64,000 bases of DNA from Halobaculum halobium (GTDB lineage: Archaea > Halobacteriota > Halobacteria > Halobacteriales > Haloferacaceae), in contig NZ_CP126158.1 in assembly GCF_030127145.1 (NCBI RefSeq), positions 2,418,001-2,482,000 on the forward strand, written 5' to 3'. Position numbers and translations under genes: made by a program. Shown here piece by piece: positions 1 to 64,000 of this stretch (the stretch's first letter is position 1; each line of letters begins with the position of its first letter). The notes beneath the pieces were generated by a model. That model was not told the DNA's origin. It made no database searches and worked only from the letters and a program-made list of their open reading frames with translations.

Positions 1-1
1 C

Positions 2-163
2 GCGATCATGCTGTTCTACGGTGCAGAGGAGGCCGAGGAGATGTTCCGCGACGCCGGGTTCGAGGAAATGCGACACTTCATCCAGCAGCGCCACCGCGGC
101 TCACCGCGGGCGATCACCACCGTTGCGACGGTGCCGGAATCAGACGACGTGGGTGAGGACTGA
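2..163 (+). CDS. SAM-dependent methyltransferase, C-terminal end (partial)
   Basis: Only the last 53 codons of this gene lie in the window; the rest is off the left edge. The readable end contains LFYGAEEAEEMFRDAGFEE followed by a strand-like ITTVATV, which resembles the final helix and strand of class I methyltransferases, where a short '..AGF..v' turn comes before the last strand. The substrate cannot be told from this end. It stops 25 bases before the end of the opposing pilin-like gene, so the two converge. Family assignment is inference from a short C-terminus. Confidence 0.6.
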   Translation, partial: AIMLFYGAEEAEEMFRDAGFEEMRHFIQQRHRGSPRAITTVATVPESDDVGED

Positions 164-188
164 CTCCGACGGTCGGTCCCTCTCACGG

Positions 189-743
189 TCACGTGGCGGT
201 CGCACTCAGAGCGGCCAGTCGCTGCGAGCCGGCGAACAGCGTCACCTCGACGCGCGACCCCGGGTGAATCCGCGGGCGATTCGTCCCGGCGGGCGTCAGC
301 GTCGTCGACTCCCCCGCGGACCACGCGTCGTCGCTCGCGGGGTTGAACGGCCCCGTTGGTCCGCTCTCGAACCCTCGGGCCGCGAAGAACGGGAGGGGCG
401 GCTGGTGGCGCAGACGAGCCCCGTCGACGCGGATCACGACGCGCAATCGCCCAACGTCGACCGTGTCGCCGCCGCGGTGTCGCAACGTGATCGTCCCGTC
501 CGCGACCGCGAGGTCGACCACCGCGTTCGCAGGCGCCGACCGTGACGCCCCGGATCCCGATCCCGTTGCTCCGGTGCCCGGTTCCATCGCTCCAGTCGCG
601 GACAGCGCTGCCGCGCCGATAGTCGCCGACAGCGCGACAGCGGCGAGCACGAGCAGCGCGACGCCGACGACCGACGCAGTCGCTCGATCCCGTCCCGTCA
701 CCTCGGCGGACCGAGCGCCCTCGGCCGCTGTCTCTCCGTTCAT
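189..743 (-). CDS. Type IV pilin-like / archaellin-like membrane protein
   Basis: This 184-residue protein has a charged N-terminus (residues 1-23), one hydrophobic helix at about residues 24-46 (SVVGVALLVLAAVALSATIG) and a beta-rich exported domain. That layout, a basic stretch followed directly by a pilin-type helix, is typical of haloarchaeal type IV pilins and related pseudopilins. The outer part has the pattern ITLRHRGGDTVDVGRL, recalling the Ig-like fold of archaellin/pilin heads. No prepilin peptidase, ATPase or platform protein is nearby, so it is an orphan pilin-like gene. An exact peptidase cleavage site is not obvious. Function in adhesion or surface sensing is inference. Confidence 0.65.
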   Translation of the reverse strand: MNGETAAEGARSAEVTGRDRATASVVGVALLVLAAVALSATIGAAALSATGAMEPGTGATGSGSGASRSAPANAVVDLAVADGTITLRHRGGDTVDVGRLRVVIRVDGARLRHQPPLPFFAARGFESGPTGPFNPASDDAWSAGESTTLTPAGTNRPRIHPGSRVEVTLFAGSQRLAALSATAT

Positions 744-875
744 CCACGGGGAGCAGTGCTCCCGTCATGTGTGATAAACGCTCGTCCGCCTTCGCCGTTC
801 GCTATCAGTCGCGGGCTGTTATCGACCCCGACACGCCCCCGTCATCTCCCGCCTGCCGTCCGTCATCTCCCTCTC

Positions 876-2237
876 TCACTCGCCGCTGTCCGTCGCGTTG
901 GGTCCGCCCGGGGATTCGAACGCGTCAGCGACCGTGACGGGCTCCGTCGGCGTGACGGAGCGGGTGGACACCTCGGTCGAGCCGACCTCAACCACGGTGA
1001 CGACGAACTCGTCGCTCGGCGAGACGGTCCAGAGAACGCCGTCCGCACCCGTCGTCCCGACGTCCGTGCTCTCGCCGCCCTCGCGGCCGATCTTCACGAC
1101 CGCGTCGACCGGTTCGCCCGTCTGCGGATCGGTGACGGCGACCCGAAGCGGTCCGCCGGGGAACGTCCGGTTCACCGTCAGCGTGAGATCGAGCGTCCTC
1201 GTCACGGCCTCGCCGGTGGAGACGGCCGCGAGGTCGACGCGCTGTTGCTCCATGAACACGCGCTCGGTTCCGCCGCCGACGAACGCAGTCAGCGTCCCAT
1301 TCGGGTACGCGAGGTCGAACAGGAACGTCCCGCCCGAGCCCTGCCCCGCGACGGAGCCGCCGGTGGCGGCCCACACCTCGGGATAGCTCCGTGCCGTCAC
1401 GTTCTGGGCTGTCTCCTCGTCGATGCTGGTGTCGTCGCGCTGGCGGAGGTCGCTCCGGAACGCCTCTCGGACGAACTGGCCGTCTGCGACGGTCGAGAGG
1501 ACGATCCCCGTCTCGGTCGTCGCGACGTACACCCGGGTCGACGCGCCGGGTTCACCGTCGAGCGCCGCGGCGGCCCGCGAGCGGACCGGCCCGTCGAACG
1601 TACGCAGGTCGTACACGACGGGGAACACGCGGCTGTCGTCCAGCGCGAGGTCGTCGGTGTCGTCGGCAAGCCTGTCGAGCATGAGCACCCGCTCTTCGAG
1701 GACCGCCGCGGTGGCGCGGATCCGTGCCAGTTCGACGAGGAACTCCTTCCCGGAGATTTCGCCGGCGTGGTAGGCGGCGATCGCCTCGCGGTGGCGGCTG
1801 TGAAGGGTGACGACGTCCTTGTCGACTTCGTTCAGTCCGTCGAGGATCCGTATCTGTCGTTCGTCGCTGTCGTTCGCGCTCGTGATTCGCTCGCGGAGGG
1901 CGATGGTCTCAATGCGTGCGGCGGACGCGTTCGCGCCGAAGCCGGTCGCGGTGCCGGCGTCGACCGTCACCACGTCGATGTCGGAGGCGACGCTGCCGTT
2001 GGCATCCAGTGAGAGCACCCGAATTGGCGCCGTACCGTTGATCGTGGCCATGGTCGTCGCCTCGGGGCCCTCTGTCGCGGCGGCAGTCTCTGTTTCAGCG
2101 GGCGTAAACGGCACTGCAGACGTGGCGGATCCGCCTCCGATTGAGGCGGCCGACTCGCCCCGATCGGGGACCGCAAGCGCGCCGCTGACGGCGGCGGACG
2201 CGAGGAGGACCGCAACGAGAACGGGGATAGCTCGCAT
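876..2237 (-). CDS. Secreted or surface protein with C-terminal Ig/CNA-like domain
   Basis: I do not recognise a named function. The start at 2237 gives a clear Sec-type signal peptide (residues 1-22, MRAIPVLVAVLLASAAVSGA) and lies about 27 bases after a TATA-like TTTTTTATC; longer in-frame starts upstream would bury the signal. Residues about 100-190 are helical and charged, possibly coiled coil. Residues about 340-430 look like a carboxypeptidase-regulatory or CNA-B beta domain (PQTGEPVDAVVKIG followed by TTGADGVLW). There is no obvious C-terminal membrane anchor. It is divergent from the membrane-tethered winged-helix gene at 2452 across a 214-base shared promoter region, so joint regulation is plausible. 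Haloarchaea-specific DUF families are the likely home. Confidence 0.7.
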   Translation of the reverse strand: MRAIPVLVAVLLASAAVSGALAVPDRGESAASIGGGSATSAVPFTPAETETAAATEGPEATTMATINGTAPIRVLSLDANGSVASDIDVVTVDAGTATGFGANASAARIETIALRERITSANDSDERQIRILDGLNEVDKDVVTLHSRHREAIAAYHAGEISGKEFLVELARIRATAAVLEERVLMLDRLADDTDDLALDDSRVFPVVYDLRTFDGPVRSRAAAALDGEPGASTRVYVATTETGIVLSTVADGQFVREAFRSDLRQRDDTSIDEETAQNVTARSYPEVWAATGGSVAGQGSGGTFLFDLAYPNGTLTAFVGGGTERVFMEQQRVDLAAVSTGEAVTRTLDLTLTVNRTFPGGPLRVAVTDPQTGEPVDAVVKIGREGGESTDVGTTGADGVLWTVSPSDEFVVTVVEVGSTEVSTRSVTPTEPVTVADAFESPGGPNATDSGE

Positions 2238-2260
2238 GGAAAGTGAATACCGAGTCATCG

Positions 2261-2269
2261 GATAAAAAA
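2261..2269 (-). promoter_or_regulatory. TATA element for the secreted protein gene
   Basis: TTTTTTATC on the minus strand is centred about 27 bases before the ATG at 2237. This is the spacing expected when transcription starts at or next to the start codon, as is common in haloarchaea. Confidence 0.55.
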
Positions 2270-2451
2270 CCGGCCCACACGGGTGAGTGCGGCTCGCGGA
2301 TGCCGACGATCGACGGGCCCATCCGTCGACGGTCCGGCCGCAGTGGACCACACGGCCCGGCGACGGATCGCACGGAACTCGATGCTTGCGTCGTGATTTC
2401 GACCCCCGATGGAAAGGGTTTTGCCAAAACGCCAAGAGTCGCATACACAGC

Positions 2452-3810
2452 ATGCGGTATGTCGCCCTCCTCGCCGTGCTCGCCGTTCTCGTCTCGTTCG
2501 CCACGGGCGCGACGGCCGCGGCGGCCGTCCAGCCGGTGGAGCCGTCAGCGCTCGCGGATCAGCCCGCCAGCGACGGCGCCGCGCAGGCGATCACGTCCCC
2601 GACAGACAGCGCGTCTCCGCAACTCGCCTCGACCGTCGGCGCGCCGCGAACGAACTTCACGATCTCCCTCCGCGAGGACGGCGATGCCCGGTGGACGGTC
2701 GAAACGAGGATCGCGCTCGACGACGAGAGCACGCGCGACGCCTTCGAAGAGTACGCCCGCTCGTACGAGGCCGGCGACGCGTCGGGCGGCCCCGCGGTCG
2801 ACCCGTTCAGAAACGCCGCGGCCGCCGCGTCCGAAGCCACGGGACGCGAGATGTCGATCGAGCGGGTGAACCGGACGGCCACGCTGTCGAATCAGTCCGG
2901 CGTCCTCCGACTGCGGTTCACGTGGACGCGGTTCCTCGAACCGGGTGACGACGGCGTCCTCGAACTCGGCGACGCGTTCCGAACCCCGAACAACGGCACG
3001 TGGTTCGGGTCGCTGTCCGCCTCCCAGCGGCTCGTCATCGAACCGCCCGCTGACTACGAGGTGAGCGACGTGTCGCAGGGGTTCAGCTACTCGATCAGCG
3101 ACCGTCGGATCGTCGCCGAAGGGCCCCAACAGTTCGGGGCGGATGACATCGCGATCCGCTACGAGCCCGGAGACTCGCCGCCCGACACGTCGTACCTACT
3201 CGAACTGATCGCCGGCGCCGGCGTCGTGCTGCTGTTCGCTGTCGCGGTGTTGGCGTACCGCCGCGGCAACGTCGCCGGCGCCAGATCAGGCGGGGGCACA
3301 GACGGCGCCGCCGGAACGGAAGCGGGACCCAACCAGTCGGGTCAAGCGCCGAGGGGAATGGATGACGGCACCGACGGCGGCTCGGACGGCGTTGACGGCG
3401 ATCGCGAGGAGGGACCCTCGACTGCGCCGTCCGGCCCGGCGACGGATCGCGACGGGTCGGACACGGCTGTCGCCGGCGGAGCCGCCGCGGGCGACGGACC
3501 GACCGAAACCCCAAGCGACAGTGGAGGCGGTAGCGGCGAGGACGCCGCCACCGAGCGTGAGGAAGACCTGGAGCTCCTGTCGGACGAAGAGCGCGTCGAG
3601 CGGCTGCTTGGCGAGCACGGCGGCCGGATGCGCCAAGGGACGATCGTCGACGAAACCGGTTGGTCGGACGCGAAGGTGTCCCAGCTGCTGTCGGCGATGG
3701 CCGACGACGAGCGCGTCGAGAAGCTGCGGCTCGGTCGCGAGAACATCATCTCCCTGGCTGACGGCGACGACGCAGGCGACGAGACCGGCGCCGACGCCGA
3801 GTCGTCGTAG
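2452..3810 (+). CDS. Membrane-anchored winged-helix (HTH) protein with exported sensor domain
   Basis: This 452-residue protein has three parts. A signal peptide (residues 1-22) is followed by an exported domain of about 220 residues (FTISLREDGDARWTVETRI at its start). A single membrane helix at about 251-272 (LLELIAGAGVVLLFAVAVLA) comes next. A long acidic, Gly/Ser-rich cytoplasmic linker leads to a winged helix at about 373-440 (RVERLLGEHGGRMRQGTIV, then DAKVSQLLSAM). The topology suggests a one-component transmembrane regulator that reads an outside signal and binds DNA while still in the membrane. The ATG at 2452 is preferred because it starts directly at the signal peptide. It belongs to a haloarchaeal group of DUF-plus-HTH membrane proteins; ligand and targets are unknown, and the divergent secreted gene is the first candidate target. 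Confidence 0.75.
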   Translation: MRYVALLAVLAVLVSFATGATAAAAVQPVEPSALADQPASDGAAQAITSPTDSASPQLASTVGAPRTNFTISLREDGDARWTVETRIALDDESTRDAFEEYARSYEAGDASGGPAVDPFRNAAAAASEATGREMSIERVNRTATLSNQSGVLRLRFTWTRFLEPGDDGVLELGDAFRTPNNGTWFGSLSASQRLVIEPPADYEVSDVSQGFSYSISDRRIVAEGPQQFGADDIAIRYEPGDSPPDTSYLLELIAGAGVVLLFAVAVLAYRRGNVAGARSGGGTDGAAGTEAGPNQSGQAPRGMDDGTDGGSDGVDGDREEGPSTAPSGPATDRDGSDTAVAGGAAAGDGPTETPSDSGGGSGEDAATEREEDLELLSDEERVERLLGEHGGRMRQGTIVDETGWSDAKVSQLLSAMADDERVEKLRLGRENIISLADGDDAGDETGADAESS

Positions 3811-3896
3811 CCGGGGGCCGTCGACTCGATCCGACGCGTCGCCCGTTGCTGGCGGTTCCGAAACTGTTTACCCCGGACCGCGGCAACCCTTGCGCG

Positions 3897-4688
3897 ATGA
3901 AGATCCTCGTCACGGTCAAGGAGGTCGCGGAGGCGGCCGACGACTTCGAGATCGAGGGGACAGATATCGGGGAGCAGTTCCTCGAATACGACCTCAACGA
4001 GTGGGACGACTACGCCGTCGAGGCGGCGGTCCAGCTCTCGGAGGAGTACGACGACGTCGAAGTCGTCTCCGCCACGATCGGTCCCGAGCGCGCCGAGGAG
4101 ACGATCCGGATGGCGCTCGCGAAGGGCGTCGACCGCGCGATCCGCGTCTGGGACGACGACGTCGCCGCCGCGGACCTCGACGTCGCGGCGAAGACGCGGC
4201 TCTTCGCGAGCGTCGTCGAGGACGAAGATCCCGACCTCGTCCTCTCCGGCGTCCAGGCGGCCGACGACGGATTCGGCGCGACGGGCGTCTCGCTGGCCGA
4301 CGACATCGGCTTCGACTGGGCGGCTGTCGTCAATCACCTGGAGACCGAAGACGACCTGTCGACGGCGCACGTCCACCGCGAACTGGAGGGCGGCGTCGAG
4401 GAGCTGACCGACGTGGACCTCCCAGCGGTGCTCACGATCCAGACGGGGCTGAACGAGCCGCGCTACGCCAGCCTCCGGGGCATCCGGCAGGCCCAGAGCA
4501 AGGAGATCGCCCAGTTCGGACTCGCCGACCTGGGGCTTGACGCCGACGCGGTCCGATCGCCTCTCTCGCGTACCGAAATGTACGAACCGGAGACCGAGTC
4601 GGACGCGACGTACTTTGACGGCTCGGCGGACGACCAGGCCGCGGAGTTGGCTGACGTGCTCCGCGAGAAGGGGGTGGTGGCCGAATGA
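3897..4688 (+). CDS. etfB: Electron transfer flavoprotein beta subunit
   Basis: The small subunit of the soluble FAD/AMP-containing electron carrier passes electrons from acyl-CoA and related dehydrogenases to the membrane quinone pool. At 263 residues it has the family's normal length, begins MKILVTVKEVAE, and contains the conserved alpha/beta stretch with LVLSGVQAADDGFGATG and LTIQTGLNEPRYASLRG. The start at 3897 removes 17 poorly conserved residues that an upstream start would add. Its stop overlaps the etfA start by four bases (ATGA), so the two are translationally coupled. Haloarchaea often place fatty-acid or isoprenoid genes near etf; here a prenyl synthase and thiolase follow. Confidence 0.93.
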   Translation: MKILVTVKEVAEAADDFEIEGTDIGEQFLEYDLNEWDDYAVEAAVQLSEEYDDVEVVSATIGPERAEETIRMALAKGVDRAIRVWDDDVAAADLDVAAKTRLFASVVEDEDPDLVLSGVQAADDGFGATGVSLADDIGFDWAAVVNHLETEDDLSTAHVHRELEGGVEELTDVDLPAVLTIQTGLNEPRYASLRGIRQAQSKEIAQFGLADLGLDADAVRSPLSRTEMYEPETESDATYFDGSADDQAAELADVLREKGVVAE

Positions 4689-5638
4689 GCGACGTGCTCG
4701 CGGTCGCAGACCACCGGCGCGGCGTCGTGCGCGACGTGAGTCTCGAACTGGTTCGCGCCGGGCGCGAACTCGCGGACGACCTCGGCGGCGAGTTGCACCT
4801 CGCGGTGATCGCCGGCGACGTGGACGGGTTCGCCGACACCCTGTCGCTGGAGGGGGTCGACGCGATCCACACCGTCGACGCGGGCGAAGAGTTCAATCAC
4901 GACCTGTACGCTGGCGCGACCGCCGCGCTGTTCGAGGAGCTCGCGCCCGCGGCCGTTCTCATGCCCAACTCCGTCAACGGCCTCGACTACGCGCCCGCGG
5001 TGGCGAACAGCCTCGACCTCCCGCTGGTCGCCGACGCGGTCGGCCTCTCCTACGACGGCGGGCTCGAAGCGACGCGCGAGATGTACGGCTCGAAGGTCGA
5101 GACGACCGTCGAGGTGAGCGAGGAACCGTTCGCCGTTACCGTCCGCAGCGGCGAGTGGCCCGCCGTTGAGGAGACGGCCGACGTGCCCATCGAGGCGTTC
5201 GAGTTCGACTTCGACGAGTCGACCTCCGGCGCCCGCGTGCGGGGATTCGAGGAGGTCGGCGCCGGCGACGTGGATATCGCCGACGCGGAGTTCCTCGTCT
5301 CGATCGGCCGCGGTATCGAGGAGGAGGAGAACATCGAACTCATCGAGGAGCTGGCCGAGGCCACCGGCGCGACGCTGTCGTCCTCCCGACCCATCGTCGA
5401 CAACGGCTGGCTGCCGAAGAACCGGCAGGTCGGTCAGTCGGGCAAACAGGTGACGCCGGACGTGTACCTCGCGATCGGCATCTCGGGGGCCGTTCAACAC
5501 GTCGCCGGCATGAAGGGAGCCGAGACGATCATCGCGATCAACACGGACCCGAACGCCCCGATCTTCGACATCGCCGACTACGGGATCGTCGGTGACCTGT
5601 TCGACGTGGTGCCGGCGCTGACCGAGCAGTTCTCCTGA
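4685..5638 (+). CDS. etfA: Electron transfer flavoprotein alpha subunit
   Basis: The large subunit of ETF carries the redox FAD. The 317-residue protein shows the family's C-terminal FAD domain: SSRPIVDNGWLPKNRQVGQS, then GKQVTPDVYLAIGISGAVQH and AINTDPNAPIFDIADYGIVG, which together bind FAD and define the ETF-alpha signature. The N-terminal half (residues 1-190) is the ETF alpha/beta domain. It overlaps etfB by four bases and is followed after 86 bases by a prenyl synthase on the same strand. No ETF:quinone oxidoreductase gene is in the window. Confidence 0.94.
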   Translation: MSDVLAVADHRRGVVRDVSLELVRAGRELADDLGGELHLAVIAGDVDGFADTLSLEGVDAIHTVDAGEEFNHDLYAGATAALFEELAPAAVLMPNSVNGLDYAPAVANSLDLPLVADAVGLSYDGGLEATREMYGSKVETTVEVSEEPFAVTVRSGEWPAVEETADVPIEAFEFDFDESTSGARVRGFEEVGAGDVDIADAEFLVSIGRGIEEEENIELIEELAEATGATLSSSRPIVDNGWLPKNRQVGQSGKQVTPDVYLAIGISGAVQHVAGMKGAETIIAINTDPNAPIFDIADYGIVGDLFDVVPALTEQFS

Positions 5639-5724
5639 CCGGTCGCCGTCGCGGCGGCTTTCGACTCCGGTTGCGGCTCCCGCATCCGGTACCCTCTTTT
5701 TCGCCCGGGCCCGAGTACGCGTCA

Positions 5725-6567
5725 ATGGAGTATCTGGAGCGTCGGGTCGCGATGGCGAACGAGCGTCTCGCGGAGGTTACCGGGGCGGTCGAGCCGTCGG
5801 AGCTCGGCGACGAGATCGAGCACGTCGCGCTCGCGGGCGGCAAGCGCGTTCGCCCGACCGTGACGCTCCTCGCGTGCGAGGCGGCCGGCGGCGACCCCGA
5901 AGACGCCGTCGACTTCGCGGTCGGCGTCGAACTCGTGCACAACGCCTCGCTCGTTATCGACGACATCATCGACCGGTCGGACGTTCGCCGCGGCACCCCT
6001 TCGGCGTGGTCGGCGTTCGGCTACGGCCCCGCGATCGTCGCCTCCGACGGCATGCTCGGGGAGGCGTTCGCGCTCTTTTCGGCCGACGAGCAGGCGATGC
6101 AGGTCGTCGCCGAGGCGATGGTCGAACTCGGCGAGGGCGAGGCGACCGAGTTGGTCGCGAAACCGTCGAACGAGGAGGAGTACATGACGCTCGCGCGTCG
6201 CAAGACTGGGGCGCTGTTCCGCGCGGCCGCCGAGCTCGGCGCCGTGGCCGCCGGCGCCGACGGCTTCACGATCGAGGCGTTCGGCGAGTACGCCGAGCGC
6301 GTCGGCGTCGCCTTCCAGATCCGCGACGACGTGCTGGACGCGACCGCCGATGCCGACGATCTCGGCAAGCCGACCGGCGTCGACGAGGCGGTCGACCGCC
6401 CCTCCCTGTTGCAGGTGACGGACCTCACGCCCGAGGAGGCCGATCAGCGCGCCCGCGACCAGGCCGACGCCGCGCTGGAGGCGCTGGAGACCGCCGGGAT
6501 CGGCGAATCGGACGCGCGGGGATATCTGCGGGACCTGGCGGAGTTCGTGGTCGTTCGAGAGCGGTAG
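5725..6567 (+). CDS. idsA: Polyprenyl (geranylgeranyl/farnesyl) diphosphate synthase
   Basis: Head-to-tail prenyl chain elongation from isopentenyl diphosphate, supplying C15-C20 precursors for archaeal lipids and quinones. The 280 residues carry both Asp-rich motifs: DDIIDRSDVRRG (first, about residues 78-89) and QIRDDVLDAT (second, about 203-212), plus GGKRVRP at residues 37-43, the usual IPP/allylic phosphate contact. The ATG at 5725 gives a normal N-terminus; the longer in-frame start adds 18 proline-rich residues and is unlikely. The protein is shorter than many IdsA enzymes, so it may be a paralog; product length cannot be read from sequence alone. Confidence 0.85.
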   Translation: MEYLERRVAMANERLAEVTGAVEPSELGDEIEHVALAGGKRVRPTVTLLACEAAGGDPEDAVDFAVGVELVHNASLVIDDIIDRSDVRRGTPSAWSAFGYGPAIVASDGMLGEAFALFSADEQAMQVVAEAMVELGEGEATELVAKPSNEEEYMTLARRKTGALFRAAAELGAVAAGADGFTIEAFGEYAERVGVAFQIRDDVLDATADADDLGKPTGVDEAVDRPSLLQVTDLTPEEADQRARDQADAALEALETAGIGESDARGYLRDLAEFVVVRER

Positions 6568-6670
6568 AACGGCGCTCTCGCGACGACAGCCGACTGGCTA
6601 CCGGATGTGTGAACGAGAGCCGATTCAGTGGCACGAGGAGTGACCTCTCGAAACACCCCGGAAACTGGCG

Positions 6671-6799
6671 TATCGGTCACCCAGTCGACTCACGCTCCTC
6701 GGAAGTCCACCAGCGTCTGTGATGACCGACGGTAGTCCACTGACTGATAGTTCGGCCGGCGTGAAAATGAGAATAGCTAACACGGGTCACCGATATCGG
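6671..6799. promoter_or_regulatory. Inverted half-sites before the thiolase gene
   Basis: TATCGGTCACCC (6671-6682) and GGGTCACCGATA (6784-6795) are inverted copies with one mismatch. The second overlaps a perfect palindrome CCGATATCGG (6790-6799) that ends 10 bases before the thiolase ATG. This may be a regulator binding array in the 242-base intergenic region; no protein is assigned. Confidence 0.3.
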
Positions 6800-6809
6800 A
6801 TGGGTACGC

Positions 6810-7979
6810 ATGCCAGAGCCAGTCATCGCGTCGGTCGGGGCCTCGCCGCTCGGCCGCACGGACCTCCCGGGCCGCGACCTGTTCTCGGTCGCCCTCGCGG
6901 AGGCGTTCGACGAACTGCCCGACCCCGCCGAACTCGTCGAGGCGGTGTACGTCGGCAACCAGTCGGAGAGTTACGAACACCAGATCATGCAGGGGACGCT
7001 GTTGGCGGAGTGGGCCGGCCTCCGTCACGTCCCGGCCGAGCGTGTCGAGGGGTGTGCCGCCGCCGGTGCGCTCGCGTTGCGCCACGCGGTCAAGGACGTC
7101 CGCAACGGGGAACACGAGGCCGTGCTCGCGTGCGGCGTCGAGAAGATGACCTCCGCGGGGACCAGCGGCGCGACGGACGCGCTGTCGGCGGCGTTCGACC
7201 GCGCAATCGAACAGCGGTCCGGCGTCACCGCGCCAAGCCAGTACGCGCTGCTCGCCGCGCGCTACCTCCACGAGACGGACGCCACGGAACGCGATCTCGC
7301 GGAGATCGCGGTGAAGAACCACGCCAACGCCGCTTGCAACCCCCGGGCGCAGTTCCCGACGGAGATCGACGTGGACACCGTCCTGGAGTCCGACCCCGTC
7401 GCGTCGCCGCTGAAGCTCTACGACTGTGCGCCGGTCGGGGACGGCGCCGCGGCCGTCCTCGTGACGACCGCCGAGATGGCGGCCGACCTCGACCGCCCGC
7501 AGGTCCGCGTCGCGGGCAGCGGGGCATCCGCGAACAACATCGCGGTCGCCGAGCGCGACATGACCGACATCGCGGGCGCTCGGATCGCCGCCGAGACGGC
7601 CTACGAGGAGGCGGGCATCGACGCCGCGGACGTCGACATCGCGGAGGTCCACGACGCGTTCACCGTCTGCGAGGCGCTGCTCTCGGAGGCCGTCGGCTTC
7701 GCGCCCGCGGGAACGGGCTATCAGAGCTACCTGCCGCCCGCGGAGCGGGCCGACGGCTGGACGGACGTGCAGTTGAGCCCGAGCGGCGGACTGAAGGCCC
7801 GCGGCCATCCCATCGGCGCGACCGGGCTCTTGCAGGCGCTCGAAGCCTACGAACAGCTCACAGGGGACGCGGGCGACCGCGCGGTCGAGGGGGCCGAAAC
7901 GGCCTTGCTGCTCAACGAGGGAGGCGTCGCGGACGCCGTCACCGTCGGCCACGTGCTCACGACGGCGGAGGCACGATGA
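6810..7979 (+). CDS. Thiolase-family acyl-CoA acyltransferase (archaeal SCP2-type)
   Basis: Thiolases condense or cleave acyl-CoAs. The 389 residues keep the family's key positions: nucleophilic Cys in VEGCAAAGALAL (about residue 85), a HDAF box (IAEVHDAFTVCEALL) in place of the usual NEAF, and the C-terminal GGLKARGHPIGATG with the catalytic His. The archaeal type usually works in a complex with a DUF35 zinc-ribbon partner, and such a gene follows with a four-base overlap. Known archaeal complexes of this sort make acetoacetyl-CoA for HMG-CoA synthase, but no HMG-CoA synthase gene is adjacent here, so the acyl substrate (acetoacetyl-CoA or a longer beta-ketoacyl-CoA) is open. Confidence 0.88.
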   Translation: MPEPVIASVGASPLGRTDLPGRDLFSVALAEAFDELPDPAELVEAVYVGNQSESYEHQIMQGTLLAEWAGLRHVPAERVEGCAAAGALALRHAVKDVRNGEHEAVLACGVEKMTSAGTSGATDALSAAFDRAIEQRSGVTAPSQYALLAARYLHETDATERDLAEIAVKNHANAACNPRAQFPTEIDVDTVLESDPVASPLKLYDCAPVGDGAAAVLVTTAEMAADLDRPQVRVAGSGASANNIAVAERDMTDIAGARIAAETAYEEAGIDAADVDIAEVHDAFTVCEALLSEAVGFAPAGTGYQSYLPPAERADGWTDVQLSPSGGLKARGHPIGATGLLQALEAYEQLTGDAGDRAVEGAETALLLNEGGVADAVTVGHVLTTAEAR

Positions 7980-8407
7980 CCGACGATAGCCTCGACGCGA
8001 CCGACCCGCGGACACTGCCCGGGTTCTTCGACGCCCTCGCGGACGGCGAACTCCTGGGCGGGGTCTGTGCGGACTGCGGGCAGGTCCTGTTGCCGCCGCG
8101 GCCGGCCTGCTACGCTTGCGGCAGTCGCGCCGTCGACGTCGAACCGCAGTCGCGCGAGGGTCGGATCTTCTCGTGCACGGAGGTCCACGCGCCGCCGCCC
8201 GCGTTCGCGGCGGACGCGCCCTACACGGTCGCCGTCGTGGAGCTCGGGGACGGGGGCCGGCTGCTCGGGCGCGTGGACGCCGACTACGCCGACGTCGCTA
8301 TCGGCGACCCGGTCGAACTCACGGTGCGCGAGCCGACGCCCGAAGAGCAGGAGGTCGCGCTCGACTACGAGGCCGACTGGCCGGTCCACGTCTTCGAACA
8401 GCGCTGA
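7976..8407 (+). CDS. DUF35 zinc-ribbon/OB-fold protein, thiolase partner
   Basis: This 143-residue protein has the standard DUF35 build: an N-terminal helix (residues 10-28), a rubredoxin-like zinc ribbon with two Cys pairs (CADCG at about 32-36 and CYACG at about 46-50), then an OB-fold (RIFSCTEVHAPPPAF onward). In the archaeal thiolase/HMG-CoA synthase complex the DUF35 protein forms the bridge with a shared CoA site. The ATG overlaps the thiolase stop by four bases, which supports a stable two-protein complex. Without it the upstream thiolase is probably not fully functional; that is inference from the family. Confidence 0.88.
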   Translation: MTDDSLDATDPRTLPGFFDALADGELLGGVCADCGQVLLPPRPACYACGSRAVDVEPQSREGRIFSCTEVHAPPPAFAADAPYTVAVVELGDGGRLLGRVDADYADVAIGDPVELTVREPTPEEQEVALDYEADWPVHVFEQR

Positions 8408-8632
8408 GGGCCGGGCGACCGCCTGCGGCTTCGGTTCGCACTAGTAAGTCGTCCCGCGAGCGAGCCAGCCGCACGGCTGAGCGAGCGAACGTTTGCCATC
8501 CCGGGATCGCGTCGCGATTCTGGGTCGTAGCCGGGGTCAAAAAGATCCGACAGCGTGACCGGGGATCCGCCGGGCGGTTATTGGAGCGCGAGCGGCGTGC
8601 GCGACGACCCCCGAGGCGAACCGAGGGTGGTT

Positions 8633-9499
8633 CTAGTAGAACTCTCTCACGAGGTCCATCGCGCCCTCGGGCGCGCCCTCGTGGTCGATCTGGCTCATGT
8701 TGGAGTCGAGGCCGTGGGTATCCTCGTAGGGCACCGACTCCTCGTCCTGGTACAGCACGCCCATGTACTCCTTGTCGGCGTCGAGGACCTTCTCCTTGGC
8801 CGCGTCGCGGTCGGTCGGGTCGTAGTCCGTCTCCTGCAGGTCGACCAGCGAGTCGCGGAAGTAGTCGTACGTGTCGACGTCGTTGAACGTGACGCACGGG
8901 CTGAACACGTTGACGAAGCCGAAGCCGTCGTGCTCGATGGCCTTCTGGACGATCTCCTGGTGGCGCAGCGCGTCGCTGGAGAACGACTGGGCGATGAACG
9001 TCGCGCCCGAGGCGAGCGCGAGCGCGAGCGGGTTAACTGGGGGCTGCTGGGGGCCCTCCGGCGTCGTCGAGGTCTCGAAGTCCTCGCGCGAGGTCGGGGA
9101 GGCTTGCCCCTTCGTCAGCCCGTAGATGCGGTTGTCCATCACGACGTAGCTCATGTCGACGTTCCGGCGGACGGCGTGGACGAAGTGGCCCGCGCCGATG
9201 GAGTAGCCGTCGCCGTCGCCGCCCGCGACCATCACTTCGAGGTCGGGGTTGGCCATCTTCACGCCGGCGCCGACCGGGAGCGCGCGGCCGTGGACGCCGT
9301 GGATGGCGTAGCTGTGCATGTACGTGCCGATCTTACCGGAACAGCCGATGCCGGCGACGACGAAGGTGTTGTCGGGATCGTTGCCCGTCTCCGCGAGCGC
9401 CTTCATCATGCCGTTCATCGTCCCGAAGTCGCCGCACCCGGGACACCACGTGGGCTGCTTGTCCGATTTGAAGTCGGTGAATCTGACCTGGGAACTCAT
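8633..9499 (-). CDS. korB: 2-oxoacid:ferredoxin oxidoreductase, beta subunit (2-oxoglutarate type)
   Basis: The thiamine diphosphate subunit of the enzyme that oxidatively decarboxylates a 2-oxoacid to an acyl-CoA and reduces ferredoxin; haloarchaea use it in place of the dehydrogenase complex. In 288 residues I see WCPGCGDFG (about 18-26, cluster/TPP region), GIGCSGKIG, and the TPP-magnesium motif GGDGDGYSIGAGH (about 93-105) with DNRIYGLTKGQ downstream. It overlaps korA by four bases. Size and sequence suit the two-subunit KOR of haloarchaea better than the larger pyruvate enzyme, but substrate choice is inference. Confidence 0.88.
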   Translation of the reverse strand: MSSQVRFTDFKSDKQPTWCPGCGDFGTMNGMMKALAETGNDPDNTFVVAGIGCSGKIGTYMHSYAIHGVHGRALPVGAGVKMANPDLEVMVAGGDGDGYSIGAGHFVHAVRRNVDMSYVVMDNRIYGLTKGQASPTSREDFETSTTPEGPQQPPVNPLALALASGATFIAQSFSSDALRHQEIVQKAIEHDGFGFVNVFSPCVTFNDVDTYDYFRDSLVDLQETDYDPTDRDAAKEKVLDADKEYMGVLYQDEESVPYEDTHGLDSNMSQIDHEGAPEGAMDLVREFY

Positions 9500-11268
9500 G
9501 CTTCCACCTCCTGGCTCTCGTCTGCGGCCAGGGTCTCTCTGATGTCGTCTGCGAGTTCGTCCGCCTTGAACTGCACGCCGTCGTACTTGTTGATCCGCTT
9601 CACGCGCTGTAAGGTGTCGTGTTCGACCACGTCGGCGAACTGCCCCGTCGCGTTACACTCGACGACGACGACCTGGTCTGCGGCCTCGAACTCCTCGGTG
9701 AGGTCCGGGCGCGGGAAGAGGTACGGCACCGAGAGGATGCGCACGTCGACGCTGTCCGCCTCGAGGTACTCCAGCGCCTCGACGAGGGTCCCTTCGTTGG
9801 ACCCCCACGTCACGATCAGGTTGTCCGCATCGGGGTCGCCGAACTCCCGCGGCGAGAAGTCCTCGCGCTCGCGGGCGGTCTCGACCTTGCGGTTCCGCTT
9901 GTCGACCTGCTTGACGCGCATCTCCGTGTCCTCGGTGCGGCGGCCCTGCTCGTCGTGCTCCAGGCCGGTGGACATGTGCGCGCCGCCCTCCGTGCCGGGG
10001 AACGCCCGAGGACTGACGCCGTCGTCGGTGATCTCGTGGGGCTTGAAGCCGCCCGACTCGGTCTGGTGGTCCTCGATCGTCTCCTCGTCGACGACCTTGC
10101 CGCGGTCGATCTCGACGGCGTCCATGTCGAAGGCGTCGGGCTCGAACGTCTGCTCGGTGACCGCCATCGCGAGGTCGGCGGCGAGGTAGACGGGCGTCTG
10201 GTACTTCTCGGCGAGGTTGAACGCCTCGACGGTCTTCCAGAAGCACTCGTCGACGGTCGTGGGCGCGAGGACGAACCGCGGGATCTCGCCGTGGCCGCCG
10301 TACAGCATCATGTTGAGGTCGCCCTGCTCCTGCTTGGTCGGCATCCCCGTCGAGGGACCCGAGCGCATCACGTCGGCGATGACGAGCGGCGTCTCGCTCG
10401 TTGCGACTAGGCCGAACGTCTCGGTCATCAGGTCGATGCCGGGTCCGGAGGTCGCCGTCATCGAGCGGGCGCCGGCGCGCGCGGCCCCGAGCGCGAGGTT
10501 GATCGCCGCGAGTTCGTCCTCCGCTTGGACGACGTGGCCGCCGAAGTTCTCGATGCGACCCTTCAGGTACGTCATCACGTCCGTCGCGGGCGTGATCGGG
10601 TAGCCGGCGTAGTACTTGCAGCCGGCGGCGATGGCGCCCATGCCGATCGCCTCGTCGCCGTTGAGCAGGACGTAGTCGTTGTCGGTCGTCTCCAGATCGT
10701 AGTCGAGGTCGGCGTCAGGGTAGTGCTCCTGGACGTACTCCTGGCCGAGGCGTGCCGCCTGTTTGTTGTTCTCGACGAGCGCCGACCCCTTGTCGCCGAA
10801 GCGCTTCTTCAGCGAGGAGTCGAGGTGCTCGATGTCGAAGCTCGTCGCCTCGCAGGCGGCACCGAGCGCGACGACGTTGCGCATGATGGCGCCGCCGGCG
10901 TCCTCGGCGAGGCTCTTGAGCGGCACGTCGAGTCCGATCATCTCCTCGGGGATCTCGACGTCGGCCATCGTGGTCCGCTCGCCGTCGTAGATGATGACCG
11001 AGCCCTCGTGGAGCTCGTCGAGGTTCTCCTCGATCGTACGGGGCGTGAGCGCGACGAGGACGTCCAGTCGGTCCACGACCGACCGGACCTTCTCCGTGGA
11101 CGTACGCACCTTGTACGCGGTGTAGCCGCCTCGGATCCGGGAGGCGAAGTCCTTCGACGTGAAGACGTGTCGACCCGCCCGAGAGAGCGCCTGCGCGAAG
11201 ATCTTCCCGGTGGAGTCGATGCCATCGCCGGCCTCCCCGCCGATGGCCCAATTGAAGTCCGCTGGCAT
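9496..11268 (-). CDS. korA: 2-oxoacid:ferredoxin oxidoreductase, alpha subunit (2-oxoglutarate type)
   Basis: A fused gamma-alpha chain of 590 residues. The N-terminal gamma domain (1-190) has GGEAGDGIDSTGKIFAQAL and SRIRGGYTAY. The alpha domain (about 205-590) has YAGYPITPATDVMTYL, then QAEDELAAINLALGAARAG and SATSGPG-type contacts (TATSGPGIDLMTE) and the PTKQEQGDL loop typical of KOR/POR alpha chains. The ATG at 11268 is chosen because the conserved 'aiGGeaGdGi' motif follows within ten residues; the in-frame extension to 11481 is unsupported. korB follows with a four-base overlap, so both are co-transcribed. Confidence 0.9.
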   Translation of the reverse strand: MPADFNWAIGGEAGDGIDSTGKIFAQALSRAGRHVFTSKDFASRIRGGYTAYKVRTSTEKVRSVVDRLDVLVALTPRTIEENLDELHEGSVIIYDGERTTMADVEIPEEMIGLDVPLKSLAEDAGGAIMRNVVALGAACEATSFDIEHLDSSLKKRFGDKGSALVENNKQAARLGQEYVQEHYPDADLDYDLETTDNDYVLLNGDEAIGMGAIAAGCKYYAGYPITPATDVMTYLKGRIENFGGHVVQAEDELAAINLALGAARAGARSMTATSGPGIDLMTETFGLVATSETPLVIADVMRSGPSTGMPTKQEQGDLNMMLYGGHGEIPRFVLAPTTVDECFWKTVEAFNLAEKYQTPVYLAADLAMAVTEQTFEPDAFDMDAVEIDRGKVVDEETIEDHQTESGGFKPHEITDDGVSPRAFPGTEGGAHMSTGLEHDEQGRRTEDTEMRVKQVDKRNRKVETAREREDFSPREFGDPDADNLIVTWGSNEGTLVEALEYLEADSVDVRILSVPYLFPRPDLTEEFEAADQVVVVECNATGQFADVVEHDTLQRVKRINKYDGVQFKADELADDIRETLAADESQEVEA

Positions 11269-11520
11269 ACTGGTGAGTCCTTCCCACGGTCGGTGGAAAA
11301 GCCTTCTGAATGGGGTGAGGGCAGCTTTTTGACTGCTTGTCTGTCGAAACTCCGTTCTATGAAACAAACGCCACTTCGTTTGGCCGTCTACCGGCCACTC
11401 GACCGACAATTGATCGGGTCTCCCTCGCTGTCGGCAGTAATTGCACCGACTCCCGTTCAATCGCGGATCCCGGTACGACACGCGTACGAGTTGGATTCGA
11501 CGACCGACGACGGGCGACGA

Positions 11521-11542
11521 GAAGCGATAGCTTCGGGTACCC
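11521..11542. promoter_or_regulatory. Small inverted repeats before the flavin reductase-like gene
   Basis: GAAGC-GATA-GCTTC (11521-11534) is followed at once by the palindrome GGGTACCC (11535-11542), ending 19 bases before the ATG at 11562. The first repeat lies where a TATA box would be expected, so an operator covering the promoter is possible. Confidence 0.25.
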
Positions 11543-11561
11543 GGATGAGGAACCGATCCCC

Positions 11562-12188
11562 ATGGACGCCACAGTCGCGGTGCAGTCAGTCGCGGAGGTC
11601 GGGCCCGACACGATCGCGGTGTCGCTGGACTCGCCGCCGGAGTTCGACGGGAGGCCGGGGCAGTTCGTGAAGCTCACGGCCGTCGTCGACGACGCGGGGG
11701 TGTCGCGCTTCTACACCATCTCCTCGCCGGACACCGAGGGATCGTTCGAAACCACTGTCGGCCTCGATGGCGGCGACTTTTCGGCGTACCTCGCGGGCCT
11801 GACCGAGGGCGACGAGATCGAGATGAGCGGCCCCTTCGGCGACGACTACTACGAGGGCGAGGCGCGCGCGGTCGTGCTCGCTGGCGGCCCCGGCGTGGGT
11901 CCCGCCGTCGCCATCGCGGAGGCCGCGCTCGCCGCCGGCAACGAGGCCGCCGTCGTCTACCGCGACGACGCGCCGGCACACACCGAGCGCCTCGACGCGC
12001 TGCGCGAGCGCGGCGCGAGCGTCGTCGTCACCGACGGCGCCATCGACGACGCGGTCGCGGCGGCGGTCACGGGCGCCGAGGGCGAGCACGCGTTCGTCTA
12101 CGGGTTCGCCGACTTCGTCGACGAGGCGACTGCGTCGCTGGACGCCGCGGGCTACGCGGACGACGCGAAGATCGAGAATTTCGGGTAA
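11562..12188 (+). CDS. Ferredoxin-NADP reductase-like FAD/NAD-binding oxidoreductase
   Basis: A 208-residue two-domain flavoprotein of the FNR superfamily. The N-terminal barrel has the FAD-binding RFYTISSP (about residues 47-54; RxYS/T type) after GRPGQFVKL. The C-terminal nucleotide domain starts with VVLAGGPGVGPAVAIAE (about 104-120). It lacks a ferredoxin or transmembrane fusion domain, so it is a free-standing reductase module. The ATG at 11562 is preferred over an in-frame start 75 codons upstream, whose extra residues look like noncoding translation. It is divergent from korA, and it may pass electrons between NAD(P)H and ferredoxin or flavin; the real partner is not shown. Confidence 0.78.
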   Translation: MDATVAVQSVAEVGPDTIAVSLDSPPEFDGRPGQFVKLTAVVDDAGVSRFYTISSPDTEGSFETTVGLDGGDFSAYLAGLTEGDEIEMSGPFGDDYYEGEARAVVLAGGPGVGPAVAIAEAALAAGNEAAVVYRDDAPAHTERLDALRERGASVVVTDGAIDDAVAAAVTGAEGEHAFVYGFADFVDEATASLDAAGYADDAKIENFG

Positions 12189-12221
12189 TCGGCCGACGTG
12201 GAGCCGCTGACCTGACGCGGC

Positions 12222-13568
12222 TCAGACGAGGCTGGCGCCGTCGAAGTCGGCGCGGGCGTACTCGACGTCCATGAGTTCGAGGAGGGTCGGCGCGATGTCG
12301 AGCAGGTCCGCGTCCGTGATCGTCGCGTCGGGTTCGTCGACGAACAGCGTCGCGTTCTCGAAGCTGTGCATCCCGTTTCGCGGCCCCGTCGAGAAGACGC
12401 CGTCGTCGTGGGACTTGAACTTCGCTTTCAGGTCGAAGCCGTGGTTCGGGATGATCGTCAGGTCGGGTGCGATGTCGTCGTGGTCGCCGCGGAACGCGTC
12501 TTCCTTCTCGACGACGCGCTTGGCGACGGGCGTCCCGTCGGGGCCTTCGAGCGCTTCGATCTCGGCTTTCAGCTTGTCGCGGACGGCCTCGTACTCCGAC
12601 TTGGGCACCGACCCCCGTGGTTCGCGACCCTCGAGATTGAGGTACAGTCGGCCGGGGATGAGCGAGTATGCGCGCGTGTCGTCGTCGATGTCGCCGAGTT
12701 CCTCGTGGTCGTCGCCCGCAAAGGAGAGCCACCCCTCGTCTTGGAGCCACTGGTTGATCTCGACTTCGTAGTCCTGGACGGTGAACCCGTGATCGGAGGC
12801 GACGACGAGCGTCACGTCCTCCGGAAGCATGTCGCGGATCTCGCCGACGTAGTCGTCGACCTTCTCGTAGAAGGACATGAACTCCTCGTAGTACTCGCCG
12901 TCGCGGGCGTAGTCCTCGAACAGGAAGTGGTTCACGCGGTCGGTCGTCATGAACACCCCGAAGAACAGGTCCCAATCGTCCTGTTCGATGTAGTGGGTGA
13001 ACGCCTCGAATCGCTTGTCGAGCGTCTCGTGAGAGACGTCGAGGAACTCCGACTTGTCGTCGTTGTGCCCCAGCTTCGCGTTCGTGTCGATCCGGTAGTC
13101 GATCGACTCCAAGTAGTCCCGGAGGTCGTCCGGGTAGGCCGCCTTATCGACGCCCGGAGAGAGGAACCCGGAGACCATCCGCTGGACGTTGCGCTGGGGA
13201 GGGAACGTCACCGGGACGTTCAACACGGTCGCGTCGCGGCCGTTGTCCGCGATCCGATCCCAGACGCGCGTCGCCTGCACGTCACGCCCCATCGGGACGT
13301 ACGTGTCGTAGCTCCCGATCTCGCGGTCTTGGAAGCCGTACACGCCCGTCTCCCCGGGATTGACGCCGGTCGTGAGCGAGGGCCAGCACGCCGACGACTC
13401 CGGCGGCACGATGGAGTCGATCGCGGCGGCCGACCCCTCATCGGCGAGTGCGGCGAAGTTCGGGAATCGACTGGGATGTTTCTCAAGCAGCGAGTGCGGA
13501 ACCCCGTCGATACCGATGAACGCGACCCGGGGGTCGTCGTCCCCGCGAAGTCGATCGAATAGTCCCAT
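12222..13568 (-). CDS. Alkaline-phosphatase-superfamily phosphodiesterase/nucleotide pyrophosphatase-like enzyme
   Basis: A 448-residue metal-dependent hydrolase of the AlkP superfamily. Metal and active-site segments are visible: FIGIDGVPHSLLEK (first Asp), SACWPSLTTGVNPGETG (nucleophile region), FMTTDRVNHFLF (Asp and His), VVASDHGF (Asp-His pair) and NGMHSFENA (last His). The position that is Thr in many archaeal relatives appears to be Ser here (PPESSACW). No signal peptide is present, so it is cytoplasmic. Related proteins in archaea act on phosphodiesters, cyclic nucleotides or phosphonates; the substrate is unknown. It converges on the flavin reductase-like gene. Confidence 0.82.
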   Translation of the reverse strand: MGLFDRLRGDDDPRVAFIGIDGVPHSLLEKHPSRFPNFAALADEGSAAAIDSIVPPESSACWPSLTTGVNPGETGVYGFQDREIGSYDTYVPMGRDVQATRVWDRIADNGRDATVLNVPVTFPPQRNVQRMVSGFLSPGVDKAAYPDDLRDYLESIDYRIDTNAKLGHNDDKSEFLDVSHETLDKRFEAFTHYIEQDDWDLFFGVFMTTDRVNHFLFEDYARDGEYYEEFMSFYEKVDDYVGEIRDMLPEDVTLVVASDHGFTVQDYEVEINQWLQDEGWLSFAGDDHEELGDIDDDTRAYSLIPGRLYLNLEGREPRGSVPKSEYEAVRDKLKAEIEALEGPDGTPVAKRVVEKEDAFRGDHDDIAPDLTIIPNHGFDLKAKFKSHDDGVFSTGPRNGMHSFENATLFVDEPDATITDADLLDIAPTLLELMDVEYARADFDGASLV

Positions 13569-13732
13569 GGACGCTCTTTCCGCGGGGGCGGGTAAAGTAA
13601 TTCAGGTTCTGTCGGTCGGTATCGGCTGTCCGGGACGGCGGCAACGCCCGCCGACCGACTCCCGGAACGGCCGACGAGTCGCTCTCGCACTCGTCGGCAC
13701 CGTTTTGCCGGCACCGCTCGCAGGCACTGTCG

Positions 13733-15040
13733 ATGGCAGACAAGGGGGACGCCGAACCGGATCCGTTCGACGCGTTCCGCCAGCTGCGGTCGGTACCCGG
13801 TGACGTCCTCGTCCTGTCGCTGGCGATGTTCGCGTTCAGCCTCGGCTTCCAGGCGACGGGGCGGTACCTCCCGCAGTACCTCGCGGTCTTGGGCGCCTCC
13901 AGCCTCGCACTCGGGGTGTACGGCTCGCTCGGTAACCTCATCTCGGCGGTGTTTCCGTACCCCGGCGGCGCGCTGTCGGATCGGCTCGGCTCGCGCACGT
14001 CGCTGACGCTGTTCGGCTTCGCCTCCACGCTCGGATTTCTCGTGTGGTGGGCGGCCGACCCGTACCGCGGAGTGGCCGTCGGACCGACGAACCTCGCGGT
14101 CGTCATGATCTTCCTTGGGTTGTTCCTCTCGCAGGCGTGGAAGTCGTTCGGGCTCGGCGCCACCTTCGCCGTCGTCAAGCAGTCGGTGGCGCCGGATCGG
14201 CTCGCCTCGGGGTTCGCCGCCACGGAGACCTTCCGACGGACGGCGTTCCTCCTCGGGCCGCTGCTCGTCGCGGCCGTCCTCTCAGCGTACGCGTTCACAG
14301 CGGGGTTCCGACTCGTGCTGTTGGGCGCGGCGGTCGTCGCGGCGATCGCCACCGTGGCGCAGTACGCCCTCTACGACGCCTCGAACGACTCGATCGGAAA
14401 ATCCTTCGAGGGCGTCGGTATGGTGGTCGAAGACCTCCGGTCGCTCCCGGATACGCTGGGCCCGCTGCTCGTCGGCGACACGCTGGTGCGCTTCGCCAAC
14501 GGGATCGTGTACGTGTTCTTCGTGCGCGTCGTCGTGGACGTGCTCGCGGTCGGCGCGACGCTCCCCGTCGTCGGCGACCTCTCGCCGGAGGCGTACTTCG
14601 GGGTCCTCCTCGGCGTCGAGATGGCCGTCGCCCTGCTCACGATGATCCCCGTCGCGCGCCTCGCGCGCTCGGTCGGGCTCAAGCCGGTCGTCGCGATCGG
14701 GTTCGCCGTCTACGCGGTGTTCCCCGCGATGCTGATCTTCGCGCCGCCGGACCCGGCCGTGCTCGCGGTGCTGTTCGCGTTCTCCGGGCTCCGGTTCGCG
14801 GGGCTGCCAGCGCACAAGGCGCTCATCGTCGGCCCGGCCGAGGCCGACGCCGGCGGACGCGTCACGGGGACGTACTACCTCGTCCGCAACGTGGTCACCA
14901 TCCCGAGCGCCCTCGTCGGCGGCTGGATCTACGGCCGCTCGCCGGAGACGGCGTTCGCGCTCGCGACGGTCGTCGGGCTCGTCGGCGTCGCGTTCTTCGT
15001 CCTGCGCGGCCGGGAGTTCGAGGCGTACGCGGGCGCGTGA
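13733..15040 (+). CDS. Major facilitator superfamily transporter
   Basis: A 435-residue integral membrane protein with about twelve hydrophobic helices. The loop between helices 2 and 3 has the MFS signature form GGALSDRLGSRTSLTLF (about residues 80-96), and the two halves are separated by a polar loop near residues 210-240. The N-terminus is short and acidic with no signal peptide. No binding-protein or substrate gene is adjacent, so the exported or imported compound is unknown. It is divergent from the AlkP-type gene; their starts are 164 bases apart. Confidence 0.87.
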   Translation: MADKGDAEPDPFDAFRQLRSVPGDVLVLSLAMFAFSLGFQATGRYLPQYLAVLGASSLALGVYGSLGNLISAVFPYPGGALSDRLGSRTSLTLFGFASTLGFLVWWAADPYRGVAVGPTNLAVVMIFLGLFLSQAWKSFGLGATFAVVKQSVAPDRLASGFAATETFRRTAFLLGPLLVAAVLSAYAFTAGFRLVLLGAAVVAAIATVAQYALYDASNDSIGKSFEGVGMVVEDLRSLPDTLGPLLVGDTLVRFANGIVYVFFVRVVVDVLAVGATLPVVGDLSPEAYFGVLLGVEMAVALLTMIPVARLARSVGLKPVVAIGFAVYAVFPAMLIFAPPDPAVLAVLFAFSGLRFAGLPAHKALIVGPAEADAGGRVTGTYYLVRNVVTIPSALVGGWIYGRSPETAFALATVVGLVGVAFFVLRGREFEAYAGA

Positions 15041-15122
15041 GGCCCGGCCCACTCGACGGCGTCGACCGCTCCGACGCGAGTTCCGTGCCGCCCTCTCGGG
15101 TCCACCGGGACGGGGCGATGGG

Positions 15123-15130
15123 AATTTGAA
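15123..15130 (+). promoter_or_regulatory. TATA element for the two-helix membrane protein
   Basis: AATTTGAA sits about 25 bases before the GTG at 15152. This spacing is what supports the GTG start and a leaderless transcript. Confidence 0.5.
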
Positions 15131-15151
15131 GCGGGGCCGCCAACGGAGAGC

Positions 15152-15487
15152 GTGAGCGAGGAGTCACGCGACGCAAGCGACGGACCCGCCCCGGCCGAGG
15201 GGCGCCCGGATCGACCCCCGATAGCCGGGCTGATGGACACGCTATCTGTGAAGCGCAACGTCGTGATCGGGGCGGTCGTCGGCGTCGCCCTCGCGGTCGC
15301 CGTGTACGTGGTTCGGGCCCTCGAACTCCTCGGGCCGGTCGGCGGCACCCGCGAGTACCCCGTGCTCGGGGCCGACGGGTTCTTTCTGCTGCTCGCGTTC
15401 GTACTCGCGTCGGCGACGACGCTGTTCGTCGCCTCGGCGCTGACCGTCGTCGCCGCGGTCCGCGCGCTGCGGACGCCCGAGGAGTGA
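15152..15487 (+). CDS. Small haloarchaeal membrane protein (two helices)
   Basis: This 111-residue protein starts with GTG. A polar, acidic N-terminus (1-30) is followed by two hydrophobic segments at about 34-54 (VVIGAVVGVALAVAVYVV) and 75-102 (FFLLLAFVLASATTLFVASA). I do not recognise a function; such proteins occur widely in haloarchaea as DUFs. It is probably transcribed alone, since the MFS gene ends 112 bases before it. Confidence 0.7.
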   Translation: MSEESRDASDGPAPAEGRPDRPPIAGLMDTLSVKRNVVIGAVVGVALAVAVYVVRALELLGPVGGTREYPVLGADGFFLLLAFVLASATTLFVASALTVVAAVRALRTPEE

Positions 15488-15580
15488 CGCGACGGGTGCC
15501 CGCAGGAACGACGCGCACCCGCGGGAATCGGCCGATCCTCGCCGGAACCCAAAAGTCGGTTCGGTGCGTGATCAGTTCAC

Positions 15581-16012
15581 ATGGTCGGGGTCCTCACCGA
15601 GCCCGTCGTCCGCCTCCTCCTCACGGGGGTGTTGTGTCTCGTCCCGACGATCGCGTTTCTCGGACTGCTTCGGCTCCTCGAGCGCCTCCGTAACGACGTG
15701 CTCGTCGAGCACACGATTCGGATGGCCGCCGAGGAGGGTGCGACGGCGGGCGCCGCCGCGACCAGGGCGGATCCGGCTGTCGCGTTCGGTGTCGCTCGCG
15801 ATGGCTCGACGGGCCGGTCCGAGCCCGAACCGGCGGACGAGACGGACTGGGAGGACCCGCGGCCGACCCGCCGGCTCGTGCTGTGTTCCGCCTGTGCGAC
15901 GCTGCGGTCGCCGCGCCCCGGGGCGTGTCCGACGTGCGGGGCGGCGCTCGATGCGGCCGCAGACCGGTCGGACGCCGATCTCGACCCCGAGGGGGAGCCT
16001 CGCCGCCCGTGA
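15581..16012 (+). CDS. Membrane protein with C-terminal zinc ribbon
   Basis: The 143 residues comprise one N-terminal membrane helix (about 8-30, VVRLLLTGVLCLVPTIAFLG), a charged region with an acidic linker, and a zinc-ribbon-like tail with two Cys pairs (CSACATL and CPTCGAAL, about 100-120). A soluble zinc ribbon tethered to the membrane suggests a protein-interaction role. No family name is recognised. An AAAAG-type AT-rich patch lies about 30 bases before the ATG. It converges with the PhoU-TrkA_C gene, with nine bases between their stops. Confidence 0.68.
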   Translation: MVGVLTEPVVRLLLTGVLCLVPTIAFLGLLRLLERLRNDVLVEHTIRMAAEEGATAGAAATRADPAVAFGVARDGSTGRSEPEPADETDWEDPRPTRRLVLCSACATLRSPRPGACPTCGAALDAAADRSDADLDPEGEPRRP

Positions 16013-16021
16013 GTCGGGGCG

Positions 16022-17311
16022 TCAGTCCACCTCGAACTCCTCGGGAGAGCCGGCCATCGCCGTGAGTCGCTCGGCGCCCGCGCGGGTGCCCTTCGCGATG
16101 AGCACGTCGCCCGGACGCAACCGCGTGTCGGCGCCCGGTGAGACCTCCCACTCGCCGTTCTCAGTCTCCGATTCGTCAGCGGCGGTCGCGGTCTCGTCGC
16201 CGTCGGCACGCCCGGCCGGGTCGCCGCGGCGGACGGCGATGACGCGCATGCCCGTCGCCGTTTTTACCTCCTGATCGCCGAGCGTCGTGCCGGCGAGCGC
16301 CGATCCGTCGGTGACGACCGTGCGGACGATGACCTCGTCGGACTCCTCGACGGCCTCAGCGACGACCGGGTGTGCTTTCAATCCGCGGAGAACGCCCTCG
16401 CTGATCTCGAGGGCGGCGTCGCTGATCACCTCGGTCGCCGACGCCAGGTGGACCAGTCCGCGCAGGCTGACCGGGTCATCGACGCGAGCGGCCGCCTGGA
16501 GCGTCCACGCCTCGAAGCGCGATTTGAGGGCGTCCACTTCCGCCTCCAGCTCGGCGACCTCCTCGGCGACGCCGCGGCTGTCGAACAGTACGGCGCCGTA
16601 CGCCAGGTCGACCGCGAGCTCGCTCATGTTCTTCATCAGGACGATGGAGTCGACGGCGCGTTCGAGGGCTGCGTCGGCGGCCCCCGGGGAGTCGGGCGAC
16701 TCGTACGGGTCGCCCGAGGCGACTTCGTACACCTCGCGCAATCCCTCCTCGAACCCCCGGAGGATCAACGTGTCGCCCGCGCCGAGGGCCGTGTCGCGGT
16801 CGGGGTTGGTGATCCAGCGGGCCTTGCCGGTCGCCTGCTCGCGGCGGACGGCGATGACGCGCACGCCCGTCTCGGTCTCCATGTTGATGCCCCCCAGCGT
16901 CTGGCTGACGTACGAGGAGTCGTCGGTGACGGGGACGCGGACGAGCGTCTCAACCGCCTCCGGCAGCGCGGCGCGCATCGCGTCGGGGAGTCCCACCTCC
17001 TCGAGCACGACCTTCGCGATGTCGCCGGCGGCGTCGCTGATCTTCTCGGCGGCGCCGACGACGCCCAGCACGGGCGCCAAGTCCTCGACGTCCTCCGGCG
17101 AGCGCGCGGCCATCATCACGCTCATGCGCGCCTGAAGTTGGAGCACGTCCATCCGCGATTCGAGCGTCAGCACCTCCGCCGCGAGGTCCGGGCTGCCGTG
17201 GAGCACCGCCGAGAACGACAGGTCGATGAGCAGCTCCGCGGTGTCTTTCATCTCGGCCAACACGGCCTTCACGCTCACCGGTTCGTACTCGACGGGCTCG
17301 TCTCGATGCAT
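16022..17311 (-). CDS. Duplicated PhoU-TrkA_C regulatory protein (potassium channel/transport regulator)
   Basis: The 429 residues are two copies of the same unit. Each unit is a PhoU-like helical domain (about 1-110 and 205-320) followed by a TrkA_C/RCK_C domain (about 125-200 and 330-420). The TrkA_C copies share TLGGINMETETGVRVIAVRR and TLGDQEVKTATGMRVIAVRR. RCK_C domains bind small ligands, often c-di-AMP or ATP, and control K+ or other cation carriers. No channel or NAD-binding RCK_N domain is present, so this soluble protein probably acts on a carrier coded elsewhere. It could instead be part of phosphate or cation signalling through the PhoU halves. Confidence 0.82.
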   Translation of the reverse strand: MHRDEPVEYEPVSVKAVLAEMKDTAELLIDLSFSAVLHGSPDLAAEVLTLESRMDVLQLQARMSVMMAARSPEDVEDLAPVLGVVGAAEKISDAAGDIAKVVLEEVGLPDAMRAALPEAVETLVRVPVTDDSSYVSQTLGGINMETETGVRVIAVRREQATGKARWITNPDRDTALGAGDTLILRGFEEGLREVYEVASGDPYESPDSPGAADAALERAVDSIVLMKNMSELAVDLAYGAVLFDSRGVAEEVAELEAEVDALKSRFEAWTLQAAARVDDPVSLRGLVHLASATEVISDAALEISEGVLRGLKAHPVVAEAVEESDEVIVRTVVTDGSALAGTTLGDQEVKTATGMRVIAVRRGDPAGRADGDETATAADESETENGEWEVSPGADTRLRPGDVLIAKGTRAGAERLTAMAGSPEEFEVD

Positions 17312-17396
17312 CCGATCACTCGGCAGTTCGACGGGCCGGCAGAAAAGGGTTGCTCGCGCGGGAGGACCCCTCAGGCACCCCTTCGCTCACAGGGGA

Positions 17397-17906
17397 TTAC
17401 GCCCGGTCAGCGTCCGGAAACAGCCGGTAAGAGGTACGGCCGACGGCAACGTCTTTCTGTTCGCCGTCGGGGGCGACGCTGGAGACCAGCGTGTCAGTGA
17501 ACCCCATCGAGCCGCCCGCCCGGAGCACTTCCGCCTCGACCCGGAGGTCGTTGGTTGCGGGTCGGAGGTAGGTGACGTTGAGGTCGGTCGTCGCCAGCGA
17601 CCCGTTCGTCGGGTCGTCGAACGTCGACCGCAGAGCGAATCCGGAGGCGGTGTCCACCAGCGTCGCCGCGATACCACCGTGGATGGATCCGACCGGCGAG
17701 CCGGGGTTGACCAGCTTCTCGTCGTAGGGAACGGACATGACGATCCGGCCGCGCTCCAGCTCCTCGACGGTGAGATCGAGCCACGAGAGGAATCCGTGGC
17801 TTTCGATGAACGCCTGCAGGAGATCGACGTGATCGGCGTCGATCGGGTCCGGTTCGTCTGTCGGGCCGTCGTGCATGTTCCGAGGACCGCCGGCGCCGTA
17901 CTTCAC
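17397..17906 (-). CDS. PaaI-family hotdog thioesterase
   Basis: Hydrolyses acyl- or aryl-CoA thioesters. The 169 residues form one hotdog fold with the active-site stretch GSIHGGIAATLVDTASGFAL (about 83-102), where the HGG loop and the Asp on the central helix are the family's catalytic features, and the strand TTDLNVTYLRPA that follows. An alternative ATG ten codons downstream (17876) fits the family N-terminus equally well. The DUF502 gene ends only 34 bases upstream on the same strand, so the two may be co-transcribed. Confidence 0.85.
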   Translation of the reverse strand: MKYGAGGPRNMHDGPTDEPDPIDADHVDLLQAFIESHGFLSWLDLTVEELERGRIVMSVPYDEKLVNPGSPVGSIHGGIAATLVDTASGFALRSTFDDPTNGSLATTDLNVTYLRPATNDLRVEAEVLRAGGSMGFTDTLVSSVAPDGEQKDVAVGRTSYRLFPDADRA

Positions 17907-17940
17907 GGTTCGGTTCGATCGGTCGGAGTCGTCCCGTGGC

Positions 17941-18588
17941 TCAGTCGTCGTTGCCGGCGTCGTCGATCTCGCTCACACTGGTCTCGGCGGGCGGTGCCGT
18001 CCCGTTGCCGCCCTCGCCGAAACCGGCCGAAAGGATACGCGTGAGCGCCTCCTCGACTTTCTCGTCGGTCTCTTGGAGATCCTCGGACTTGACCTCCATG
18101 ACGTAGCCGGTGGTGATGTTCGGCGCCGTGGGCATGAACACGACCTCGCGACCGTCGCTCGTCGTCTTCCCCGTCTTGAACGCCGTCATCCGCATCCCGT
18201 CCCACGGTTCCAGCTTCACCGGCGTCTGGAGGTCCTCGGTGCCCGTGAGCGCGGTTTCGACCGCCAGCTTCGAGGCGTTGTAGATGACGCGGAGTCCGGG
18301 GACGCGGTTGATCGTGTCGTCGAGGAGCCCCTCGGCGAGGCGTCCGGCGGTCGTCCGCATGAGGTATCCCGCCGAGAACACGAGCAGGATGAACACGACG
18401 AGCGCCGTGATCACCTCGGCGAACTCGTACACGGCGACGTACTGCGGGTTCGGGTTCTCCGGTGTGATCGTGGGGACGAACGGGAGCGCCGACAGGAGAT
18501 TGTACAGCCAGTTTGCGACGAAGACGATGACCAGAAGCGGCGTGATCACGACCAACCCGCTCGCGAAATCACGCTTCCACGTAGACAT
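17941..18588 (-). CDS. DUF502 family membrane protein
   Basis: The 215 residues have two hydrophobic helices at about 9-34 and 55-78. Then comes the family's conserved soluble part, with INRVPGLRVIYNASKLAVE (about 94-112), FKTGKTTSDGREVVFMPTAP and TTGYVMEV. DUF502 proteins are widespread membrane proteins of unknown function. The acidic tail after residue 185 is typical of haloarchaeal versions. It is the upstream gene of a likely pair with the PaaI thioesterase. Confidence 0.85.
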   Translation of the reverse strand: MSTWKRDFASGLVVITPLLVIVFVANWLYNLLSALPFVPTITPENPNPQYVAVYEFAEVITALVVFILLVFSAGYLMRTTAGRLAEGLLDDTINRVPGLRVIYNASKLAVETALTGTEDLQTPVKLEPWDGMRMTAFKTGKTTSDGREVVFMPTAPNITTGYVMEVKSEDLQETDEKVEEALTRILSAGFGEGGNGTAPPAETSVSEIDDAGNDD

Positions 18589-18703
18589 TCGGAGTTCACC
18601 CCGGATTCGGAGGCGGAGGCATATCAGCCCTTCTACACGGCCTCCACCCCGCGAACCGCCTCGCGGCTATTGACACGTCGCTCCCGTGTCGCTTCGCGGC
18701 CGC

Positions 18704-19543
18704 TCAGACGCCGACGACCGCTCGCAGGGCGAACAGGGCGTTCCCCTTGCGCTCGCGCACGCGACGGTAGAAGTACGAGAGCCACTTGTCACCGTACGGC
18801 GCGTACTGCCAGGTCTCGACGCCCTCGTCCGCGAGGCGACGTTGTTCGTCCTCGCGAACGCCCATGAGCATCTGCACCTCGTAGTCGGCGCCGTACTCGG
18901 CCGACAGCTCCGACGCGAGGGCGATCATCGTCGGGTCGTGGCTCCCGACGGCGATCCCGCCGTCGCGCTCTTTGAACAGGAACTTCAGGTTCTCGCGGTA
19001 CGCCTCGTTCACGTCGGTCTTGTCGGTGTAGGCGATCGACTCGGACTCGTCGTACGCGCCCTTGACGAGCCGGATCTTCCCGGGCACGTCCGCCAGCCGG
19101 TCGAGATCCGAACGGGTTCGACGGAGGTTCGCCTGCACGCACTGCCCAACGCCGCCGTCGAACTCGCGGGCCAGCGTCTCGAACGCGTCGAGCGTCGCGT
19201 CGGTCGTGTCGGCGTCTTCCATGTCGCACCAGACGAATACGTCGTGCTCGTCGGCCGCCTCGACGATCCGGCGGACGTTCTCGCGGAACACCTCGTCGGC
19301 GATGTCGATGCCGAGTTGGGACGGCTTCACCGAGACGCAAGCGTCCAGATCGGTGGCCCCGATATCGCGGACCAGCGAGACGTACGCGTCGGCGTCGGCG
19401 TCGGCGGCCGCGCGGTCGTGGTAGTGCTCCCCGAGGAGGTTGAGGATCACCTTCACGTCGTCCTCGTTGGCGCGGCGGACGTGGTCGAACGCCGCGGCCG
19501 GCGTCTCCCCCGCGACGAACCGGCTGGCGATGGGCGGGATCAT
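18704..19543 (-). CDS. Proline dehydrogenase (FAD-dependent)
   Basis: Oxidises proline to pyrroline-5-carboxylate with FAD and passes electrons to the membrane chain. The 279 residues form the PRODH TIM barrel: VILNLLGEHYHDR near the N-terminus, CVSVKPSQLG (about 69-78), VWCDMEDAD, GKIRLVKGAYDE and the C-terminal YFYRRVRERKGNAL (about 255-268), whose paired Arg bind the substrate carboxylate. The length fits stand-alone bacterial and archaeal enzymes. No P5C dehydrogenase is next to it, so the second step is coded elsewhere. Confidence 0.9.
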   Translation of the reverse strand: MIPPIASRFVAGETPAAAFDHVRRANEDDVKVILNLLGEHYHDRAAADADADAYVSLVRDIGATDLDACVSVKPSQLGIDIADEVFRENVRRIVEAADEHDVFVWCDMEDADTTDATLDAFETLAREFDGGVGQCVQANLRRTRSDLDRLADVPGKIRLVKGAYDESESIAYTDKTDVNEAYRENLKFLFKERDGGIAVGSHDPTMIALASELSAEYGADYEVQMLMGVREDEQRRLADEGVETWQYAPYGDKWLSYFYRRVRERKGNALFALRAVVGV

Positions 19544-19614
19544 GTCGGTGGCAACGCTTGCCGGTCACGCGTCTTGAGTTTCGCGGATCCGTCGCGGCGA
19601 GGCGGATCCCGCCC

Positions 19615-19622
19615 ACTTAACA
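19615..19622 (+). promoter_or_regulatory. TATA element for carS
   Basis: ACTTAACA lies about 29 bases before the carS ATG, consistent with a leaderless or nearly leaderless transcript. Confidence 0.5.
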
Positions 19623-19646
19623 CCGGACGCGAACCAGCCAAACCCG

Positions 19647-20195
19647 ATGGTCGCACTGCTCGAACTCGTCGCGAGCGCGCTGTGGGCGATGCTGCCGGCG
19701 TACGTCCCGAACAACGCCGCCGTGCTCGCGGGCGGCGGGGCGCCGATCGACGGCGGGCGGACGTGGGGCGGCCGCCGCGTGCTCGGGGACGGGAAAACGT
19801 GGCGAGGTACCGCGATCGGCACGCTCGCGGGCGTCGCGCTCGCGCTCGCGCTCAACGCCGTCGCCGTCCCCGTCGGCGCCGCCGCCGGCATCGACCTGCC
19901 GGCGTTCCCGCCGCTGGCGGCGCTCGCGCTCGCGCTCGGCGCGATGCTCGGCGACATCGGCGCCTCGTTCATCAAGCGCCGGTCGGGCCGCGAGCGGGGC
20001 GCCGCTTTCCCCGGGCTCGACCAACTCGACTTCGTCGTCGGCGCACTCGCGCTCGCACTCGTGCTCGCCCCCGGGTGGGTGCTCTCGACGTTCACGCTCG
20101 AACGCCTCGTCGTCGTGCTCGTCGCGACGCCCCTGTTGCACGTCGCGACGAACGTCATCGCGTACCTGATCGGCGTGAAGAACGAACCCTGGTAA
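19647..20195 (+). CDS. carS: CDP-archaeol synthase
   Basis: Transfers CMP from CTP to unsaturated archaeol phosphate, giving the activated intermediate for archaeal polar lipid head-group attachment. The 182-residue membrane protein has about five hydrophobic helices and the family's loops: [14 protein letters not shown] (about 18-31), [12 protein letters not shown] (about 43-54) and the Asp-rich [20 protein letters not shown] (about 96-116), with [10 protein letters not shown] following. Length and order match the DUF46/CarS family. A nearby prenyl synthase gene at 5.7 kb serves the same lipid pathway but is not linked in an operon. Confidence 0.93.
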
Positions 20196-20267
20196 CGGGG
20201 CTGGAGCGTCCCCGTCGCGGCCGCGCGAGCCCCCACGAACTCACGCGTGAGAATCGGGGCGGTGCGG

Positions 20268-20274
20268 TTTTTAC
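20268..20274 (+). promoter_or_regulatory. TATA element for the pilin-like gene at 20297
   Basis: TTTTTAC is centred about 26 bases before the GTG at 20297 and supports that unusual start. Confidence 0.5.
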
Positions 20275-20296
20275 GCCGCCCCGCGCCGGTCCGGAC

Positions 20297-20809
20297 GTGA
20301 GCGAACCGGACGCAGTCGAGTCGAGCGACCCTCCCGAGGGAGTCGAGGAGGAGGGCGAGCTGTCGCCGCGCGAGCAGATCCGGGTCTCGTTCCCGACCAT
20401 CGCGCTGGCGTTCATGCTGCTTGCGGCCGCCAGCGTCGCCGGGATCGGCGGCGTCGTCGCGACGGGGATCGGCGGCGAGCCGATCGATCGGCCCGAGGGC
20501 TTCTCCTTCGCCGTCGTCGGCGAGGGTGACGACACGGCCATCGTCGTCACCCACCCCGACGGCACCGTTCCTTCGGAGGAGCGCGTCGTCGTCGTCGACG
20601 AGGCGGGGACGAAGGTGCCGTGGACCGACCTCCGGACGGACACTGGGGAGGCGGAGATCACCGGCCGAAGCGCACTCGCGTGTCCGACTCAGGGCGCGAC
20701 GTACCGCGTCGTGTTCGAGGGCCGCGCGGCGGATCACACCGTCGGCGCTTACGAGGTCGACGCGCCGATCCCCGCGAGCGTCGTCGAGCGGTGTGAGGCC
20801 GCGAACTGA
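20297..20809 (+). CDS. Pilin-like membrane protein with Ig-like exported domain
   Basis: The 170 residues (GTG start) have an acidic cytoplasmic N-terminus of about 35 residues and one hydrophobic helix ([20 protein letters not shown], about 37-60). The outer domain is beta-rich, with the pattern [20 protein letters not shown], close in layout to haloarchaeal pilin heads. Two Cys in the outer part ([11 protein letters not shown] and VERCEAAN) could form a disulphide. The N-terminus before the helix is longer than in a typical pilin, so it could also be a simple tethered Ig-like protein. A TATA element at the leaderless distance supports the GTG. Confidence 0.62.
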
Positions 20810-20903
20810 CACCGAACGGGGAGGTCCCCTCCGGGACGCGGACGAGTCCCCGCGGCGGCCTCGGACCGATAACCTTTCGCGCCGTCGTGCGCCTTCCACG
20901 ACT

Positions 20904-21449
20904 ATGACCGACGCGACCACCGACGCCGTCACCGACGCGGAGCTGATCGCCGCGCTCCGGGACGCAGAGGCCGTGCTGTTCGGCGAATTCGAACTCGCCC
21001 ACGGCGGGACGAGCGACTACTACGTCGACAAGTATCGCTTCGAGACGGACCCCACGTGCCTGGGACTCGTCGCCGAGGCGTACGCCGAACGCGTCGGCGA
21101 CGCGACGCTCGCGGGCGTCGCCCTCGGCGCTGTCCCGCTCGTCGCCGCGACCGCCGTCGAGACCGGGTCGCCGTACGTCATCGTTCGGAAGGCCGCCAAG
21201 GAGTACGGCACCGGGAACCGGATCGAGGGGACCCTCGACGAGGGCGAGGAGGTCGTGGTGCTCGAGGACATCGCCACGACCGGGCAGTCCGCCCTCGACG
21301 CCGTCGAGGCGCTGCGAGAGGCGGGCGCGACCGTGAACAGGGTGCTCGTGGTCGTCGACCGCGAGGAGGGCGCCGCGGAACTGATCGCCGACCACGGCGT
21401 GGAACTGGAGTCGCTGCTGACGGCCACGCGGCTCCTCGAAGACAGGTAA
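20904..21449 (+). CDS. pyrE: Orotate phosphoribosyltransferase
   Basis: Joins orotate and PRPP to give OMP, the fifth step of UMP synthesis. The 181 residues show [18 protein letters not shown] (about 28-45), the KAAKEYGTG loop (about 96-104) that covers the active site, and the PRPP-binding motif [20 protein letters not shown] (about 116-135). The ATG at 20904 is chosen since upstream in-frame translation is low-complexity. It stands alone; a separate phosphoribosyltransferase-domain regulator follows on the same strand after 147 bases. Confidence 0.92.
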
Positions 21450-21511
21450 CGAGAGCGTCGGTCGGGTCCGTCCGTTGTCGCCGCAACCAGCAACGGCGTC
21501 GACCGCCAGGG

Positions 21512-21531
21512 AAGATACCCACACATACGTA
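21512..21531 (+). promoter_or_regulatory. Candidate operator half-site before the PRT-domain regulator
   Basis: The reverse complement here reads TATGTGTGGGTA and matches 10 of 12 positions of CATGTGTGGATA in the palindrome before the purine permease gene. The copy is only half conserved. It lies about 70 bases before the regulator's ATG, which suggests autoregulation. Confidence 0.35.
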
Positions 21532-21596
21532 ACGCTGGTACTTCTCTTTGTACCCGAATTCGAAGTGTTCATACTTGCACGAACGAGCATAGATCC

Positions 21597-22310
21597 ATGA
21601 ACAGGGCCGAGAAGGCCGCCCTGCAGTTGCAGGCGGTCGCCGTGTTGCGGACGCTGAAGGAGACGCGAACGTACGACGAACTCGCGGAGGTGACCGGCCT
21701 TCCGGCGGGCGACCTGAACCGATACGTCAACGGACACGTCCTCCCGGGCGCCGAGCGCGCCCAGGAGGTCGTCGGCGGCATCGGTCGCGAGACGCTCGCG
21801 GCCGAACTGGAGGCGCGTATCGGCTTCGACGACGAGGGGTACGTCGACAACTCCGGCGTCGTGTTCGACCAGCCCTTCCTCGATCTGGTCGCGCCCGTCG
21901 CCGCCGAGTCGTTCGACTTCGAGACGCCGGACGTGGTGCTCACGGCCGCGACCGACGGGATCACGCTCGGCGCGGCGATGGCGAGCCACTTCGACGCCCG
22001 CGTCGCCTATGCGAAGAAGTCGAAGGAGACGGCCGTCGAGGAGTTCATCGAGTCGCGCCAGCGGCTCGCCTCCGGGATCGAGTTGACCTACTACCTCCCC
22101 GCGGGCGCAATCGACGCCGGCGAGTCCGTGCTCGTCGTCGACGATCTCATCCGATCGGGCGAGACCCAGGAACTGTTGCTCGACATCGCGCTCCAGGCTG
22201 ACGCCGCGGTCACGGGCGTGTTCGCACTCATCGCCGTCGGCGACGAGGGAACCGATCGGGCCGCCGAGATCACGGACGCGCCGGTCGGGGCACTGACACG
22301 GTTCGAGTGA
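21597..22310 (+). CDS. HTH-phosphoribosyltransferase transcription regulator (probable purine regulator)
   Basis: The 237 residues combine an N-terminal helix-turn-helix (about 10-60, TYDELAEVTGLPAGDLNRYV) with a type I phosphoribosyltransferase domain. In the latter the PRPP loop reads VLVVDDLIRSGETQELLL (about 177-194), and FFDARV..YAKKSKE forms the hood region. In known proteins of this build (bacterial PurR, haloarchaeal GfcR) the PRT fold senses PRPP or a sugar phosphate instead of catalysing. Its HTH is unlike GfcR as I recall it. A purine permease starts 180 bases downstream, with palindromes between them, so control of purine uptake is the best guess. A salvage enzyme is the alternative. 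Confidence 0.78.
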   Translation: MNRAEKAALQLQAVAVLRTLKETRTYDELAEVTGLPAGDLNRYVNGHVLPGAERAQEVVGGIGRETLAAELEARIGFDDEGYVDNSGVVFDQPFLDLVAPVAAESFDFETPDVVLTAATDGITLGAAMASHFDARVAYAKKSKETAVEEFIESRQRLASGIELTYYLPAGAIDAGESVLVVDDLIRSGETQELLLDIALQADAAVTGVFALIAVGDEGTDRAAEITDAPVGALTRFE

Positions 22311-22419
22311 GCCACTGACGGGGGGTGGATCGGAGCGACCCAGTTCTGGATCGGATGCCGTCACCGCCGGTCCGACCGTCTCACACTCGCTAATTCACTG
22401 ACGCGAACTCGGCAACAAG

Positions 22420-22437
22420 TATCCACATGTGTGGATA
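22420..22437. promoter_or_regulatory. Inverted repeat operator before the purine permease gene
   Basis: TATCCACA-TG-TGTGGATA has perfect 8-base arms with a 2-base spacer. It lies about 25 bases upstream of the permease TATA element, a position that suits an activator or an upstream operator. Confidence 0.55.
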
Positions 22438-22460
22438 AATACTGGAAGCGAAGCCGAACG

Positions 22461-22469
22461 CTTAAGATA
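22461..22469 (+). promoter_or_regulatory. TATA element for the purine permease gene
   Basis: CTTAAGATA is centred about 26 bases before the ATG at 22491. A second CACA-AG-TGTG repeat (22476-22485) lies between it and the start codon, where a bound repressor would block initiation. Confidence 0.6.
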
Positions 22470-22490
22470 GGTATGCACAAGTGTGTCGGT

Positions 22491-23945
22491 ATGGGGCTGC
22501 AACAGCAGTTGGCGGAGTACTTCAACTTCGACGACCTCGGGACGGACCTCCGGACCGAGGTGGTGGCCGGGATCACCACGTTCCTGACGATGAGCTACAT
22601 CGTCATCGTCAATCCGAGCATCCTCGCGGTGGCGATCGTCAACGGGCCGGGGCCCGACATCGGTCGGTCGCTACCGGAGGTCCAGCAGATGATCGCGGTG
22701 GTGACGCTCATCTCGGCGGCCGTCGCGACGCTCGTGATGGCGCTGTACGCGAAGCGACCGTTCGGACAGGCGCCCGGGCTCGGGCTGAACGCCTTCTTCG
22801 CGTTCACGGTCGTGCTCGGACTCGGCGTGCCGTGGAACACCGCGCTCGCGGCGGTCGTCGTCGAGGGGGTCGTGTTCATGCTGCTCACCGTCGCCGGAGC
22901 GCGTGAGTACGTCATCAAGTTGTTCCCGGAGCCGGTGAAGTTCGCGGTCGGAGGCGGTATCGGGCTGTTTCTCGCCATCATCGGGCTGGAGGCGATGCGC
23001 GTCGTCGCCTCCGACCCCGCGACGTACCTCCAGTTCTCGCCGGTGTTCGCGCAGGACCCCGTCGCGGTGCTGTCGGTCGTCGGGCTGTTCCTCACGTTCA
23101 TGCTGTACGCCCGGGGCGTTCCGGGCAGCATCGTCTTCGGGATCCTCGGGACGAGCGTGCTCGGGTGGATCGTGTCGACGCTCGGCTACTCGGCGTTCAC
23201 GGTTCCCGAGGACGCAGGATACACGCTCGCCGACGCCTCGCTCGCGCCGGCGATCGCGAATCTGACGTACTCGGCCGCGGGCTACGACATCACCCCGCTC
23301 GTGGGCGCGTTCATCGGCGGGTTCGAGAACGTCGACGCGCTCGCGTTCGCGCTCATCGTGTTCACGTTCTTCTTCGTCGACTTCTTCGACACCGCCGGCA
23401 CGCTCGTCGGCGTTTCGCAGGTCGCCGGCTTCCTCGACGAGGACGGTAACCTGCCCGACATCGACAAGCCGCTGATGGCCGACGCCGTCGGCACCACCGT
23501 GGGCGGCATCCTCGGCACCTCGACGGTGACGACGTACATCGAGTCCGCCGCCGGCGTCGAGGAGGGCGGTCGCTCCGGGATGACCGCGCTCGTCATCGCA
23601 GTGCTGTTCTTGCTGTCGCTGGCGGCGGTCCCGCTCGCGGCGGCGGTCCCGATCTGGGCGAGCCACATCGCGCTGGTCGCCATCGCGGTGCTCATGCTGC
23701 GCAACCTCGTCGACATCGACTGGGCCGACTACACCAACGCGGTGCCCGCGGGGCTGACGATCCTCGTGATGCCGTTCACCTACTCGATCGCGTACGGCAT
23801 CGCGGCGGGCATCGTCTCGTACCCGCTCGTCAAGGTCGCCGCCGGCGAGTACGACGACGTGCGCCCGGGCCACTGGGTGCTCGCGGCCGCGTTCGTCGCG
23901 TACTTCTTCGTCCGCACCAGCGGCGTACTCGGCAGCGCGCTCTGA
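22491..23945 (+). CDS. NCS2/AzgA-type purine (guanine/hypoxanthine) permease
   Basis: Proton-coupled uptake of purine bases. The 484-residue membrane protein has the NCS2 AzgA-type signatures. These are TEVVAGITTFLTMSYIVIVN in helix 1, GQAPGLGLNAFFAFT in the helix 3 region (about 93-107), FFVDFFDTAGTLVGV in helix 8 (about 301-315) and GTSTVTTYIESAAGVEEGGR near helix 10 (about 342-361). The ATG at 22491 follows a good TATA element. The regulator gene and two inverted repeats directly upstream make purine-dependent control likely. Among bases, adenine, guanine or hypoxanthine is usual for this clade; the exact one is not visible. Confidence 0.9.
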   Translation: MGLQQQLAEYFNFDDLGTDLRTEVVAGITTFLTMSYIVIVNPSILAVAIVNGPGPDIGRSLPEVQQMIAVVTLISAAVATLVMALYAKRPFGQAPGLGLNAFFAFTVVLGLGVPWNTALAAVVVEGVVFMLLTVAGAREYVIKLFPEPVKFAVGGGIGLFLAIIGLEAMRVVASDPATYLQFSPVFAQDPVAVLSVVGLFLTFMLYARGVPGSIVFGILGTSVLGWIVSTLGYSAFTVPEDAGYTLADASLAPAIANLTYSAAGYDITPLVGAFIGGFENVDALAFALIVFTFFFVDFFDTAGTLVGVSQVAGFLDEDGNLPDIDKPLMADAVGTTVGGILGTSTVTTYIESAAGVEEGGRSGMTALVIAVLFLLSLAAVPLAAAVPIWASHIALVAIAVLMLRNLVDIDWADYTNAVPAGLTILVMPFTYSIAYGIAAGIVSYPLVKVAAGEYDDVRPGHWVLAAAFVAYFFVRTSGVLGSAL

Positions 23946-24037
23946 GCGCGGGCGCGCGTTCGCCGTCCGGGTGGACGATTCGAGGCACCCGGTGACGGAG
24001 CACAAGAGTTTCCACCCCACACCCCCCGGTTCGGGGT

Positions 24038-25456
24038 ATGGCTACATCCCTCCCCGTCTCTCGACGGACAGCGGCGCGCGCGCTCGCCGCGCTCGTCGTG
24101 GTCGGGCTGTTCGCCCCCGCGGCGGCACAGGCGCTCGCGCCGGGCGACACCGGCACGCCGGGAACCGTCGGACTCGAGGCCGGAACGATCGACGAGGAGC
24201 CGAACGGGTCAACCGTCGTCGCGATCCAGGGCTTCCACTTCCAGGGCCAGGGCAACCAGAAGAAGCCCGCACGGCTCGTGCAGGTGCACCCGAACGGGTC
24301 GACCGACTGGGTGTACGACGGTTCGAACCAAGACGCATTCTGGTTCTACGACGTCGACCCGCTCGAGAACGGCAACCTGCTCGTCGTCGGCACCAACCCA
24401 GATGGAACCACGGTCGCCGAACTCGACCGCGAAACGCGCGAACCGGTGTGGACCGAGCGCTTCGACTTCACCGACACCCACGACGTGGAGATGCTGCCGA
24501 ACGGCGACCTCCTGATCGCCAACATGCGCGAGTGGAACGAGTCGGCACAGCGCTCGGACGATCGCATCCTCGTGTACAACCGCTCGACCGAGCAGATCGA
24601 CTGGGAGTGGACGTTCCGGGACCACTACCCCAACTCGACGGACGGCGGCTTCAACGAGGACTGGACCCACGTCAACGACGTGGACCGCATCGGAGAGGGC
24701 CAGTACCTTGTCTCGCCGCGTAACTTCGACCAGGCGATCGTCGTGAACCGCTCGACCGATGAGATCGACTACCGCCTCGGCGAGGACGACAACTACGACA
24801 TCATGCACGAGCAGCACAACCCCGACTGGCTCGTGAGCGAGGAGGGCAACCCGACGATCCTCGTGGCCGACTCCGAGAACGACCGCGTCGTCGAGTACGA
24901 GCGGCGCGACGGCGAGTGGGTCGAGACCTGGGAGGTCGGCACCGGCCAACTGGACTGGCCCCGCGACGCCGACCGCCTGCCCAACGGCAACACGCTCATC
25001 ACCGACTCGCTCAACCACCGCGTCATCGAAGTCACGCCTCGCGGTGAGATCGTCTGGGAGTACTACGCCACCTGGGGCCCGTACGACGCCGAGCGCATCG
25101 GAACCGGTGCCGAGTCGAACGGGCCGACGATGACCGACCAGGGCGTGACCGGAAGCTACCAGATCTACGGTTCTGCGGGGCTCATCGAGGGGACCGGCGA
25201 CACGCTGACGTTCGCCGCCGCCGTCCAGAACACCTTCGCTGGTACGGTGCTCGGCGGTCCCGCGCGGGCGTTCGCGAACACGTGGTCGGGCGTCACGCCG
25301 TGGATCCGTCCGGTCTGGATGGGATCGTGGGCGTTCGCGGGCGCCGTCGCCGGCCTGCTCGTGCTCGTCGGCTGGGCGGTCGGGGAGTTGGTCACCGCGC
25401 GGGCCGCGATTCGACGCGGCGCTCGGAAGGCGGCGCGGGACGTCCGCTCGCGCTGA
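24038..25456 (+). CDS. Arylsulfotransferase (ASST)-like membrane protein with beta-propeller
   Basis: The 472 residues have an N-terminal signal or membrane helix (about 13-33). A large repeat domain of propeller blades follows, with repeated 'NGNLLV/NGDLLIA/PNGNTLIT' strands (LENGNLLVVGTNPDG, LPNGDLLIANMREWN, LPNGNTLITDSLNHR) and His-rich loops (TDTHDVEM, TWTHVNDV region, MHEQHNPDW). One more membrane helix (about 428-450) lies before a basic tail. This matches the haloarchaeal ASST family. Whether it truly transfers sulfate from aryl sulfates is unproven; the conserved His in THDVE and HVND fit the family's active-site pattern. The domain probably faces outward. Confidence 0.8.
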   Translation: MATSLPVSRRTAARALAALVVVGLFAPAAAQALAPGDTGTPGTVGLEAGTIDEEPNGSTVVAIQGFHFQGQGNQKKPARLVQVHPNGSTDWVYDGSNQDAFWFYDVDPLENGNLLVVGTNPDGTTVAELDRETREPVWTERFDFTDTHDVEMLPNGDLLIANMREWNESAQRSDDRILVYNRSTEQIDWEWTFRDHYPNSTDGGFNEDWTHVNDVDRIGEGQYLVSPRNFDQAIVVNRSTDEIDYRLGEDDNYDIMHEQHNPDWLVSEEGNPTILVADSENDRVVEYERRDGEWVETWEVGTGQLDWPRDADRLPNGNTLITDSLNHRVIEVTPRGEIVWEYYATWGPYDAERIGTGAESNGPTMTDQGVTGSYQIYGSAGLIEGTGDTLTFAAAVQNTFAGTVLGGPARAFANTWSGVTPWIRPVWMGSWAFAGAVAGLLVLVGWAVGELVTARAAIRRGARKAARDVRSR

Positions 25457-25651
25457 ACGAGCGCCGCAGGTCGCCGCGCACTCGTTTGCTTCGTCCACAC
25501 CCTCAACGACGCGCTGCTGTACGGCGCGCCCGCAAACGCGCCGCCGACCCTTCGCCGGCTCGCTTCGCTCACGGGTCGCTCGTCCCCCGTTCGCGGTTCG
25601 AGGGTGGCCGCCGTCGCCCTCGCTTCGCTCGACGACGCATTCCGCAAACAC
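25457..25651. other. Intergenic region before the ATP synthase cluster
   Basis: About 235 bases separate the ASST-like gene from atpH. The stretch holds runs of the 'cgcttcgctc' type common in haloarchaeal spacers, including CTCGCTTCGCTC repeated at about 25559 and 25619. I see no gene with codon-like structure in it. Confidence 0.4.
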
Positions 25652-25659
25652 CTTATAGC
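25652..25659 (+). promoter_or_regulatory. Main promoter of the ATP synthase cluster
   Basis: CTTATAGC is a TATA-like element about 37 bases before the atpH ATG, so a leader of roughly ten bases is expected. The inverted repeat GTGGG-CAAA-CCCAC (25663-25676) lies between it and the likely start site and could be a regulator site. Confidence 0.55.
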
Positions 25660-25691
25660 GACGTGGGCAAACCCACAGACGACGAGTATCC

Positions 25692-26024
25692 ATGCCGAGA
25701 CCCGAAGTTCTCGAACGCGTGAAAGAGGCCGAAGCCGATGCCGAGGAGATCGTCGCCGAGGCCGAGGCCGACCGCGAGGCGCGGATCTCGGAGGCCAGGT
25801 CGGAGGCCGACGAGATCGTCGCCGAGGCCGAAGCCGAGGCCGACCGCATCGAGCAAGAGCGCCTCGACGACGCGCGCGAACAGATCGAGGAGAACCGAGA
25901 GGAGACCATCGCGGCGGGCCGCCGCGAGCGGAACGAACTCGTCGACGAGGCGAGCGACCGGATCGACGAGGTCGTCGAATTCGCGGTGGAACGGTTCGAG
26001 GAGGCGGTACATGCTCAGGCCTGA
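25692..26024 (+). CDS. atpH: A-type ATP synthase subunit H
   Basis: One strand of the peripheral stator of the archaeal ATP synthase, paired with subunit E. The 110-residue protein is nearly all charged heptad-like helix (ERVKEAEADAEEIVAEAEAD and similar repeats), predicted coiled coil from about 5 to 100, which is the known character of AhaH. It is the first gene of the cluster and its end overlaps the atpI start by 14 bases. Confidence 0.87.
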   Translation: MPRPEVLERVKEAEADAEEIVAEAEADREARISEARSEADEIVAEAEAEADRIEQERLDDAREQIEENREETIAAGRRERNELVDEASDRIDEVVEFAVERFEEAVHAQA

Positions 26025-28275
26025 GCGGATGAGCAAGGTCTCGGTGACCGGGGCCAAGGCGTACATGGACCCGGTTGTCGAGTCGGTCCACGAACTGAAC
26101 CTCCTGCACGTCACCGAGTACGGCGGCGGCTGGGAGGGGTTCGTTCAGGGTAGCCCGCAGTCGGGTGCCGAGGACGCAGCCGACAAACTGGTCACCGTTC
26201 GCTCGCTGAAGTCGATGCTCGGCGTCGAGTCGGACGACGCGGGTCCGACCCGCGTGCTCGACGACGACGAGCTGACGGCCGAGCTCGAGGAGCTCCGCGA
26301 GGAGGTCAACGCGCTCGACGACCAGCGCGACGAGCTCCGCTCGCAGCTCCGCTCCGTCGAGGAGCGCATCGAGGCGATCGAGCCGTTCGCGGAGCTGGGC
26401 ATCGACCTCGACTTGCTCCAAGGGTACGACACCGTGCAGGTCGCCGTCGGCGAAGGCGACCGCGACACCGTCGAGCGCGCCGTCCTCGACGCATCGTCGC
26501 TCACCGAGTACCAGGTGTTCGGCGACGACGTGCTCGCTGTCTTCGCGCACCCCGAGCGCGACGCCGACGAGAACGCGCTCACCGACGCGCTGGTGAGCGC
26601 CGAGTTCGCTGTCATCGACGTGCCCGACGTCGAGGGCGACAGCGTCTCGCCGGAGTCGTACGTCGATGAGCTGGAGTCCGAGCGACGGTCGCTCGAGTCG
26701 GACCTCGAATCGATCGAGGCCGAGCTGGACTCGGTGCGGGCGGACGCGGCCGGGTTCCTGCTGGCCGCCGAAGAGAAGCTGGCCATCGAGGTGCAGAAGG
26801 CGCAGGCGCCGTTGTCGTACGCGACCACGAACAACGCGTTCGTCGCCGAGGGGTGGATCCCCACCGACCGCTACACCGCGTTCAAGTCGACGGTCCAGGA
26901 CGCCGTCGGCAGCCACGTCGAAGTCGAGGAGATCGAACGCGCCGCCTTCGGCGCCGACGGCGACGTGCAGGTCCGCGAGGACGTGCCGCCGGCCGTCGAG
27001 GACGCCGGCCCCGACGAGGGCGTCGAGGCGTCTGACGGCGACGAAGCCGAACAGCGACGCGCGGTCGCCGACGGCTCGGGCGGCTCGGTCGTCATGCGAA
27101 ACGACGACCCGCCGGTCGTGCAGGACAACCCCGGGCTCGTCTCGCCGTTCGAGGTGCTCGTGCAGGCGGTCGGGCGCCCGAACTACCGCGAGTTCGACCC
27201 GTCGGTTATCCTGTTTCTCACGTTCCCGGCGTTCTTCGGGTTCATGATCGGCGACCTGGGGTACGGGATCCTCTACGGCCTCATCGGCTACTACCTCTAT
27301 TCGAACTTCGACTCGCAGGCGTTCAAGTCCATGGGCGGCGTCACCATCGCGGCCGGTATCTTCACCGCGGTGTTCGGCGTCCTCTACGGCGAGTTCTTCG
27401 GGCTCCACGTCATCTCGACGTACTTCTGGGAGGGCGTGGTTGGCCTCAGTAGCGCCCCGATACACAAGGGGCTCCAGCCGGCCGACATCTACTGGGCGCA
27501 GGCGTGGCTGGTCGTCTCAGCGCTCGTCGCGCTCGTCCACCTCAACGTGGGGTACGTCTTCGGCTTCCTCGAGGAGCTGGAGTTCCACGGGCCGAAGGCG
27601 GCGATCACCGAGAAGGGCTCGTGGCTGCTGGGCATGAACGGCCTCTGGCTGCTCGTGTTCAGCCGGCTGGCCGCCGGCACCGCGCCCTCGTTCATCTACA
27701 CCGTCTTCGACGGCACCGGCGCGGCGCCAGAGGCGACCGGCGAGTACGCCAAGGCGGCGTTCGCGCTCGGGTTCAACGGCTTCCCGACCGTCGTCGGTTA
27801 CGTCGGCCTCGCAATGTTCCTCGTCGGTGCGCTCCTGCTGCTGCTGGGTGCGCCCGCCGAGCTGCTGGAGATCTTCGACGTGCTCGTGAACGTGCTGAGC
27901 TACACCCGGATCGCCGCGGTGCTGCTCGCCAAGGCGGGGATGGCGTTCGTCGTCAACCTCCTGTTCTTCGGCGTGTACGAGACCGAAGGCGAGTACCACT
28001 ACATGCTCACGCACGGCCCCGAGTACTACGCCGCCGAGTACGGCGCAGAGGCGATCCTGTTCCCCGGGCTCGCCCACGGCGGCGTGGCGGCGCTCGTCGG
28101 CGGACTGCTCATCCTGGTGATCGGGCACGTGCTCGTGCTCGCGCTGGGCGTGACGTCTGCCGGCCTGCAGGCCGTCCGTCTGGAGTACTACGAGTTCTTC
28201 TCGAAGTTCTTCGACGGCGGCGGCACCGAGTACGAGCCGTTCGGTCGCGTTCGCCGGTTCACCGCCGACGAGTAA
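26011..28275 (+). CDS. atpI: A-type ATP synthase membrane subunit I (a-subunit)
   Basis: The stator membrane subunit with the ion half-channels. The 754 residues have a soluble N-terminal half with long coiled coils (about 85-125 and 205-250, ELEELREEVNALDDQRDELR) and a C-terminal half with seven or eight helices from about residue 395. The conserved Arg that faces the rotor carboxylate is visible in VLSYTRIAAVLLAKAG (about 629-644). An acidic insert near residues 325-365 (DVPPAVEDAGPDEG...) is a haloarchaeal feature. The start at 26011 lies inside atpH, which fixes it by overlap. Confidence 0.92.
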   Translation: MLRPERMSKVSVTGAKAYMDPVVESVHELNLLHVTEYGGGWEGFVQGSPQSGAEDAADKLVTVRSLKSMLGVESDDAGPTRVLDDDELTAELEELREEVNALDDQRDELRSQLRSVEERIEAIEPFAELGIDLDLLQGYDTVQVAVGEGDRDTVERAVLDASSLTEYQVFGDDVLAVFAHPERDADENALTDALVSAEFAVIDVPDVEGDSVSPESYVDELESERRSLESDLESIEAELDSVRADAAGFLLAAEEKLAIEVQKAQAPLSYATTNNAFVAEGWIPTDRYTAFKSTVQDAVGSHVEVEEIERAAFGADGDVQVREDVPPAVEDAGPDEGVEASDGDEAEQRRAVADGSGGSVVMRNDDPPVVQDNPGLVSPFEVLVQAVGRPNYREFDPSVILFLTFPAFFGFMIGDLGYGILYGLIGYYLYSNFDSQAFKSMGGVTIAAGIFTAVFGVLYGEFFGLHVISTYFWEGVVGLSSAPIHKGLQPADIYWAQAWLVVSALVALVHLNVGYVFGFLEELEFHGPKAAITEKGSWLLGMNGLWLLVFSRLAAGTAPSFIYTVFDGTGAAPEATGEYAKAAFALGFNGFPTVVGYVGLAMFLVGALLLLLGAPAELLEIFDVLVNVLSYTRIAAVLLAKAGMAFVVNLLFFGVYETEGEYHYMLTHGPEYYAAEYGAEAILFPGLAHGGVAALVGGLLILVIGHVLVLALGVTSAGLQAVRLEYYEFFSKFFDGGGTEYEPFGRVRRFTADE

Positions 28276-28407
28276 GGTAGCTCGTCAGCTCGACACCGGC
28301 TCGGCTCGGCTTTTCGCGGCGATCGCCCGCAGTCGGATGCGGGTGACTCACACGAACAGCGACGCGTCACAGTCCCGTATTCGGGCGTCTCGTCGCTCGC
28401 TTTGGGA

Positions 28408-28417
28408 ACCTTTATGC
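28408..28417 (+). promoter_or_regulatory. Internal promoter before atpK
   Basis: ACCTTTATGC lies 58-67 bases before the atpK ATG, within a 199-base gap between atpI and atpK. A leader of about 35 bases is implied, holding a small hairpin TAGGC-AATCC-GCCTA (28451-28465) just before the start codon. Confidence 0.5.
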
Positions 28418-28474
28418 ACTCCACAGGTGCAACAACGACTTGTCCGGAGTTAGGCAATCCGCCTACCGAATACC

Positions 28475-28732
28475 ATGCTCGAAATCGCACCCGAAGTCGG
28501 CAACGTTGTACTGCAGGATGGATCCAGTTCCCCGGCCCTCACCGCCAACGCGGCAGCGGCGCTCGCGGTTGGCCTCGCCGCATTCGGTGCGGGCTACGCC
28601 GAACGCGGTATCGGTTCGGCCGCCATCGGCGCCGTCGCCGAGGACGAGGACCTGTTCGTGTCCGGGCTGATCTTCACGGTCCTCCCGGAGACACTCGTCA
28701 TTCTCGCACTGGTCACCATCTTCCTGGTCTAA
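28475..28732 (+). CDS. atpK: A-type ATP synthase rotor subunit K (c-ring)
   Basis: The 85-residue proteolipid forms the ion-carrying rotor ring. It has two hydrophobic helices (about 23-48 and 60-85) joined by a polar loop with EDEDLF, and the ion-binding Glu in the second helix (FTVLPETLVILAL). The Ala/Gly-rich first helix (ALAVGLAAFGAGYAERGIGS) is typical. Only one hairpin is present, so it is a standard c-subunit and not a fused multimer. The separate promoter candidate before it fits the need for many copies per complex. Confidence 0.95.
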   Translation: MLEIAPEVGNVVLQDGSSSPALTANAAAALAVGLAAFGAGYAERGIGSAAIGAVAEDEDLFVSGLIFTVLPETLVILALVTIFLV

Positions 28733-28752
28733 ACCGCTTCCTCCCTTTCATC

Positions 28753-29337
28753 ATGAGTTTGGAGACTGTCGTCGAAGACATCCGTGACGAAGCCCGCGCG
28801 CGTGCGGAGGACATCCGCGAAGAGGGCGAGGAGCGCGCCGGGGAGATCGTCTCGGAGGCCGAGGAGGAGGCCGAACGAATCGTCCAGGAACGAGAACAGC
28901 AGGTCGAACGGCAGATCGAACAGGAGCGCGAGCAGACGCTCTCGGCGGCGAAGCTGGAGGCGAAACAGCAGCGACTCGAGGCGCGCCGCGACGTGCTCAC
29001 CGACGTGCGCGAGCAGACCGAGGCGGCTATCGCCGACCTCGAAGCCGAGCAACGCGAAGAGCTGACCCGCGCGCTGCTCGACGCTGCCGCCCCCGAGTTC
29101 GACGACGGCGAGTCGGTCTCCGTCTACGGCAGCGCCGACGACGAAGACCTGCTGACGGACGTCCTCGCGGACTACGATGGCTGGTCGTTCGCCGGCGAGC
29201 GCGATTGCCTCGGCGGCGTCGTCGTCGAGAGCGAGGAGTCCCGCGTCCGTGTGAACAACACGTTCGACTCGGTTCTCGAGGTGGTCTGGGAGGACAACCT
29301 CAAGGAGCTGAGCGACCGACTGTTCGACGATGAGTAG
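28753..29337 (+). CDS. atpE: A-type ATP synthase subunit E
   Basis: The second peripheral-stalk subunit, pairing with subunit H. The 194 residues begin with a long charged coiled coil (about 1-100, DIRDEARARAEDIREEGEER) and end in a globular domain (about 105-194) with GGVVVESEESRVRVNNTFDS, the conserved C-terminal head that caps the A3B3 hexamer. It starts 20 bases after atpK and its stop overlaps the atpC start by eight bases. Confidence 0.92.
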   Translation: MSLETVVEDIRDEARARAEDIREEGEERAGEIVSEAEEEAERIVQEREQQVERQIEQEREQTLSAAKLEAKQQRLEARRDVLTDVREQTEAAIADLEAEQREELTRALLDAAAPEFDDGESVSVYGSADDEDLLTDVLADYDGWSFAGERDCLGGVVVESEESRVRVNNTFDSVLEVVWEDNLKELSDRLFDDE

Positions 29338-30382
29338 CCGCGCCGGATCGTCGAACCCCGAGTACGTCAACGCCCGCGTCCGATCGCGGCGGGCGTCGCT
29401 GTTCGAGGAGGACGACTACCGGAAGCTGGTCAGGATGAGCCCGGCGGAGATTGCCCGGTTCATGGAGGAATCGCCGGCGTACGAGAGCGAGATCAACGCG
29501 CTCGGGTCGCGGTTCTCGGGCGTCGACCTCATCGAGTACGCGCTGAACGCGAGCCTCGCCGAGGACTTCGAGGACATCCTTCACTGGTGTGAGGGGACGC
29601 TGTACGGGCACGTCGCCCGCTACCTCCGCAAGTTCGACGCGTGGAACGTGAAGACCGTTCTGCGGGGCATCTACGCCGACACCGAGCGCGAGGCCGTCGC
29701 CGACGACCTCATCCGCGCTGGGGAGTTCAACGACCGGCTGCTCGACCGGCTGCTCGACGTGGGCAGCATCGAGGAGGCGGTCGAGGCGCTGTCGTCGACG
29801 GTGTTCGGCGACGCGCTCGCGGACGCCCTCGACGACTACGAGTCGGAGGGTGTGCTGGTGCCGCTGGAGAACGCGGTCGACCGCGCGTACTACGATCTGC
29901 TGCGGACCGACGACCTCTCCGGCGAGGCGCTGTCGGAGTACCGCGAGTTCCTCGAGGCGGAGGTCGACTTCCGTAATGCGATCAACGCGCTGCGGCTGTC
30001 GCGCTCGGGCGCAGACCTCGACCCCTCGGAGTACTTCATCGAGGGCGGCGTCCTGTTCTCGGCAGGCGAGCTCCAACAGCTGGCGTCCAACACCGACGAG
30101 CTGACCGCCCGAATCCGCGAGTCGCGGTACGGCGACCAGCTCTCGGACGCGCTGGCGGAACTCGAGGACGCCGAGAGCCTCATCGGGTTCGAGCACGCGC
30201 TGGAGGCGGCGCTGTTGAAGTACGCCGACTCGCTCGGGCTGGTCCACCCGCTGTCGGTGACCCCCATCGTGTCGTACGTGCTCGCGAAAGAGCGCGAGGT
30301 CGACAACATCCGCGCCATCGCGCGCGGGAAGGAGGCCGGCCTCAGCCCAGAGGAGATCGAATCCGAACTGGTGATCCTATGA
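29330..30382 (+). CDS. atpC: A-type ATP synthase subunit C (central stalk socket)
   Basis: Funnel-shaped subunit that joins the central shaft to the K ring, homologous to V-ATPase subunit d. The 350 residues are almost all helical in three similar bundles. Family segments are YVNARVRSRRASLF near the start and NVKTVLRGIYAD (about 104-115). The C-terminal part ends with VSYVLAKEREVDNIRAIARG (about 318-337). It overlaps atpE by eight bases and atpF by four. Confidence 0.93.
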   Translation: MSSRAGSSNPEYVNARVRSRRASLFEEDDYRKLVRMSPAEIARFMEESPAYESEINALGSRFSGVDLIEYALNASLAEDFEDILHWCEGTLYGHVARYLRKFDAWNVKTVLRGIYADTEREAVADDLIRAGEFNDRLLDRLLDVGSIEEAVEALSSTVFGDALADALDDYESEGVLVPLENAVDRAYYDLLRTDDLSGEALSEYREFLEAEVDFRNAINALRLSRSGADLDPSEYFIEGGVLFSAGELQQLASNTDELTARIRESRYGDQLSDALAELEDAESLIGFEHALEAALLKYADSLGLVHPLSVTPIVSYVLAKEREVDNIRAIARGKEAGLSPEEIESELVIL

Positions 30383-30702
30383 GTCAGGAGATCGCGGTAA
30401 TCGGCAGTCCCGAGTTCACCACCGGCTTCCGACTCGCCGGCGTCCGCAAGTGCGAGAACGTCCCCGAAGCCGAGAAAGACGACCGCCTCGACGAGGCGGT
30501 CGAGGGGACGCTCGCGGACGAGGACGTCGGCATCGTGGTGATGCGCGACGAGGACCTCGACCACCTCTCGCGGACCGTCCGCAGGGACGTCGAGGGGAGC
30601 GTGGAACCGGTACTGGTCACGCTCGGCGGCGGCGCCGGGAGCGGCCTACGCGAACAGATCAAGCGAGCCATCGGGATCGACCTGATGGACGAGGACGAGT
30701 GA
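30379..30702 (+). CDS. atpF: A-type ATP synthase subunit F
   Basis: Small central-stalk subunit that binds the D subunit and helps regulate rotation. The 107 residues fold as an alpha/beta domain beginning [20 protein letters not shown], with the [13 protein letters not shown] strand-loop at about 48-60, and a flexible C-terminal helix ([17 protein letters not shown]). It is tightly placed: four-base overlap with atpC and four bases before the atpA start. Confidence 0.93.
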
Positions 30703-30706
30703 ACAC

Positions 30707-32470
30707 ATGAGTCAGGCAAGCGAATCCGAGACGACCGAAGGAACCGGACGCATCAAGAGCGTGAGCGGCCCGGTCGTGAAAGCCGTCGACCTCGACGCCC
30801 GGATGAACGACGTCGTCTACGTTGGCGACGAAGGGCTGATGGGCGAAGTCATCGAGATCGAAGGCGACGTCACGACCATTCAGGTGTACGAGGAGACCTC
30901 CGGGGTCGCCCCCCGAGAGCCCGTCGAGAACACGGGCGAACCCCTCTCCGTGGACCTGGGGCCGGGAATGCTGGACGCCATCTACGACGGCGTCCAGCGC
31001 CCGCTCGACGTGCTGGAAGAGAAGATGGACAGCGCGTTTCTCGACCGCGGGGTCGACGCGCCCGGCATCGACCTGGAGAAGAAGTGGGAGTTCACTCCCG
31101 AGGTCGAGGTCGGCGACAGCGTCGAGGCCGGCGACATCGTCGGCGTCGTGCCCGAGACGGTCACCATCGACCACAAGGTCATGGTGCCGCCGGGCTACGA
31201 GGGCGGCGTCGTCGAGAGCGTCGAGGAGGGCGAGTTCACCGTGGACGAGCCGATCGTCACGCTCGAGAACGGCGAGGAGGTCACGATGCACCAGGAGTGG
31301 CCGGTCCGCGAGAAGCGACCGACTATCGAGAAGCGAACGCCCCGCGAGCCGCTCGTGTCGGGCCAGCGCATCCTCGACGGCCTCTTCCCGATCGCCAAGG
31401 GCGGTACCGCGGCGATTCCTGGGCCGTTCGGCTCCGGGAAGACGGTTACTCAGCACAGCCTCGCCAAGTTCGCCGACGCCGACATCGTCGTCTACGTCGG
31501 CTGCGGCGAGCGCGGCAACGAGATGACCGAGGTCATCGAGGACTTCCCCGAACTGGAGGACCCGAAGAACGGGAACTCCTTGATGGCCCGCACCTCACTC
31601 ATCGCGAACACCTCGAACATGCCCGTCGCCGCCCGCGAGTCGTGCGTGTACACCGGCATCACCATCGCCGAGTACTACCGCGACATGGGGTACGACGTGG
31701 CGCTGATGGCCGACTCCACCTCGCGGTGGGCGGAGGCCATGCGCGAGATCTCCTCCCGGCTGGAGGAGATGCCGGGCGAGGAGGGGTACCCCGCGTACCT
31801 CGCCGCCCGCCTGGCAGAGTTCTACGAGCGCGCCGGCTACTTCGAGAACCTCAACGGCACCGAGGGATCGGTCTCAGCGATCGGCGCGGTCAGCCCGCCC
31901 GGGGGCGACTTCTCCGAGCCGGTCACGCAGAACACGCTCCGCATCGTGAAGACGTTCTGGGCGCTGGACGCCGACCTCGCCGAGCGCCGGCACTTCCCGG
32001 CGATCAACTGGAACGAGTCGTACTCGCTGTACCAGGACCAGCTCGACCCGTGGTTCAAGGAGAACGTCGCGGAGGACTGGGCCGAGCGGCGGCAGTGGGC
32101 CGTCGACACGCTCGACGAGGAGGGCGAACTCCAGGAGATCGTCCAGCTCGTCGGGAAGGACGCCCTGCCGGAGGACCAGCGGCTCATCCTCGACGTGGCG
32201 CGGTACCTGCGTGAGGGCTACCTCCAGCAGAACGCCTTCATCGACGTGGACATGTACTGTCCGCCCGAGAAGACGTACGCGATCCTCACGACGATCCAGA
32301 CGTACAACGACGAGGCGTTCGACGCGCTCGACGCGGGCGTCCCCATCGAGGACATCACTGCCATCGACGCGGCGCCGAAGCTCAACCGGATCGCCACCCA
32401 GGAGGACTGGGAGGCGTTCGTCGAGGAACTGAAAGCGGAGATCACCGAGCAGATCCGTTCGCTCTACTGA
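30707..32470 (+). CDS. atpA: A-type ATP synthase catalytic subunit A
   Basis: The nucleotide-hydrolysing and -synthesising subunit, three copies per complex. The 587 residues have the N-terminal barrel (about 12-75), the V/A-type specific insert (about 110-190), and a catalytic core with the P-loop [12 protein letters not shown] (about 238-249), [12 protein letters not shown] with the catalytic Glu, and [20 protein letters not shown] (about 334-353). No intein interrupts the P-loop, unlike some archaeal AtpA genes. It is followed by atpB after three bases. Confidence 0.97.
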
Positions 32471-32473
32471 ACA

Positions 32474-33904
32474 ATGAAAGAGTATCAGACAATCACGGAA
32501 GTCAGCGGCCCGCTGGTGTTCGCCGAGGTCGACGAGCCCATCGGCTACGACGAGATGGTCGAGATCGAGACGCCGAGCGGCGAGACGAAGCGCGGCCAGG
32601 TCCTCGAAAGCGAGGACGGCATCGTCGCGATCCAGGTGTTCGAGGGAACGACCGGTATCGACCGCAACGCCTCGGTCCGGTTCCTGGGCGAGACGCTGAA
32701 GATGCCCGTCACCGAGGACCTCCTCGGTCGGGTGATGGACGGCTCCGGCAACCCGATCGACGGCGGCCCGGAGATCGTGCCGGACGAACGACGCGACATC
32801 GTCGGCGCCGCGATCAACCCGTACAGTCGGGAGTACCCCGAGGACTTCATTCAGACGGGCGTCTCGGCGATCGACGGGATGAACACGCTCGTGCGCGGCC
32901 AGAAGCTCCCGATCTTCTCGGGCTCGGGTCTGCCACACAACGACCTCGCGCTCCAGATCGCCCGCCAGGCGACCGTTCCGGAGGAAGCGGGCGAGGGCGA
33001 CGACGACGAGTCGGAGTTCGCGGTGATCTTCGGCGCGATGGGCATCACGCAGGAGGAGGCCAACGAGTTCATGCAAGACTTCGAGCGCACCGGGGCACTG
33101 GAGCGCTCGGTCGTCTTCATGAACCTCGCGGACGACCCCGCCGTCGAGCGGACGGTCACGCCGCGGCTGGCCCTGACGACCGCCGAGTACCTCGCGTTCG
33201 ACAAGGGGTACCACGTGCTCGTCGTCCTGACGGACATGACCAACTACTGTGAGGCGCTCCGGGAGATCGGCGCCGCCCGCGAGGAGGTGCCCGGCCGGCG
33301 TGGCTACCCCGGATACATGTACACCGACCTGGCGCAGCTGTACGAGCGCGCGGGTCGTCTCAAGGACCGCGAGGGCTCGGTTACCCAGATCCCGATCCTC
33401 ACGATGCCGGGCGACGACGACACGCACCCGATCCCCGACCTGACCGGGTACATCACCGAGGGGCAGATCATGATGGACCGCCCGCTGCACAGTCAGGGCA
33501 TCGAGCCGCCGGTGAACGTCCTGCCCAGCCTGTCGCGGCTGATGGACGACGGTATCGGCGAGGGCCTCACCCGCGCCGACCACGCCGACGTGTCCGACCA
33601 GATGTACGCGGCGTACGCGGAAGGTGAGGACCTCCGTGACCTCGTGAACATCGTCGGCCGCGAGGCGCTCTCCGAGCGCGACAACAAGTACCTCGACTTC
33701 GCGGACGCCTTCGAGGAGCGATTCGTCCAGCAGGGATTCGACACCAATCGGACGATCGACGAGACGATCGAGCTCGGTTGGGACCTGCTGTCGACGCTGC
33801 CGAAGACGGAGCTCAACCGCGTCGACGAGGACCTCATCGAGGAGCACTACCGCGAGGACACGGCCGCGACGGACGCCGAGGCAGAGGAAGTCTCCGCGGA
33901 CTGA
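32474..33904 (+). CDS. atpB: A-type ATP synthase regulatory subunit B
   Basis: The noncatalytic partner of AtpA in the A3B3 hexamer. The 476 residues have no true P-loop: the matching segment reads [20 protein letters not shown] (about 152-171), as expected for B subunits. [20 protein letters not shown] and [20 protein letters not shown] are further family marks. The tail after about 455 is short and acidic. A 201-base gap with its own TATA candidate separates it from atpD. Confidence 0.97.
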
Positions 33905-34068
33905 GCGTCGCGAACCCCTTCGAACCGCTTCTTTCGACCGCTCGTCGTCGAGTGACGACGTCGGCGGCGCCTCGTCGTCGACGAACGTGGCGAGCGGGGA
34001 GGACGGCACGTGTGCAGTCGCGGTCGCGGCCGGCCAAACCGCGCCCCGCTTCGCCCCCGACTAACAAG

Positions 34069-34076
34069 GATTAACA
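34069..34076 (+). promoter_or_regulatory. Internal promoter before atpD
   Basis: GATTAACA lies about 33 bases before the atpD ATG, in the gap after atpB. It may add to readthrough from the main operon promoter. Confidence 0.4.
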
Positions 34077-34105
34077 CCCTCGCCGCGCAACTTCCCTCCA
34101 AGACT

Positions 34106-34807
34106 ATGGCGGAGGACGTCAAGCCGACCCGAAAGAACCTCATGGAGATCGAGGACCGCATCGACCTCTCCGAGCGGGGCCACGACACGCTCGAACAGAA
34201 GCGCGACGGGCTCATCATGGAGTTCATGGACATCCTCGACCAGGCGCAGGACGTCCGCGACAAACTGGAGACCGACTACGATACGGCCCAAGACAAGATC
34301 AACAAGGCGCGCGCGATGGAGGGAGACGTCGCCGTCCGCGGCGCGGCCGCGGCGCTGAAGGAACACCCGGAGATCACGACCCAGTCGAAGAACATCATGG
34401 GCGTGGTCGTCCCGCAGATCGAGTCATCGAAGGTGCGGAAAGACCTCGACGAGCGCGGGTACGGGGTCCTCGGTTCCTCCGCGCGCATCGACGAGGCCGC
34501 CGACGCCTACGAGGAGCTCCTGGAGTCGATCATCCTCGCCGCAGAGGTCGAAACGGCGATGAAAAAGATGCTCAAGGAGATCGAGACGACCAAGCGCCGC
34601 GTCAACGCGCTGGAGTTCAAGCTCCTGCCCGAACTCAACGAGAACAAAGAGTACATCGAACAGAAGCTCGAGGAGCAAGAGCGCGAGGAGATCTTCCGCC
34701 TCAAGAAGATCAAGGCCAAGAAAGAAGAAGAGGAGAAGGCCGAGGAGGCCGCCGCGAAGGCCGAAGCCGAGGCGCTGGAAGCCGGCGTCGCCGAGAGCGA
34801 CGACTGA
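34106..34807 (+). CDS. atpD: A-type ATP synthase subunit D (central shaft)
   Basis: The rotating coiled-coil shaft inside the A3B3 hexamer. The 233 residues have two long helices (about 8-80 and 125-215) with an intervening domain containing [20 protein letters not shown]. The conserved C-terminal helix includes [20 protein letters not shown] (about 170-189) and then a Lys/Glu-rich tail. The ATG at 34106 fits the usual N-terminus ('[10 protein letters not shown]'). It closes the nine-gene cluster. Confidence 0.95.
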
Positions 34808-34938
34808 TCGGATCGCGGCCCTCACGACCGGTCGATGCGCTGCTCGTTCGCGTTCGAGATCGCTTTCTCCGGTTCCCGCGTGGTCCGTTCGGCAGCGACT
34901 GCCACCGCTCGGGTCGCGCCGACCGTCCTTCCCCGGTG

Positions 34939-34947
34939 TTTATGAAA
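34939..34947 (+). promoter_or_regulatory. TATA element for the DUF6276-type gene
   Basis: TTTATGAAA is centred about 26 bases before the ATG at 34968, giving a leaderless start. Confidence 0.55.
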
Positions 34948-34967
34948 CGACGGTCGCCACGCGTCGT

Positions 34968-35378
34968 ATGAACTGTCCCCACTGTGACTCCGCTGTCGTC
35001 GCGTTCGCGATCCCGGCGGATCTGCGCGAGTACGCCGCCGGCGACGCGGCGGCGAGCATCTGTCCGAACTGCCTCACCGTCGAGTCGGCTGCGGCGGCGG
35101 CGGCCGAGGACGACCCGGCGTTCTCCCGAGTCCACGAGTCGTTCCCGAGCGGCGACGGCGGCGCCGCGTTCGCGCTGTTGGTCGCCACGCTCCCGTCGAT
35201 CGCGTTGCGCAAGGCCGACGCGCGGGCGATCCGCGAGCGCGCCGAGCGCGAGGGCGTGGACACCGCCCTCGCGTTCGACCGGCTCGTCGACGCCGTCCAC
35301 GACGCCGAAGTCGCGCCCGCGTTCGACCTCGAACGGCGGGTTCGACAACTGGACTCGCTGCTGGACCCTTCCGAGTGA
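34968..35378 (+). CDS. Small zinc-ribbon protein, DUF6276-like
   Basis: The 136 residues start with a zinc ribbon formed by CPHC (about 3-6) and CPNC (about 35-38), followed by a helical domain rich in Ala and Glu. The gene's product resembles the haloarchaeal DUF6276 family, whose role is unknown. Cytoplasmic location is likely because no membrane helix is present. It lies alone between atpD and the EamA transporter with a strong TATA element. Confidence 0.65.
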   Translation: MNCPHCDSAVVAFAIPADLREYAAGDAAASICPNCLTVESAAAAAAEDDPAFSRVHESFPSGDGGAAFALLVATLPSIALRKADARAIRERAEREGVDTALAFDRLVDAVHDAEVAPAFDLERRVRQLDSLLDPSE

Positions 35379-35436
35379 GCCGGGCGGAACGGCAAGACGT
35401 ATCCCGGCGGTCGGCCTCCGACCCCGACGGGGACTG

Positions 35437-36321
35437 ATGGACAGAGACACGACCGGCAGCCTTCTCGTGCTCGCGTCGGCGGCCGCCTTCGGCACGCTCG
35501 GCGTGCTCGGGGAGGCGGCATTCCGCGCGGGCCTGTCCGTGCCGTCCGCGCTCGCGTTGCGCTTTGCGGTCGGGTCGGTCGTCGTCTGGGTCGGGGTGCT
35601 CGGCTACCGCGCGCTGACCGGCGGCGGTCCAGCCCTCGGCTTGCCGACGCGGGAGACCCTCACTGCGGTCGCGCTCGGCGCGGTCGGCTACGCGGGCGTC
35701 AGCTACGGATTCTTTGTCGGTGTCGAGCGCATGAGCGCCGGGCTCGCGGCCGTGCTCTTGTACACGTACCCGCTGTTCGTCGTCGCGCTCGCGGCGACGT
35801 TTCTCGACGAGCGCGTGGGAATCAGGACCGCCGTCGCCGCAGGGCTGACACTCAGCGGCGTCGCACTCATCTCCTGGACCGGCGCGAGCGCGTTCGACCC
35901 CGTCGGCGCGGTCGCGACGGTCGCGGCTGCGGGGCTGTACGCGGCGTACATCGTTGTCTCGCGGGTCACACTGGAGTCTGCCGACGAACGCGTGCTCACC
36001 GCCTACGTCGCTCCGGCCGCGGCCGTGTCGCTGGCGATCGTGGCCGCACTCACCGACGCGGTCACGCTCCCGACGACCGCAGCCGGGTGGGGCGCGGTGG
36101 TCGCGCTCGGCGTCGTCGCGACTGCGTTCGCGATGTTCGCGTTCTTCGCCGGACTGGCGCGCGTTGGCGCCGGCCGGGCGGGAGTTCTCTCGACGGCGGA
36201 GCCGACGGTCGCCGTCGCCCTCGGGGCCGCGTTCCTCGGCGAGTCCGTGACGCCCGCGATGCTCGCGGGAGGCGCACTCGTGGTTGTCGGCGTCGTGGTG
36301 GTCCAGACGGCCGACGAGTGA
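35437..36321 (+). CDS. EamA/DMT-superfamily transporter
   Basis: The 294-residue protein has ten hydrophobic helices made of two five-helix EamA repeats (about 8-140 and 150-290). Features include AAAFGTLGVLGEAAFRAGLS in helix 1, LLYTYPLFVVALAATFLDER at the end of the first repeat and the matching LSTAEPTVAVALGAAFLGES at the end of the second. The family exports or imports small metabolites and amino acids; the substrate is unknown. It starts 58 bases after the zinc-ribbon gene and converges on prf1. Confidence 0.87.
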   Translation: MDRDTTGSLLVLASAAAFGTLGVLGEAAFRAGLSVPSALALRFAVGSVVVWVGVLGYRALTGGGPALGLPTRETLTAVALGAVGYAGVSYGFFVGVERMSAGLAAVLLYTYPLFVVALAATFLDERVGIRTAVAAGLTLSGVALISWTGASAFDPVGAVATVAAAGLYAAYIVVSRVTLESADERVLTAYVAPAAAVSLAIVAALTDAVTLPTTAAGWGAVVALGVVATAFAMFAFFAGLARVGAGRAGVLSTAEPTVAVALGAAFLGESVTPAMLAGGALVVVGVVVVQTADE

Positions 36322-36376
36322 CGCCGGCGGGGAGGAAGCGAGGGCCGTCGACAAACGAGACGGTGCGGCAGAAGCG

Positions 36377-37642
36377 TTAGACGCCCGTAGAGTACCGCAG
36401 GATGCCGGCGACGCCGCCGAAGGCGTCCATGAGCTGATCACCCTTCTCGAAGTCGGTGGAGATGAACTTCGTCTCGGTGCCGCGCTGCTCGGCGATCTCG
36501 ATGAGGTGTTCGACGACGTCCTCGCGCTTGCCGGCGTCGCTGGCGGCCACCATCTCGCCGCACTCCTCGCACTCGTGCTCGGGTGTGGAGTGGCGACGCT
36601 CGACGACTTCGCGTTCCTCGTGACCGTTCGGGCACTCGTAGGTGATCACGTCGTCGTGAAGGTCCTCCGAGAGCAGCAGGCGCTCGACCGAGCCCATGAT
36701 GAGGTTGCGGCGGGTCTGCTCGAAGCCGTAGGTCGCCTTGTCGCCGGTGTGGAGGTTCTCGAAGAACTCCTCCATCTCCCGCTTGTCCTTCATCACCTCC
36801 TGGTCGGCGAGCACGTCGCCCGCGGCGTCGACCAGATCGTACAGCCCCGACTCGTCGGTGTAGGCCACGTCGAACTTCCCGAGGACGTGGTCTTGCAACT
36901 CGTGGTGGAGGTAGTCGCCGTCGAGGAACTCGTCTTTCGTCGGCGAGGGACCGCCCACGAGGATGCCTTCGATATCGTGGCGCTTGTCGACCATCAGGTC
37001 GTTCGCCATCCCCGCGACCTCCTGGTAGAAGTTGTCGATGGCCTCCAGGCGGAGGCGGGCGAACCGCTGGGCGGACTGGCCACCCTTCCGCTGCTTGCCG
37101 GGCACCAGCGAGGAGGCCGACTTGACGGGCTCGACGCGCTTGCCCTTGAGCCAGCCGACGTTCGCCTCCCGTCGGTCGAGGACGATGAGCCCGAACAGCC
37201 CCTTGTCGGTCATCATGTCCTCCAGCGGCCCGGTCAGGAAGTTGGAGTCGCAGTGGTAGCGGAACGACTGGATCGGCTCGGGCGGCGACTCCAGCACCTT
37301 GGTCACCATGTCGGTCTGGCCGCCGCCGGAGTCGACCGCGCCCGAGAAGATGACGATCCCGTTGTCGGGCGGGTAGACGTCGTAGTACCGCAGGCGGTCC
37401 TTGATGCTGGTGAGGGCGTCCTGCACGGCGGTCCGGGTCTGCTTGGACTTGATGTTTGACGCCTCGCTGTGCTCCTGTGTGACGTGGGCGACCACGTCGG
37501 AGACCTGCTTGTCGTCGGGGATGTATATCGTGACGAGCTGGGTGCCCGAGCCCTCGAAGTCGTCGAGCTCGTCGAGGACCTTCCGGAACTCGTACTTCCG
37601 TCGGTCCTCGCTCGCCTGCCCCTCCTGGGCGTCGCTGCTCAT
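36377..37642 (-). CDS. prf1: Peptide chain release factor aRF1
   Basis: Recognises all three stop codons and releases the finished peptide. The 421 residues have the codon-reading NIKS motif in domain 1 (ASNIKSKQTRT, about residues 62-72) and the catalytic GGQ in domain 2 (KQRKGGQSAQRFARLR, about 184-199). Domain 3 contains a Cys-rich mini-domain (ECPNGHEE... ECEECGEMV). Lengths and order match archaeal aRF1. The promoter on the minus strand (TACTTA at 37669-37674) sits about 29 bases upstream of the ATG. Confidence 0.97.
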   Translation of the reverse strand: MSSDAQEGQASEDRRKYEFRKVLDELDDFEGSGTQLVTIYIPDDKQVSDVVAHVTQEHSEASNIKSKQTRTAVQDALTSIKDRLRYYDVYPPDNGIVIFSGAVDSGGGQTDMVTKVLESPPEPIQSFRYHCDSNFLTGPLEDMMTDKGLFGLIVLDRREANVGWLKGKRVEPVKSASSLVPGKQRKGGQSAQRFARLRLEAIDNFYQEVAGMANDLMVDKRHDIEGILVGGPSPTKDEFLDGDYLHHELQDHVLGKFDVAYTDESGLYDLVDAAGDVLADQEVMKDKREMEEFFENLHTGDKATYGFEQTRRNLIMGSVERLLLSEDLHDDVITYECPNGHEEREVVERRHSTPEHECEECGEMVAASDAGKREDVVEHLIEIAEQRGTETKFISTDFEKGDQLMDAFGGVAGILRYSTGV

Positions 37643-37668
37643 TACGGGCTAGTTCGCCGGCCGCGGGC

Positions 37669-37674
37669 TAAGTA
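37669..37674 (-). promoter_or_regulatory. TATA element for prf1
   Basis: TACTTA on the minus strand is about 29 bases before the prf1 ATG. Confidence 0.45.
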
Positions 37675-37814
37675 CCTGTTGAATACCACGGTGGCACACC
37701 GCACGGCAGTCGTTCCCGGGTCGCGGCCGCCCCGTCGCGAGCCGTTCCGTCACCGACCGTCCCGGTCGACCGGCGCCGGCGACTCGGGGACTGCGGCCGA
37801 GCGGCGGGACCTAC

Positions 37815-37821
37815 CTTTATC
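37815..37821 (+). promoter_or_regulatory. TATA element for the MinD4-like gene
   Basis: CTTTATC is about 30 bases before the ATG at 37848. Confidence 0.45.
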
Positions 37822-37847
37822 ATGTGTGACCGCCGTAGCCACGGTAA

Positions 37848-39110
37848 ATGCCGAAGATATACGCCGTCGCGAGCGTCAAAGGGGGGGTCGGCAAGACGAC
37901 GACAGCCGCCAACCTCGCAGCGACGCTCGCGGCCGCCGGCTACGACACGGTCGCCGTCGACGCCGATCTCGGATCGGCCAGTCTCGGCCCGTCGCTCGGG
38001 GTCGAGCCGGGAGAGACGACTCTCCACGACGTGCTCGCGGGCGAGGCCGACCCCGTCGACGCGACGCGTGAGGGGCCACACGGCCTCGCGGTGCTCCCCG
38101 GGGGGGACAGCCTCGAACACTTCCGGAAGGCCGAGCCGGGCGAGATCGTCGACGTGCTGGAGGCGATCACGGGCGCAGACTACGTGATCGTCGACACGGG
38201 CGCGGGGTTGACTCACCAGACGGCGCTCCCGCTGTCTGTCGCCGACGGCGTTCTCCTGGTGTCGACGCCGACGCGCGACGGACTCGCGAACACCCGCAAG
38301 ACGCAGGACCTCACCGAGAAGCTCGGCGGCGAGGTCGTCGGGCTCGCACTCAACGAGGCGGCGGGAGACGAGGACACCGGCGCCGTCGACGTGCCCGTCC
38401 TCGGCGCGATTCCCGACGACCCGCTGGTCGCCGAGGCGCAGGCGGCGGGGAGCCCCCTCTCGGCGTACGCGCCCGACAGCGACGCCGCGGCGGCCTACCG
38501 TTCGCTCGCGTCTTCGCTCACCGGACAGCCGATCCGTCCCGCGGTGACGCCGGACAACTCGGGGGCGACACCCGATGACCCGGAGTACGAGACGGCCGCT
38601 ACCGACACGAGCCCCGACGCCGCACTCGATCTCCCAGAGGTCGACGCCGAACCTGACGTCGAGGCAGACGTGGGGGGTACCGAGATAGACGAGGAGACTA
38701 CCGTGGCGGACGATGGCGTGGCAGAAGAAGAGGAAGCGGACGACGCCGTGGCAGACGACGAGGCCGATGACAGCCAGCCGGACGAGGCCGACGACAGCCA
38801 GCCGGACGACGCCGACGACGCCGTGATCCTCGAGGACGACGGCGAGGAGGGGGACCGCGCCGCGGCCGCGGCCCGGAGCACGGTCCTCGACGACGACGAG
38901 TACGCTCCCTCTTCGACGGACGCGGGCCCGGCGACGGTCGAGGACGCGGAATCGGGCGAGTCCGCTGAGATCGGCGAGGACGTGATCCCGTTCGCCCAGC
39001 AGAGCAAGGAGCGTACCGAAGAGGCGAAACAGCAGCAGGACGACGACGCCGACGACTCGGACGACCGCGGCAGCGGGGGGTTCCTCGGGCGGCTGTTCCG
39101 GTCGTCGTAG
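37848..39110 (+). CDS. MinD/ParA-family ATPase with long acidic tail (MinD4-like)
   Basis: The 420 residues start with a deviant Walker A motif, KGGVGKTTTAANLA (about 10-23), followed by VDADLGSASL and VIVDTGAGLTHQTALPLSVA, as in MinD-type P-loop ATPases that cycle on the membrane. The ATPase domain ends near residue 225. The tail (about 230-420) is mostly Asp/Glu, has a short repeat (EADDSQPDEADDSQPDDADD region), and ends in a Gly-Phe-Leu-Arg patch (GGFLGRLFRSS) that could be a membrane-contact helix. In Haloferax a MinD4 with a long tail positions archaella and chemosensory arrays, and it sits close to the ATP synthase and prf1 genes as I recall. MinD4 identity is therefore likely but not proven. 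Confidence 0.8.
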   Translation: MPKIYAVASVKGGVGKTTTAANLAATLAAAGYDTVAVDADLGSASLGPSLGVEPGETTLHDVLAGEADPVDATREGPHGLAVLPGGDSLEHFRKAEPGEIVDVLEAITGADYVIVDTGAGLTHQTALPLSVADGVLLVSTPTRDGLANTRKTQDLTEKLGGEVVGLALNEAAGDEDTGAVDVPVLGAIPDDPLVAEAQAAGSPLSAYAPDSDAAAAYRSLASSLTGQPIRPAVTPDNSGATPDDPEYETAATDTSPDAALDLPEVDAEPDVEADVGGTEIDEETTVADDGVAEEEEADDAVADDEADDSQPDEADDSQPDDADDAVILEDDGEEGDRAAAAARSTVLDDDEYAPSSTDAGPATVEDAESGESAEIGEDVIPFAQQSKERTEEAKQQQDDDADDSDDRGSGGFLGRLFRSS

Positions 39111-39130
39111 CCGCCCGCGGGGATCGGGAG

Positions 39131-39140
39131 TTTCTTTTTG
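39131..39140 (+). promoter_or_regulatory. TATA element for the 49-residue membrane protein
   Basis: TTTCTTTTTG is centred about 27 bases before the ATG at 39162. This is the main support, with the hydropathy, for calling the small gene real. Confidence 0.5.
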
Positions 39141-39161
39141 TCGCCGCCACCTCTCGGGAGT

Positions 39162-39311
39162 ATGAGCGAAGCAGGCAGCGACTCTGTGCCGATCTGGTGG
39201 ATCCTCGTCTTCATCGTCCTCGCGCTCGGACTGGGCGCGATCGCGGTGCTCTCGGTCGGTGGCAGTCTAATCACGCCGGCGGCCCTGCCGGTCCCGGCGC
39301 TACCGGCGTAG
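39162..39311 (+). CDS. Small single-helix membrane protein (49 residues)
   Basis: The protein reads MSEAGSDSVPIWWILVFIVL and continues with a hydrophobic helix to about residue 35, then a Pro/Ala-rich end (TPAALPVPALPA). Acidic N-terminus, aromatic start of the helix and a TATA element at the leaderless distance all support a true gene. It is on the same strand as, and 51 bases after, the MinD4-like gene, so it may serve as a small membrane partner of it. No family is recognised. Confidence 0.6.
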   Translation: MSEAGSDSVPIWWILVFIVLALGLGAIAVLSVGGSLITPAALPVPALPA

Positions 39312-39324
39312 TATCGAGACGAGA

Positions 39325-39381
39325 GGCCCCAGGCGGGGCCGCGACACCTTCTCACGTCCCGCTCGGCGGTACCGCCGAGCG
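39325..39381. terminator. Hairpins between converging genes
   Basis: GGCCCC-AGGC-GGGGCC (39325-39340) is followed by a perfect 22-base palindrome (39360-39381, centred on GGTACC). They lie between the 49-residue gene and the end of argS, which converge. No long T-run is seen, so a terminator role is only suggested. Confidence 0.35.
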
Positions 39382-39495
39382 AGCGCGAACGCGACGCCGC
39401 CGCCGCCGATCGCGGTCGGTTCGACCTCCGAGAGCCGACGGGGGCCAACAAGTCGACCGCGACGAACACGAGTCGATGGAAACCGATACCCGCGC

Positions 39496-41256
39496 CTACA
39501 TCGACTCGGGCGCTTCGACCCCGAGCACGTCGAGCGCGTTTGCGACCGTGTTGCGTGCTGCAATGACGAGCGCGAGCCGCGCGTCGCGCGTCGCCTCGTC
39601 GTCGGCGGTCAACACCGGGCACTCCCGGTAAAACGCGTTGAACGTCTCCGCGAACTCGCGGGTGTACGTGGCGACGCGGTGCGGTTCGAGGTCCTCCGCG
39701 GCCTCCTCGACCACGGCGGGGAACTGCGCGATCACCGCCAGCAGGTCGCGTTCCTCGGGCGTCGACAGCGCGGACTGGTCGACCGTCGCCTCGGGGGCCG
39801 GCCCCTCGTCGCCGGCCTCGTCGACGATCCCGCAACAGCGCGCGTGGACGTACTGGACGTAGGGCGCAGACTGCGCCTCGAAGTCGAGCGCGCGGTCCCA
39901 CTCGAACGTGATCGACTTCGTCGGCTGCTTGCTCACGATGTCGTAGCGGACGGCGCCGACGCCGACCTGTCGGGCGATGCGCTCGACGTCTTCTCCGGCG
40001 AGGTCGTCGTCGCGGATGCGGTCGTCCAGGCGGGATTCGACCTCCTCGCGGGCGCGGTCGATCGCCTCGTCGAGCAGGTCGTCGAGGTCGACCGCGGTGC
40101 CCGCGCGCGTGGACATCTTCCCCTCGGGGAGATTCACGTACGAGTAGAACATCGACTGCAGGCGCTCGGTGTCGTTGCCGAGGAGGTCGAGTGCGGCCTG
40201 AAGCTGCCCCGCCTGCAGTTTGTGGTCCTCGCCGAGCACGGTGACCGCGCGGTCGTAGTTGTCGAACTTCCACTCGTGGTGCGCCAGATCGCGGGTGGTG
40301 TACAGCGACGTGCCGTCCGAGCGGAGGAACACGAGTTTCTTTTCGTACCCGTACTCGGAGAGGTCGACCTGCCATGCGCCCTCCTCCAGTACGGACTCGT
40401 CGAGCGCTTTCAACCGCTCGGCAACCTCGTCAGAGGAGCCGTCACTGATGAAGCGCGTCTCCTTGACGAACTCGTCGAACGCGGCGGGCAGGCGCGCGAG
40501 CGACGCCTCCATCCCCGAGAGTACGGCGTCCACGACCGCGCTGACGCGTTCGTACGTCTCCGCGTCTCCCGACTCCAGCCCCTGGAGGATCGACGATATC
40601 TCCGCCTCTGCGGCCTCGACGGTCTCCTCGTCGCCCTCCTCCAGCACCTCGTTGCCCTTGCGGTAGTAGCGGACGAGGTCGTAGTCCGACTTATCGCGCG
40701 CTGGCTCGGGGAGATCCGCCTCGTCGAACGTCTCGTAGGCCCACGTGAATATCGCCATCTGCCGGCCGGCGTCGTTCACGTAGTAGTGGCGGTCGACGTC
40801 GTAGCCGGCGTAGTCGATCGCGTTCGCGACGGCGTCGCCGATGATCGGGTTGCGCGCGCGGCCGACGTGGACCGGCCCCGTCGGGTTCGCGGAGGTGTGT
40901 TCCACGACGACGGACTCGCCGTTCGGCGGGAGCCGACCGAACTCGTCGTCGCCGGCGGCGGCGAGCGTGTCTGCGTAGTAGGCGTCGTCGACGAAGAAAT
41001 TCACGTACGGCCCGCTGGTGTCGACGCGCGCGAGGTACTCCGTCCCCGCGCTGTCGACTGCCTCTGCGACCTCGGCGGCAACTTGCGGTGGCGGGGCGCC
41101 CGCCTCGCCCGCCAGCCGGAAGGCGACGCTGGAGGCGAGCGTCGCGTCGACGCCGTCGGGGGGGTCCTCGATGCCGAGATCGTCGGTCGGATAGCCGAGG
41201 TCGGCGAGCGCGTCCGTCAGCGCCGCCGCCACGGCCGACCGGAACTGTCTGAACAT
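39496..41256 (-). CDS. argS: Arginyl-tRNA synthetase
   Basis: Class I synthetase charging tRNA-Arg. The 586 residues have the N-terminal Add1-type domain (1-100), the HIGH-like motif in [18 protein letters not shown] (about 119-136), the insertion and catalytic core with [15 protein letters not shown] (about 320-334), the KMSKS-like GKMSTRAG (about 392-399) and an anticodon-binding helical domain (about 470-586). The ATG at 41256 is favoured over an in-frame start 31 codons upstream, because the extra stretch is basic, unlike the protein. It converges with the small membrane-protein gene. Confidence 0.95.
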
Positions 41257-41413
41257 GCGCGTGGCTTCCCCCGCCGCCGATAAATGGGTTTCCGAACCGC
41301 TCCGGCGACCGGGACGCCGGGTATGTCTCTTCCAACCGTGAACTGCCACCTAACTCGCCGACACCGACGCCTTTTGGTACGTCGATTCCCAACTCCGAGA
41401 TGACTCCCGGTCG

Positions 41414-41459
41414 CGTGACGTACTATACCAGTTCCGTGACGCATCTCATATCCGGTATG
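41414..41459. promoter_or_regulatory. Tandem repeats in the rbkR promoter
   Basis: CGTGACG occurs at 41414-41420 and 41435-41441, exactly 21 bases apart (two helical turns). A near-palindrome CATATCCGGTATG (41447-41459) overlaps the start of the TATA region. These are candidate sites for RbkR itself, which is known in archaea to repress its own operon. Confidence 0.4.
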
Positions 41460-41465
41460 CTTTTG
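41456..41465 (+). promoter_or_regulatory. TATA element for rbkR-ribB
   Basis: TATGCTTTTG lies about 30 bases before the rbkR ATG at 41491. Confidence 0.45.
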
Positions 41466-41490
41466 CGTCGGGGGCTCCGACGTGTGGGTA

Positions 41491-42246
41491 ATGAGTGCTT
41501 CCACGACGACCGTCGGCCACGACGAGGTGGCCGCGCTGAAGACCGTCGCGCTTCGAGGCGGCCTGGGCGAACCGGTGAAGGTCTCCTGTTCGACGCTGGG
41601 GGAGCGTCTCGACGCGTCCAGCCAGACGGCCTCTCGACGGCTCCAGCGGCTCGAAGCCGCCGGCCTACTCGAACGCGACGTCGTCGGCGACGGCCAGTGG
41701 GTGACGGTGACCAACGCGGGCGAGCGTCGCCTCCGGGGCGAGTACGCCGACTACCGGCGGCTGTTCGAGGGCGAGGCCGGACTCTCGCTGTCGGGGAGCG
41801 TCACCTCCGGGATGGGTGAGGGCCGCCACTACATCCAGCTGTCGGGGTACCACGAGCAGTTCGTCGAGCGCCTCGGCTACGAGCCGTTCCCGGGCACGCT
41901 GAACGTCTCGCTGTCGGAGGCGGCCGTGCGCGCCCGCGCCGGGCTGGACTCCGTCGAGGGGGTTCCCATCGACGGTTGGGAGGACGAGGAGCGGACGTTC
42001 GGCCCGGCGACGTGTTACGCAACGGAGGTCAGTGCCGACGGCGAGTCGTTCACGCCGGCGCACGTCATCGTCCCCGAGCGGACCCACCACGACGAGGACC
42101 AGATCGAGCTGATCGCGCCCGCGAAGCTACGCGAGGAGCTGGGACTCGACGACGGCGACGAGGTCCGCGTCCGTGTCACCGACGCCGAGCGGGCCGACGA
42201 GCCGGCGTCGCCGACCGAGACCACGGAGTTCGGGGGATCAGCGTGA
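41491..42246 (+). CDS. rbkR: Bifunctional transcription regulator / CTP-dependent riboflavin kinase
   Basis: The C-terminal DUF120 domain (about 95-225) phosphorylates riboflavin to FMN using CTP, an archaeal speciality. It contains [18 protein letters not shown] and [14 protein letters not shown]. The N-terminal winged helix (about 8-75, [20 protein letters not shown]) makes this the RbkR type that controls riboflavin genes. The total of 251 residues fits the two-domain form; kinase-only forms are shorter. Its TGA overlaps the GTG start of ribB, so supply of the ribose-derived precursor and conversion to FMN are coupled. Tandem repeats before the gene may be its own operators. Confidence 0.92.
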
Positions 42247-42917
42247 GCAGCCAAGCCGGACGACTGGACCGCGCGCTCGCGGCGTTTCGCGCCGGCGAAC
42301 CGGTGCTCGTCCACGACTTCGACGACCGCGAGGGAGAGACCGACTTGGTGTACCCTGCCGGCGCCGTCGAGCCGGCGGACGTGGCGCGGATGCGCAACGA
42401 CGCCGGCGGGCTGATCTGCGTCGCCGTCTCCGACCCCGTCGCCGACGCCGCCGCGCTCCCGTTCCTCGAAGACCAGATCGACCACCCGGCGGCCGCGAGC
42501 CACGACCTCGCGTACGACGACCGGTCGTCGTTCTCGCTGCCGGTGAACCACCGGGACACCTTCACCGGGATCACCGACGACGACCGCGCGCTGACGATCA
42601 CGGAGCTGGCGTCGATGGCCTCCGCCGTCGAGGCGGGCGTCGACTACGACGCCGAGGCGTTCGCCGCCGAGTTCCGCGCGCCCGGGCACGTCCACGTGCT
42701 CCGCGGCGCTCCGGACGGGCTCTCTGACCGGCTGGGTCACACCGAGTTGGGGCTCGCGATGGCCGCCGAGACGGGACAGCCGCCCGCGGTCGTCGTCTGT
42801 GAGATGCTCGACGACGAGACCGGCCGGGCGCTGTCGACGCGGGCGGCCCAGGAGTACGCCGAGCGACACGGCTTCCCGTTCGTCGAGGGCGCCGAGTTGG
42901 TCGAAGCGCTGCGGTAG
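42243..42917 (+). CDS. ribB: 3,4-dihydroxy-2-butanone-4-phosphate synthase
   Basis: Converts ribulose 5-phosphate to the four-carbon unit of riboflavin plus formate. The 224 residues (GTG start, overlapping the rbkR stop) show the acidic metal loop [15 protein letters not shown] (about 22-36), [20 protein letters not shown] (about 98-117) and the C-terminal [14 protein letters not shown] with the metal-binding His (about 161-174). Fusion to a GTP cyclohydrolase II domain is absent, as usual in archaea, which use a different cyclohydrolase. Confidence 0.94.
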
Positions 42918-43024
42918 GCGTCGGCGGACTCCCTGATCAGGTTTCGTTGGCCGCGGGCGGCTCGCCACTCTGATCTCGCCGCCGTCCGGTCGAGATTTCC
43001 CTCGCTTCACTCGGCGGTCTCGCC

Positions 43025-44467
43025 TCAGTCGTCCGCGGGCGTGGCACCCCCCGGAGCCTCGGTCGGCGTCGTCGCCCGCCCGGCCAGCGCCAACCCGACG
43101 AGCGCCACCGCCGACAGCGGGCCGAAGAAGTAGTACGGGACGAACGCCCACGACGACTCGAAGCCGAGCGCGGCCGCCATGAAGACCGCGCCGGCGTGCC
43201 ACGGGAACAACGGACCGGTGGGGGTGCCGGCCGCCTCGACGGCCCGAGAGAGATCTCGCGAGTCGAGCCCGTATTCGTCGTACAGACCCCGGAGGCTCAC
43301 GCCGGGAACGACGATGCTCATGTACTGCTGGGCGGTGAACGCGTTCGTGAGGAGCGCGGCGCCGCCGGTGCCGACGACGAGGGAGTTTCGTGACCACACT
43401 ACGTCCGCCAGGCGGTCGGCGACGACCGCGAGCACGCCCGTCCCCTCCAACAGCCCGCCCAACGCCAGCGCCGCGACGACGACGGCGATCGTCCAGCCCG
43501 ACCCCGCGAGGCCGCCCGTCGCCAGCAGCCCGTTGACGAGTTCGCTGCCGGTCTCGGGGGCGGTGCCGTTCAGGAAGGCGTCCCAGGCGGCGGTGAACGA
43601 GCGGCCCTGCGCGAGCACGGTCGTCCCGGCGCCCGCGAACACGCCGGCGACCAGCGCGGGCAGCGCGGGGTAGCCGCGGACCGCGAGCCCGAACGTGACG
43701 ACCAGCGGGAGGAACACCAGCGGACCGAGCGCGTAGGCGGACGCCAGCGGCCCGGTGATCGCCGAGGGATCGCCGCCGGAGCCGCTCACGGCGTACGCGC
43801 CGAGGACGGCGTAGCCGGCGACCGAGAGACCGAGCGCGACGGCGGTGCCGAGACGCATCGCGTTGATGTGGTCGTACAGGTCGGTGTTCGTGACGGCCGC
43901 CGCGAGGTTGGTGGTGTCCGACAGCGGGCTCTGCTTGTCGCCCGCGTACGCCCCCGAAACGATCGCGCCGGCGGTCATCGGCGCCGAGACGTCGAGCCCC
44001 GAACCGATGCCGATGAACGCGACCCCGAGCGTGCCGACGGTCGTCCACGACGACCCGATGGCGAAGGCGACGACGGCCGCGAGCACGGCCGTCACCGGGA
44101 GGAACACCTGCGGCGACAGCAGTCCAAGCCCGTAGTACATCAGCCCCGGGATCGTGCCGGCGCTGGTCCACGTCGCGATCAGCCCGTAGATGACGAACAG
44201 GATCAACACGGCCTGCATCCCCATTTGGAGACCGCCCTCGGCGGCGTCGTACACCCCGTCCCAGTCGTAGCCGAGTCGGTACCGCGTGAACAACCCTGCG
44301 AAGGCGATACTCCACAACAGCGGCCCGTGCGGGGCGAGCCCGAGCACCCCCGAGCCGATGCCTAAGGAGGCGATGACGACCGCCAGCGGCACGAGCGCCT
44401 CGCCGAGCGTCGGCCGCCGCGCGTCGCCGCGTTCCTCGTCGGTGCCTGGGGGCTGCGTCTCCATCAT
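43025..44467 (-). CDS. nhaC: NhaC-family Na+/H+ antiporter
   Basis: A secondary antiporter exporting Na+ against H+, important in a cell facing molar salt. The protein of about 480 residues has some twelve helices and family segments such as FAIGSSWTTVGTLGVAFIGI (about 133-152), AGAIVSGAYAGDKQSPLSDT (about 164-183) and LLTNAFTAQQYMSIVVPG (about 374-391). The start is uncertain: GTG at 44482 and ATGs at 44467 and 44464 are in frame. I use 44467 because the TATA element GTATTTTAA lies about 28 bases before it. The protein could also carry malate/lactate exchange, as some NhaC relatives do. Confidence 0.87.
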   Translation of the reverse strand: MMETQPPGTDEERGDARRPTLGEALVPLAVVIASLGIGSGVLGLAPHGPLLWSIAFAGLFTRYRLGYDWDGVYDAAEGGLQMGMQAVLILFVIYGLIATWTSAGTIPGLMYYGLGLLSPQVFLPVTAVLAAVVAFAIGSSWTTVGTLGVAFIGIGSGLDVSAPMTAGAIVSGAYAGDKQSPLSDTTNLAAAVTNTDLYDHINAMRLGTAVALGLSVAGYAVLGAYAVSGSGGDPSAITGPLASAYALGPLVFLPLVVTFGLAVRGYPALPALVAGVFAGAGTTVLAQGRSFTAAWDAFLNGTAPETGSELVNGLLATGGLAGSGWTIAVVVAALALGGLLEGTGVLAVVADRLADVVWSRNSLVVGTGGAALLTNAFTAQQYMSIVVPGVSLRGLYDEYGLDSRDLSRAVEAAGTPTGPLFPWHAGAVFMAAALGFESSWAFVPYYFFGPLSAVALVGLALAGRATTPTEAPGGATPADD

Positions 44468-44484
44468 CGCCGCGTAATTCACTG

Positions 44485-44501
44485 AAGTAATTAAAATACT
44501 T
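44485..44501 (-). promoter_or_regulatory. nhaC promoter with inverted repeat over the TATA box
   Basis: AAGTA-ATTAAAA-TACTT places two 5-base arms around the minus-strand TATA element (AGTATTTTAA). It sits in an AT-rich island, unusual for this window, extending to about 44515. A regulator bound here would block TBP. Confidence 0.4.
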
Positions 44502-44635
44502 GTTTTTATTATTCATGGTCGTACGTGGGGATCGTCGGACCGCGAGGGCGGAGGTGACGGCAGGACGGTGTGGCCGGGGACGTGGGCGAGGGCGCCGGGC
44601 CGATCCGGTGTCGGTCTGGCCCGTCGTTTCTGTGG

Positions 44636-44643
44636 TCTTTATT
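44636..44643 (+). promoter_or_regulatory. TATA element for ilvE
   Basis: TCTTTATT is centred about 28 bases before the ilvE ATG, fitting a leaderless transcript. Confidence 0.5.
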
Positions 44644-44667
44644 GTCCGGCAAATCCTGCGCTCGCGT

Positions 44668-45600
44668 ATGGCTGGCTTCACCGAGATGGACGTCGACACC
44701 ATCTGGCAAAACGGCGAGTACGTCGACTGGGAGGACGCGACGACGCACGTCCTCACGCACGGACTCCACTACGGCACGGGCGTCTTCGAGGGCGTGCGGG
44801 CCTACGACACCGAGGAGGGGACCGCGGTGTTCCGCTGGGAGGAGCACCTCGACCGATTCTTCGAATCGACGAAGCCGTACGACATGGAGATCCCCTACTC
44901 ACGGGAGGAACTGACCGAGGCGACGATGGAGACCATCCGCCGCAACGACCTCGACTCGGCGTACGTCCGCCCCATCGCCTACTACGGCTACCACAGCCTC
45001 GGCGTCGCGCCGGGCGACTGTCCGACCGACGTGGCGATCGCGGCGTGGCCGTGGGGCACGTATCTCGGCGAAGACGCACTGGAGAACGGGATCAAGGCGA
45101 TGGTGTCCTCCTGGCGCAAGCACTCCTCCTCGCAGATCCCGACGAACGCGAAGACCACGGGGCTGTACGTCAACTCCCTGCTCGCGGGCGAGGAGGCCCG
45201 CCGCAACGGGTACAAGGAGGCGATCGTCCTCAACAAGGAGGGCAACGTCGCGGAGGGGCCCGGCGAGAACATCTTCCTCGTGCGCGACGGCGAGATCTTC
45301 ACGCCCGGGCTCTCGGAATCCATCCTCGACGGCATCACCCGGAACACGGTGATCGAACTGGCGCGCGAGCGCGGCTACACCGTTCACGACAACGTGAGCA
45401 TCTCGCGGGGCGAACTGAACACCGCCGACGAGCTGTTCTTCACCGGCTCGGCGGCGGAGGTCACGCCGATCCGGCAGGTCGACAACGTCGAGATCGGGAA
45501 CGGCTCGCGCGGGCCGGTCACCGAGGAACTGCAGACCGCGTTCTTCGACCTCGTGGAGCGTCGCACCGACGACCACGAAGAGTGGTTCACGTACGTCTGA
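44668..45600 (+). CDS. ilvE: Branched-chain amino acid aminotransferase
   Basis: PLP enzyme for the last step of valine, leucine and isoleucine synthesis. The 310 residues carry family signatures: THGLHYGTGVFEGVRAY (about 31-47), IPTNAKTTGLYVNSLLAGEE with the PLP-binding Lys (about 157-176), LNKEGNVAEGPGENIFLVRD (about 189-208) and FFTGSAAEVTPIRQVD near the C-terminus. The ATG at 44668 is 28 bases after a TATA element; upstream in-frame sequence is Arg-rich and unlike the protein. No other branched-chain gene is adjacent. Confidence 0.94.
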   Translation: MAGFTEMDVDTIWQNGEYVDWEDATTHVLTHGLHYGTGVFEGVRAYDTEEGTAVFRWEEHLDRFFESTKPYDMEIPYSREELTEATMETIRRNDLDSAYVRPIAYYGYHSLGVAPGDCPTDVAIAAWPWGTYLGEDALENGIKAMVSSWRKHSSSQIPTNAKTTGLYVNSLLAGEEARRNGYKEAIVLNKEGNVAEGPGENIFLVRDGEIFTPGLSESILDGITRNTVIELARERGYTVHDNVSISRGELNTADELFFTGSAAEVTPIRQVDNVEIGNGSRGPVTEELQTAFFDLVERRTDDHEEWFTYV

Positions 45601-45713
45601 TCCGGCTCTGATCGGCCGGCCGGCTCGCGCGAGCAGGCGACGCGGTTCGGCAGCGACTGTTCACGCGGGGCGCCATCCGATCCCTGTGAGATCGGTCGTC
45701 GGAACCGGTCGGT

Positions 45714-46778
45714 CTACGGCTCTAATTCCTCGTCGACGCACTCGCGCACCGGTCCGACCAACTCGTCGGCGACGGTGTACGGGTCCGTCTCCTTCACGAG
45801 GACGTCGTCGGCCATCGCCTCGATCCCGCCGCGGGCCTCGATCACTTCCTCCAGCAGCCCGGCGGTGTCGGCGCGAACCAACTGCCGGATCTCCTCGGCG
45901 TACCGAGTGCGCGCCCGGTCGTCGATCCGCCCCGTCTCGTGGAGCCACGCGGCGTGGTCGCCGAGCGTGTCGATCAGCTCTTGGACGCCCGTCGCGTCGG
46001 TGGCGACCGTCTCGACGACCCGCGGGTCCCACGCCTCCTCGTCGGGGCTGTCGATGGCGACCCGCGCCATCTCCTCGTCGTCGACGGGGCCGTGGTGGCC
46101 CGTGTTCAGCCCCGCCGCGGGGTTTTCGCGCATGTGGATCATCTCCTCCAACTCCGCGACGGTGCGCTCGGCGCCGTCCATGTCGGCTTTGTTGACGACG
46201 AACACGTCGCCGATCTCTAAGATTCCCGCCTTCAGCATCTGCACGTCGTCGCCAGACCCCGGCTGGACGAGCACGCACACCGTGTCTGCGGTCTTCACGA
46301 TGTCGACCTCGTTTTGCCCCGCGCCGACCGTCTCGATGATCACCTTGTCCTTGCCGAAGGCGTCGAGCGCCTTCACCGCGTCCGACGTGGCCGTCGACAG
46401 TCCGCCGAGCGTCCCGCGGGCGGACATCGATCGGAAGAACACGTCCATGTCGCCGACGTTGGAGGCCATCCGGATCCGGTCGCCCAGCACCGCCCCGCCG
46501 GTGTACGGCGAGGAGGGGTCGACCGCGATGACGCCGACCGTCTCGCCGCGGTCGCGGTACGTCTTCGCCAGTTTGTCGACCAGCGTCGACTTCCCGGCGC
46601 CCGGGCTGCCCGTGATCCCGATCACGTCCGCGGTTCCGGTGTGGGTGTGGAGCGCGGAGACGATGTCGCGGTACCCCGGCGAACGGTTCTCGATCTTCGT
46701 GATAACGCGCGCGAGCGCCCGGTGTTTCCCGTCCAGCAGGTCATCGACCAGCGCCGACTCCGTCCCTGTGACCGTCAT
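45714..46778 (-). CDS. meaB: MeaB/ArgK-type GTPase, methylmalonyl-CoA mutase chaperone
   Basis: G3E-type GTPase that protects methylmalonyl-CoA mutase and gates its B12 cofactor. The 354 residues show the P-loop ITGSPGAGKSTLVDKL (about 53-68), VDPSSPYTGGAVLGDRIRM, ETVGAGQNEVDI (about 148-159) and the guanine-specific NKAD (about 190-193), then a helical dimerisation tail. The ATG at 46778 overlaps the stop of the upstream B12-subunit gene by one base (TGATG), supporting coupling and the functional pairing. Confidence 0.94.
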   Translation of the reverse strand: MTVTGTESALVDDLLDGKHRALARVITKIENRSPGYRDIVSALHTHTGTADVIGITGSPGAGKSTLVDKLAKTYRDRGETVGVIAVDPSSPYTGGAVLGDRIRMASNVGDMDVFFRSMSARGTLGGLSTATSDAVKALDAFGKDKVIIETVGAGQNEVDIVKTADTVCVLVQPGSGDDVQMLKAGILEIGDVFVVNKADMDGAERTVAELEEMIHMRENPAAGLNTGHHGPVDDEEMARVAIDSPDEEAWDPRVVETVATDATGVQELIDTLGDHAAWLHETGRIDDRARTRYAEEIRQLVRADTAGLLEEVIEARGGIEAMADDVLVKETDPYTVADELVGPVRECVDEELEP

Positions 46779-47203
46779 CACTCGCGGTCGTGGACGTTCT
46801 CGCGGACGAACTCGATCGTCTCCTCCATCGGGGTACCCGGGCCGAAGACGGCGCCGACCCCCATCTCGAGCATGTCCTCGCGGTCGTCGTCGGGGATGAT
46901 CCCGCCGACGAGGATCAGCGTGTCCTCGAAGGCGTCGTACTCCTTCAGGCCGTCGACGATCTTCGGGACGAGCGTGTTGTGGGCCCCTGAGAGGATGGAG
47001 ATCCCGAGGACGTCGACGTCCTCCTGGACGGCCGCCTGGACGATCTCGTCGGGCGCGCGGTGGAGTCCGGAGTAGATGACCTCGAAGCCGGCGTCGCGAA
47101 ACGCCCGCGAAATGACGTGTGCGCCGCGGTCGTGGCCGTCGAGGCCGACCTTCGCGATGAGACAGCGGATCTGTCGCCCCGCCTCGCGTTCTTGTGTACT
47201 CAT
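46778..47203 (-). CDS. mcmB: Methylmalonyl-CoA mutase, B12-binding (small) subunit
   Basis: The 141-residue protein is only the cobalamin-binding domain. It has the base-off ligand motif DxHxxG in KVGLDGHDRGAHVISRAFRD (about 18-37), then SILSGAHN and LVGGIIPDDDRE loops that cradle the corrin tail. In haloarchaea the large catalytic chain is a separate gene, and it is not in this window. The following gene is the chaperone GTPase, translated with one base overlap. The pathway is propionyl-CoA to succinyl-CoA, used for odd-chain and branched amino acid breakdown. Confidence 0.93.
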   Translation of the reverse strand: MSTQEREAGRQIRCLIAKVGLDGHDRGAHVISRAFRDAGFEVIYSGLHRAPDEIVQAAVQEDVDVLGISILSGAHNTLVPKIVDGLKEYDAFEDTLILVGGIIPDDDREDMLEMGVGAVFGPGTPMEETIEFVRENVHDRE

Positions 47204-47296
47204 GCGTCTCGATTAGACGCCGCCGGTGTTGACTTTAACGGACGACCATGATGTGTCGACGACGCCGGGGCCTCCCGTCCGACCGCACGCGCGGCA

Positions 47297-48478
47297 TCAC
47301 GGGAACACCACGTCGGCGGCGTACAGCCCGAACGCGGAGCGCTCGACGCCAGTGATCGGCACAGGGACCATGCCGATGACGAGGTCCTTGGGGCCCTCGG
47401 AGCTCTCGCGGGTGATCCGGCGGTGGACGACCTCGTCGGGGGCCTCGAGCCCGAACAGCTCGCGCTCGCTCTCGGTCGGGAACGCCTCCGACACCGGTCT
47501 CCCGACGGCGTCGGTGCCGAACAACGCTTCGTACGCCGTGTTGACCTCGGTGAGCACCGGTTCGCTGCCGTCGGTCGACTCCACGTACACCGCCGGCGAC
47601 TTGATCCCCTCGAAAAAGTAGTGCAGTCGGTCGCGTTCGACGCGAAGGTCTGCCTCCCGCTGGAGGCGCGCAAGCGCCTCTTTGGCGTGGGAAGCGACGA
47701 TCTCGACGAACTCGGCGTCTTGCCGGTCGAACGCGGCCTCCCGGTTGGACGACACCTGGAGGACGCCAGCCTCGCCGACCGGGACGCTCACCACCGAGCG
47801 GAGGCCGTCGATATCCCGGGTGAAGTCCGGGTCGGTCGCGTAGTCGTCGACGATCTGCGTCTCGCCCGTTCGGTACGTCCGCCCGACGACTCCTTCCTCC
47901 ACACTGAGCCGTATCTCGGGCTCGTCCGAGAGCGTGTGCCCGTACGGATAGAACTCGTCGCCCTCGCGAAGCGCGAGCACGCAGCGACCGTGGCCGAGCG
48001 CGTTCGTCACCGCCGAGACGACGGTGTCGCTCACTTCCTCAATTGACTGACACCCGGTCAACTCGCGGGTGTAGGCGTTGAGCGCGGACAGCTTCGCGTT
48101 CGCCTCCGTGAGGGCGTTGCGCTCACGCTCGCGCTCGATGCGCGCCGCGACGCGGCGCGCGAGCAGGTCCGTCCCCCCGTCGGTCGCGATCACCTCATCG
48201 ACCGGGACAGCCGGCACTTCGTCGCCGTACACCAACAGCGGCACCTCGTCCGCGACCGACGCCAGATTTTCCACGCAGACCGTCCGGTCGGACACGACGA
48301 CGACGCAGTCGAGCGTGGGGCCGAGTTCGCGGAGGTACTCGGTGGCGACGGAGCCACGCTTGCTGAGGACGGTCGCGTTCAGGCTGGCCTCGAGTGCACC
48401 CACGACGTCCGCGCCGTAGTCGCTCGGCGTCTGATCTGATACTGCGACCAGGACGCGGGCGTCGTGTGAGGTGGCCAT
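47297..48478 (-). CDS. GAF- and PAS-domain signalling protein without output domain
   Basis: The 393 residues have three parts. Residues 1-115 look like a receiver-type alpha/beta domain (RVLVAVSDQTPSDYGADVVG, LDCVVVVSDRT) but without the usual acidic phosphorylation pocket. A short helix linker leads to a GAF domain (about 135-270, CQSIEEVSDTVVSAVTNALG). A PAS domain (about 285-390) follows, with EVNTAYEALFGTDAVGRPVS. No HTH, kinase or transducer domain follows, so it must act through a partner. Haloarchaea have many such sensors; ligand and partner are unknown. It lies upstream of the mcmB-meaB pair on the same strand with a 93-base gap. Confidence 0.78.
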   Translation of the reverse strand: MATSHDARVLVAVSDQTPSDYGADVVGALEASLNATVLSKRGSVATEYLRELGPTLDCVVVVSDRTVCVENLASVADEVPLLVYGDEVPAVPVDEVIATDGGTDLLARRVAARIERERERNALTEANAKLSALNAYTRELTGCQSIEEVSDTVVSAVTNALGHGRCVLALREGDEFYPYGHTLSDEPEIRLSVEEGVVGRTYRTGETQIVDDYATDPDFTRDIDGLRSVVSVPVGEAGVLQVSSNREAAFDRQDAEFVEIVASHAKEALARLQREADLRVERDRLHYFFEGIKSPAVYVESTDGSEPVLTEVNTAYEALFGTDAVGRPVSEAFPTESERELFGLEAPDEVVHRRITRESSEGPKDLVIGMVPVPITGVERSAFGLYAADVVFP

Positions 48479-48654
48479 CAGTTGCCTTGGTGCTAATGAC
48501 GGATCGCAAAGAGATAACTCATTCGTCTACACGGTGCTGGTTGTCGCCGGCCGAGAACCGATCGTCTCGACTCGCGATCGCTCCGGTCGGTGGACGCGTC
48601 GGTCCGACCCGCTACACGCGTCGAGACGAGACAGGCCGTCTGAGTTCGCGCCGC

Positions 48655-50571
48655 TCAGACGTGTTCGTTCAGGAAGTCGACGATCGCGCGATACGCTTCG
48701 ATCCGGTTCGACAGCTTCGAGAAGCCGTGCCCCTCGTCCTCGAAGATCTTCGTCCGCGTGGGGACGTGCTCGCTCGCCTTCTCGGCGATCTGTTCGGCTT
48801 CGCCGACGGGGACGCGCGGGTCGTTCGCGCCGTGGAGGACGAACAGCGGCGCGGCGATCTCGTCGGCGTGGTTGATCGGGGAGACGGACTCGAGGAACTC
48901 GCGGTCGTCGTCGAGGCTGCCGTACTCGGCCTCCCGCAGTTCGCGGCGCCAGTCGCCGGTGTTCTCGAGGAACGTGACGAAGCTCGCAATACCGACGATG
49001 TCGATCCCGGCGGCCCACAGCTCCGGGTACTCGGTCATCGCCGCGAGCACCATGAAGCCGCCGTAGCTGCCGCCCATGGCGACGACCCTGTCGGGGTCGA
49101 CCGCGGGGTGGTCGTGGAGCCACTCGACGGCCGCCTGGATGTCTGCCACCGAGTCCATGCGCTGCTCCACGTCGTCGAGGTGCGCGTAGGCCTTCCCGTA
49201 GCCCGAGGAGCCGCGGACGTTCGGCTCGAAGACGGCGTAGCCGTTGTTGAGGAAGTACTGTTTCACCGCGTTGAACGACGGCCGACGCTGGCTCTCGGGC
49301 CCGCCGTGGATGTCGACGATCACGGGGGTGTCCCCCTCGGGCGCGTCGTCCGGCGTCGAGAAGAACGCGGGGATGTCCCGCCCGTCGAAGGTGGGGTAGT
49401 GGACCAACTCGGGCTCGACGAACGTCTCCGGCGGGACCCCCGCCGTCGCGGCGTACGTCCATCGCCGCGATTCGCCGGATTTCACGTCCACGACGTACGT
49501 GTTCGCGTTGATCGCGCTCCCGGTGACGGTGACGGCGACTTGGTCGGCGTCCGGGCCGAAAGAGACGTCGCCGGCGACGCACTCGGGGAGGTCCGGCTCG
49601 GCGAACGGATCGATCCGGTCGGGGGCGGTGAACTCGCCGAGCGTGAGTTCGGTGTAGCCGTCGACGTTGCGCGAGTAGGCGACGCGGTTCGTCTCCTCGT
49701 CGACGACGACGCCGTCGACGTTCCAGCCGTCGCCGTCCTCGACGACGAACAGGTCGCCGAGCGCCTCCCCGCCGTCGGCGTCGTCGCTCCGGTCGGTGTT
49801 GCCGCTTCCGTCGGGACCGCCGCTCTGGCCGCCACCACCGGTGCTCCCGCCGCGTCCGTCGCCGGCATCGTCTCCGAGCGCGATCCGTTCCAACCGGAGG
49901 GTGTCGGAGGCGTGGTCGGTACACGCGTACACGTTTTCCCCGTCGGGCGCCCACTCGGGGCTCTGAAACCGCGCCTCGGTCGTGTGGGGCGTGAGATGCG
50001 TGAGCTCTCCCGACTCCACGTCCAGCACGTGGAGGTCGTGCGCGAAGCTCGAGTGCGCCTCGTGGACGAGCAGCCGGGTGTCGTCCGGAGACCAGCCGGC
50101 CACCGAGAGCCAGCCGTCTCCCTCGTACACCCGTCGGGCGGCCTCGCCGGTCTCCTCGCGACCTTGGACGTACACGTCGAACACGGACTCGTCGCGGCGG
50201 TTCGAGGCGAACGCGAACCGCTCGCCGTCGTGAGACCAGCCGCCCCAGCGGTGCTTCGCCTCGGGCATCCCCGTCAGTTCCGTGACGACGCCGGCGTCGG
50301 GGTCGAGCCGGAACAGCTGCACTCGCTCGTCGCCCCCTTCGTCCATCCCGAAAGCGAGTTCGCGACGCTCGGGCGACCAGTCCACGAACGTGACGCGCTC
50401 CTCGTAGAAGGTGTGCTGCTCGGGCCACGTTCCCGGCTCGCCGAGGCTCCACACCTGCGGCGTCCCGGTCGTATCCATCAGGAACGCGAGGGTGCCGTCG
50501 GGGGCGAACGCCGCGCTGTGAGCCGAACGGACGTTGAGGTACCGCTCGATGTCGTACGTCGGGTCGCTCAT
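48655..50571 (-). CDS. S9-family prolyl oligopeptidase-type peptidase
   Basis: Cytoplasmic serine peptidase of the acylaminoacyl-peptidase/DPP-like type. The 638 residues form an N-terminal beta-propeller (about 1-385, with repeated 'W+SPD' blades such as AGWSPDDTRLLV and PEWAPDGENVYA) and a C-terminal alpha/beta hydrolase. The catalytic Ser is in GGSYGGFMVLAA (about 497-508), Asp in LHGANDPRVPVG and His in EDEGHGFSK. A Gly/Ser/Asp-rich insert near residues 235-270 is low-complexity. The ATG at 50571 is preferred, since the in-frame extension is noncoding-like. It is divergent from the glycosyltransferase gene across 153 bases. Confidence 0.91.
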   Translation of the reverse strand: MSDPTYDIERYLNVRSAHSAAFAPDGTLAFLMDTTGTPQVWSLGEPGTWPEQHTFYEERVTFVDWSPERRELAFGMDEGGDERVQLFRLDPDAGVVTELTGMPEAKHRWGGWSHDGERFAFASNRRDESVFDVYVQGREETGEAARRVYEGDGWLSVAGWSPDDTRLLVHEAHSSFAHDLHVLDVESGELTHLTPHTTEARFQSPEWAPDGENVYACTDHASDTLRLERIALGDDAGDGRGGSTGGGGQSGGPDGSGNTDRSDDADGGEALGDLFVVEDGDGWNVDGVVVDEETNRVAYSRNVDGYTELTLGEFTAPDRIDPFAEPDLPECVAGDVSFGPDADQVAVTVTGSAINANTYVVDVKSGESRRWTYAATAGVPPETFVEPELVHYPTFDGRDIPAFFSTPDDAPEGDTPVIVDIHGGPESQRRPSFNAVKQYFLNNGYAVFEPNVRGSSGYGKAYAHLDDVEQRMDSVADIQAAVEWLHDHPAVDPDRVVAMGGSYGGFMVLAAMTEYPELWAAGIDIVGIASFVTFLENTGDWRRELREAEYGSLDDDREFLESVSPINHADEIAAPLFVLHGANDPRVPVGEAEQIAEKASEHVPTRTKIFEDEGHGFSKLSNRIEAYRAIVDFLNEHV

Positions 50572-50693
50572 GGCGTAGTAGTCCCGGCCGCGCATCGAAA
50601 GCGTTCGGGTCGTCGAGCGGGGCCGGACGCACCGGCGACGCGCCGGAGCGACCGCCGCCGCGACCGCACGCCCCCGGGGGAGTATCGCCTCCC

Positions 50694-50700
50694 TTTTATT
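50694..50700 (+). promoter_or_regulatory. TATA element for the glycosyltransferase gene
   Basis: TTTTATT is centred about 28 bases before the ATG at 50725. Confidence 0.55.
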
Positions 50701-50724
50701 CCCCAACTGGTATCCGATCGCACA

Positions 50725-51786
50725 ATGCGCGTCGCGGTGGTCTCGATGGACACGGTGGAGACGCGGGACGCGCCCGCGGTCCGCCGGACGCACCGCGTCG
50801 CCGCCGGGCTCGCCGCCGGCGGGCACGACGTACACTGGCTGTGTTCGCAGTGGTGGGGCGGCGAGATCCGCCAGTTCGAGCAGGACGGGATCGAGTATCA
50901 CGCCGTGAGCCAGCGTCCCTCCTCCGGCCGGTTCCGCTCGAAGCTCCCGTTCGTGCTCCGCCGCGTCGATCCGGATCTCGTCCACGCCGTGTCGGTGCCG
51001 CCGGGCCACGCGACGACGGCCAAGACGACCGCGACGATGCTCCGAGTCCCCGTCGTTCTCGACTGGTGGGAGCGCGATCCCGAGCGGGGCTCCGACCGAC
51101 AGTACCGGAAGGCGGCGACGCGGGCCGACGGCGTGATCGCGCCCTCCGAGACGGTTCGGACGGCCGTCCGAGAGCACGGCGCCAGCGACGTCGCCGCGCG
51201 GGTGATCCCCGAGAGCATCGACGTCGACCTGGTCCGGTCGGCGGAGGCGGACGATCGCTTCGACATGGTGTGGGCGCGCGACCTCGACGGCGACGCCAAC
51301 GTCGGCGAGTTCCTCCTCGCGCTCGCGGAGCTGCGCGACCGCGACTGGCGGGCGGCGATCGTCGGCGACGGCCCCGCACGCGGCGACGCCGAGCGGATGG
51401 TCGCCGACCTTCGGATCGACGACCGCGTTCGGTTTCTGGGCGATCTCGACGAGACCGAATTCGTCCCCGTGCTCAAGGGGTCGCACGTGTTCGCCCAGAC
51501 GGCGACGTACGAGCCGTTCGCGACCGAACTGCTGTGGGCGCTGGCGTGCGGCTGCGTCGGCATCGTGGAGTATCAGGCGGGCTCGTCCGCTCACGAACTT
51601 GTGGAGGGGCTCGACCGCGGGCGGCTGGTCACGTCGCCCCAGGAGTTGGCCGACGAGATCGTCGCCTGCGGCTCGCTCACGGAGTGGGAGACGAACGACG
51701 GGTTCGCCGGCTTCGACCACGACGAGGTGCTCACCGAGTGGGTCGAGTGTTACGAGGAGGCGATCGACGACCGCGGTTGGTTCTGA
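50725..51786 (+). CDS. GT4-type glycosyltransferase
   Basis: The 353 residues have a GT-B architecture. The N-terminal domain begins MRVAVVSMDTVETRD with RRTHRVAAGLAAGGHDVHWL, and VHAVSVPPGHATTAK lies in its acceptor side. The C-terminal domain has AAIVGDGPARGDAERMVADL (about 212-231), RVRFLGDLDETEFVPVLKGS and a final TYEPFATELLWALACGCVGI, where the Glu preceding the last helix matches the E-x7-E position of retaining GT4 enzymes. A cytoplasmic role in surface glycan, S-layer or lipid glycosylation is plausible; donor and acceptor are unknown. No glycan cluster surrounds it. Confidence 0.85.
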   Translation: MRVAVVSMDTVETRDAPAVRRTHRVAAGLAAGGHDVHWLCSQWWGGEIRQFEQDGIEYHAVSQRPSSGRFRSKLPFVLRRVDPDLVHAVSVPPGHATTAKTTATMLRVPVVLDWWERDPERGSDRQYRKAATRADGVIAPSETVRTAVREHGASDVAARVIPESIDVDLVRSAEADDRFDMVWARDLDGDANVGEFLLALAELRDRDWRAAIVGDGPARGDAERMVADLRIDDRVRFLGDLDETEFVPVLKGSHVFAQTATYEPFATELLWALACGCVGIVEYQAGSSAHELVEGLDRGRLVTSPQELADEIVACGSLTEWETNDGFAGFDHDEVLTEWVECYEEAIDDRGWF

Positions 51787-52055
51787 CGAACCGCCTTTTA
51801 CGAGGGCCTCGCGCTCTCCGGGCGCTCAATCCCGCCAAAACCCGTTCATGCGGTCGGATTCGAAGAACCCGACTGCTAAGCAGAATCGCGGAGCGATTCT
51901 GATGACGATCACAAGATCGCTCGTTCGGTCGCTTCGCTCCCTCACTTGCGGTATAACTGCTGGTACCGTCCGCACCGCTACCGCTCCACCGCGACCGCAC
52001 CGCGACCGCGTCCGTACCGCCTCCGAGCCGTCCCCCGACACGGATTCGATCGACG
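51787..52055. other. Intergenic region, no gene seen
   Basis: The 301 bases between the glycosyltransferase and the halocyanin gene contain no credible coding frame. A perfect hairpin AGAATCGC-GGA-GCGATTCT spans 51882-51900, about 100 bases after the stop, followed by a 'tcgctcgttcggtcgcttcgc' type haloarchaeal spacer and a run of 'ccgcaccgct/accgcgaccgc' repeats at about 51970-52010. Confidence 0.4.
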
Positions 52056-52063
52056 GATATAGG
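52056..52063 (+). promoter_or_regulatory. TATA element for the halocyanin gene
   Basis: GATATAGG is centred about 28 bases before the ATG at 52088, so the interrupted gene keeps an intact-looking promoter. Confidence 0.5.
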
Positions 52064-52087
52064 TTCGGGACATCCTTAGCCGCGAGC

Positions 52088-52647
52088 ATGGAAGACGACA
52101 CGCTCAGCCGCCGGGGCTTCATCCGGGGGCGGCGGGCGCGACCGCCGCCGCGGGCGCGGTCGCGACGGGCGCCGGAACTGCAGCCGCACAGGCGACCGCC
52201 GACGGCGAGGGAACCGTCGAGGTCGGCGCCGGGAGCGACGGGCTGAAGTACACGCCGGGAACCGACGAACCGCTGTACGTGACGCCCGGGACGACCGTCA
52301 CGTTCGACTGGGTCTCCGACGGTCACAACGTCCTGTTCGACCAGAATCCCGGGGACGTCTCCGGCCACGAACCCCTTGAGGACGAGGGGTTCTCATTCGA
52401 GGTGACGTTCGAGACGACCGGAACATACGAGTACTACTGTGACCCGCACCGGTCGCTCGGGATGGTCGGGACCGTCGAAGTCGTCGAACAGCTCCCGACG
52501 CCGACGCCGCAACCCGCTGGCCCGCCGGAGGTCCCCGACTCCGCGAAGAGCCTCGGCATCGCCTCCTTCATCGCGATGGTGTCGACGCTCGGCCTCGCGT
52601 TCTTCTTCACGAAGTACGGCGGCGACTACGAACCCCCGGAACAGTAA
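52088..52647 (+). pseudogene. Halocyanin-type blue copper protein, frameshifted in its Tat signal
   Basis: The ATG at 52088 opens a twin-arginine signal (MEDDTLSRRGFIR). In that frame the next residues become Arg/Pro-rich and stop at 52246. From the run of five G at 52125-52129 onward, the +1-of-codon frame reads AAGATAAAGAVATGAGTAAA, the expected hydrophobic part of the signal, and continues to 52647. The mature part has the copper ligands: His in SDGHNVLF, then Cys and His in YYCDPHRS and Met in LGMVG. A C-terminal membrane helix (LGIASFIAMVSTLGLAFFF) and a short tail follow. Removing two G restores a protein of about 185 residues. The mutation may be real, phase-variable or a sequencing error. 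Type I copper proteins shuttle electrons to terminal oxidases. Confidence 0.8.
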
Positions 52648-53086
52648 CGGCTCGCTGTTTCGATGCTTGGTCGTCAGTTGGGACCCCAGCGACAGCGACG
52701 CCCGTGTCGCGGCACCGCTGACGGCTATCGAGCCATTTCCGAGCGTATCGATCTCGCCGGCTCGCGAGCGACTGTCGGACCGGATATACCCATGTCCCAC
52801 ACCGTCGTTGGACCTCAGACACCGGTCGGTTCGAGAGACACGCTGTCACTACGTGAGGGAAAACTGAGATCTATTCGGTACGTAGTGTCTCAGTTCCGAC
52901 AGATACAACCCAGGGACGACGAAATCGGTGACGGGGAGCGACAGGGGGATGTCAGAGGCACGCGACGACCAGCGCTCCAGTCGGGGCCGGTCCCGTCACG
53001 GGCCGGTGCCGGCTCGCGTCGCAGTCACGTGAACGCCGCAGCAGGGAACTGATTTGATCCGGATCCGACGGCGCGTCAGCGTCGGC
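52648..53086. other. Intergenic region with interlocked inverted repeats, no clear gene
   Basis: This 439-base gap has a possible short ORF (52663-53052), but its translation is Arg/Gly/Ser-rich with no domain, so I do not call it. It contains CACTACGT (52847-52854) paired with ACGTAGTG (52880-52887), and AACTGAGA (52862-52869) paired with TCTCAGTT (52888-52895). It is less GC-rich around there than its surroundings. Remnants of a lost gene or a small noncoding RNA are both possible. Confidence 0.4.
52847..52895. repeat. Two interlocked perfect 8-base inverted repeats
   Basis: The order is A-B-A'-B', so the two stems cannot both form as simple hairpins. They could act as alternative structures in RNA or as overlapping DNA sites. 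A' and B' are directly adjacent. Confidence 0.5.
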
Positions 53087-54139
53087 TCACAGCGAGTAGT
53101 CGTTGTCGCCGTCCTCGCTCGCGAGGAACGCCGTCAACAGGTCGATCGTCGAGCGGACGTCGTCGCCGTGAGCGGTCTCGGTGACGGTGTGGAGGTACCG
53201 CGTCGGGATCGAGATGGCGCCGACGGGCTTGGCGCCGTTGGCCTTCTGGAAGGCGGCGGTGTCGGTGCCGCCCGACGGAAGCACCTCCAGTTGGTGTTCG
53301 ATCCCCTCGGCCTCGGCCACGTCGCGCAGGCGCCGCGTCACTTTCGGGTTCGTGATCACCGAGCCGTCCTTCAGCTTCACCGCCGCGCCCTCGCCGAGCC
53401 GGGTCACCTGCTTGTCCTCGGCGACCCCGGCGGTGTCGGAAGCGATCGTCACGTCGAGCGCGACCGCGAGGTCCGGGTCGACGTCGACGCCGAGCGCCTG
53501 TGCGCCGCGGAGGCCGACCTCCTCTTGGACCGTTGCACAGAAGTGGACCGTCGCCTCGGGGTCGGTCAGTTCGCGCGCGGACTCCAGCATCGCGAACAGG
53601 CACACGCGGTCGTCGAGCGCCTTCCCGGTGACCGTGTCTCCCATCTTCACCGTCGACTGCTCCATCGTGACGAGGTCGCCGACGGAGACGATCGCTTCGA
53701 CCTCCTCGCCCTCGCGCCCGAGGTCGATCACCACGTCCTCGACGGCGTCCTCCTTCTCGCGCTCCTCGTTCGTGAGCGTGTGCGGCGGGACCGAACCGAT
53801 GACGCCCGTGAGGTCACCCTGTTGCGTGTGGACGCGAACGCGCTGGGCGCGCAGTACGCGAGCGTCCCAGCCGCCGAGGGCGTCAACCTTGAGGAAGCCG
53901 TCGTCGGTGACGTGCTTCACCATGAAGCCGATCTCGTCCATGTGTGCTGCGACGGCGACCTCGTAGTCGCCGGAGCCCTCAATCGTGCCGATCACGTTAC
54001 CCATCGAATCGGTGCGCACCTCGTCGACGGCCTCGTCGAACACGGTCCGGACGCGGTCGCGGACGCGGTCCTCGTAGCCGGGGACGCCGCTGGCCTCGGT
54101 CAACTCGCGCAGCAGGTCGAAATCGAAGTCGAACGCCAT
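53087..54139 (-). CDS. M42-family aminopeptidase (TET/glutamyl aminopeptidase-like)
   Basis: Di-metal peptidase that trims short peptides, probably as a large tetrahedral assembly. The 350 residues carry the M42 ligands: His and Asp in AAHMDEIGFM (about 65-74), Asp in GKALDDRVCLFAML, the Glu pair in VQEEVGLRGAQ (about 210-220), Asp in LDVTIASDTAG and the last His in TRYLHTVTE (about 316-324). LPSGGTDTAAFQKANG is another family mark. The ATG at 54139 is 27 bases after a minus-strand TATA element; the long in-frame extension to 54415 is rejected. It is divergent from the MTH865-type gene. Confidence 0.92.
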   Translation of the reverse strand: MAFDFDFDLLRELTEASGVPGYEDRVRDRVRTVFDEAVDEVRTDSMGNVIGTIEGSGDYEVAVAAHMDEIGFMVKHVTDDGFLKVDALGGWDARVLRAQRVRVHTQQGDLTGVIGSVPPHTLTNEEREKEDAVEDVVIDLGREGEEVEAIVSVGDLVTMEQSTVKMGDTVTGKALDDRVCLFAMLESARELTDPEATVHFCATVQEEVGLRGAQALGVDVDPDLAVALDVTIASDTAGVAEDKQVTRLGEGAAVKLKDGSVITNPKVTRRLRDVAEAEGIEHQLEVLPSGGTDTAAFQKANGAKPVGAISIPTRYLHTVTETAHGDDVRSTIDLLTAFLASEDGDNDYSL

Positions 54140-54161
54140 GCGAACGGCTTCGGCGGGCCCA

Positions 54162-54171
54162 CGATTAATCG
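54162..54171 (-). promoter_or_regulatory. TATA element (palindromic) for the M42 peptidase gene
   Basis: CGATTAATCG is a perfect 10-base palindrome centred 27 bases before the ATG at 54139. It is a good TATA box on the minus strand. Confidence 0.55.
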
Positions 54172-54266
54172 CGGGGGTTCCGGCCCGGACCGCCGGCTGT
54201 AGAAACTCTCCCGGTGTTTTCTGTGGTTCCGGAACGCTTTTGCGGCCATCGCCCCGCCGTATGCGT

Positions 54267-54527
54267 ATGTCCGAGGATATCGAGGCGGACCTCCGCGAGC
54301 AGTTTACAGACGCGTTCTCCGGCGCCGACTTCCCGGTGTCGAGCCAGATGGACCTGGTGCCCGCGCTGCCGCAGGGCCCCGGCACGAAGTTCGAGTCCGG
54401 CGACTTCTCGGTCACCGCGATGGAACTGGCCGCGAAGCTCGGGTCCAGTCAGGACTTCCCCTACGAGGACGTCGAGACGCTCGTCGACGACGTGATCGAG
54501 GGGCTGAAAGACAACGGAATGATCTGA
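54267..54527 (+). CDS. MTH865-like small protein
   Basis: The 86 residues resemble the MTH865 family (small helical proteins of unknown function found in archaea). ADLREQFTDAFSGADFPVSS starts the domain, FSVTAMELAAKLGSSQDFPY the middle, and VETLVDDVIEGLKDNGMI the end. Two starts six bases apart (54261 and 54267) are in frame; 54267 fits a leaderless start after CGCTTTTGC at about 54236-54244. No operon partner is evident. Confidence 0.75.
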   Translation: MSEDIEADLREQFTDAFSGADFPVSSQMDLVPALPQGPGTKFESGDFSVTAMELAAKLGSSQDFPYEDVETLVDDVIEGLKDNGMI

Positions 54528-54644
54528 GCGGCGACGACGAACACCCCTTCTCGACGCCACTCGAACGCCGAGCCCAGCGACGGCGTCGACGGGTCGCCGG
54601 CCGACCGGCGAGAGGTTCAATAGCGCCCGTCGCCAACTGCGGGT

Positions 54645-55280
54645 GTGTTCGGTGAGTGGCTCGCGGCGCTTCCGGGATGGCTCGTGTGGGGCGTCGCCGC
54701 CGGTGCGGTCGCCTCGGTCGGCGTCGCGAGCGTCTTCCTCGCGGCCAACCGACTGTTCCCAGACCCACCGACGCGGACCGGCGGCCCCGATCAGGGATCC
54801 CTCCGACGAACGGCCGAGATCCGCGACTACCTCCGGCGCATCGACGAGCGGTTCGTCGAGGACGCTCCCCTCCACGGGACCCGCGTCGCCTTTCACCTCC
54901 CCGAGCGGAACGTCGCGCTCACCTTCGACGTGCACGCGTACTTCGCGATTCGTGACGACGAGGACAGCCACACCCACGTGATCCTCTGTGAGCACGAGAT
55001 GCCCGGGCGCCACCTCGGGCGCCGGCTCCCGTTCGATGTCCCCGAGGTGCATCTCGGCCCCGAGACCGCGACGGCGCCGGTCACCGCCGCCTTCGACACG
55101 CTCGGGCTGCCGGCCTCCGCCGACGAGGAGTCCGTCGAGCGGGCCTACCGCGAGAAGGTGAAAGAGACCCACCCGGACCAGGGCGGGAGCCGCGAGGCGT
55201 TCTCGGAGGTCCGGGAGGCGTACGCGACCGCGCTGGACCACGCCGAGGAGTCGTCCGGAGCCGGTCGCGGACGCGCCTGA
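54645..55280 (+). CDS. Membrane-anchored J-domain protein
   Basis: The 211 residues (GTG start) have one N-terminal membrane helix (about 9-37, LVWGVAAGAVASVGVASVFL), a central unknown domain (about 50-135) and a C-terminal J-domain. In the J-domain AFDTLGLPASADEESVERAY and the HPD tripeptide in KETHPDQGGSREAFSEVREA (about 172-191) are diagnostic; HPD stimulates DnaK ATPase. No Gly/Phe or zinc-finger region is present, so it is a type III J protein that recruits DnaK to the membrane. The gene is alone in its strand group. Confidence 0.82.
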   Translation: MFGEWLAALPGWLVWGVAAGAVASVGVASVFLAANRLFPDPPTRTGGPDQGSLRRTAEIRDYLRRIDERFVEDAPLHGTRVAFHLPERNVALTFDVHAYFAIRDDEDSHTHVILCEHEMPGRHLGRRLPFDVPEVHLGPETATAPVTAAFDTLGLPASADEESVERAYREKVKETHPDQGGSREAFSEVREAYATALDHAEESSGAGRGRA

Positions 55281-55295
55281 CGGAAACGCCCGGCC

Positions 55296-56249
55296 CTACC
55301 GCGAGATCCCGCCGTCGCCCTCGGCGACGACGCGCTCGACCTCCTCGGGGGTGACGACAGCCAGATCCCCGGCGATCGTCCGTTTGAGCGACGCCGTCGC
55401 GGCGCCCCACTCCAGGGCGGCGTCGACGTCGCCGCCGGCACACCGCTTCGAGAGGAACCCGCCGACGAACGCGTCGCCCGTGCCGATCGCGTCGAGCGTG
55501 TCCGCCTCGTACACCGGCTGTTCGAACACCTCGTCGCCGTGGAGCGCGAGCGCGCCGCGGTCGCCGCGGGTGATCACGACCGTCTCGAAGCCGAAGTCGG
55601 TCGCCAACCCGTGTGCGACCTCGACGGCCTCGCCCTCGCGGTCGAGCACCGCCTCGGCGTCCCGCTTCGCGACGAACAGCGCGTCGACGTGCGCGAACAG
55701 ATCCGTCAGCGTCGCCCGAGCTTCCTCGTGGCTCCAGAGCTTGCTCCGGTAGTTCAGGTCGAAGCTCGTCGTCGCGCCCGCAGCGCTCGCGCGCTCCAGC
55801 ACGGCCCGCGTCGTCTCGGCCGCCCGGTCCGACAGCGCCGGCGTAATCCCGGTGGTGTGGAACGCGGTCGCGTCCTCGAGCACCCCCAGGGGAAGCTCCT
55901 CGGGCGTCACGGTCGTCACCGCCGAGTCGGCGCGATCGTAGATGACGTTCGTGCCGCGGGGCTCGCCGCCGTGTTCTAAGTAGTAGGTGCCGAGGCGCGC
56001 GTCGTCCTCGAACGCGACGCCGGTGCGGACGCCGCGGGCACGCAACTCGCCCACGACGCGCCGCCCAAGCGGCGAGTCGGGGAGCTTCGACAGCCACACC
56101 GAGTCCAGATCCAGCGACGCGCCCGCGACGGCGACGTTGCTTTCGGCGCCGCCGATGCGAACGTCGAACGCATCGGTCGTCTCCAGGCGGGTCCCCTGCG
56201 GCGGGGAGAGGCGAAGCATCGTCTCTCCGAACGTGACGAGATCGGTCAT
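55296..56249 (-). CDS. kdgK: 2-keto-3-deoxygluconate kinase (PfkB family)
   Basis: Phosphorylates KDG to KDPG in the semi-phosphorylative Entner-Doudoroff pathway of haloarchaea. The 317 residues show PfkB features: [15 protein letters not shown] at the N-terminus, [14 protein letters not shown] (about 34-47) and the C-terminal signature [20 protein letters not shown] (about 251-270) with the catalytic Asp. The '[13 protein letters not shown]' segment (about 88-100) fits KDG kinases more than ribokinases. It lies 50 bases after mutL on the same strand and may be co-transcribed with it. Substrate is inference within PfkB. Confidence 0.82.
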
Positions 56250-56299
56250 GGCCGAGCCGACGGCCGGGGCCATCAAGAAGGGTCTGGAAGCGGGTCGAC

Positions 56300-58705
56300 C
56301 TACTCCGCGCGCCGACCGCCGTGACCGGGGTAGTCGCGCTCGAACCGATCTTCGATCTCTGCGCGCCCGAACTCGACGATCACCGGGCGGCCGTGGGGGC
56401 ACGCGTAGGGGTTCTCGCAGTCGTCGAGCGCGTCCAGGAGTTCTGTCACGCTTCCCTCGGTCAACGAGGTGTTGCCCGTCACCGACGGGTAACACGCCAG
56501 GTCCGCCAACAGCGCGTCCGCGACCTCCGAGACGGGCCGGTCGCCGGTGGTCACCTCGTCGGCGAAGGCGGCGAGTACGTCGCGCAGGAGATCCGGGTCC
56601 AGCGTCGCGTCGAACACCGCAGGGACCGCCGTCACCGCGACGGCGTGGCTCGGGGCCCCGCTCCGCTCGGCGCTACCCCCACCGTCGGTGCTGTCGTCGT
56701 TCCCGGCGGGTGCGTCAACGCGCTCGGCCCGGAACCCGACCTCGCGCAGCGCGTCACGGAACGTCTCGAACAGCTCCGACTCCCGCGCCGTCAGCTCCAA
56801 CTCGACAGGCGCCGCGAGCGTCTGTGCGGGGGCCCCGTCGCCGACGGACCGCTGGAGCCGCTCGTAGTTGACGCGCTCGTCGGCCGCGTGCTGGTCGACC
56901 AGCACGAGGCCGGCGTCGGTCTCGCAGACCACGTACGTGTCGTCGTATTGACCGAGCACGCGCATCGCCGGGAGGCGGGTACGATCGGTCCGCTCGTCGG
57001 TTGTCCCGCCCGCGAGGGTCGCCTGCGAGGGCGCGCCCCACGTTCGCTCGCGGTCGGCGTCGGGCGTCAGCGTCGACTCCTCTGGTTCGTCGCTGTCGCC
57101 GTCGTCGTTGAGTCCGCCGGTATCATCGGTACCGCCGTCCTCGCCGGCACCATCGCGCTGGCCGTCCTCGGTTTGCCACGCCCGCGGCGACGGCGCGCCG
57201 CCGGCGGTGGCGTCGGTTCGGCCGCGCTCCGGGTGGTCCGTCGGGCGGTCGCTCGCGGCGTCGCCAGCGTCCCCGATATCGACGCTCCAGGCGTCGTCGT
57301 CGGCCGCTCCGGACGGGGCGTCGGCGGCATCGCTCTCGGGGGCGCCACTCCCGTCGTCGCCGTCGGCCGCCGATCCGTCGTTCTCGTCCCGATCCGGGGG
57401 CGAGATACCGTCCTCGGGCGCGTCTGGCGGGTCCTCCGCGGTCCCGGCGTCCGAACTCCCCCAGGCGTCGAGCACGGAGGAAGTGGCCTCCGTGCCGCGG
57501 CTCGTCGCGTCGGCGGTCCCCCCAGCACTGTCGCTGCGGTCGTCCGCGCCGTCGCCGTCGTCGCCGCTGGCATCGCCGCCTTCAGCGGCGCGACGCTCTG
57601 CGGCCGCGCGCTCGTGGTCCGTGCCGGCGCCGCCGACGACTTCGGGGTCGACGGCCGCCTCGTCGGGTGCCGAGCGGCCGCGAGGGGCCGACGACCGGAC
57701 GAGCCCGTGGTCAAGCAGCGCGGACCGCACCGCCTCCCGGACGGTCCCGATCACGTCGGCGTCGTCGTCGAAGCGGACCTCGGTCTTGCGGGGGTGGACG
57801 TTCACGTCGACGGCCGCGGCCGGCACGTCGACGAAGAGGACGGCGAACGGGTAGCGGTCGGTCGCCAACTGGCCGCCGTAGGCGTCGACGACCGCCCCGC
57901 GGAGGTCGCCGTCGCGCACCCAGCGGTCGTTCACGTAGGTGGTGAGGTACTCCCGGCCCGCGCGGGTCGTCTCCGGGTGCGAGACGAGCCCGGTCACCGT
58001 GACGGCGCCCGACTCGGACGCGAACTCGACGTCGACCATCGACTCGGCGACCTCCCGGCCGTACACCGCGAGCACGGCCGAGCGGCGGTTCCCGTCGCCG
58101 GGCGAGGCGAACACCTCGCGGCCGTCGTGCTCCAGCGACACCGCCACGTCGGGGTTCGCGAGCGCGTACGCGGAGACGACGCCGCTGACCCGGTCGAACT
58201 CCGTCGCCGGCGTCTTGAGGAACTTCCGGCGAGCGGGGGTGCGCCCGAACAGATCGCGGACCTCGACGGTCGTTCCGACGGGACTTCCCGCGGGCTCCAC
58301 CTCGCCCTCGTCGCCGTGGTCGACGACCAACTCGGCGCCGGTGTCGGCGTCGGGCGTGCGCGAGCGGACGGTCAGCTCCGCGACCGCGCCGACGGAGTGG
58401 AGCGCCTCGCCGCGAAAGCCGAGCGTCGCGACGCCGGCGTCGAGGTCGTCCATGCCGTCGAGCTTGCTGGTGGCGTGTTTCGCCACGGCCATCGGGATCT
58501 CATCGGGGGGGATCCCCGCGCCGTCGTCGCGAACGCGGATGCCGTCGATGCCGCCGTTCTCGACGGCGACGGCAACCCTGGACGCGCCCGCGTCGAGCGC
58601 GTTCTCGACGAGCTCTTTCACGACGGAGGCGGGTCGCTCGACGACCTCACCCGCCGCGATCTCGCGGACGGTACGGTCGTCCAACGCGCGGATCTCCCCG
58701 GTCAT
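56300..58705 (-). CDS. mutL: DNA mismatch repair protein MutL
   Basis: ATP-driven clamp that links mismatch recognition to strand incision. The 801 residues have a GHKL ATPase (about 1-330): [37 protein letters not shown] and KHATSKL are the four nucleotide motifs. A very long Asp/Ser/Gly-rich linker (about 345-570) follows. A C-terminal endonuclease-type domain (about 580-795) has [14 protein letters not shown], close to the DQHAx2Ex4E metal site, and ACYPSVTGN and [12 protein letters not shown]. So it is a nicking-type MutL. No mutS is adjacent in the window, unlike some haloarchaea. Confidence 0.96.
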
Positions 58706-58852
58706 CGCTCGGACGCTCGCGGCCGAGCGGTATCAATCCCGTGTTCGGGCCCGCGATCGCGGGCGGCGGTCGCGCGACGCCTCGTGACGTCCCGCGAGAC
58801 CGTCTGGCTCCGCCCGCCCGCGATTCTACGGGCTGAGAACTCCGACGGATGG

Positions 58853-58861
58853 ATTATATAC
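58853..58861 (+). promoter_or_regulatory. Strong TATA element for the KaiC-like gene
   Basis: ATTATATAC is centred about 32 bases before the ATG at 58889. It is one of the clearest TATA boxes in the window. Confidence 0.6.
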
Positions 58862-58888
58862 AGTCGTCGCGTCCGCCGGGATACGCAG

Positions 58889-59479
58889 ATGAGCAGGAGT
58901 GGAACGCAGCAGGGAGTGGGATCCCGGGACGACGAGCGCTCGCGGTCGTCGAAGGCCGAATTGGTGTTGACACCGCCGGGCCCCGAACGCCGGACGACGG
59001 TGAAGCGGCAGGCGGTCGCGGGGTACGTCGAGCACCCGACGGTCGTGGAGTTCACCTACGACACGGACCCGGTGGCGCTCCACGAGCGCTGGCGCGCCGA
59101 GGTCGGCGCGCCTCCGTGTCACCTGATCGTTGACGCCTCGGGAACCGGGGAGATCCCCGGGCCGCGAGTCGCCGCCGACGGCGGGTCGTTCGCCGTCGAG
59201 GGCGCCCACCCGCAGGACCTCACCGGATTGTGCATGAAGTGGCAGGACGCGCTGGCGGAGGCTCGCGGGCAGGGAGGCCTCTTCGTCGCGTTCGACTCGG
59301 TGACCGCGCTCCTCCAGTACGTCGACCTCAGCGTGGCGTACCGATTCCTCCACACGCTCGTCACCGGCGTCCACCGCGTCGGCGCCCGCGCGCAGTTCTA
59401 CCTCGACCCGAAGGCGCACGAGGATCAGACCGTCTCGACAGTCCAGGGGCTGTTCGACGCGGTCCGGCGGGTCAACTGA
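58889..59479 (+). CDS. KaiC/RecA-fold protein without P-loop (haloarchaeal DUF)
   Basis: The 196 residues have a polar N-terminus (1-30) and then a RecA/KaiC-like alpha/beta domain. HLIVDASGTGEIPGP and the hydrophobic strand GGLFVAFDSVTALLQYVDLS (Walker-B-like, about 128-147) are visible, as is RVGARAQFYLDPKAHEDQTV near the end. No GxxxxGKT Walker A is found, so it is unlikely to be an ATPase. It resembles haloarchaeal DUF7504-type proteins thought to be regulators. The gene is divergent from mutL and has a strong TATA element. Confidence 0.7.
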   Translation: MSRSGTQQGVGSRDDERSRSSKAELVLTPPGPERRTTVKRQAVAGYVEHPTVVEFTYDTDPVALHERWRAEVGAPPCHLIVDASGTGEIPGPRVAADGGSFAVEGAHPQDLTGLCMKWQDALAEARGQGGLFVAFDSVTALLQYVDLSVAYRFLHTLVTGVHRVGARAQFYLDPKAHEDQTVSTVQGLFDAVRRVN

Positions 59480-59573
59480 CGGGCCACTCGCGACGGCGAC
59501 ACACCCTGCAGTACTCCGGCCCGCACTCGCGGGGCCGCGACACGCTGATGCACCCGCCGCGCGTCGTTCGCGT

Positions 59574-60023
59574 ATGGGTCTCCAACGCCGATTCGGCGAC
59601 CTCGACAGCTTCTGGGAGCGCCACGCGAACCCCAAGAGCGGCTGGTCTCGGCTGCTCTCGGTCCCGTTGTTGCTGGCGGCTGCCTACACCCGCGATCGCC
59701 GAGTGCTTGCGGTCGCGCTCGGCTGGACCGTCGTCAACCCGGTCGCCTTTCCCCGCGTCGACCGCAGCCCCGAGGGCGACCCGGCGTGGATGACCCGCGT
59801 CGTCGACGCCGAGCGCGCGTGGCTCCGCGGCGACGTGTCGCCCGGCGGCTGGGACCGCCTGAACGCCTTTTCGGCGCCCGTCACCGCCTATGCGCTGTAC
59901 GCCGCTTACCGACGCCGACCGGTCCGAGCCGTCATCGCGGGGGCGGCATCGATGGCGCTGAAGCTGGCGTACGTGTGGGGACTGGAGCGGCGGTGGAGCG
60001 GTGAAACTGCCGGAAGGCGCTGA
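59574..60023 (+). CDS. Small membrane protein, DUF6653-like
   Basis: The 149 residues include SFWERHANPKSGWSRLLSVP (about 12-31), typical of a haloarchaeal DUF family whose members start 'fW..haNPwSgwtR'. About three hydrophobic stretches (about 28-45, 50-62, 95-140) suggest membrane association. Function unknown. Its stop is about 118 bases before the converging aminopeptidase gene. Confidence 0.6.
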   Translation: MGLQRRFGDLDSFWERHANPKSGWSRLLSVPLLLAAAYTRDRRVLAVALGWTVVNPVAFPRVDRSPEGDPAWMTRVVDAERAWLRGDVSPGGWDRLNAFSAPVTAYALYAAYRRRPVRAVIAGAASMALKLAYVWGLERRWSGETAGRR

Positions 60024-60140
60024 TTCGGGAGGACGCTGATTCGGGAGGAGGATGATCGGGAGGCCCTGATTCTGGGTGACGCTGGTCCATGAAGACCGCA
60101 GGGTAGCTGGAGAACGCGGTCGTACCGGTGAGCCGCGGCG

Positions 60141-61088
60141 CTACGGTTCCGGCAGGTCGATTTCCTCGCCGTCCGCGTACACGGTCGGATCGGTCACGAT
60201 CCCGTCGAGGTGCAGGGGCGCGTCGGTGTCGCCGCCGATGCCCGCGTCGTCGCCGATGGCGATGTGAACGGTGCCGGCGGCCTTCTCGTCGAGCAGCACG
60301 GAGCCGACGAGGGCAGTGACGCCGACGTTCGTTCCGATGCCCAACTCCGCGAGGTTGTACGCGTCGCGACCGACCTCCTCGGCGGCCGCCTCGACCTGCT
60401 CGCGCACCTCGTCGTCGGAGATGTCGGTGACGAAGCCGTCCTCGACTTCGAAGCGGAGTTCGCGACCGTCCAGCAGGCCGTACGGCATCATCGTCCCGTC
60501 CACGACGTACGTGCCGTCTGCGGTTTTGGGGCTGACGAACACCTCTCCGGCCGGGAGATTCGAGAAGGAGCCGGGCTCGCTCACGTCTCCGGTGTCGGAC
60601 AGGAACTCGCGGTCGCCGGGCTCGAACGTGATGTCGGTCCCCGCCGCCGTCGTGACGCGGATCTCGTCGGCGTCGTCGACCTGCGCGCGCACGTCCGCGC
60701 AGTGGCGCGCGATCGTCTCGTAGTCGGCGTCGAGCCCGGTGACGAACACCTCGCGGGTGATCCCCGGCAGCGTCGCGCCGCGGGCGCCCGCCCCGCAAGC
60801 GTTGCCGCGGGCGCGAGTGTGGCTGAGGCTTTTCGTCGTCGGTGCGAGGAAGGCGTCGGCTTCTCGCATCGCGGCTGCGACGGGCGCCGGCGGCTCCGTT
60901 CCGTGTTGGCCCGCGGGCGGGTAGCGGACGATACTCGCGTCGTCGGTGACCTCGCTGGCGACGGCATAGAGGGCCTCGCCGATCGCCTCGCGCTTGTCGT
61001 CGGTGACGACCGCGAGCGACTCGTCGCTCCCGAGGTCCAGGCACTGGTGGATCGCCGTTTCGGCCGCCGCGCGGAGGTCGTCGTCCAT
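60141..61088 (-). CDS. M29-type aminopeptidase (COG2309)
   Basis: Metal-dependent aminopeptidase. The 315 residues fit the aminopeptidase T fold: TTAAGTDITFEPGDREFLSD (about 164-183), LPAGEVFVSPKTADGTYVVD (about 196-215), NLAELGIGTNVGVTALVGSV (about 263-282) and the C-terminal GTVHIAIGDD. It is shorter than classical M29 enzymes, whose metal ligands are Glu, His and Asp in these segments; all of them cannot be confirmed by eye. The start at 61088 agrees with the family; an in-frame upstream extension is rejected. It is divergent from gapB. Confidence 0.8.
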   Translation of the reverse strand: MDDDLRAAAETAIHQCLDLGSDESLAVVTDDKREAIGEALYAVASEVTDDASIVRYPPAGQHGTEPPAPVAAAMREADAFLAPTTKSLSHTRARGNACGAGARGATLPGITREVFVTGLDADYETIARHCADVRAQVDDADEIRVTTAAGTDITFEPGDREFLSDTGDVSEPGSFSNLPAGEVFVSPKTADGTYVVDGTMMPYGLLDGRELRFEVEDGFVTDISDDEVREQVEAAAEEVGRDAYNLAELGIGTNVGVTALVGSVLLDEKAAGTVHIAIGDDAGIGGDTDAPLHLDGIVTDPTVYADGEEIDLPEP

Positions 61089-61202
61089 ACCGACGCTGGG
61101 ATCCGATCCGGTTTGGTCCTGTCGGAGCGGCGGTCGCGAGGACCGCGTGCCGGTCGGTCTCTGCGGTCCCCGATCGAGCGATTCCGCCGAATTCTTGGCG
61201 CT

Positions 61203-61218
61203 TACTCGATATGTAGTT
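61203..61218 (-). promoter_or_regulatory. TrmB-like operator upstream of gapB
   Basis: TACTC-N7-AGTT matches the published haloarchaeal TrmB motif TACT-N7-8-GAGTA on its reverse strand (TACTC-N7-8-AGTA) at 8 of 9 defined positions. It lies about 26-41 bases upstream of the gapB TATA element (61244-61250) and between two divergent genes. It is a candidate only. Confidence 0.4.
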
Positions 61219-61243
61219 GCTTTCTGATTAACGAACCCGTAAC

Positions 61244-61250
61244 GATTAAC
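61244..61250 (+). promoter_or_regulatory. TATA-like element for gapB with direct repeat
   Basis: GATTAAC is about 29 bases before the gapB ATG. A second GATTAAC lies 18 bases upstream at 61226-61232. Confidence 0.45.
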
Positions 61251-61275
61251 CCCGGTGACGAAGGACCAACTGACA

Positions 61276-62352
61276 ATGATCCAGGTGGGCGTCAACGGCT
61301 ACGGCACGATCGGCAAGCGCGTCGCCGACGCGGTGGCCGCACAGCCCGACATGCAGTTGACGGGCGTGGCGAAGACCCGCCCGAACTACGAGGCGGAGGC
61401 GGCGGTCAGGAAGGGCTACCCGCTGTACGCCGCGATCCCGGACCGCGCGGACCTGTTTCACGAGGCCGGGATCGACCTCGCCGGCGAGGTCGTGGACATG
61501 GTGATGACCGCCGACGTGATCGTCGATACGACGCCCTCCGGCATCGGTGCAGACAACCGCGAGCTGTACGAGCGCTACGACACGCCCGCCATCTTCCAGG
61601 GCGGGGAGGACGCGGACGTCGCCGACGTGAGTTTCAACGCCCGCTCCAACTATGACCGCGCGCGGGCGGACGACGTCGACACCGCCCGCGTCGTCTCGTG
61701 CAACACGACCGGGCTCTCGCGGCTGCTCACGCCGCTGATCGAGACGTACGGCGTCGAGAAGTCTCGCGTCACGCTCGTCCGCCGCGGCGGTGACCCGGGG
61801 CAGACCTCCCGCGGCCCGATCAACGACATCCTCCCGGACCCCGTCTCGATCCCCTCACACCACGGCCCGGACGTGAACACGATCCTCCCCGACGTAGACA
61901 TCGACACGCTCGGCGTGAAGGTGCCGGCGACGCTCATGCACCTCCATTCGGTGAACGTCACCCTCGACTCGGCGCCAACGGCGGCGGAGGTGCGCGACCT
62001 GCTCTCGGCGGAGTCGCGGCTGTTCATCGTCCCCGAGGAGACGGGGATCGACGGAACGGGGAAGCTGAAGGAGTTCGCGATGGACACGGGTCGCCCGCGG
62101 GGCGACCTCTGGGAGAACTGCATCTGGGAGGACTCCGTCTCCATGGAGGGCTCGGACCTGTACCTGTTCCAGTCGATCCACCAGGAGTCGGACGTGATCC
62201 CCGAGAACATCGACGCGATCCGAGCGCTGCTCGACTGGGAGGACCGCGAGACGAGTATGGCGAAGACCGACGAAACGCTCGGCGTCGGCCTCGAATCGCT
62301 GTTCGACGGCCAGCGCCAGCGCGTAGTGCCGAAGAGCAACGGCGACGACTGA
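61276..62352 (+). CDS. gapB: Type II glyceraldehyde-3-phosphate dehydrogenase
   Basis: Archaeal GAPDH for the gluconeogenic direction (1,3-bisphosphoglycerate to glyceraldehyde 3-phosphate). The 358 residues start with a Rossmann motif, [18 protein letters not shown] (about 3-20), and contain the catalytic Cys in [10 protein letters not shown] (about 139-148), [12 protein letters not shown] and a phosphate/substrate region with [13 protein letters not shown]. The family is distinct from bacterial-type GapA. pgk lies 0.7 kb away on the other strand; both run the lower half of central sugar metabolism. Confidence 0.94.
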
Positions 62353-62486
62353 GGCGTGGCCGACCGGAAGGGAGGCATCGAGTGGATGGCGGAGCGGCCC
62401 CCGTATCGCCCCGCCCACGAGGAAATCGACGTCGAGGAAACGAGGCCACGAACCAGCCGGGGTGCAAGCGGCGCGAACGGAGCGAG

Positions 62487-63002
62487 CTACCCCAGCCTCT
62501 CGAAGGACACCTCGCCGGACGCGGTGTCGACCAGCGCCGCCGAGGGCCCCTTCTCGCGACCGGGTATCGGGACCCCGCCCGGATTGAGGTGAACTGTGCC
62601 GTCGCGCTCCTCGTGGACGCGCTCGTGGGTGTGCCCGCGACAGACGTAGTCGTAGCTGCCGCTGGCGAGCAGCGCGTCGACGATGGGCTCGCTCGTCCCG
62701 TGATAGACGGCGAACTCGGCGCTTCCGAGCGTCAGTTCCGCGAACTCGCCGTGGTAGGTGCCGAACGCGTCGACCGCGTCCGCCAGCGCCCACTCGCCGT
62801 CGTTGTTGCCGCGGACGGCGTGGAACGCCCAGTCCGCGTCCGGGTTGTCGCCCGAACCCGGTTCGAACGGGGTCGCCGAGAACGGCGCGACGATGTCGCC
62901 GCAGTGGATCGCGACGTCGACAGCGGCGTCTGCGAACGCGTCGACCGCCGCTTCGACGTACTGTGCGTTGTCGTGGGTGTCGGAGACGACGCCGACGAGC
63001 AT
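62487..63002 (-). CDS. Calcineurin-like phosphodiesterase (MJ0936/YfcE type)
   Basis: Small metallophosphoesterase. The 171 residues contain the five metallophosphoesterase blocks: VVSDTHDN (about 5-12), HCGDIV (about 33-38), VRGNNDGEW (about 63-71), VYHGTS (about 99-104) and CRGHTHERVH (about 121-130). Two metal ions would be bound. Members of this family hydrolyse cyclic or phosphodiester compounds; the natural substrate is unknown. It starts 38 bases after the pgk stop on the same strand and may be co-transcribed. Confidence 0.9.
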   Translation of the reverse strand: MLVGVVSDTHDNAQYVEAAVDAFADAAVDVAIHCGDIVAPFSATPFEPGSGDNPDADWAFHAVRGNNDGEWALADAVDAFGTYHGEFAELTLGSAEFAVYHGTSEPIVDALLASGSYDYVCRGHTHERVHEERDGTVHLNPGGVPIPGREKGPSAALVDTASGEVSFERLG

Positions 63003-63040
63003 ACCCCGCGTTCGGTCGCCCGGCGCATCAAACGCCCGGC

Positions 63041-64000
63041 TCAGTCCGCGATCTCTCCCTCGGCGCTGCTGACCAGCAGTTCGATCGCCGGCAGCGGCTC
63101 CCCGGTCAGCGCGCGGATGTAGGCGCCGCCGGCGATCGAGACGTGCGAGAAGTCGTCCTCTGACATCCCGTACATCGTGATCGCGCGGGAGGTGTCGCCG
63201 CCGCCGACGACAGAGAAGCAGTCGGTGTCGGCGATCGCCTCCAGCACCCCGACGGTGCCGACGCTGAAGCGCTCGTCCTCGAACACGCCCAGGGCGCCCT
63301 TGACGAATACGGCCTCCGAGTCGCGGATGACCGGTACGTACTCCGCGACGGTCCCGGATCCGATGTCGAGGAACGACTGGGTCTTCTCGATGAGATCGCC
63401 GACGGCGACCTCATCGCGTGCCCCGTCGGCACCCTCGAACGCGAGATCGGTGGCGAGTGTCACCTGGTCGCGCCGCTCGTCGAGCACCGAGCGGATCGTC
63501 TCCTCGTTGGCGCCCCACTGGCCGTCGAACAGGTCCGTCTCGACGTCCTCGCCGACGGGGTAGCCCGCGGCGCGGAGGAACAGCTCGCCGGCGACGCCGC
63601 CGAGGAGGAACCGGTCGACTTTCTCGTCAAGCGCCTCCATGACACCGATGACGTCAGTCGCCTTCGTCCCGCCGACGACCATCGTCACGTCGCCGTCGAA
63701 CTCGCGCTCGGCGATGGCGGTGTTTGCCTCGTACTCCGTCTGCATCACGCGGCCCGCGTAGCTCGGGAGTCTCAGGGGGAAGCCGACCAGCGAGGCGTGC
63801 TTGCGGTGTGCGGCGGAGTACGCGTCATTCACGTAGGCGTCGAACTCCGGCGCGAGCGTCTCGACGAAGTCGCTGTCGGCGTGCTCCTCGGGCTCCTTCT
63901 CCGGTAACTCGTCGTCGGTCATCCGAGTGTTCTCCAGCAGGAGCACGTCGCCCGCGTCGAGGTCGCGGACGGCGGCGAGCGCGTCGTCGCCGAAGGTGTC
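63041..64000 (-). CDS. pgk: Phosphoglycerate kinase, C-terminal part (5' end off window)
   Basis: Transfers phosphate between 1,3-bisphosphoglycerate and ADP, or in reverse for gluconeogenesis. The 320 codons here lack only the first part of the N-terminal domain. Readable features are DVLLLENTRM (about 18-27 of the fragment), EFDAYVNDAYSAAHRKHAS, the hinge region GGTKATDVIGVMEAL and the nucleotide-binding SVVGGGDTSRAITMYG near the end, all typical of PGK. With gapB it forms the adjacent GAPDH/PGK step; they are on opposite strands. Confidence 0.95.
   Translation of the reverse strand, partial: DTFGDDALAAVRDLDAGDVLLLENTRMTDDELPEKEPEEHADSDFVETLAPEFDAYVNDAYSAAHRKHASLVGFPLRLPSYAGRVMQTEYEANTAIAEREFDGDVTMVVGGTKATDVIGVMEALDEKVDRFLLGGVAGELFLRAAGYPVGEDVETDLFDGQWGANEETIRSVLDERRDQVTLATDLAFEGADGARDEVAVGDLIEKTQSFLDIGSGTVAEYVPVIRDSEAVFVKGALGVFEDERFSVGTVGVLEAIADTDCFSVVGGGDTSRAITMYGMSEDDFSHVSIAGGAYIRALTGEPLPAIELLVSSAEGEIAD

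Follow-up and report, generated by a model that had tools for sequence, protein, structure and literature searches.

A halocyanin gene of Halobaculum halobium split within its Tat signal, probably by a base missing from the assembly

Introduction

The halocyanins (TIGR03102, PF00127), copper electron carriers common among halophilic archaea, combine a Tat signal with a plastocyanin-like cupredoxin domain, in which the copper ligands follow the pattern His...Cys-x-x-His...Met, and they are attached to the membrane. All of these features are shared by a gene of Halobaculum halobium that lies in the window analysed here, a stretch of 64,000 nucleotides (NZ_CP126158.1, positions 2,418,001 to 2,482,000). 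It differs from the described family in scoring below the TIGR03102 cut-off, in using a C-terminal transmembrane helix as its anchor, and in a reading frame that is interrupted in the assembly. Closer counterparts are found within the genus: the intact orthologs of H. gomorrense DSM 9297 (L009/L024) and H. saliterrae (L010/L026) have the promoter element, the Tat signal, the domain, the anchor and the synteny in common with the window gene. They carry six Gs (or GGGGTG) within the signal, have a single open frame and lack a gene-converted core, whereas the window gene has five Gs.

Does the interruption belong to the organism or to its assembly? Assemblies built from long reads only are reported to retain mainly errors in homopolymer length (PMC8812927). 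As described in this and a second report (PMC8812927, PMC12007338), the residual one-base deletions of long-read assemblies resemble those of the genome studied here in being isolated, in lying in GC-rich coding sequence, in affecting genes that are otherwise intact, and in accompanying a lower completeness. The likeness has a limit, in that only some of the deletions described below fall in homopolymers.

Results

The ATG at 52088 (+) opens MEDDTLSRRGFIRG, after which its translation turns into Arg/Pro-rich nonsense and ends at a stop after 52 codons. The frame of 52090 (+) reads GAAGATAAAGAVATGAGTAAAQATADGEGTVEVG... through to the stop at 52645-52647, and carries GAAGATAAAGAVATGAGTAAAQATADGEG..., the cupredoxin domain and the C-terminal hydrophobic anchor. 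The switch between the two falls within CGGGGGCGG, at its five Gs (Table 1). An alternative start for the downstream frame was considered and rejected, as no in-frame ATG, GTG or TTG occurs upstream of 52279, a position already inside the domain. Translation of both frames and direct reading of the tract thus confirm what a sequence-only reading of this DNA had described, namely a signal and a mature part in different frames (52088-52647) with the break at GGGGG. The same reading had called the promoter intact, which agrees with a TATA-box-like element, GGATATAGG, centred about 29 bp upstream of the ATG and conserved among the Halobaculum orthologs (11 of 11) with the consensus GGATATA[GC]G. 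Its spacing would fit a leaderless haloarchaeal transcript.

Table 1. Features of the halocyanin locus, in positions of the window
Feature	Position	Strand	Basis
TATA-box-like promoter element GGATATAGG	52055..52063	+	direct reading; kept in 11/11 Halobaculum orthologs
Beginning of the Tat signal, MEDDTLSRRGFIR, with start codon and twin-arginine part	52088..52126	+	orthologs MEDDTLSRRSFIRGAAGATA in frame
Five-G tract, six in congeners; site of the frame break	52125..52129	+	direct reading and ortholog comparison
Hydrophobic Ala/Gly remainder of the Tat signal, read in the other frame	52129..52206	+	translation and orthologs
Cupredoxin domain with intact copper-ligand pattern GHN ... YYCDPHRSLGM	52207..52494	+	PF00127, TIGR03102, PDB plastocyanins
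Probable gene-conversion tract from the paralog G000:C1:2561766-2562236 (L033)	~52285..52490	+	identity mosaic and shared deletion
Membrane anchor at the C-terminus, SAKSLGIASFIAMVSTLGLAFFFTKYGGDYEPPEQ, with hardly any variation in Halobaculum	52545..52644	+	ortholog alignment

The downstream frame matches Pfam PF00127 Copper-bind above the gathering score (E=4.7e-15) as well as plastocyanin chains of the PDB. Its match to the NCBIfam halocyanin domain TIGR03102 (E=2.4e-18) reaches 66.2 bits against a curated cut-off of 93.8, making the protein halocyanin-like but leaving it short of assignment to that domain subfamily. The predicted type 1 copper ligands, His, Cys, His and Met in GHN and YYCDPHRSLGM, are conserved with the orthologs and align with the PDB plastocyanins; both this pattern and the membrane anchor are kept in the downstream frame, and differences are biased to third positions. 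The earlier identification of a membrane-anchored blue copper protein was right. Judged from its family, the protein would presumably act as an electron carrier on the outer side of the membrane. In Halobonum tyrrellensis G22 (L017, NZ_ASGZ01000020.1, ~2830-3099), a Tat signal of similar style and a near-identical anchor, SAKSLGVASFIAMCATLGLAFFFTKYGGDYEPPEEE, are found with no cupredoxin domain between them.

The sequence-only reading had pointed to orthologs in sister strains as a means of judging the break. We compared ten Halobaculum genomes with that of the window (11 species in all). An ortholog with 79-88% protein identity is present in each of the ten, and nine are in frame, starting with M(E/D)DDTLSRR(S/N)F(I/L)RGAAG; seven have six Gs, and two have a tract of equal length with a synonymous interruption, GGGGTG (G008) and CGCGGAG (G004). 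The orthologs thus show an ancestral tract of six Gs, or of the same length with an interrupting base, leaving the window gene short of one base. Tat signal and domain, joined in one frame in the orthologs, are separated in the window assembly by this single position. The event is accordingly a one-base contraction and not the two-base change that had been proposed; and of the two tract lengths named as restoring the frame, three and six Gs, only six agrees with the orthologs.

The tenth congener, H. litoreum DT92 (G003, NZ_CP126156.1), has five Gs at the tract as well. A tree calculated from 52.8 kb of aligned syntenic DNA places it as the sister of G005 and groups the window species with G007 and G008, both with a support of 1.000. 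As the two species are not sisters, their contractions are independent; a five-G state shared by descent was rejected, since G005, G007 and G008 are all in frame. In the other genera of the family, nothing comparable to the tract is seen except in one ortholog (L090, CGGGGGGTC) that uses similar codons and is in frame. Of the 19 orthologs checked from other genera, 18 are in frame and open with a twin-arginine start; the start of L106 was not recognised by the simple rule applied.

How common are such deletions in this genome? The assembly (3.46 Mb, 3 contigs) has a completeness of 95.2%, versus 97-99% in most of its sisters. In the 60 kb of the window comparable with five relatives, no species-specific frame-changing indel occurs other than that of the halocyanin tract. 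A background sample of 462 kb, of which 339 kb were comparable with three relatives, contains seven further species-specific coding frameshifts, all of them one-base deletions. The phase of the mismatches moves by one codon position across all seven sites, four of which pass a strict threshold, as expected for deletions inside genes that are otherwise under coding constraint. The background of about 2.5 per 100 kb outside the window, a rate that rests on about 340 kb, leads to 1.5 expected in the window, where one is seen. In each of two sisters, G007 and G004, three indels were counted, and none of these falls in clearly coding sequence. Deletions like that in the halocyanin gene are therefore found elsewhere in the window genome, including in a gene expected to be indispensable, and are absent from the sisters.

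In the sample, conserved G/C homopolymers of this genome agree with those of the relatives in 64 of 65 runs of five, in 7 of 7 runs of six and in the single run of seven, so that undercalling is rare and not general; several of the deletions lie in a mixed G/C context, and only some in homopolymers. We also considered that a strong hairpin might have led to the tract being misread, and dismissed this, the DNA fold having a z of only -1.5. The assembly of H. litoreum DT92 is worse, with 27 species-specific frame-changing indels in 317 kb, both insertions and deletions, and a completeness of 85%. Its complete-genome record (L054-L058, L169-L187) should not serve as evidence for pseudogenes.

Genes split in the window genome were checked by tblastn with strict filters. 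Its only match to pantoate kinase, an identity supported by a family match, is divided into two frames by a one-base deletion (C1:2138933-2139792; L188, L189). Pantoate kinase, an archaeon-specific enzyme, belongs to the archaeal CoA pathway and takes the place of the bacterial route in most archaea; Thermococcus disruptants of its gene reportedly show no growth without added CoA (PMC6650551). A real deletion is therefore hard to accept, and the split of this gene is very likely an assembly error. One-base deletions also split a threonine synthase-like gene and a second one which we take to be isocitrate lyase/PEP mutase-like; in each, both halves are otherwise intact. In a further gene near C1:2296668, FAU-1-like by our own reading of its sequence, six Gs have likewise become five, with about 90% identity to the ortholog on both sides.

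Discussion

What can be concluded about the five-G tract? We consider it probable that an otherwise ordinary halocyanin gene carries an uncorrected one-base deletion in the assembly. The gene differs by one base from its in-frame orthologs, in a genome with a background of one-base coding deletions, one of which affects its sole recognisable pantoate kinase gene; it is these similar losses in other genes, the only pantoate kinase included, that favour an assembly error, and the deletion in the halocyanin gene would be one more of them. The public assembly would then lack one G of a six-G tract as one of its residual single-base deletions, while in the cell MEDDTLSRRGFIRGAAGATAAAG... is most likely produced from a single frame. 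The product would be an ordinary Tat-exported, C-terminally membrane-anchored halocyanin, a blue copper electron carrier, encoded by a gene that is probably intact. Among the three options of the sequence-only reading, sequencing error is thus the best supported, through the background deletions and the split pantoate kinase. Under pure error, finding one and the same tract shortened in two independent assemblies is a mild coincidence, which favours either tract-specific instability or tract-specific error.

Ranking second, although unlikely, is a real and recent loss of function, in which one G was truly lost and the absence of the halocyanin is tolerated via other halocyanin-like genes. The genome provides about ten matches to the gene in all, including an apparently whole paralog (C1:2561766-2562236), a six-G tract is a plausible site of slippage, and H. 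litoreum has independently arrived at the same state. However, the gene shows no second lesion, with its ligand pattern and anchor kept and its differences third-position-biased; the ortholog has been retained in 11 of 11 species; and similar one-base deletions occur in genes that should not be dispensable.

The third option of the sequence-only reading, phase variation, would have the tract alternate in the population between six Gs, with the exported electron carrier on, and five or seven, with the carrier off. Two phylogenetically separate species with five Gs at the same tract would suit such a switch, as would a location near the 5' end, typical of switching tracts (PMC2831843). Yet the frequency of slippage grows with tract length (PMC2831843), and six Gs are short and ordinary here, where 62 kb of the window hold nine runs of six and four of seven G/C. 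No other length classes were seen, and CGG GGG GCG simply follows from Arg-Gly-Ala in a high-GC genome. Nor is the tract maintained in the species group: its synonymous interruptions in two congeners (G004, G008) argue that no selection acts to keep it, and the orthologs of other genera do not preserve it. Given the short tract, its interruptions and its absence in other genera, the suggestion has found no positive support, and we regard it as improbable. A related idea, in which the six Gs in the Tat signal are a true slippage hotspot of Halobaculum halocyanins, by which the same exported copper electron carrier was turned off independently in two species and may switch reversibly, appears very doubtful to us; nothing speaks positively for a hypermutable tract except the five-G state of H. 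litoreum, whose assembly is itself rich in frame-changing indels. If the break were real, and that of H. litoreum too, this would suggest that haloarchaea can switch an electron carrier through a homopolymer. Searching the literature on halocyanin frameshifts, we found nothing relevant.

Recoding at CGG GGG CGG, either by programmed -1 frameshifting of the ribosome or by slippage in transcription, would yield the full protein from the five-G gene; by inspection, a -1 slip of GGG on GGG would give FIRGAAG, the same peptide as from the six-G gene. This is highly improbable and was rejected because the frame break is not conserved and a stimulatory fold is lacking: the gene is in frame in 9 of 11 species, the two five-G states arose independently, and the RNA downstream, which begins with no spacer of the usual kind, shows no more folding than its shuffled versions (z 0.07).

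More generally, before a frame break in a single high-GC archaeal assembly is claimed as a pseudogene or as phase variation, it should be set against the background of one-base deletions in that same assembly.

The one true biological oddity of the locus lies in its copper-binding core. This segment is 0.80-0.91 identical to the paralog, which is found about 92 kb downstream of the window gene, versus 0.69-0.85 to the G007 ortholog, and in the flanks the relation is reversed, with 0.74-1.00 to the ortholog and 0.44-0.75 to the paralog. In addition, a two-codon deletion is common to the core and the paralog. Gene conversion between the paralogous halocyanins explains this mosaic best; as a conversion from the paralog, it would indicate that the window gene has recently been functional.
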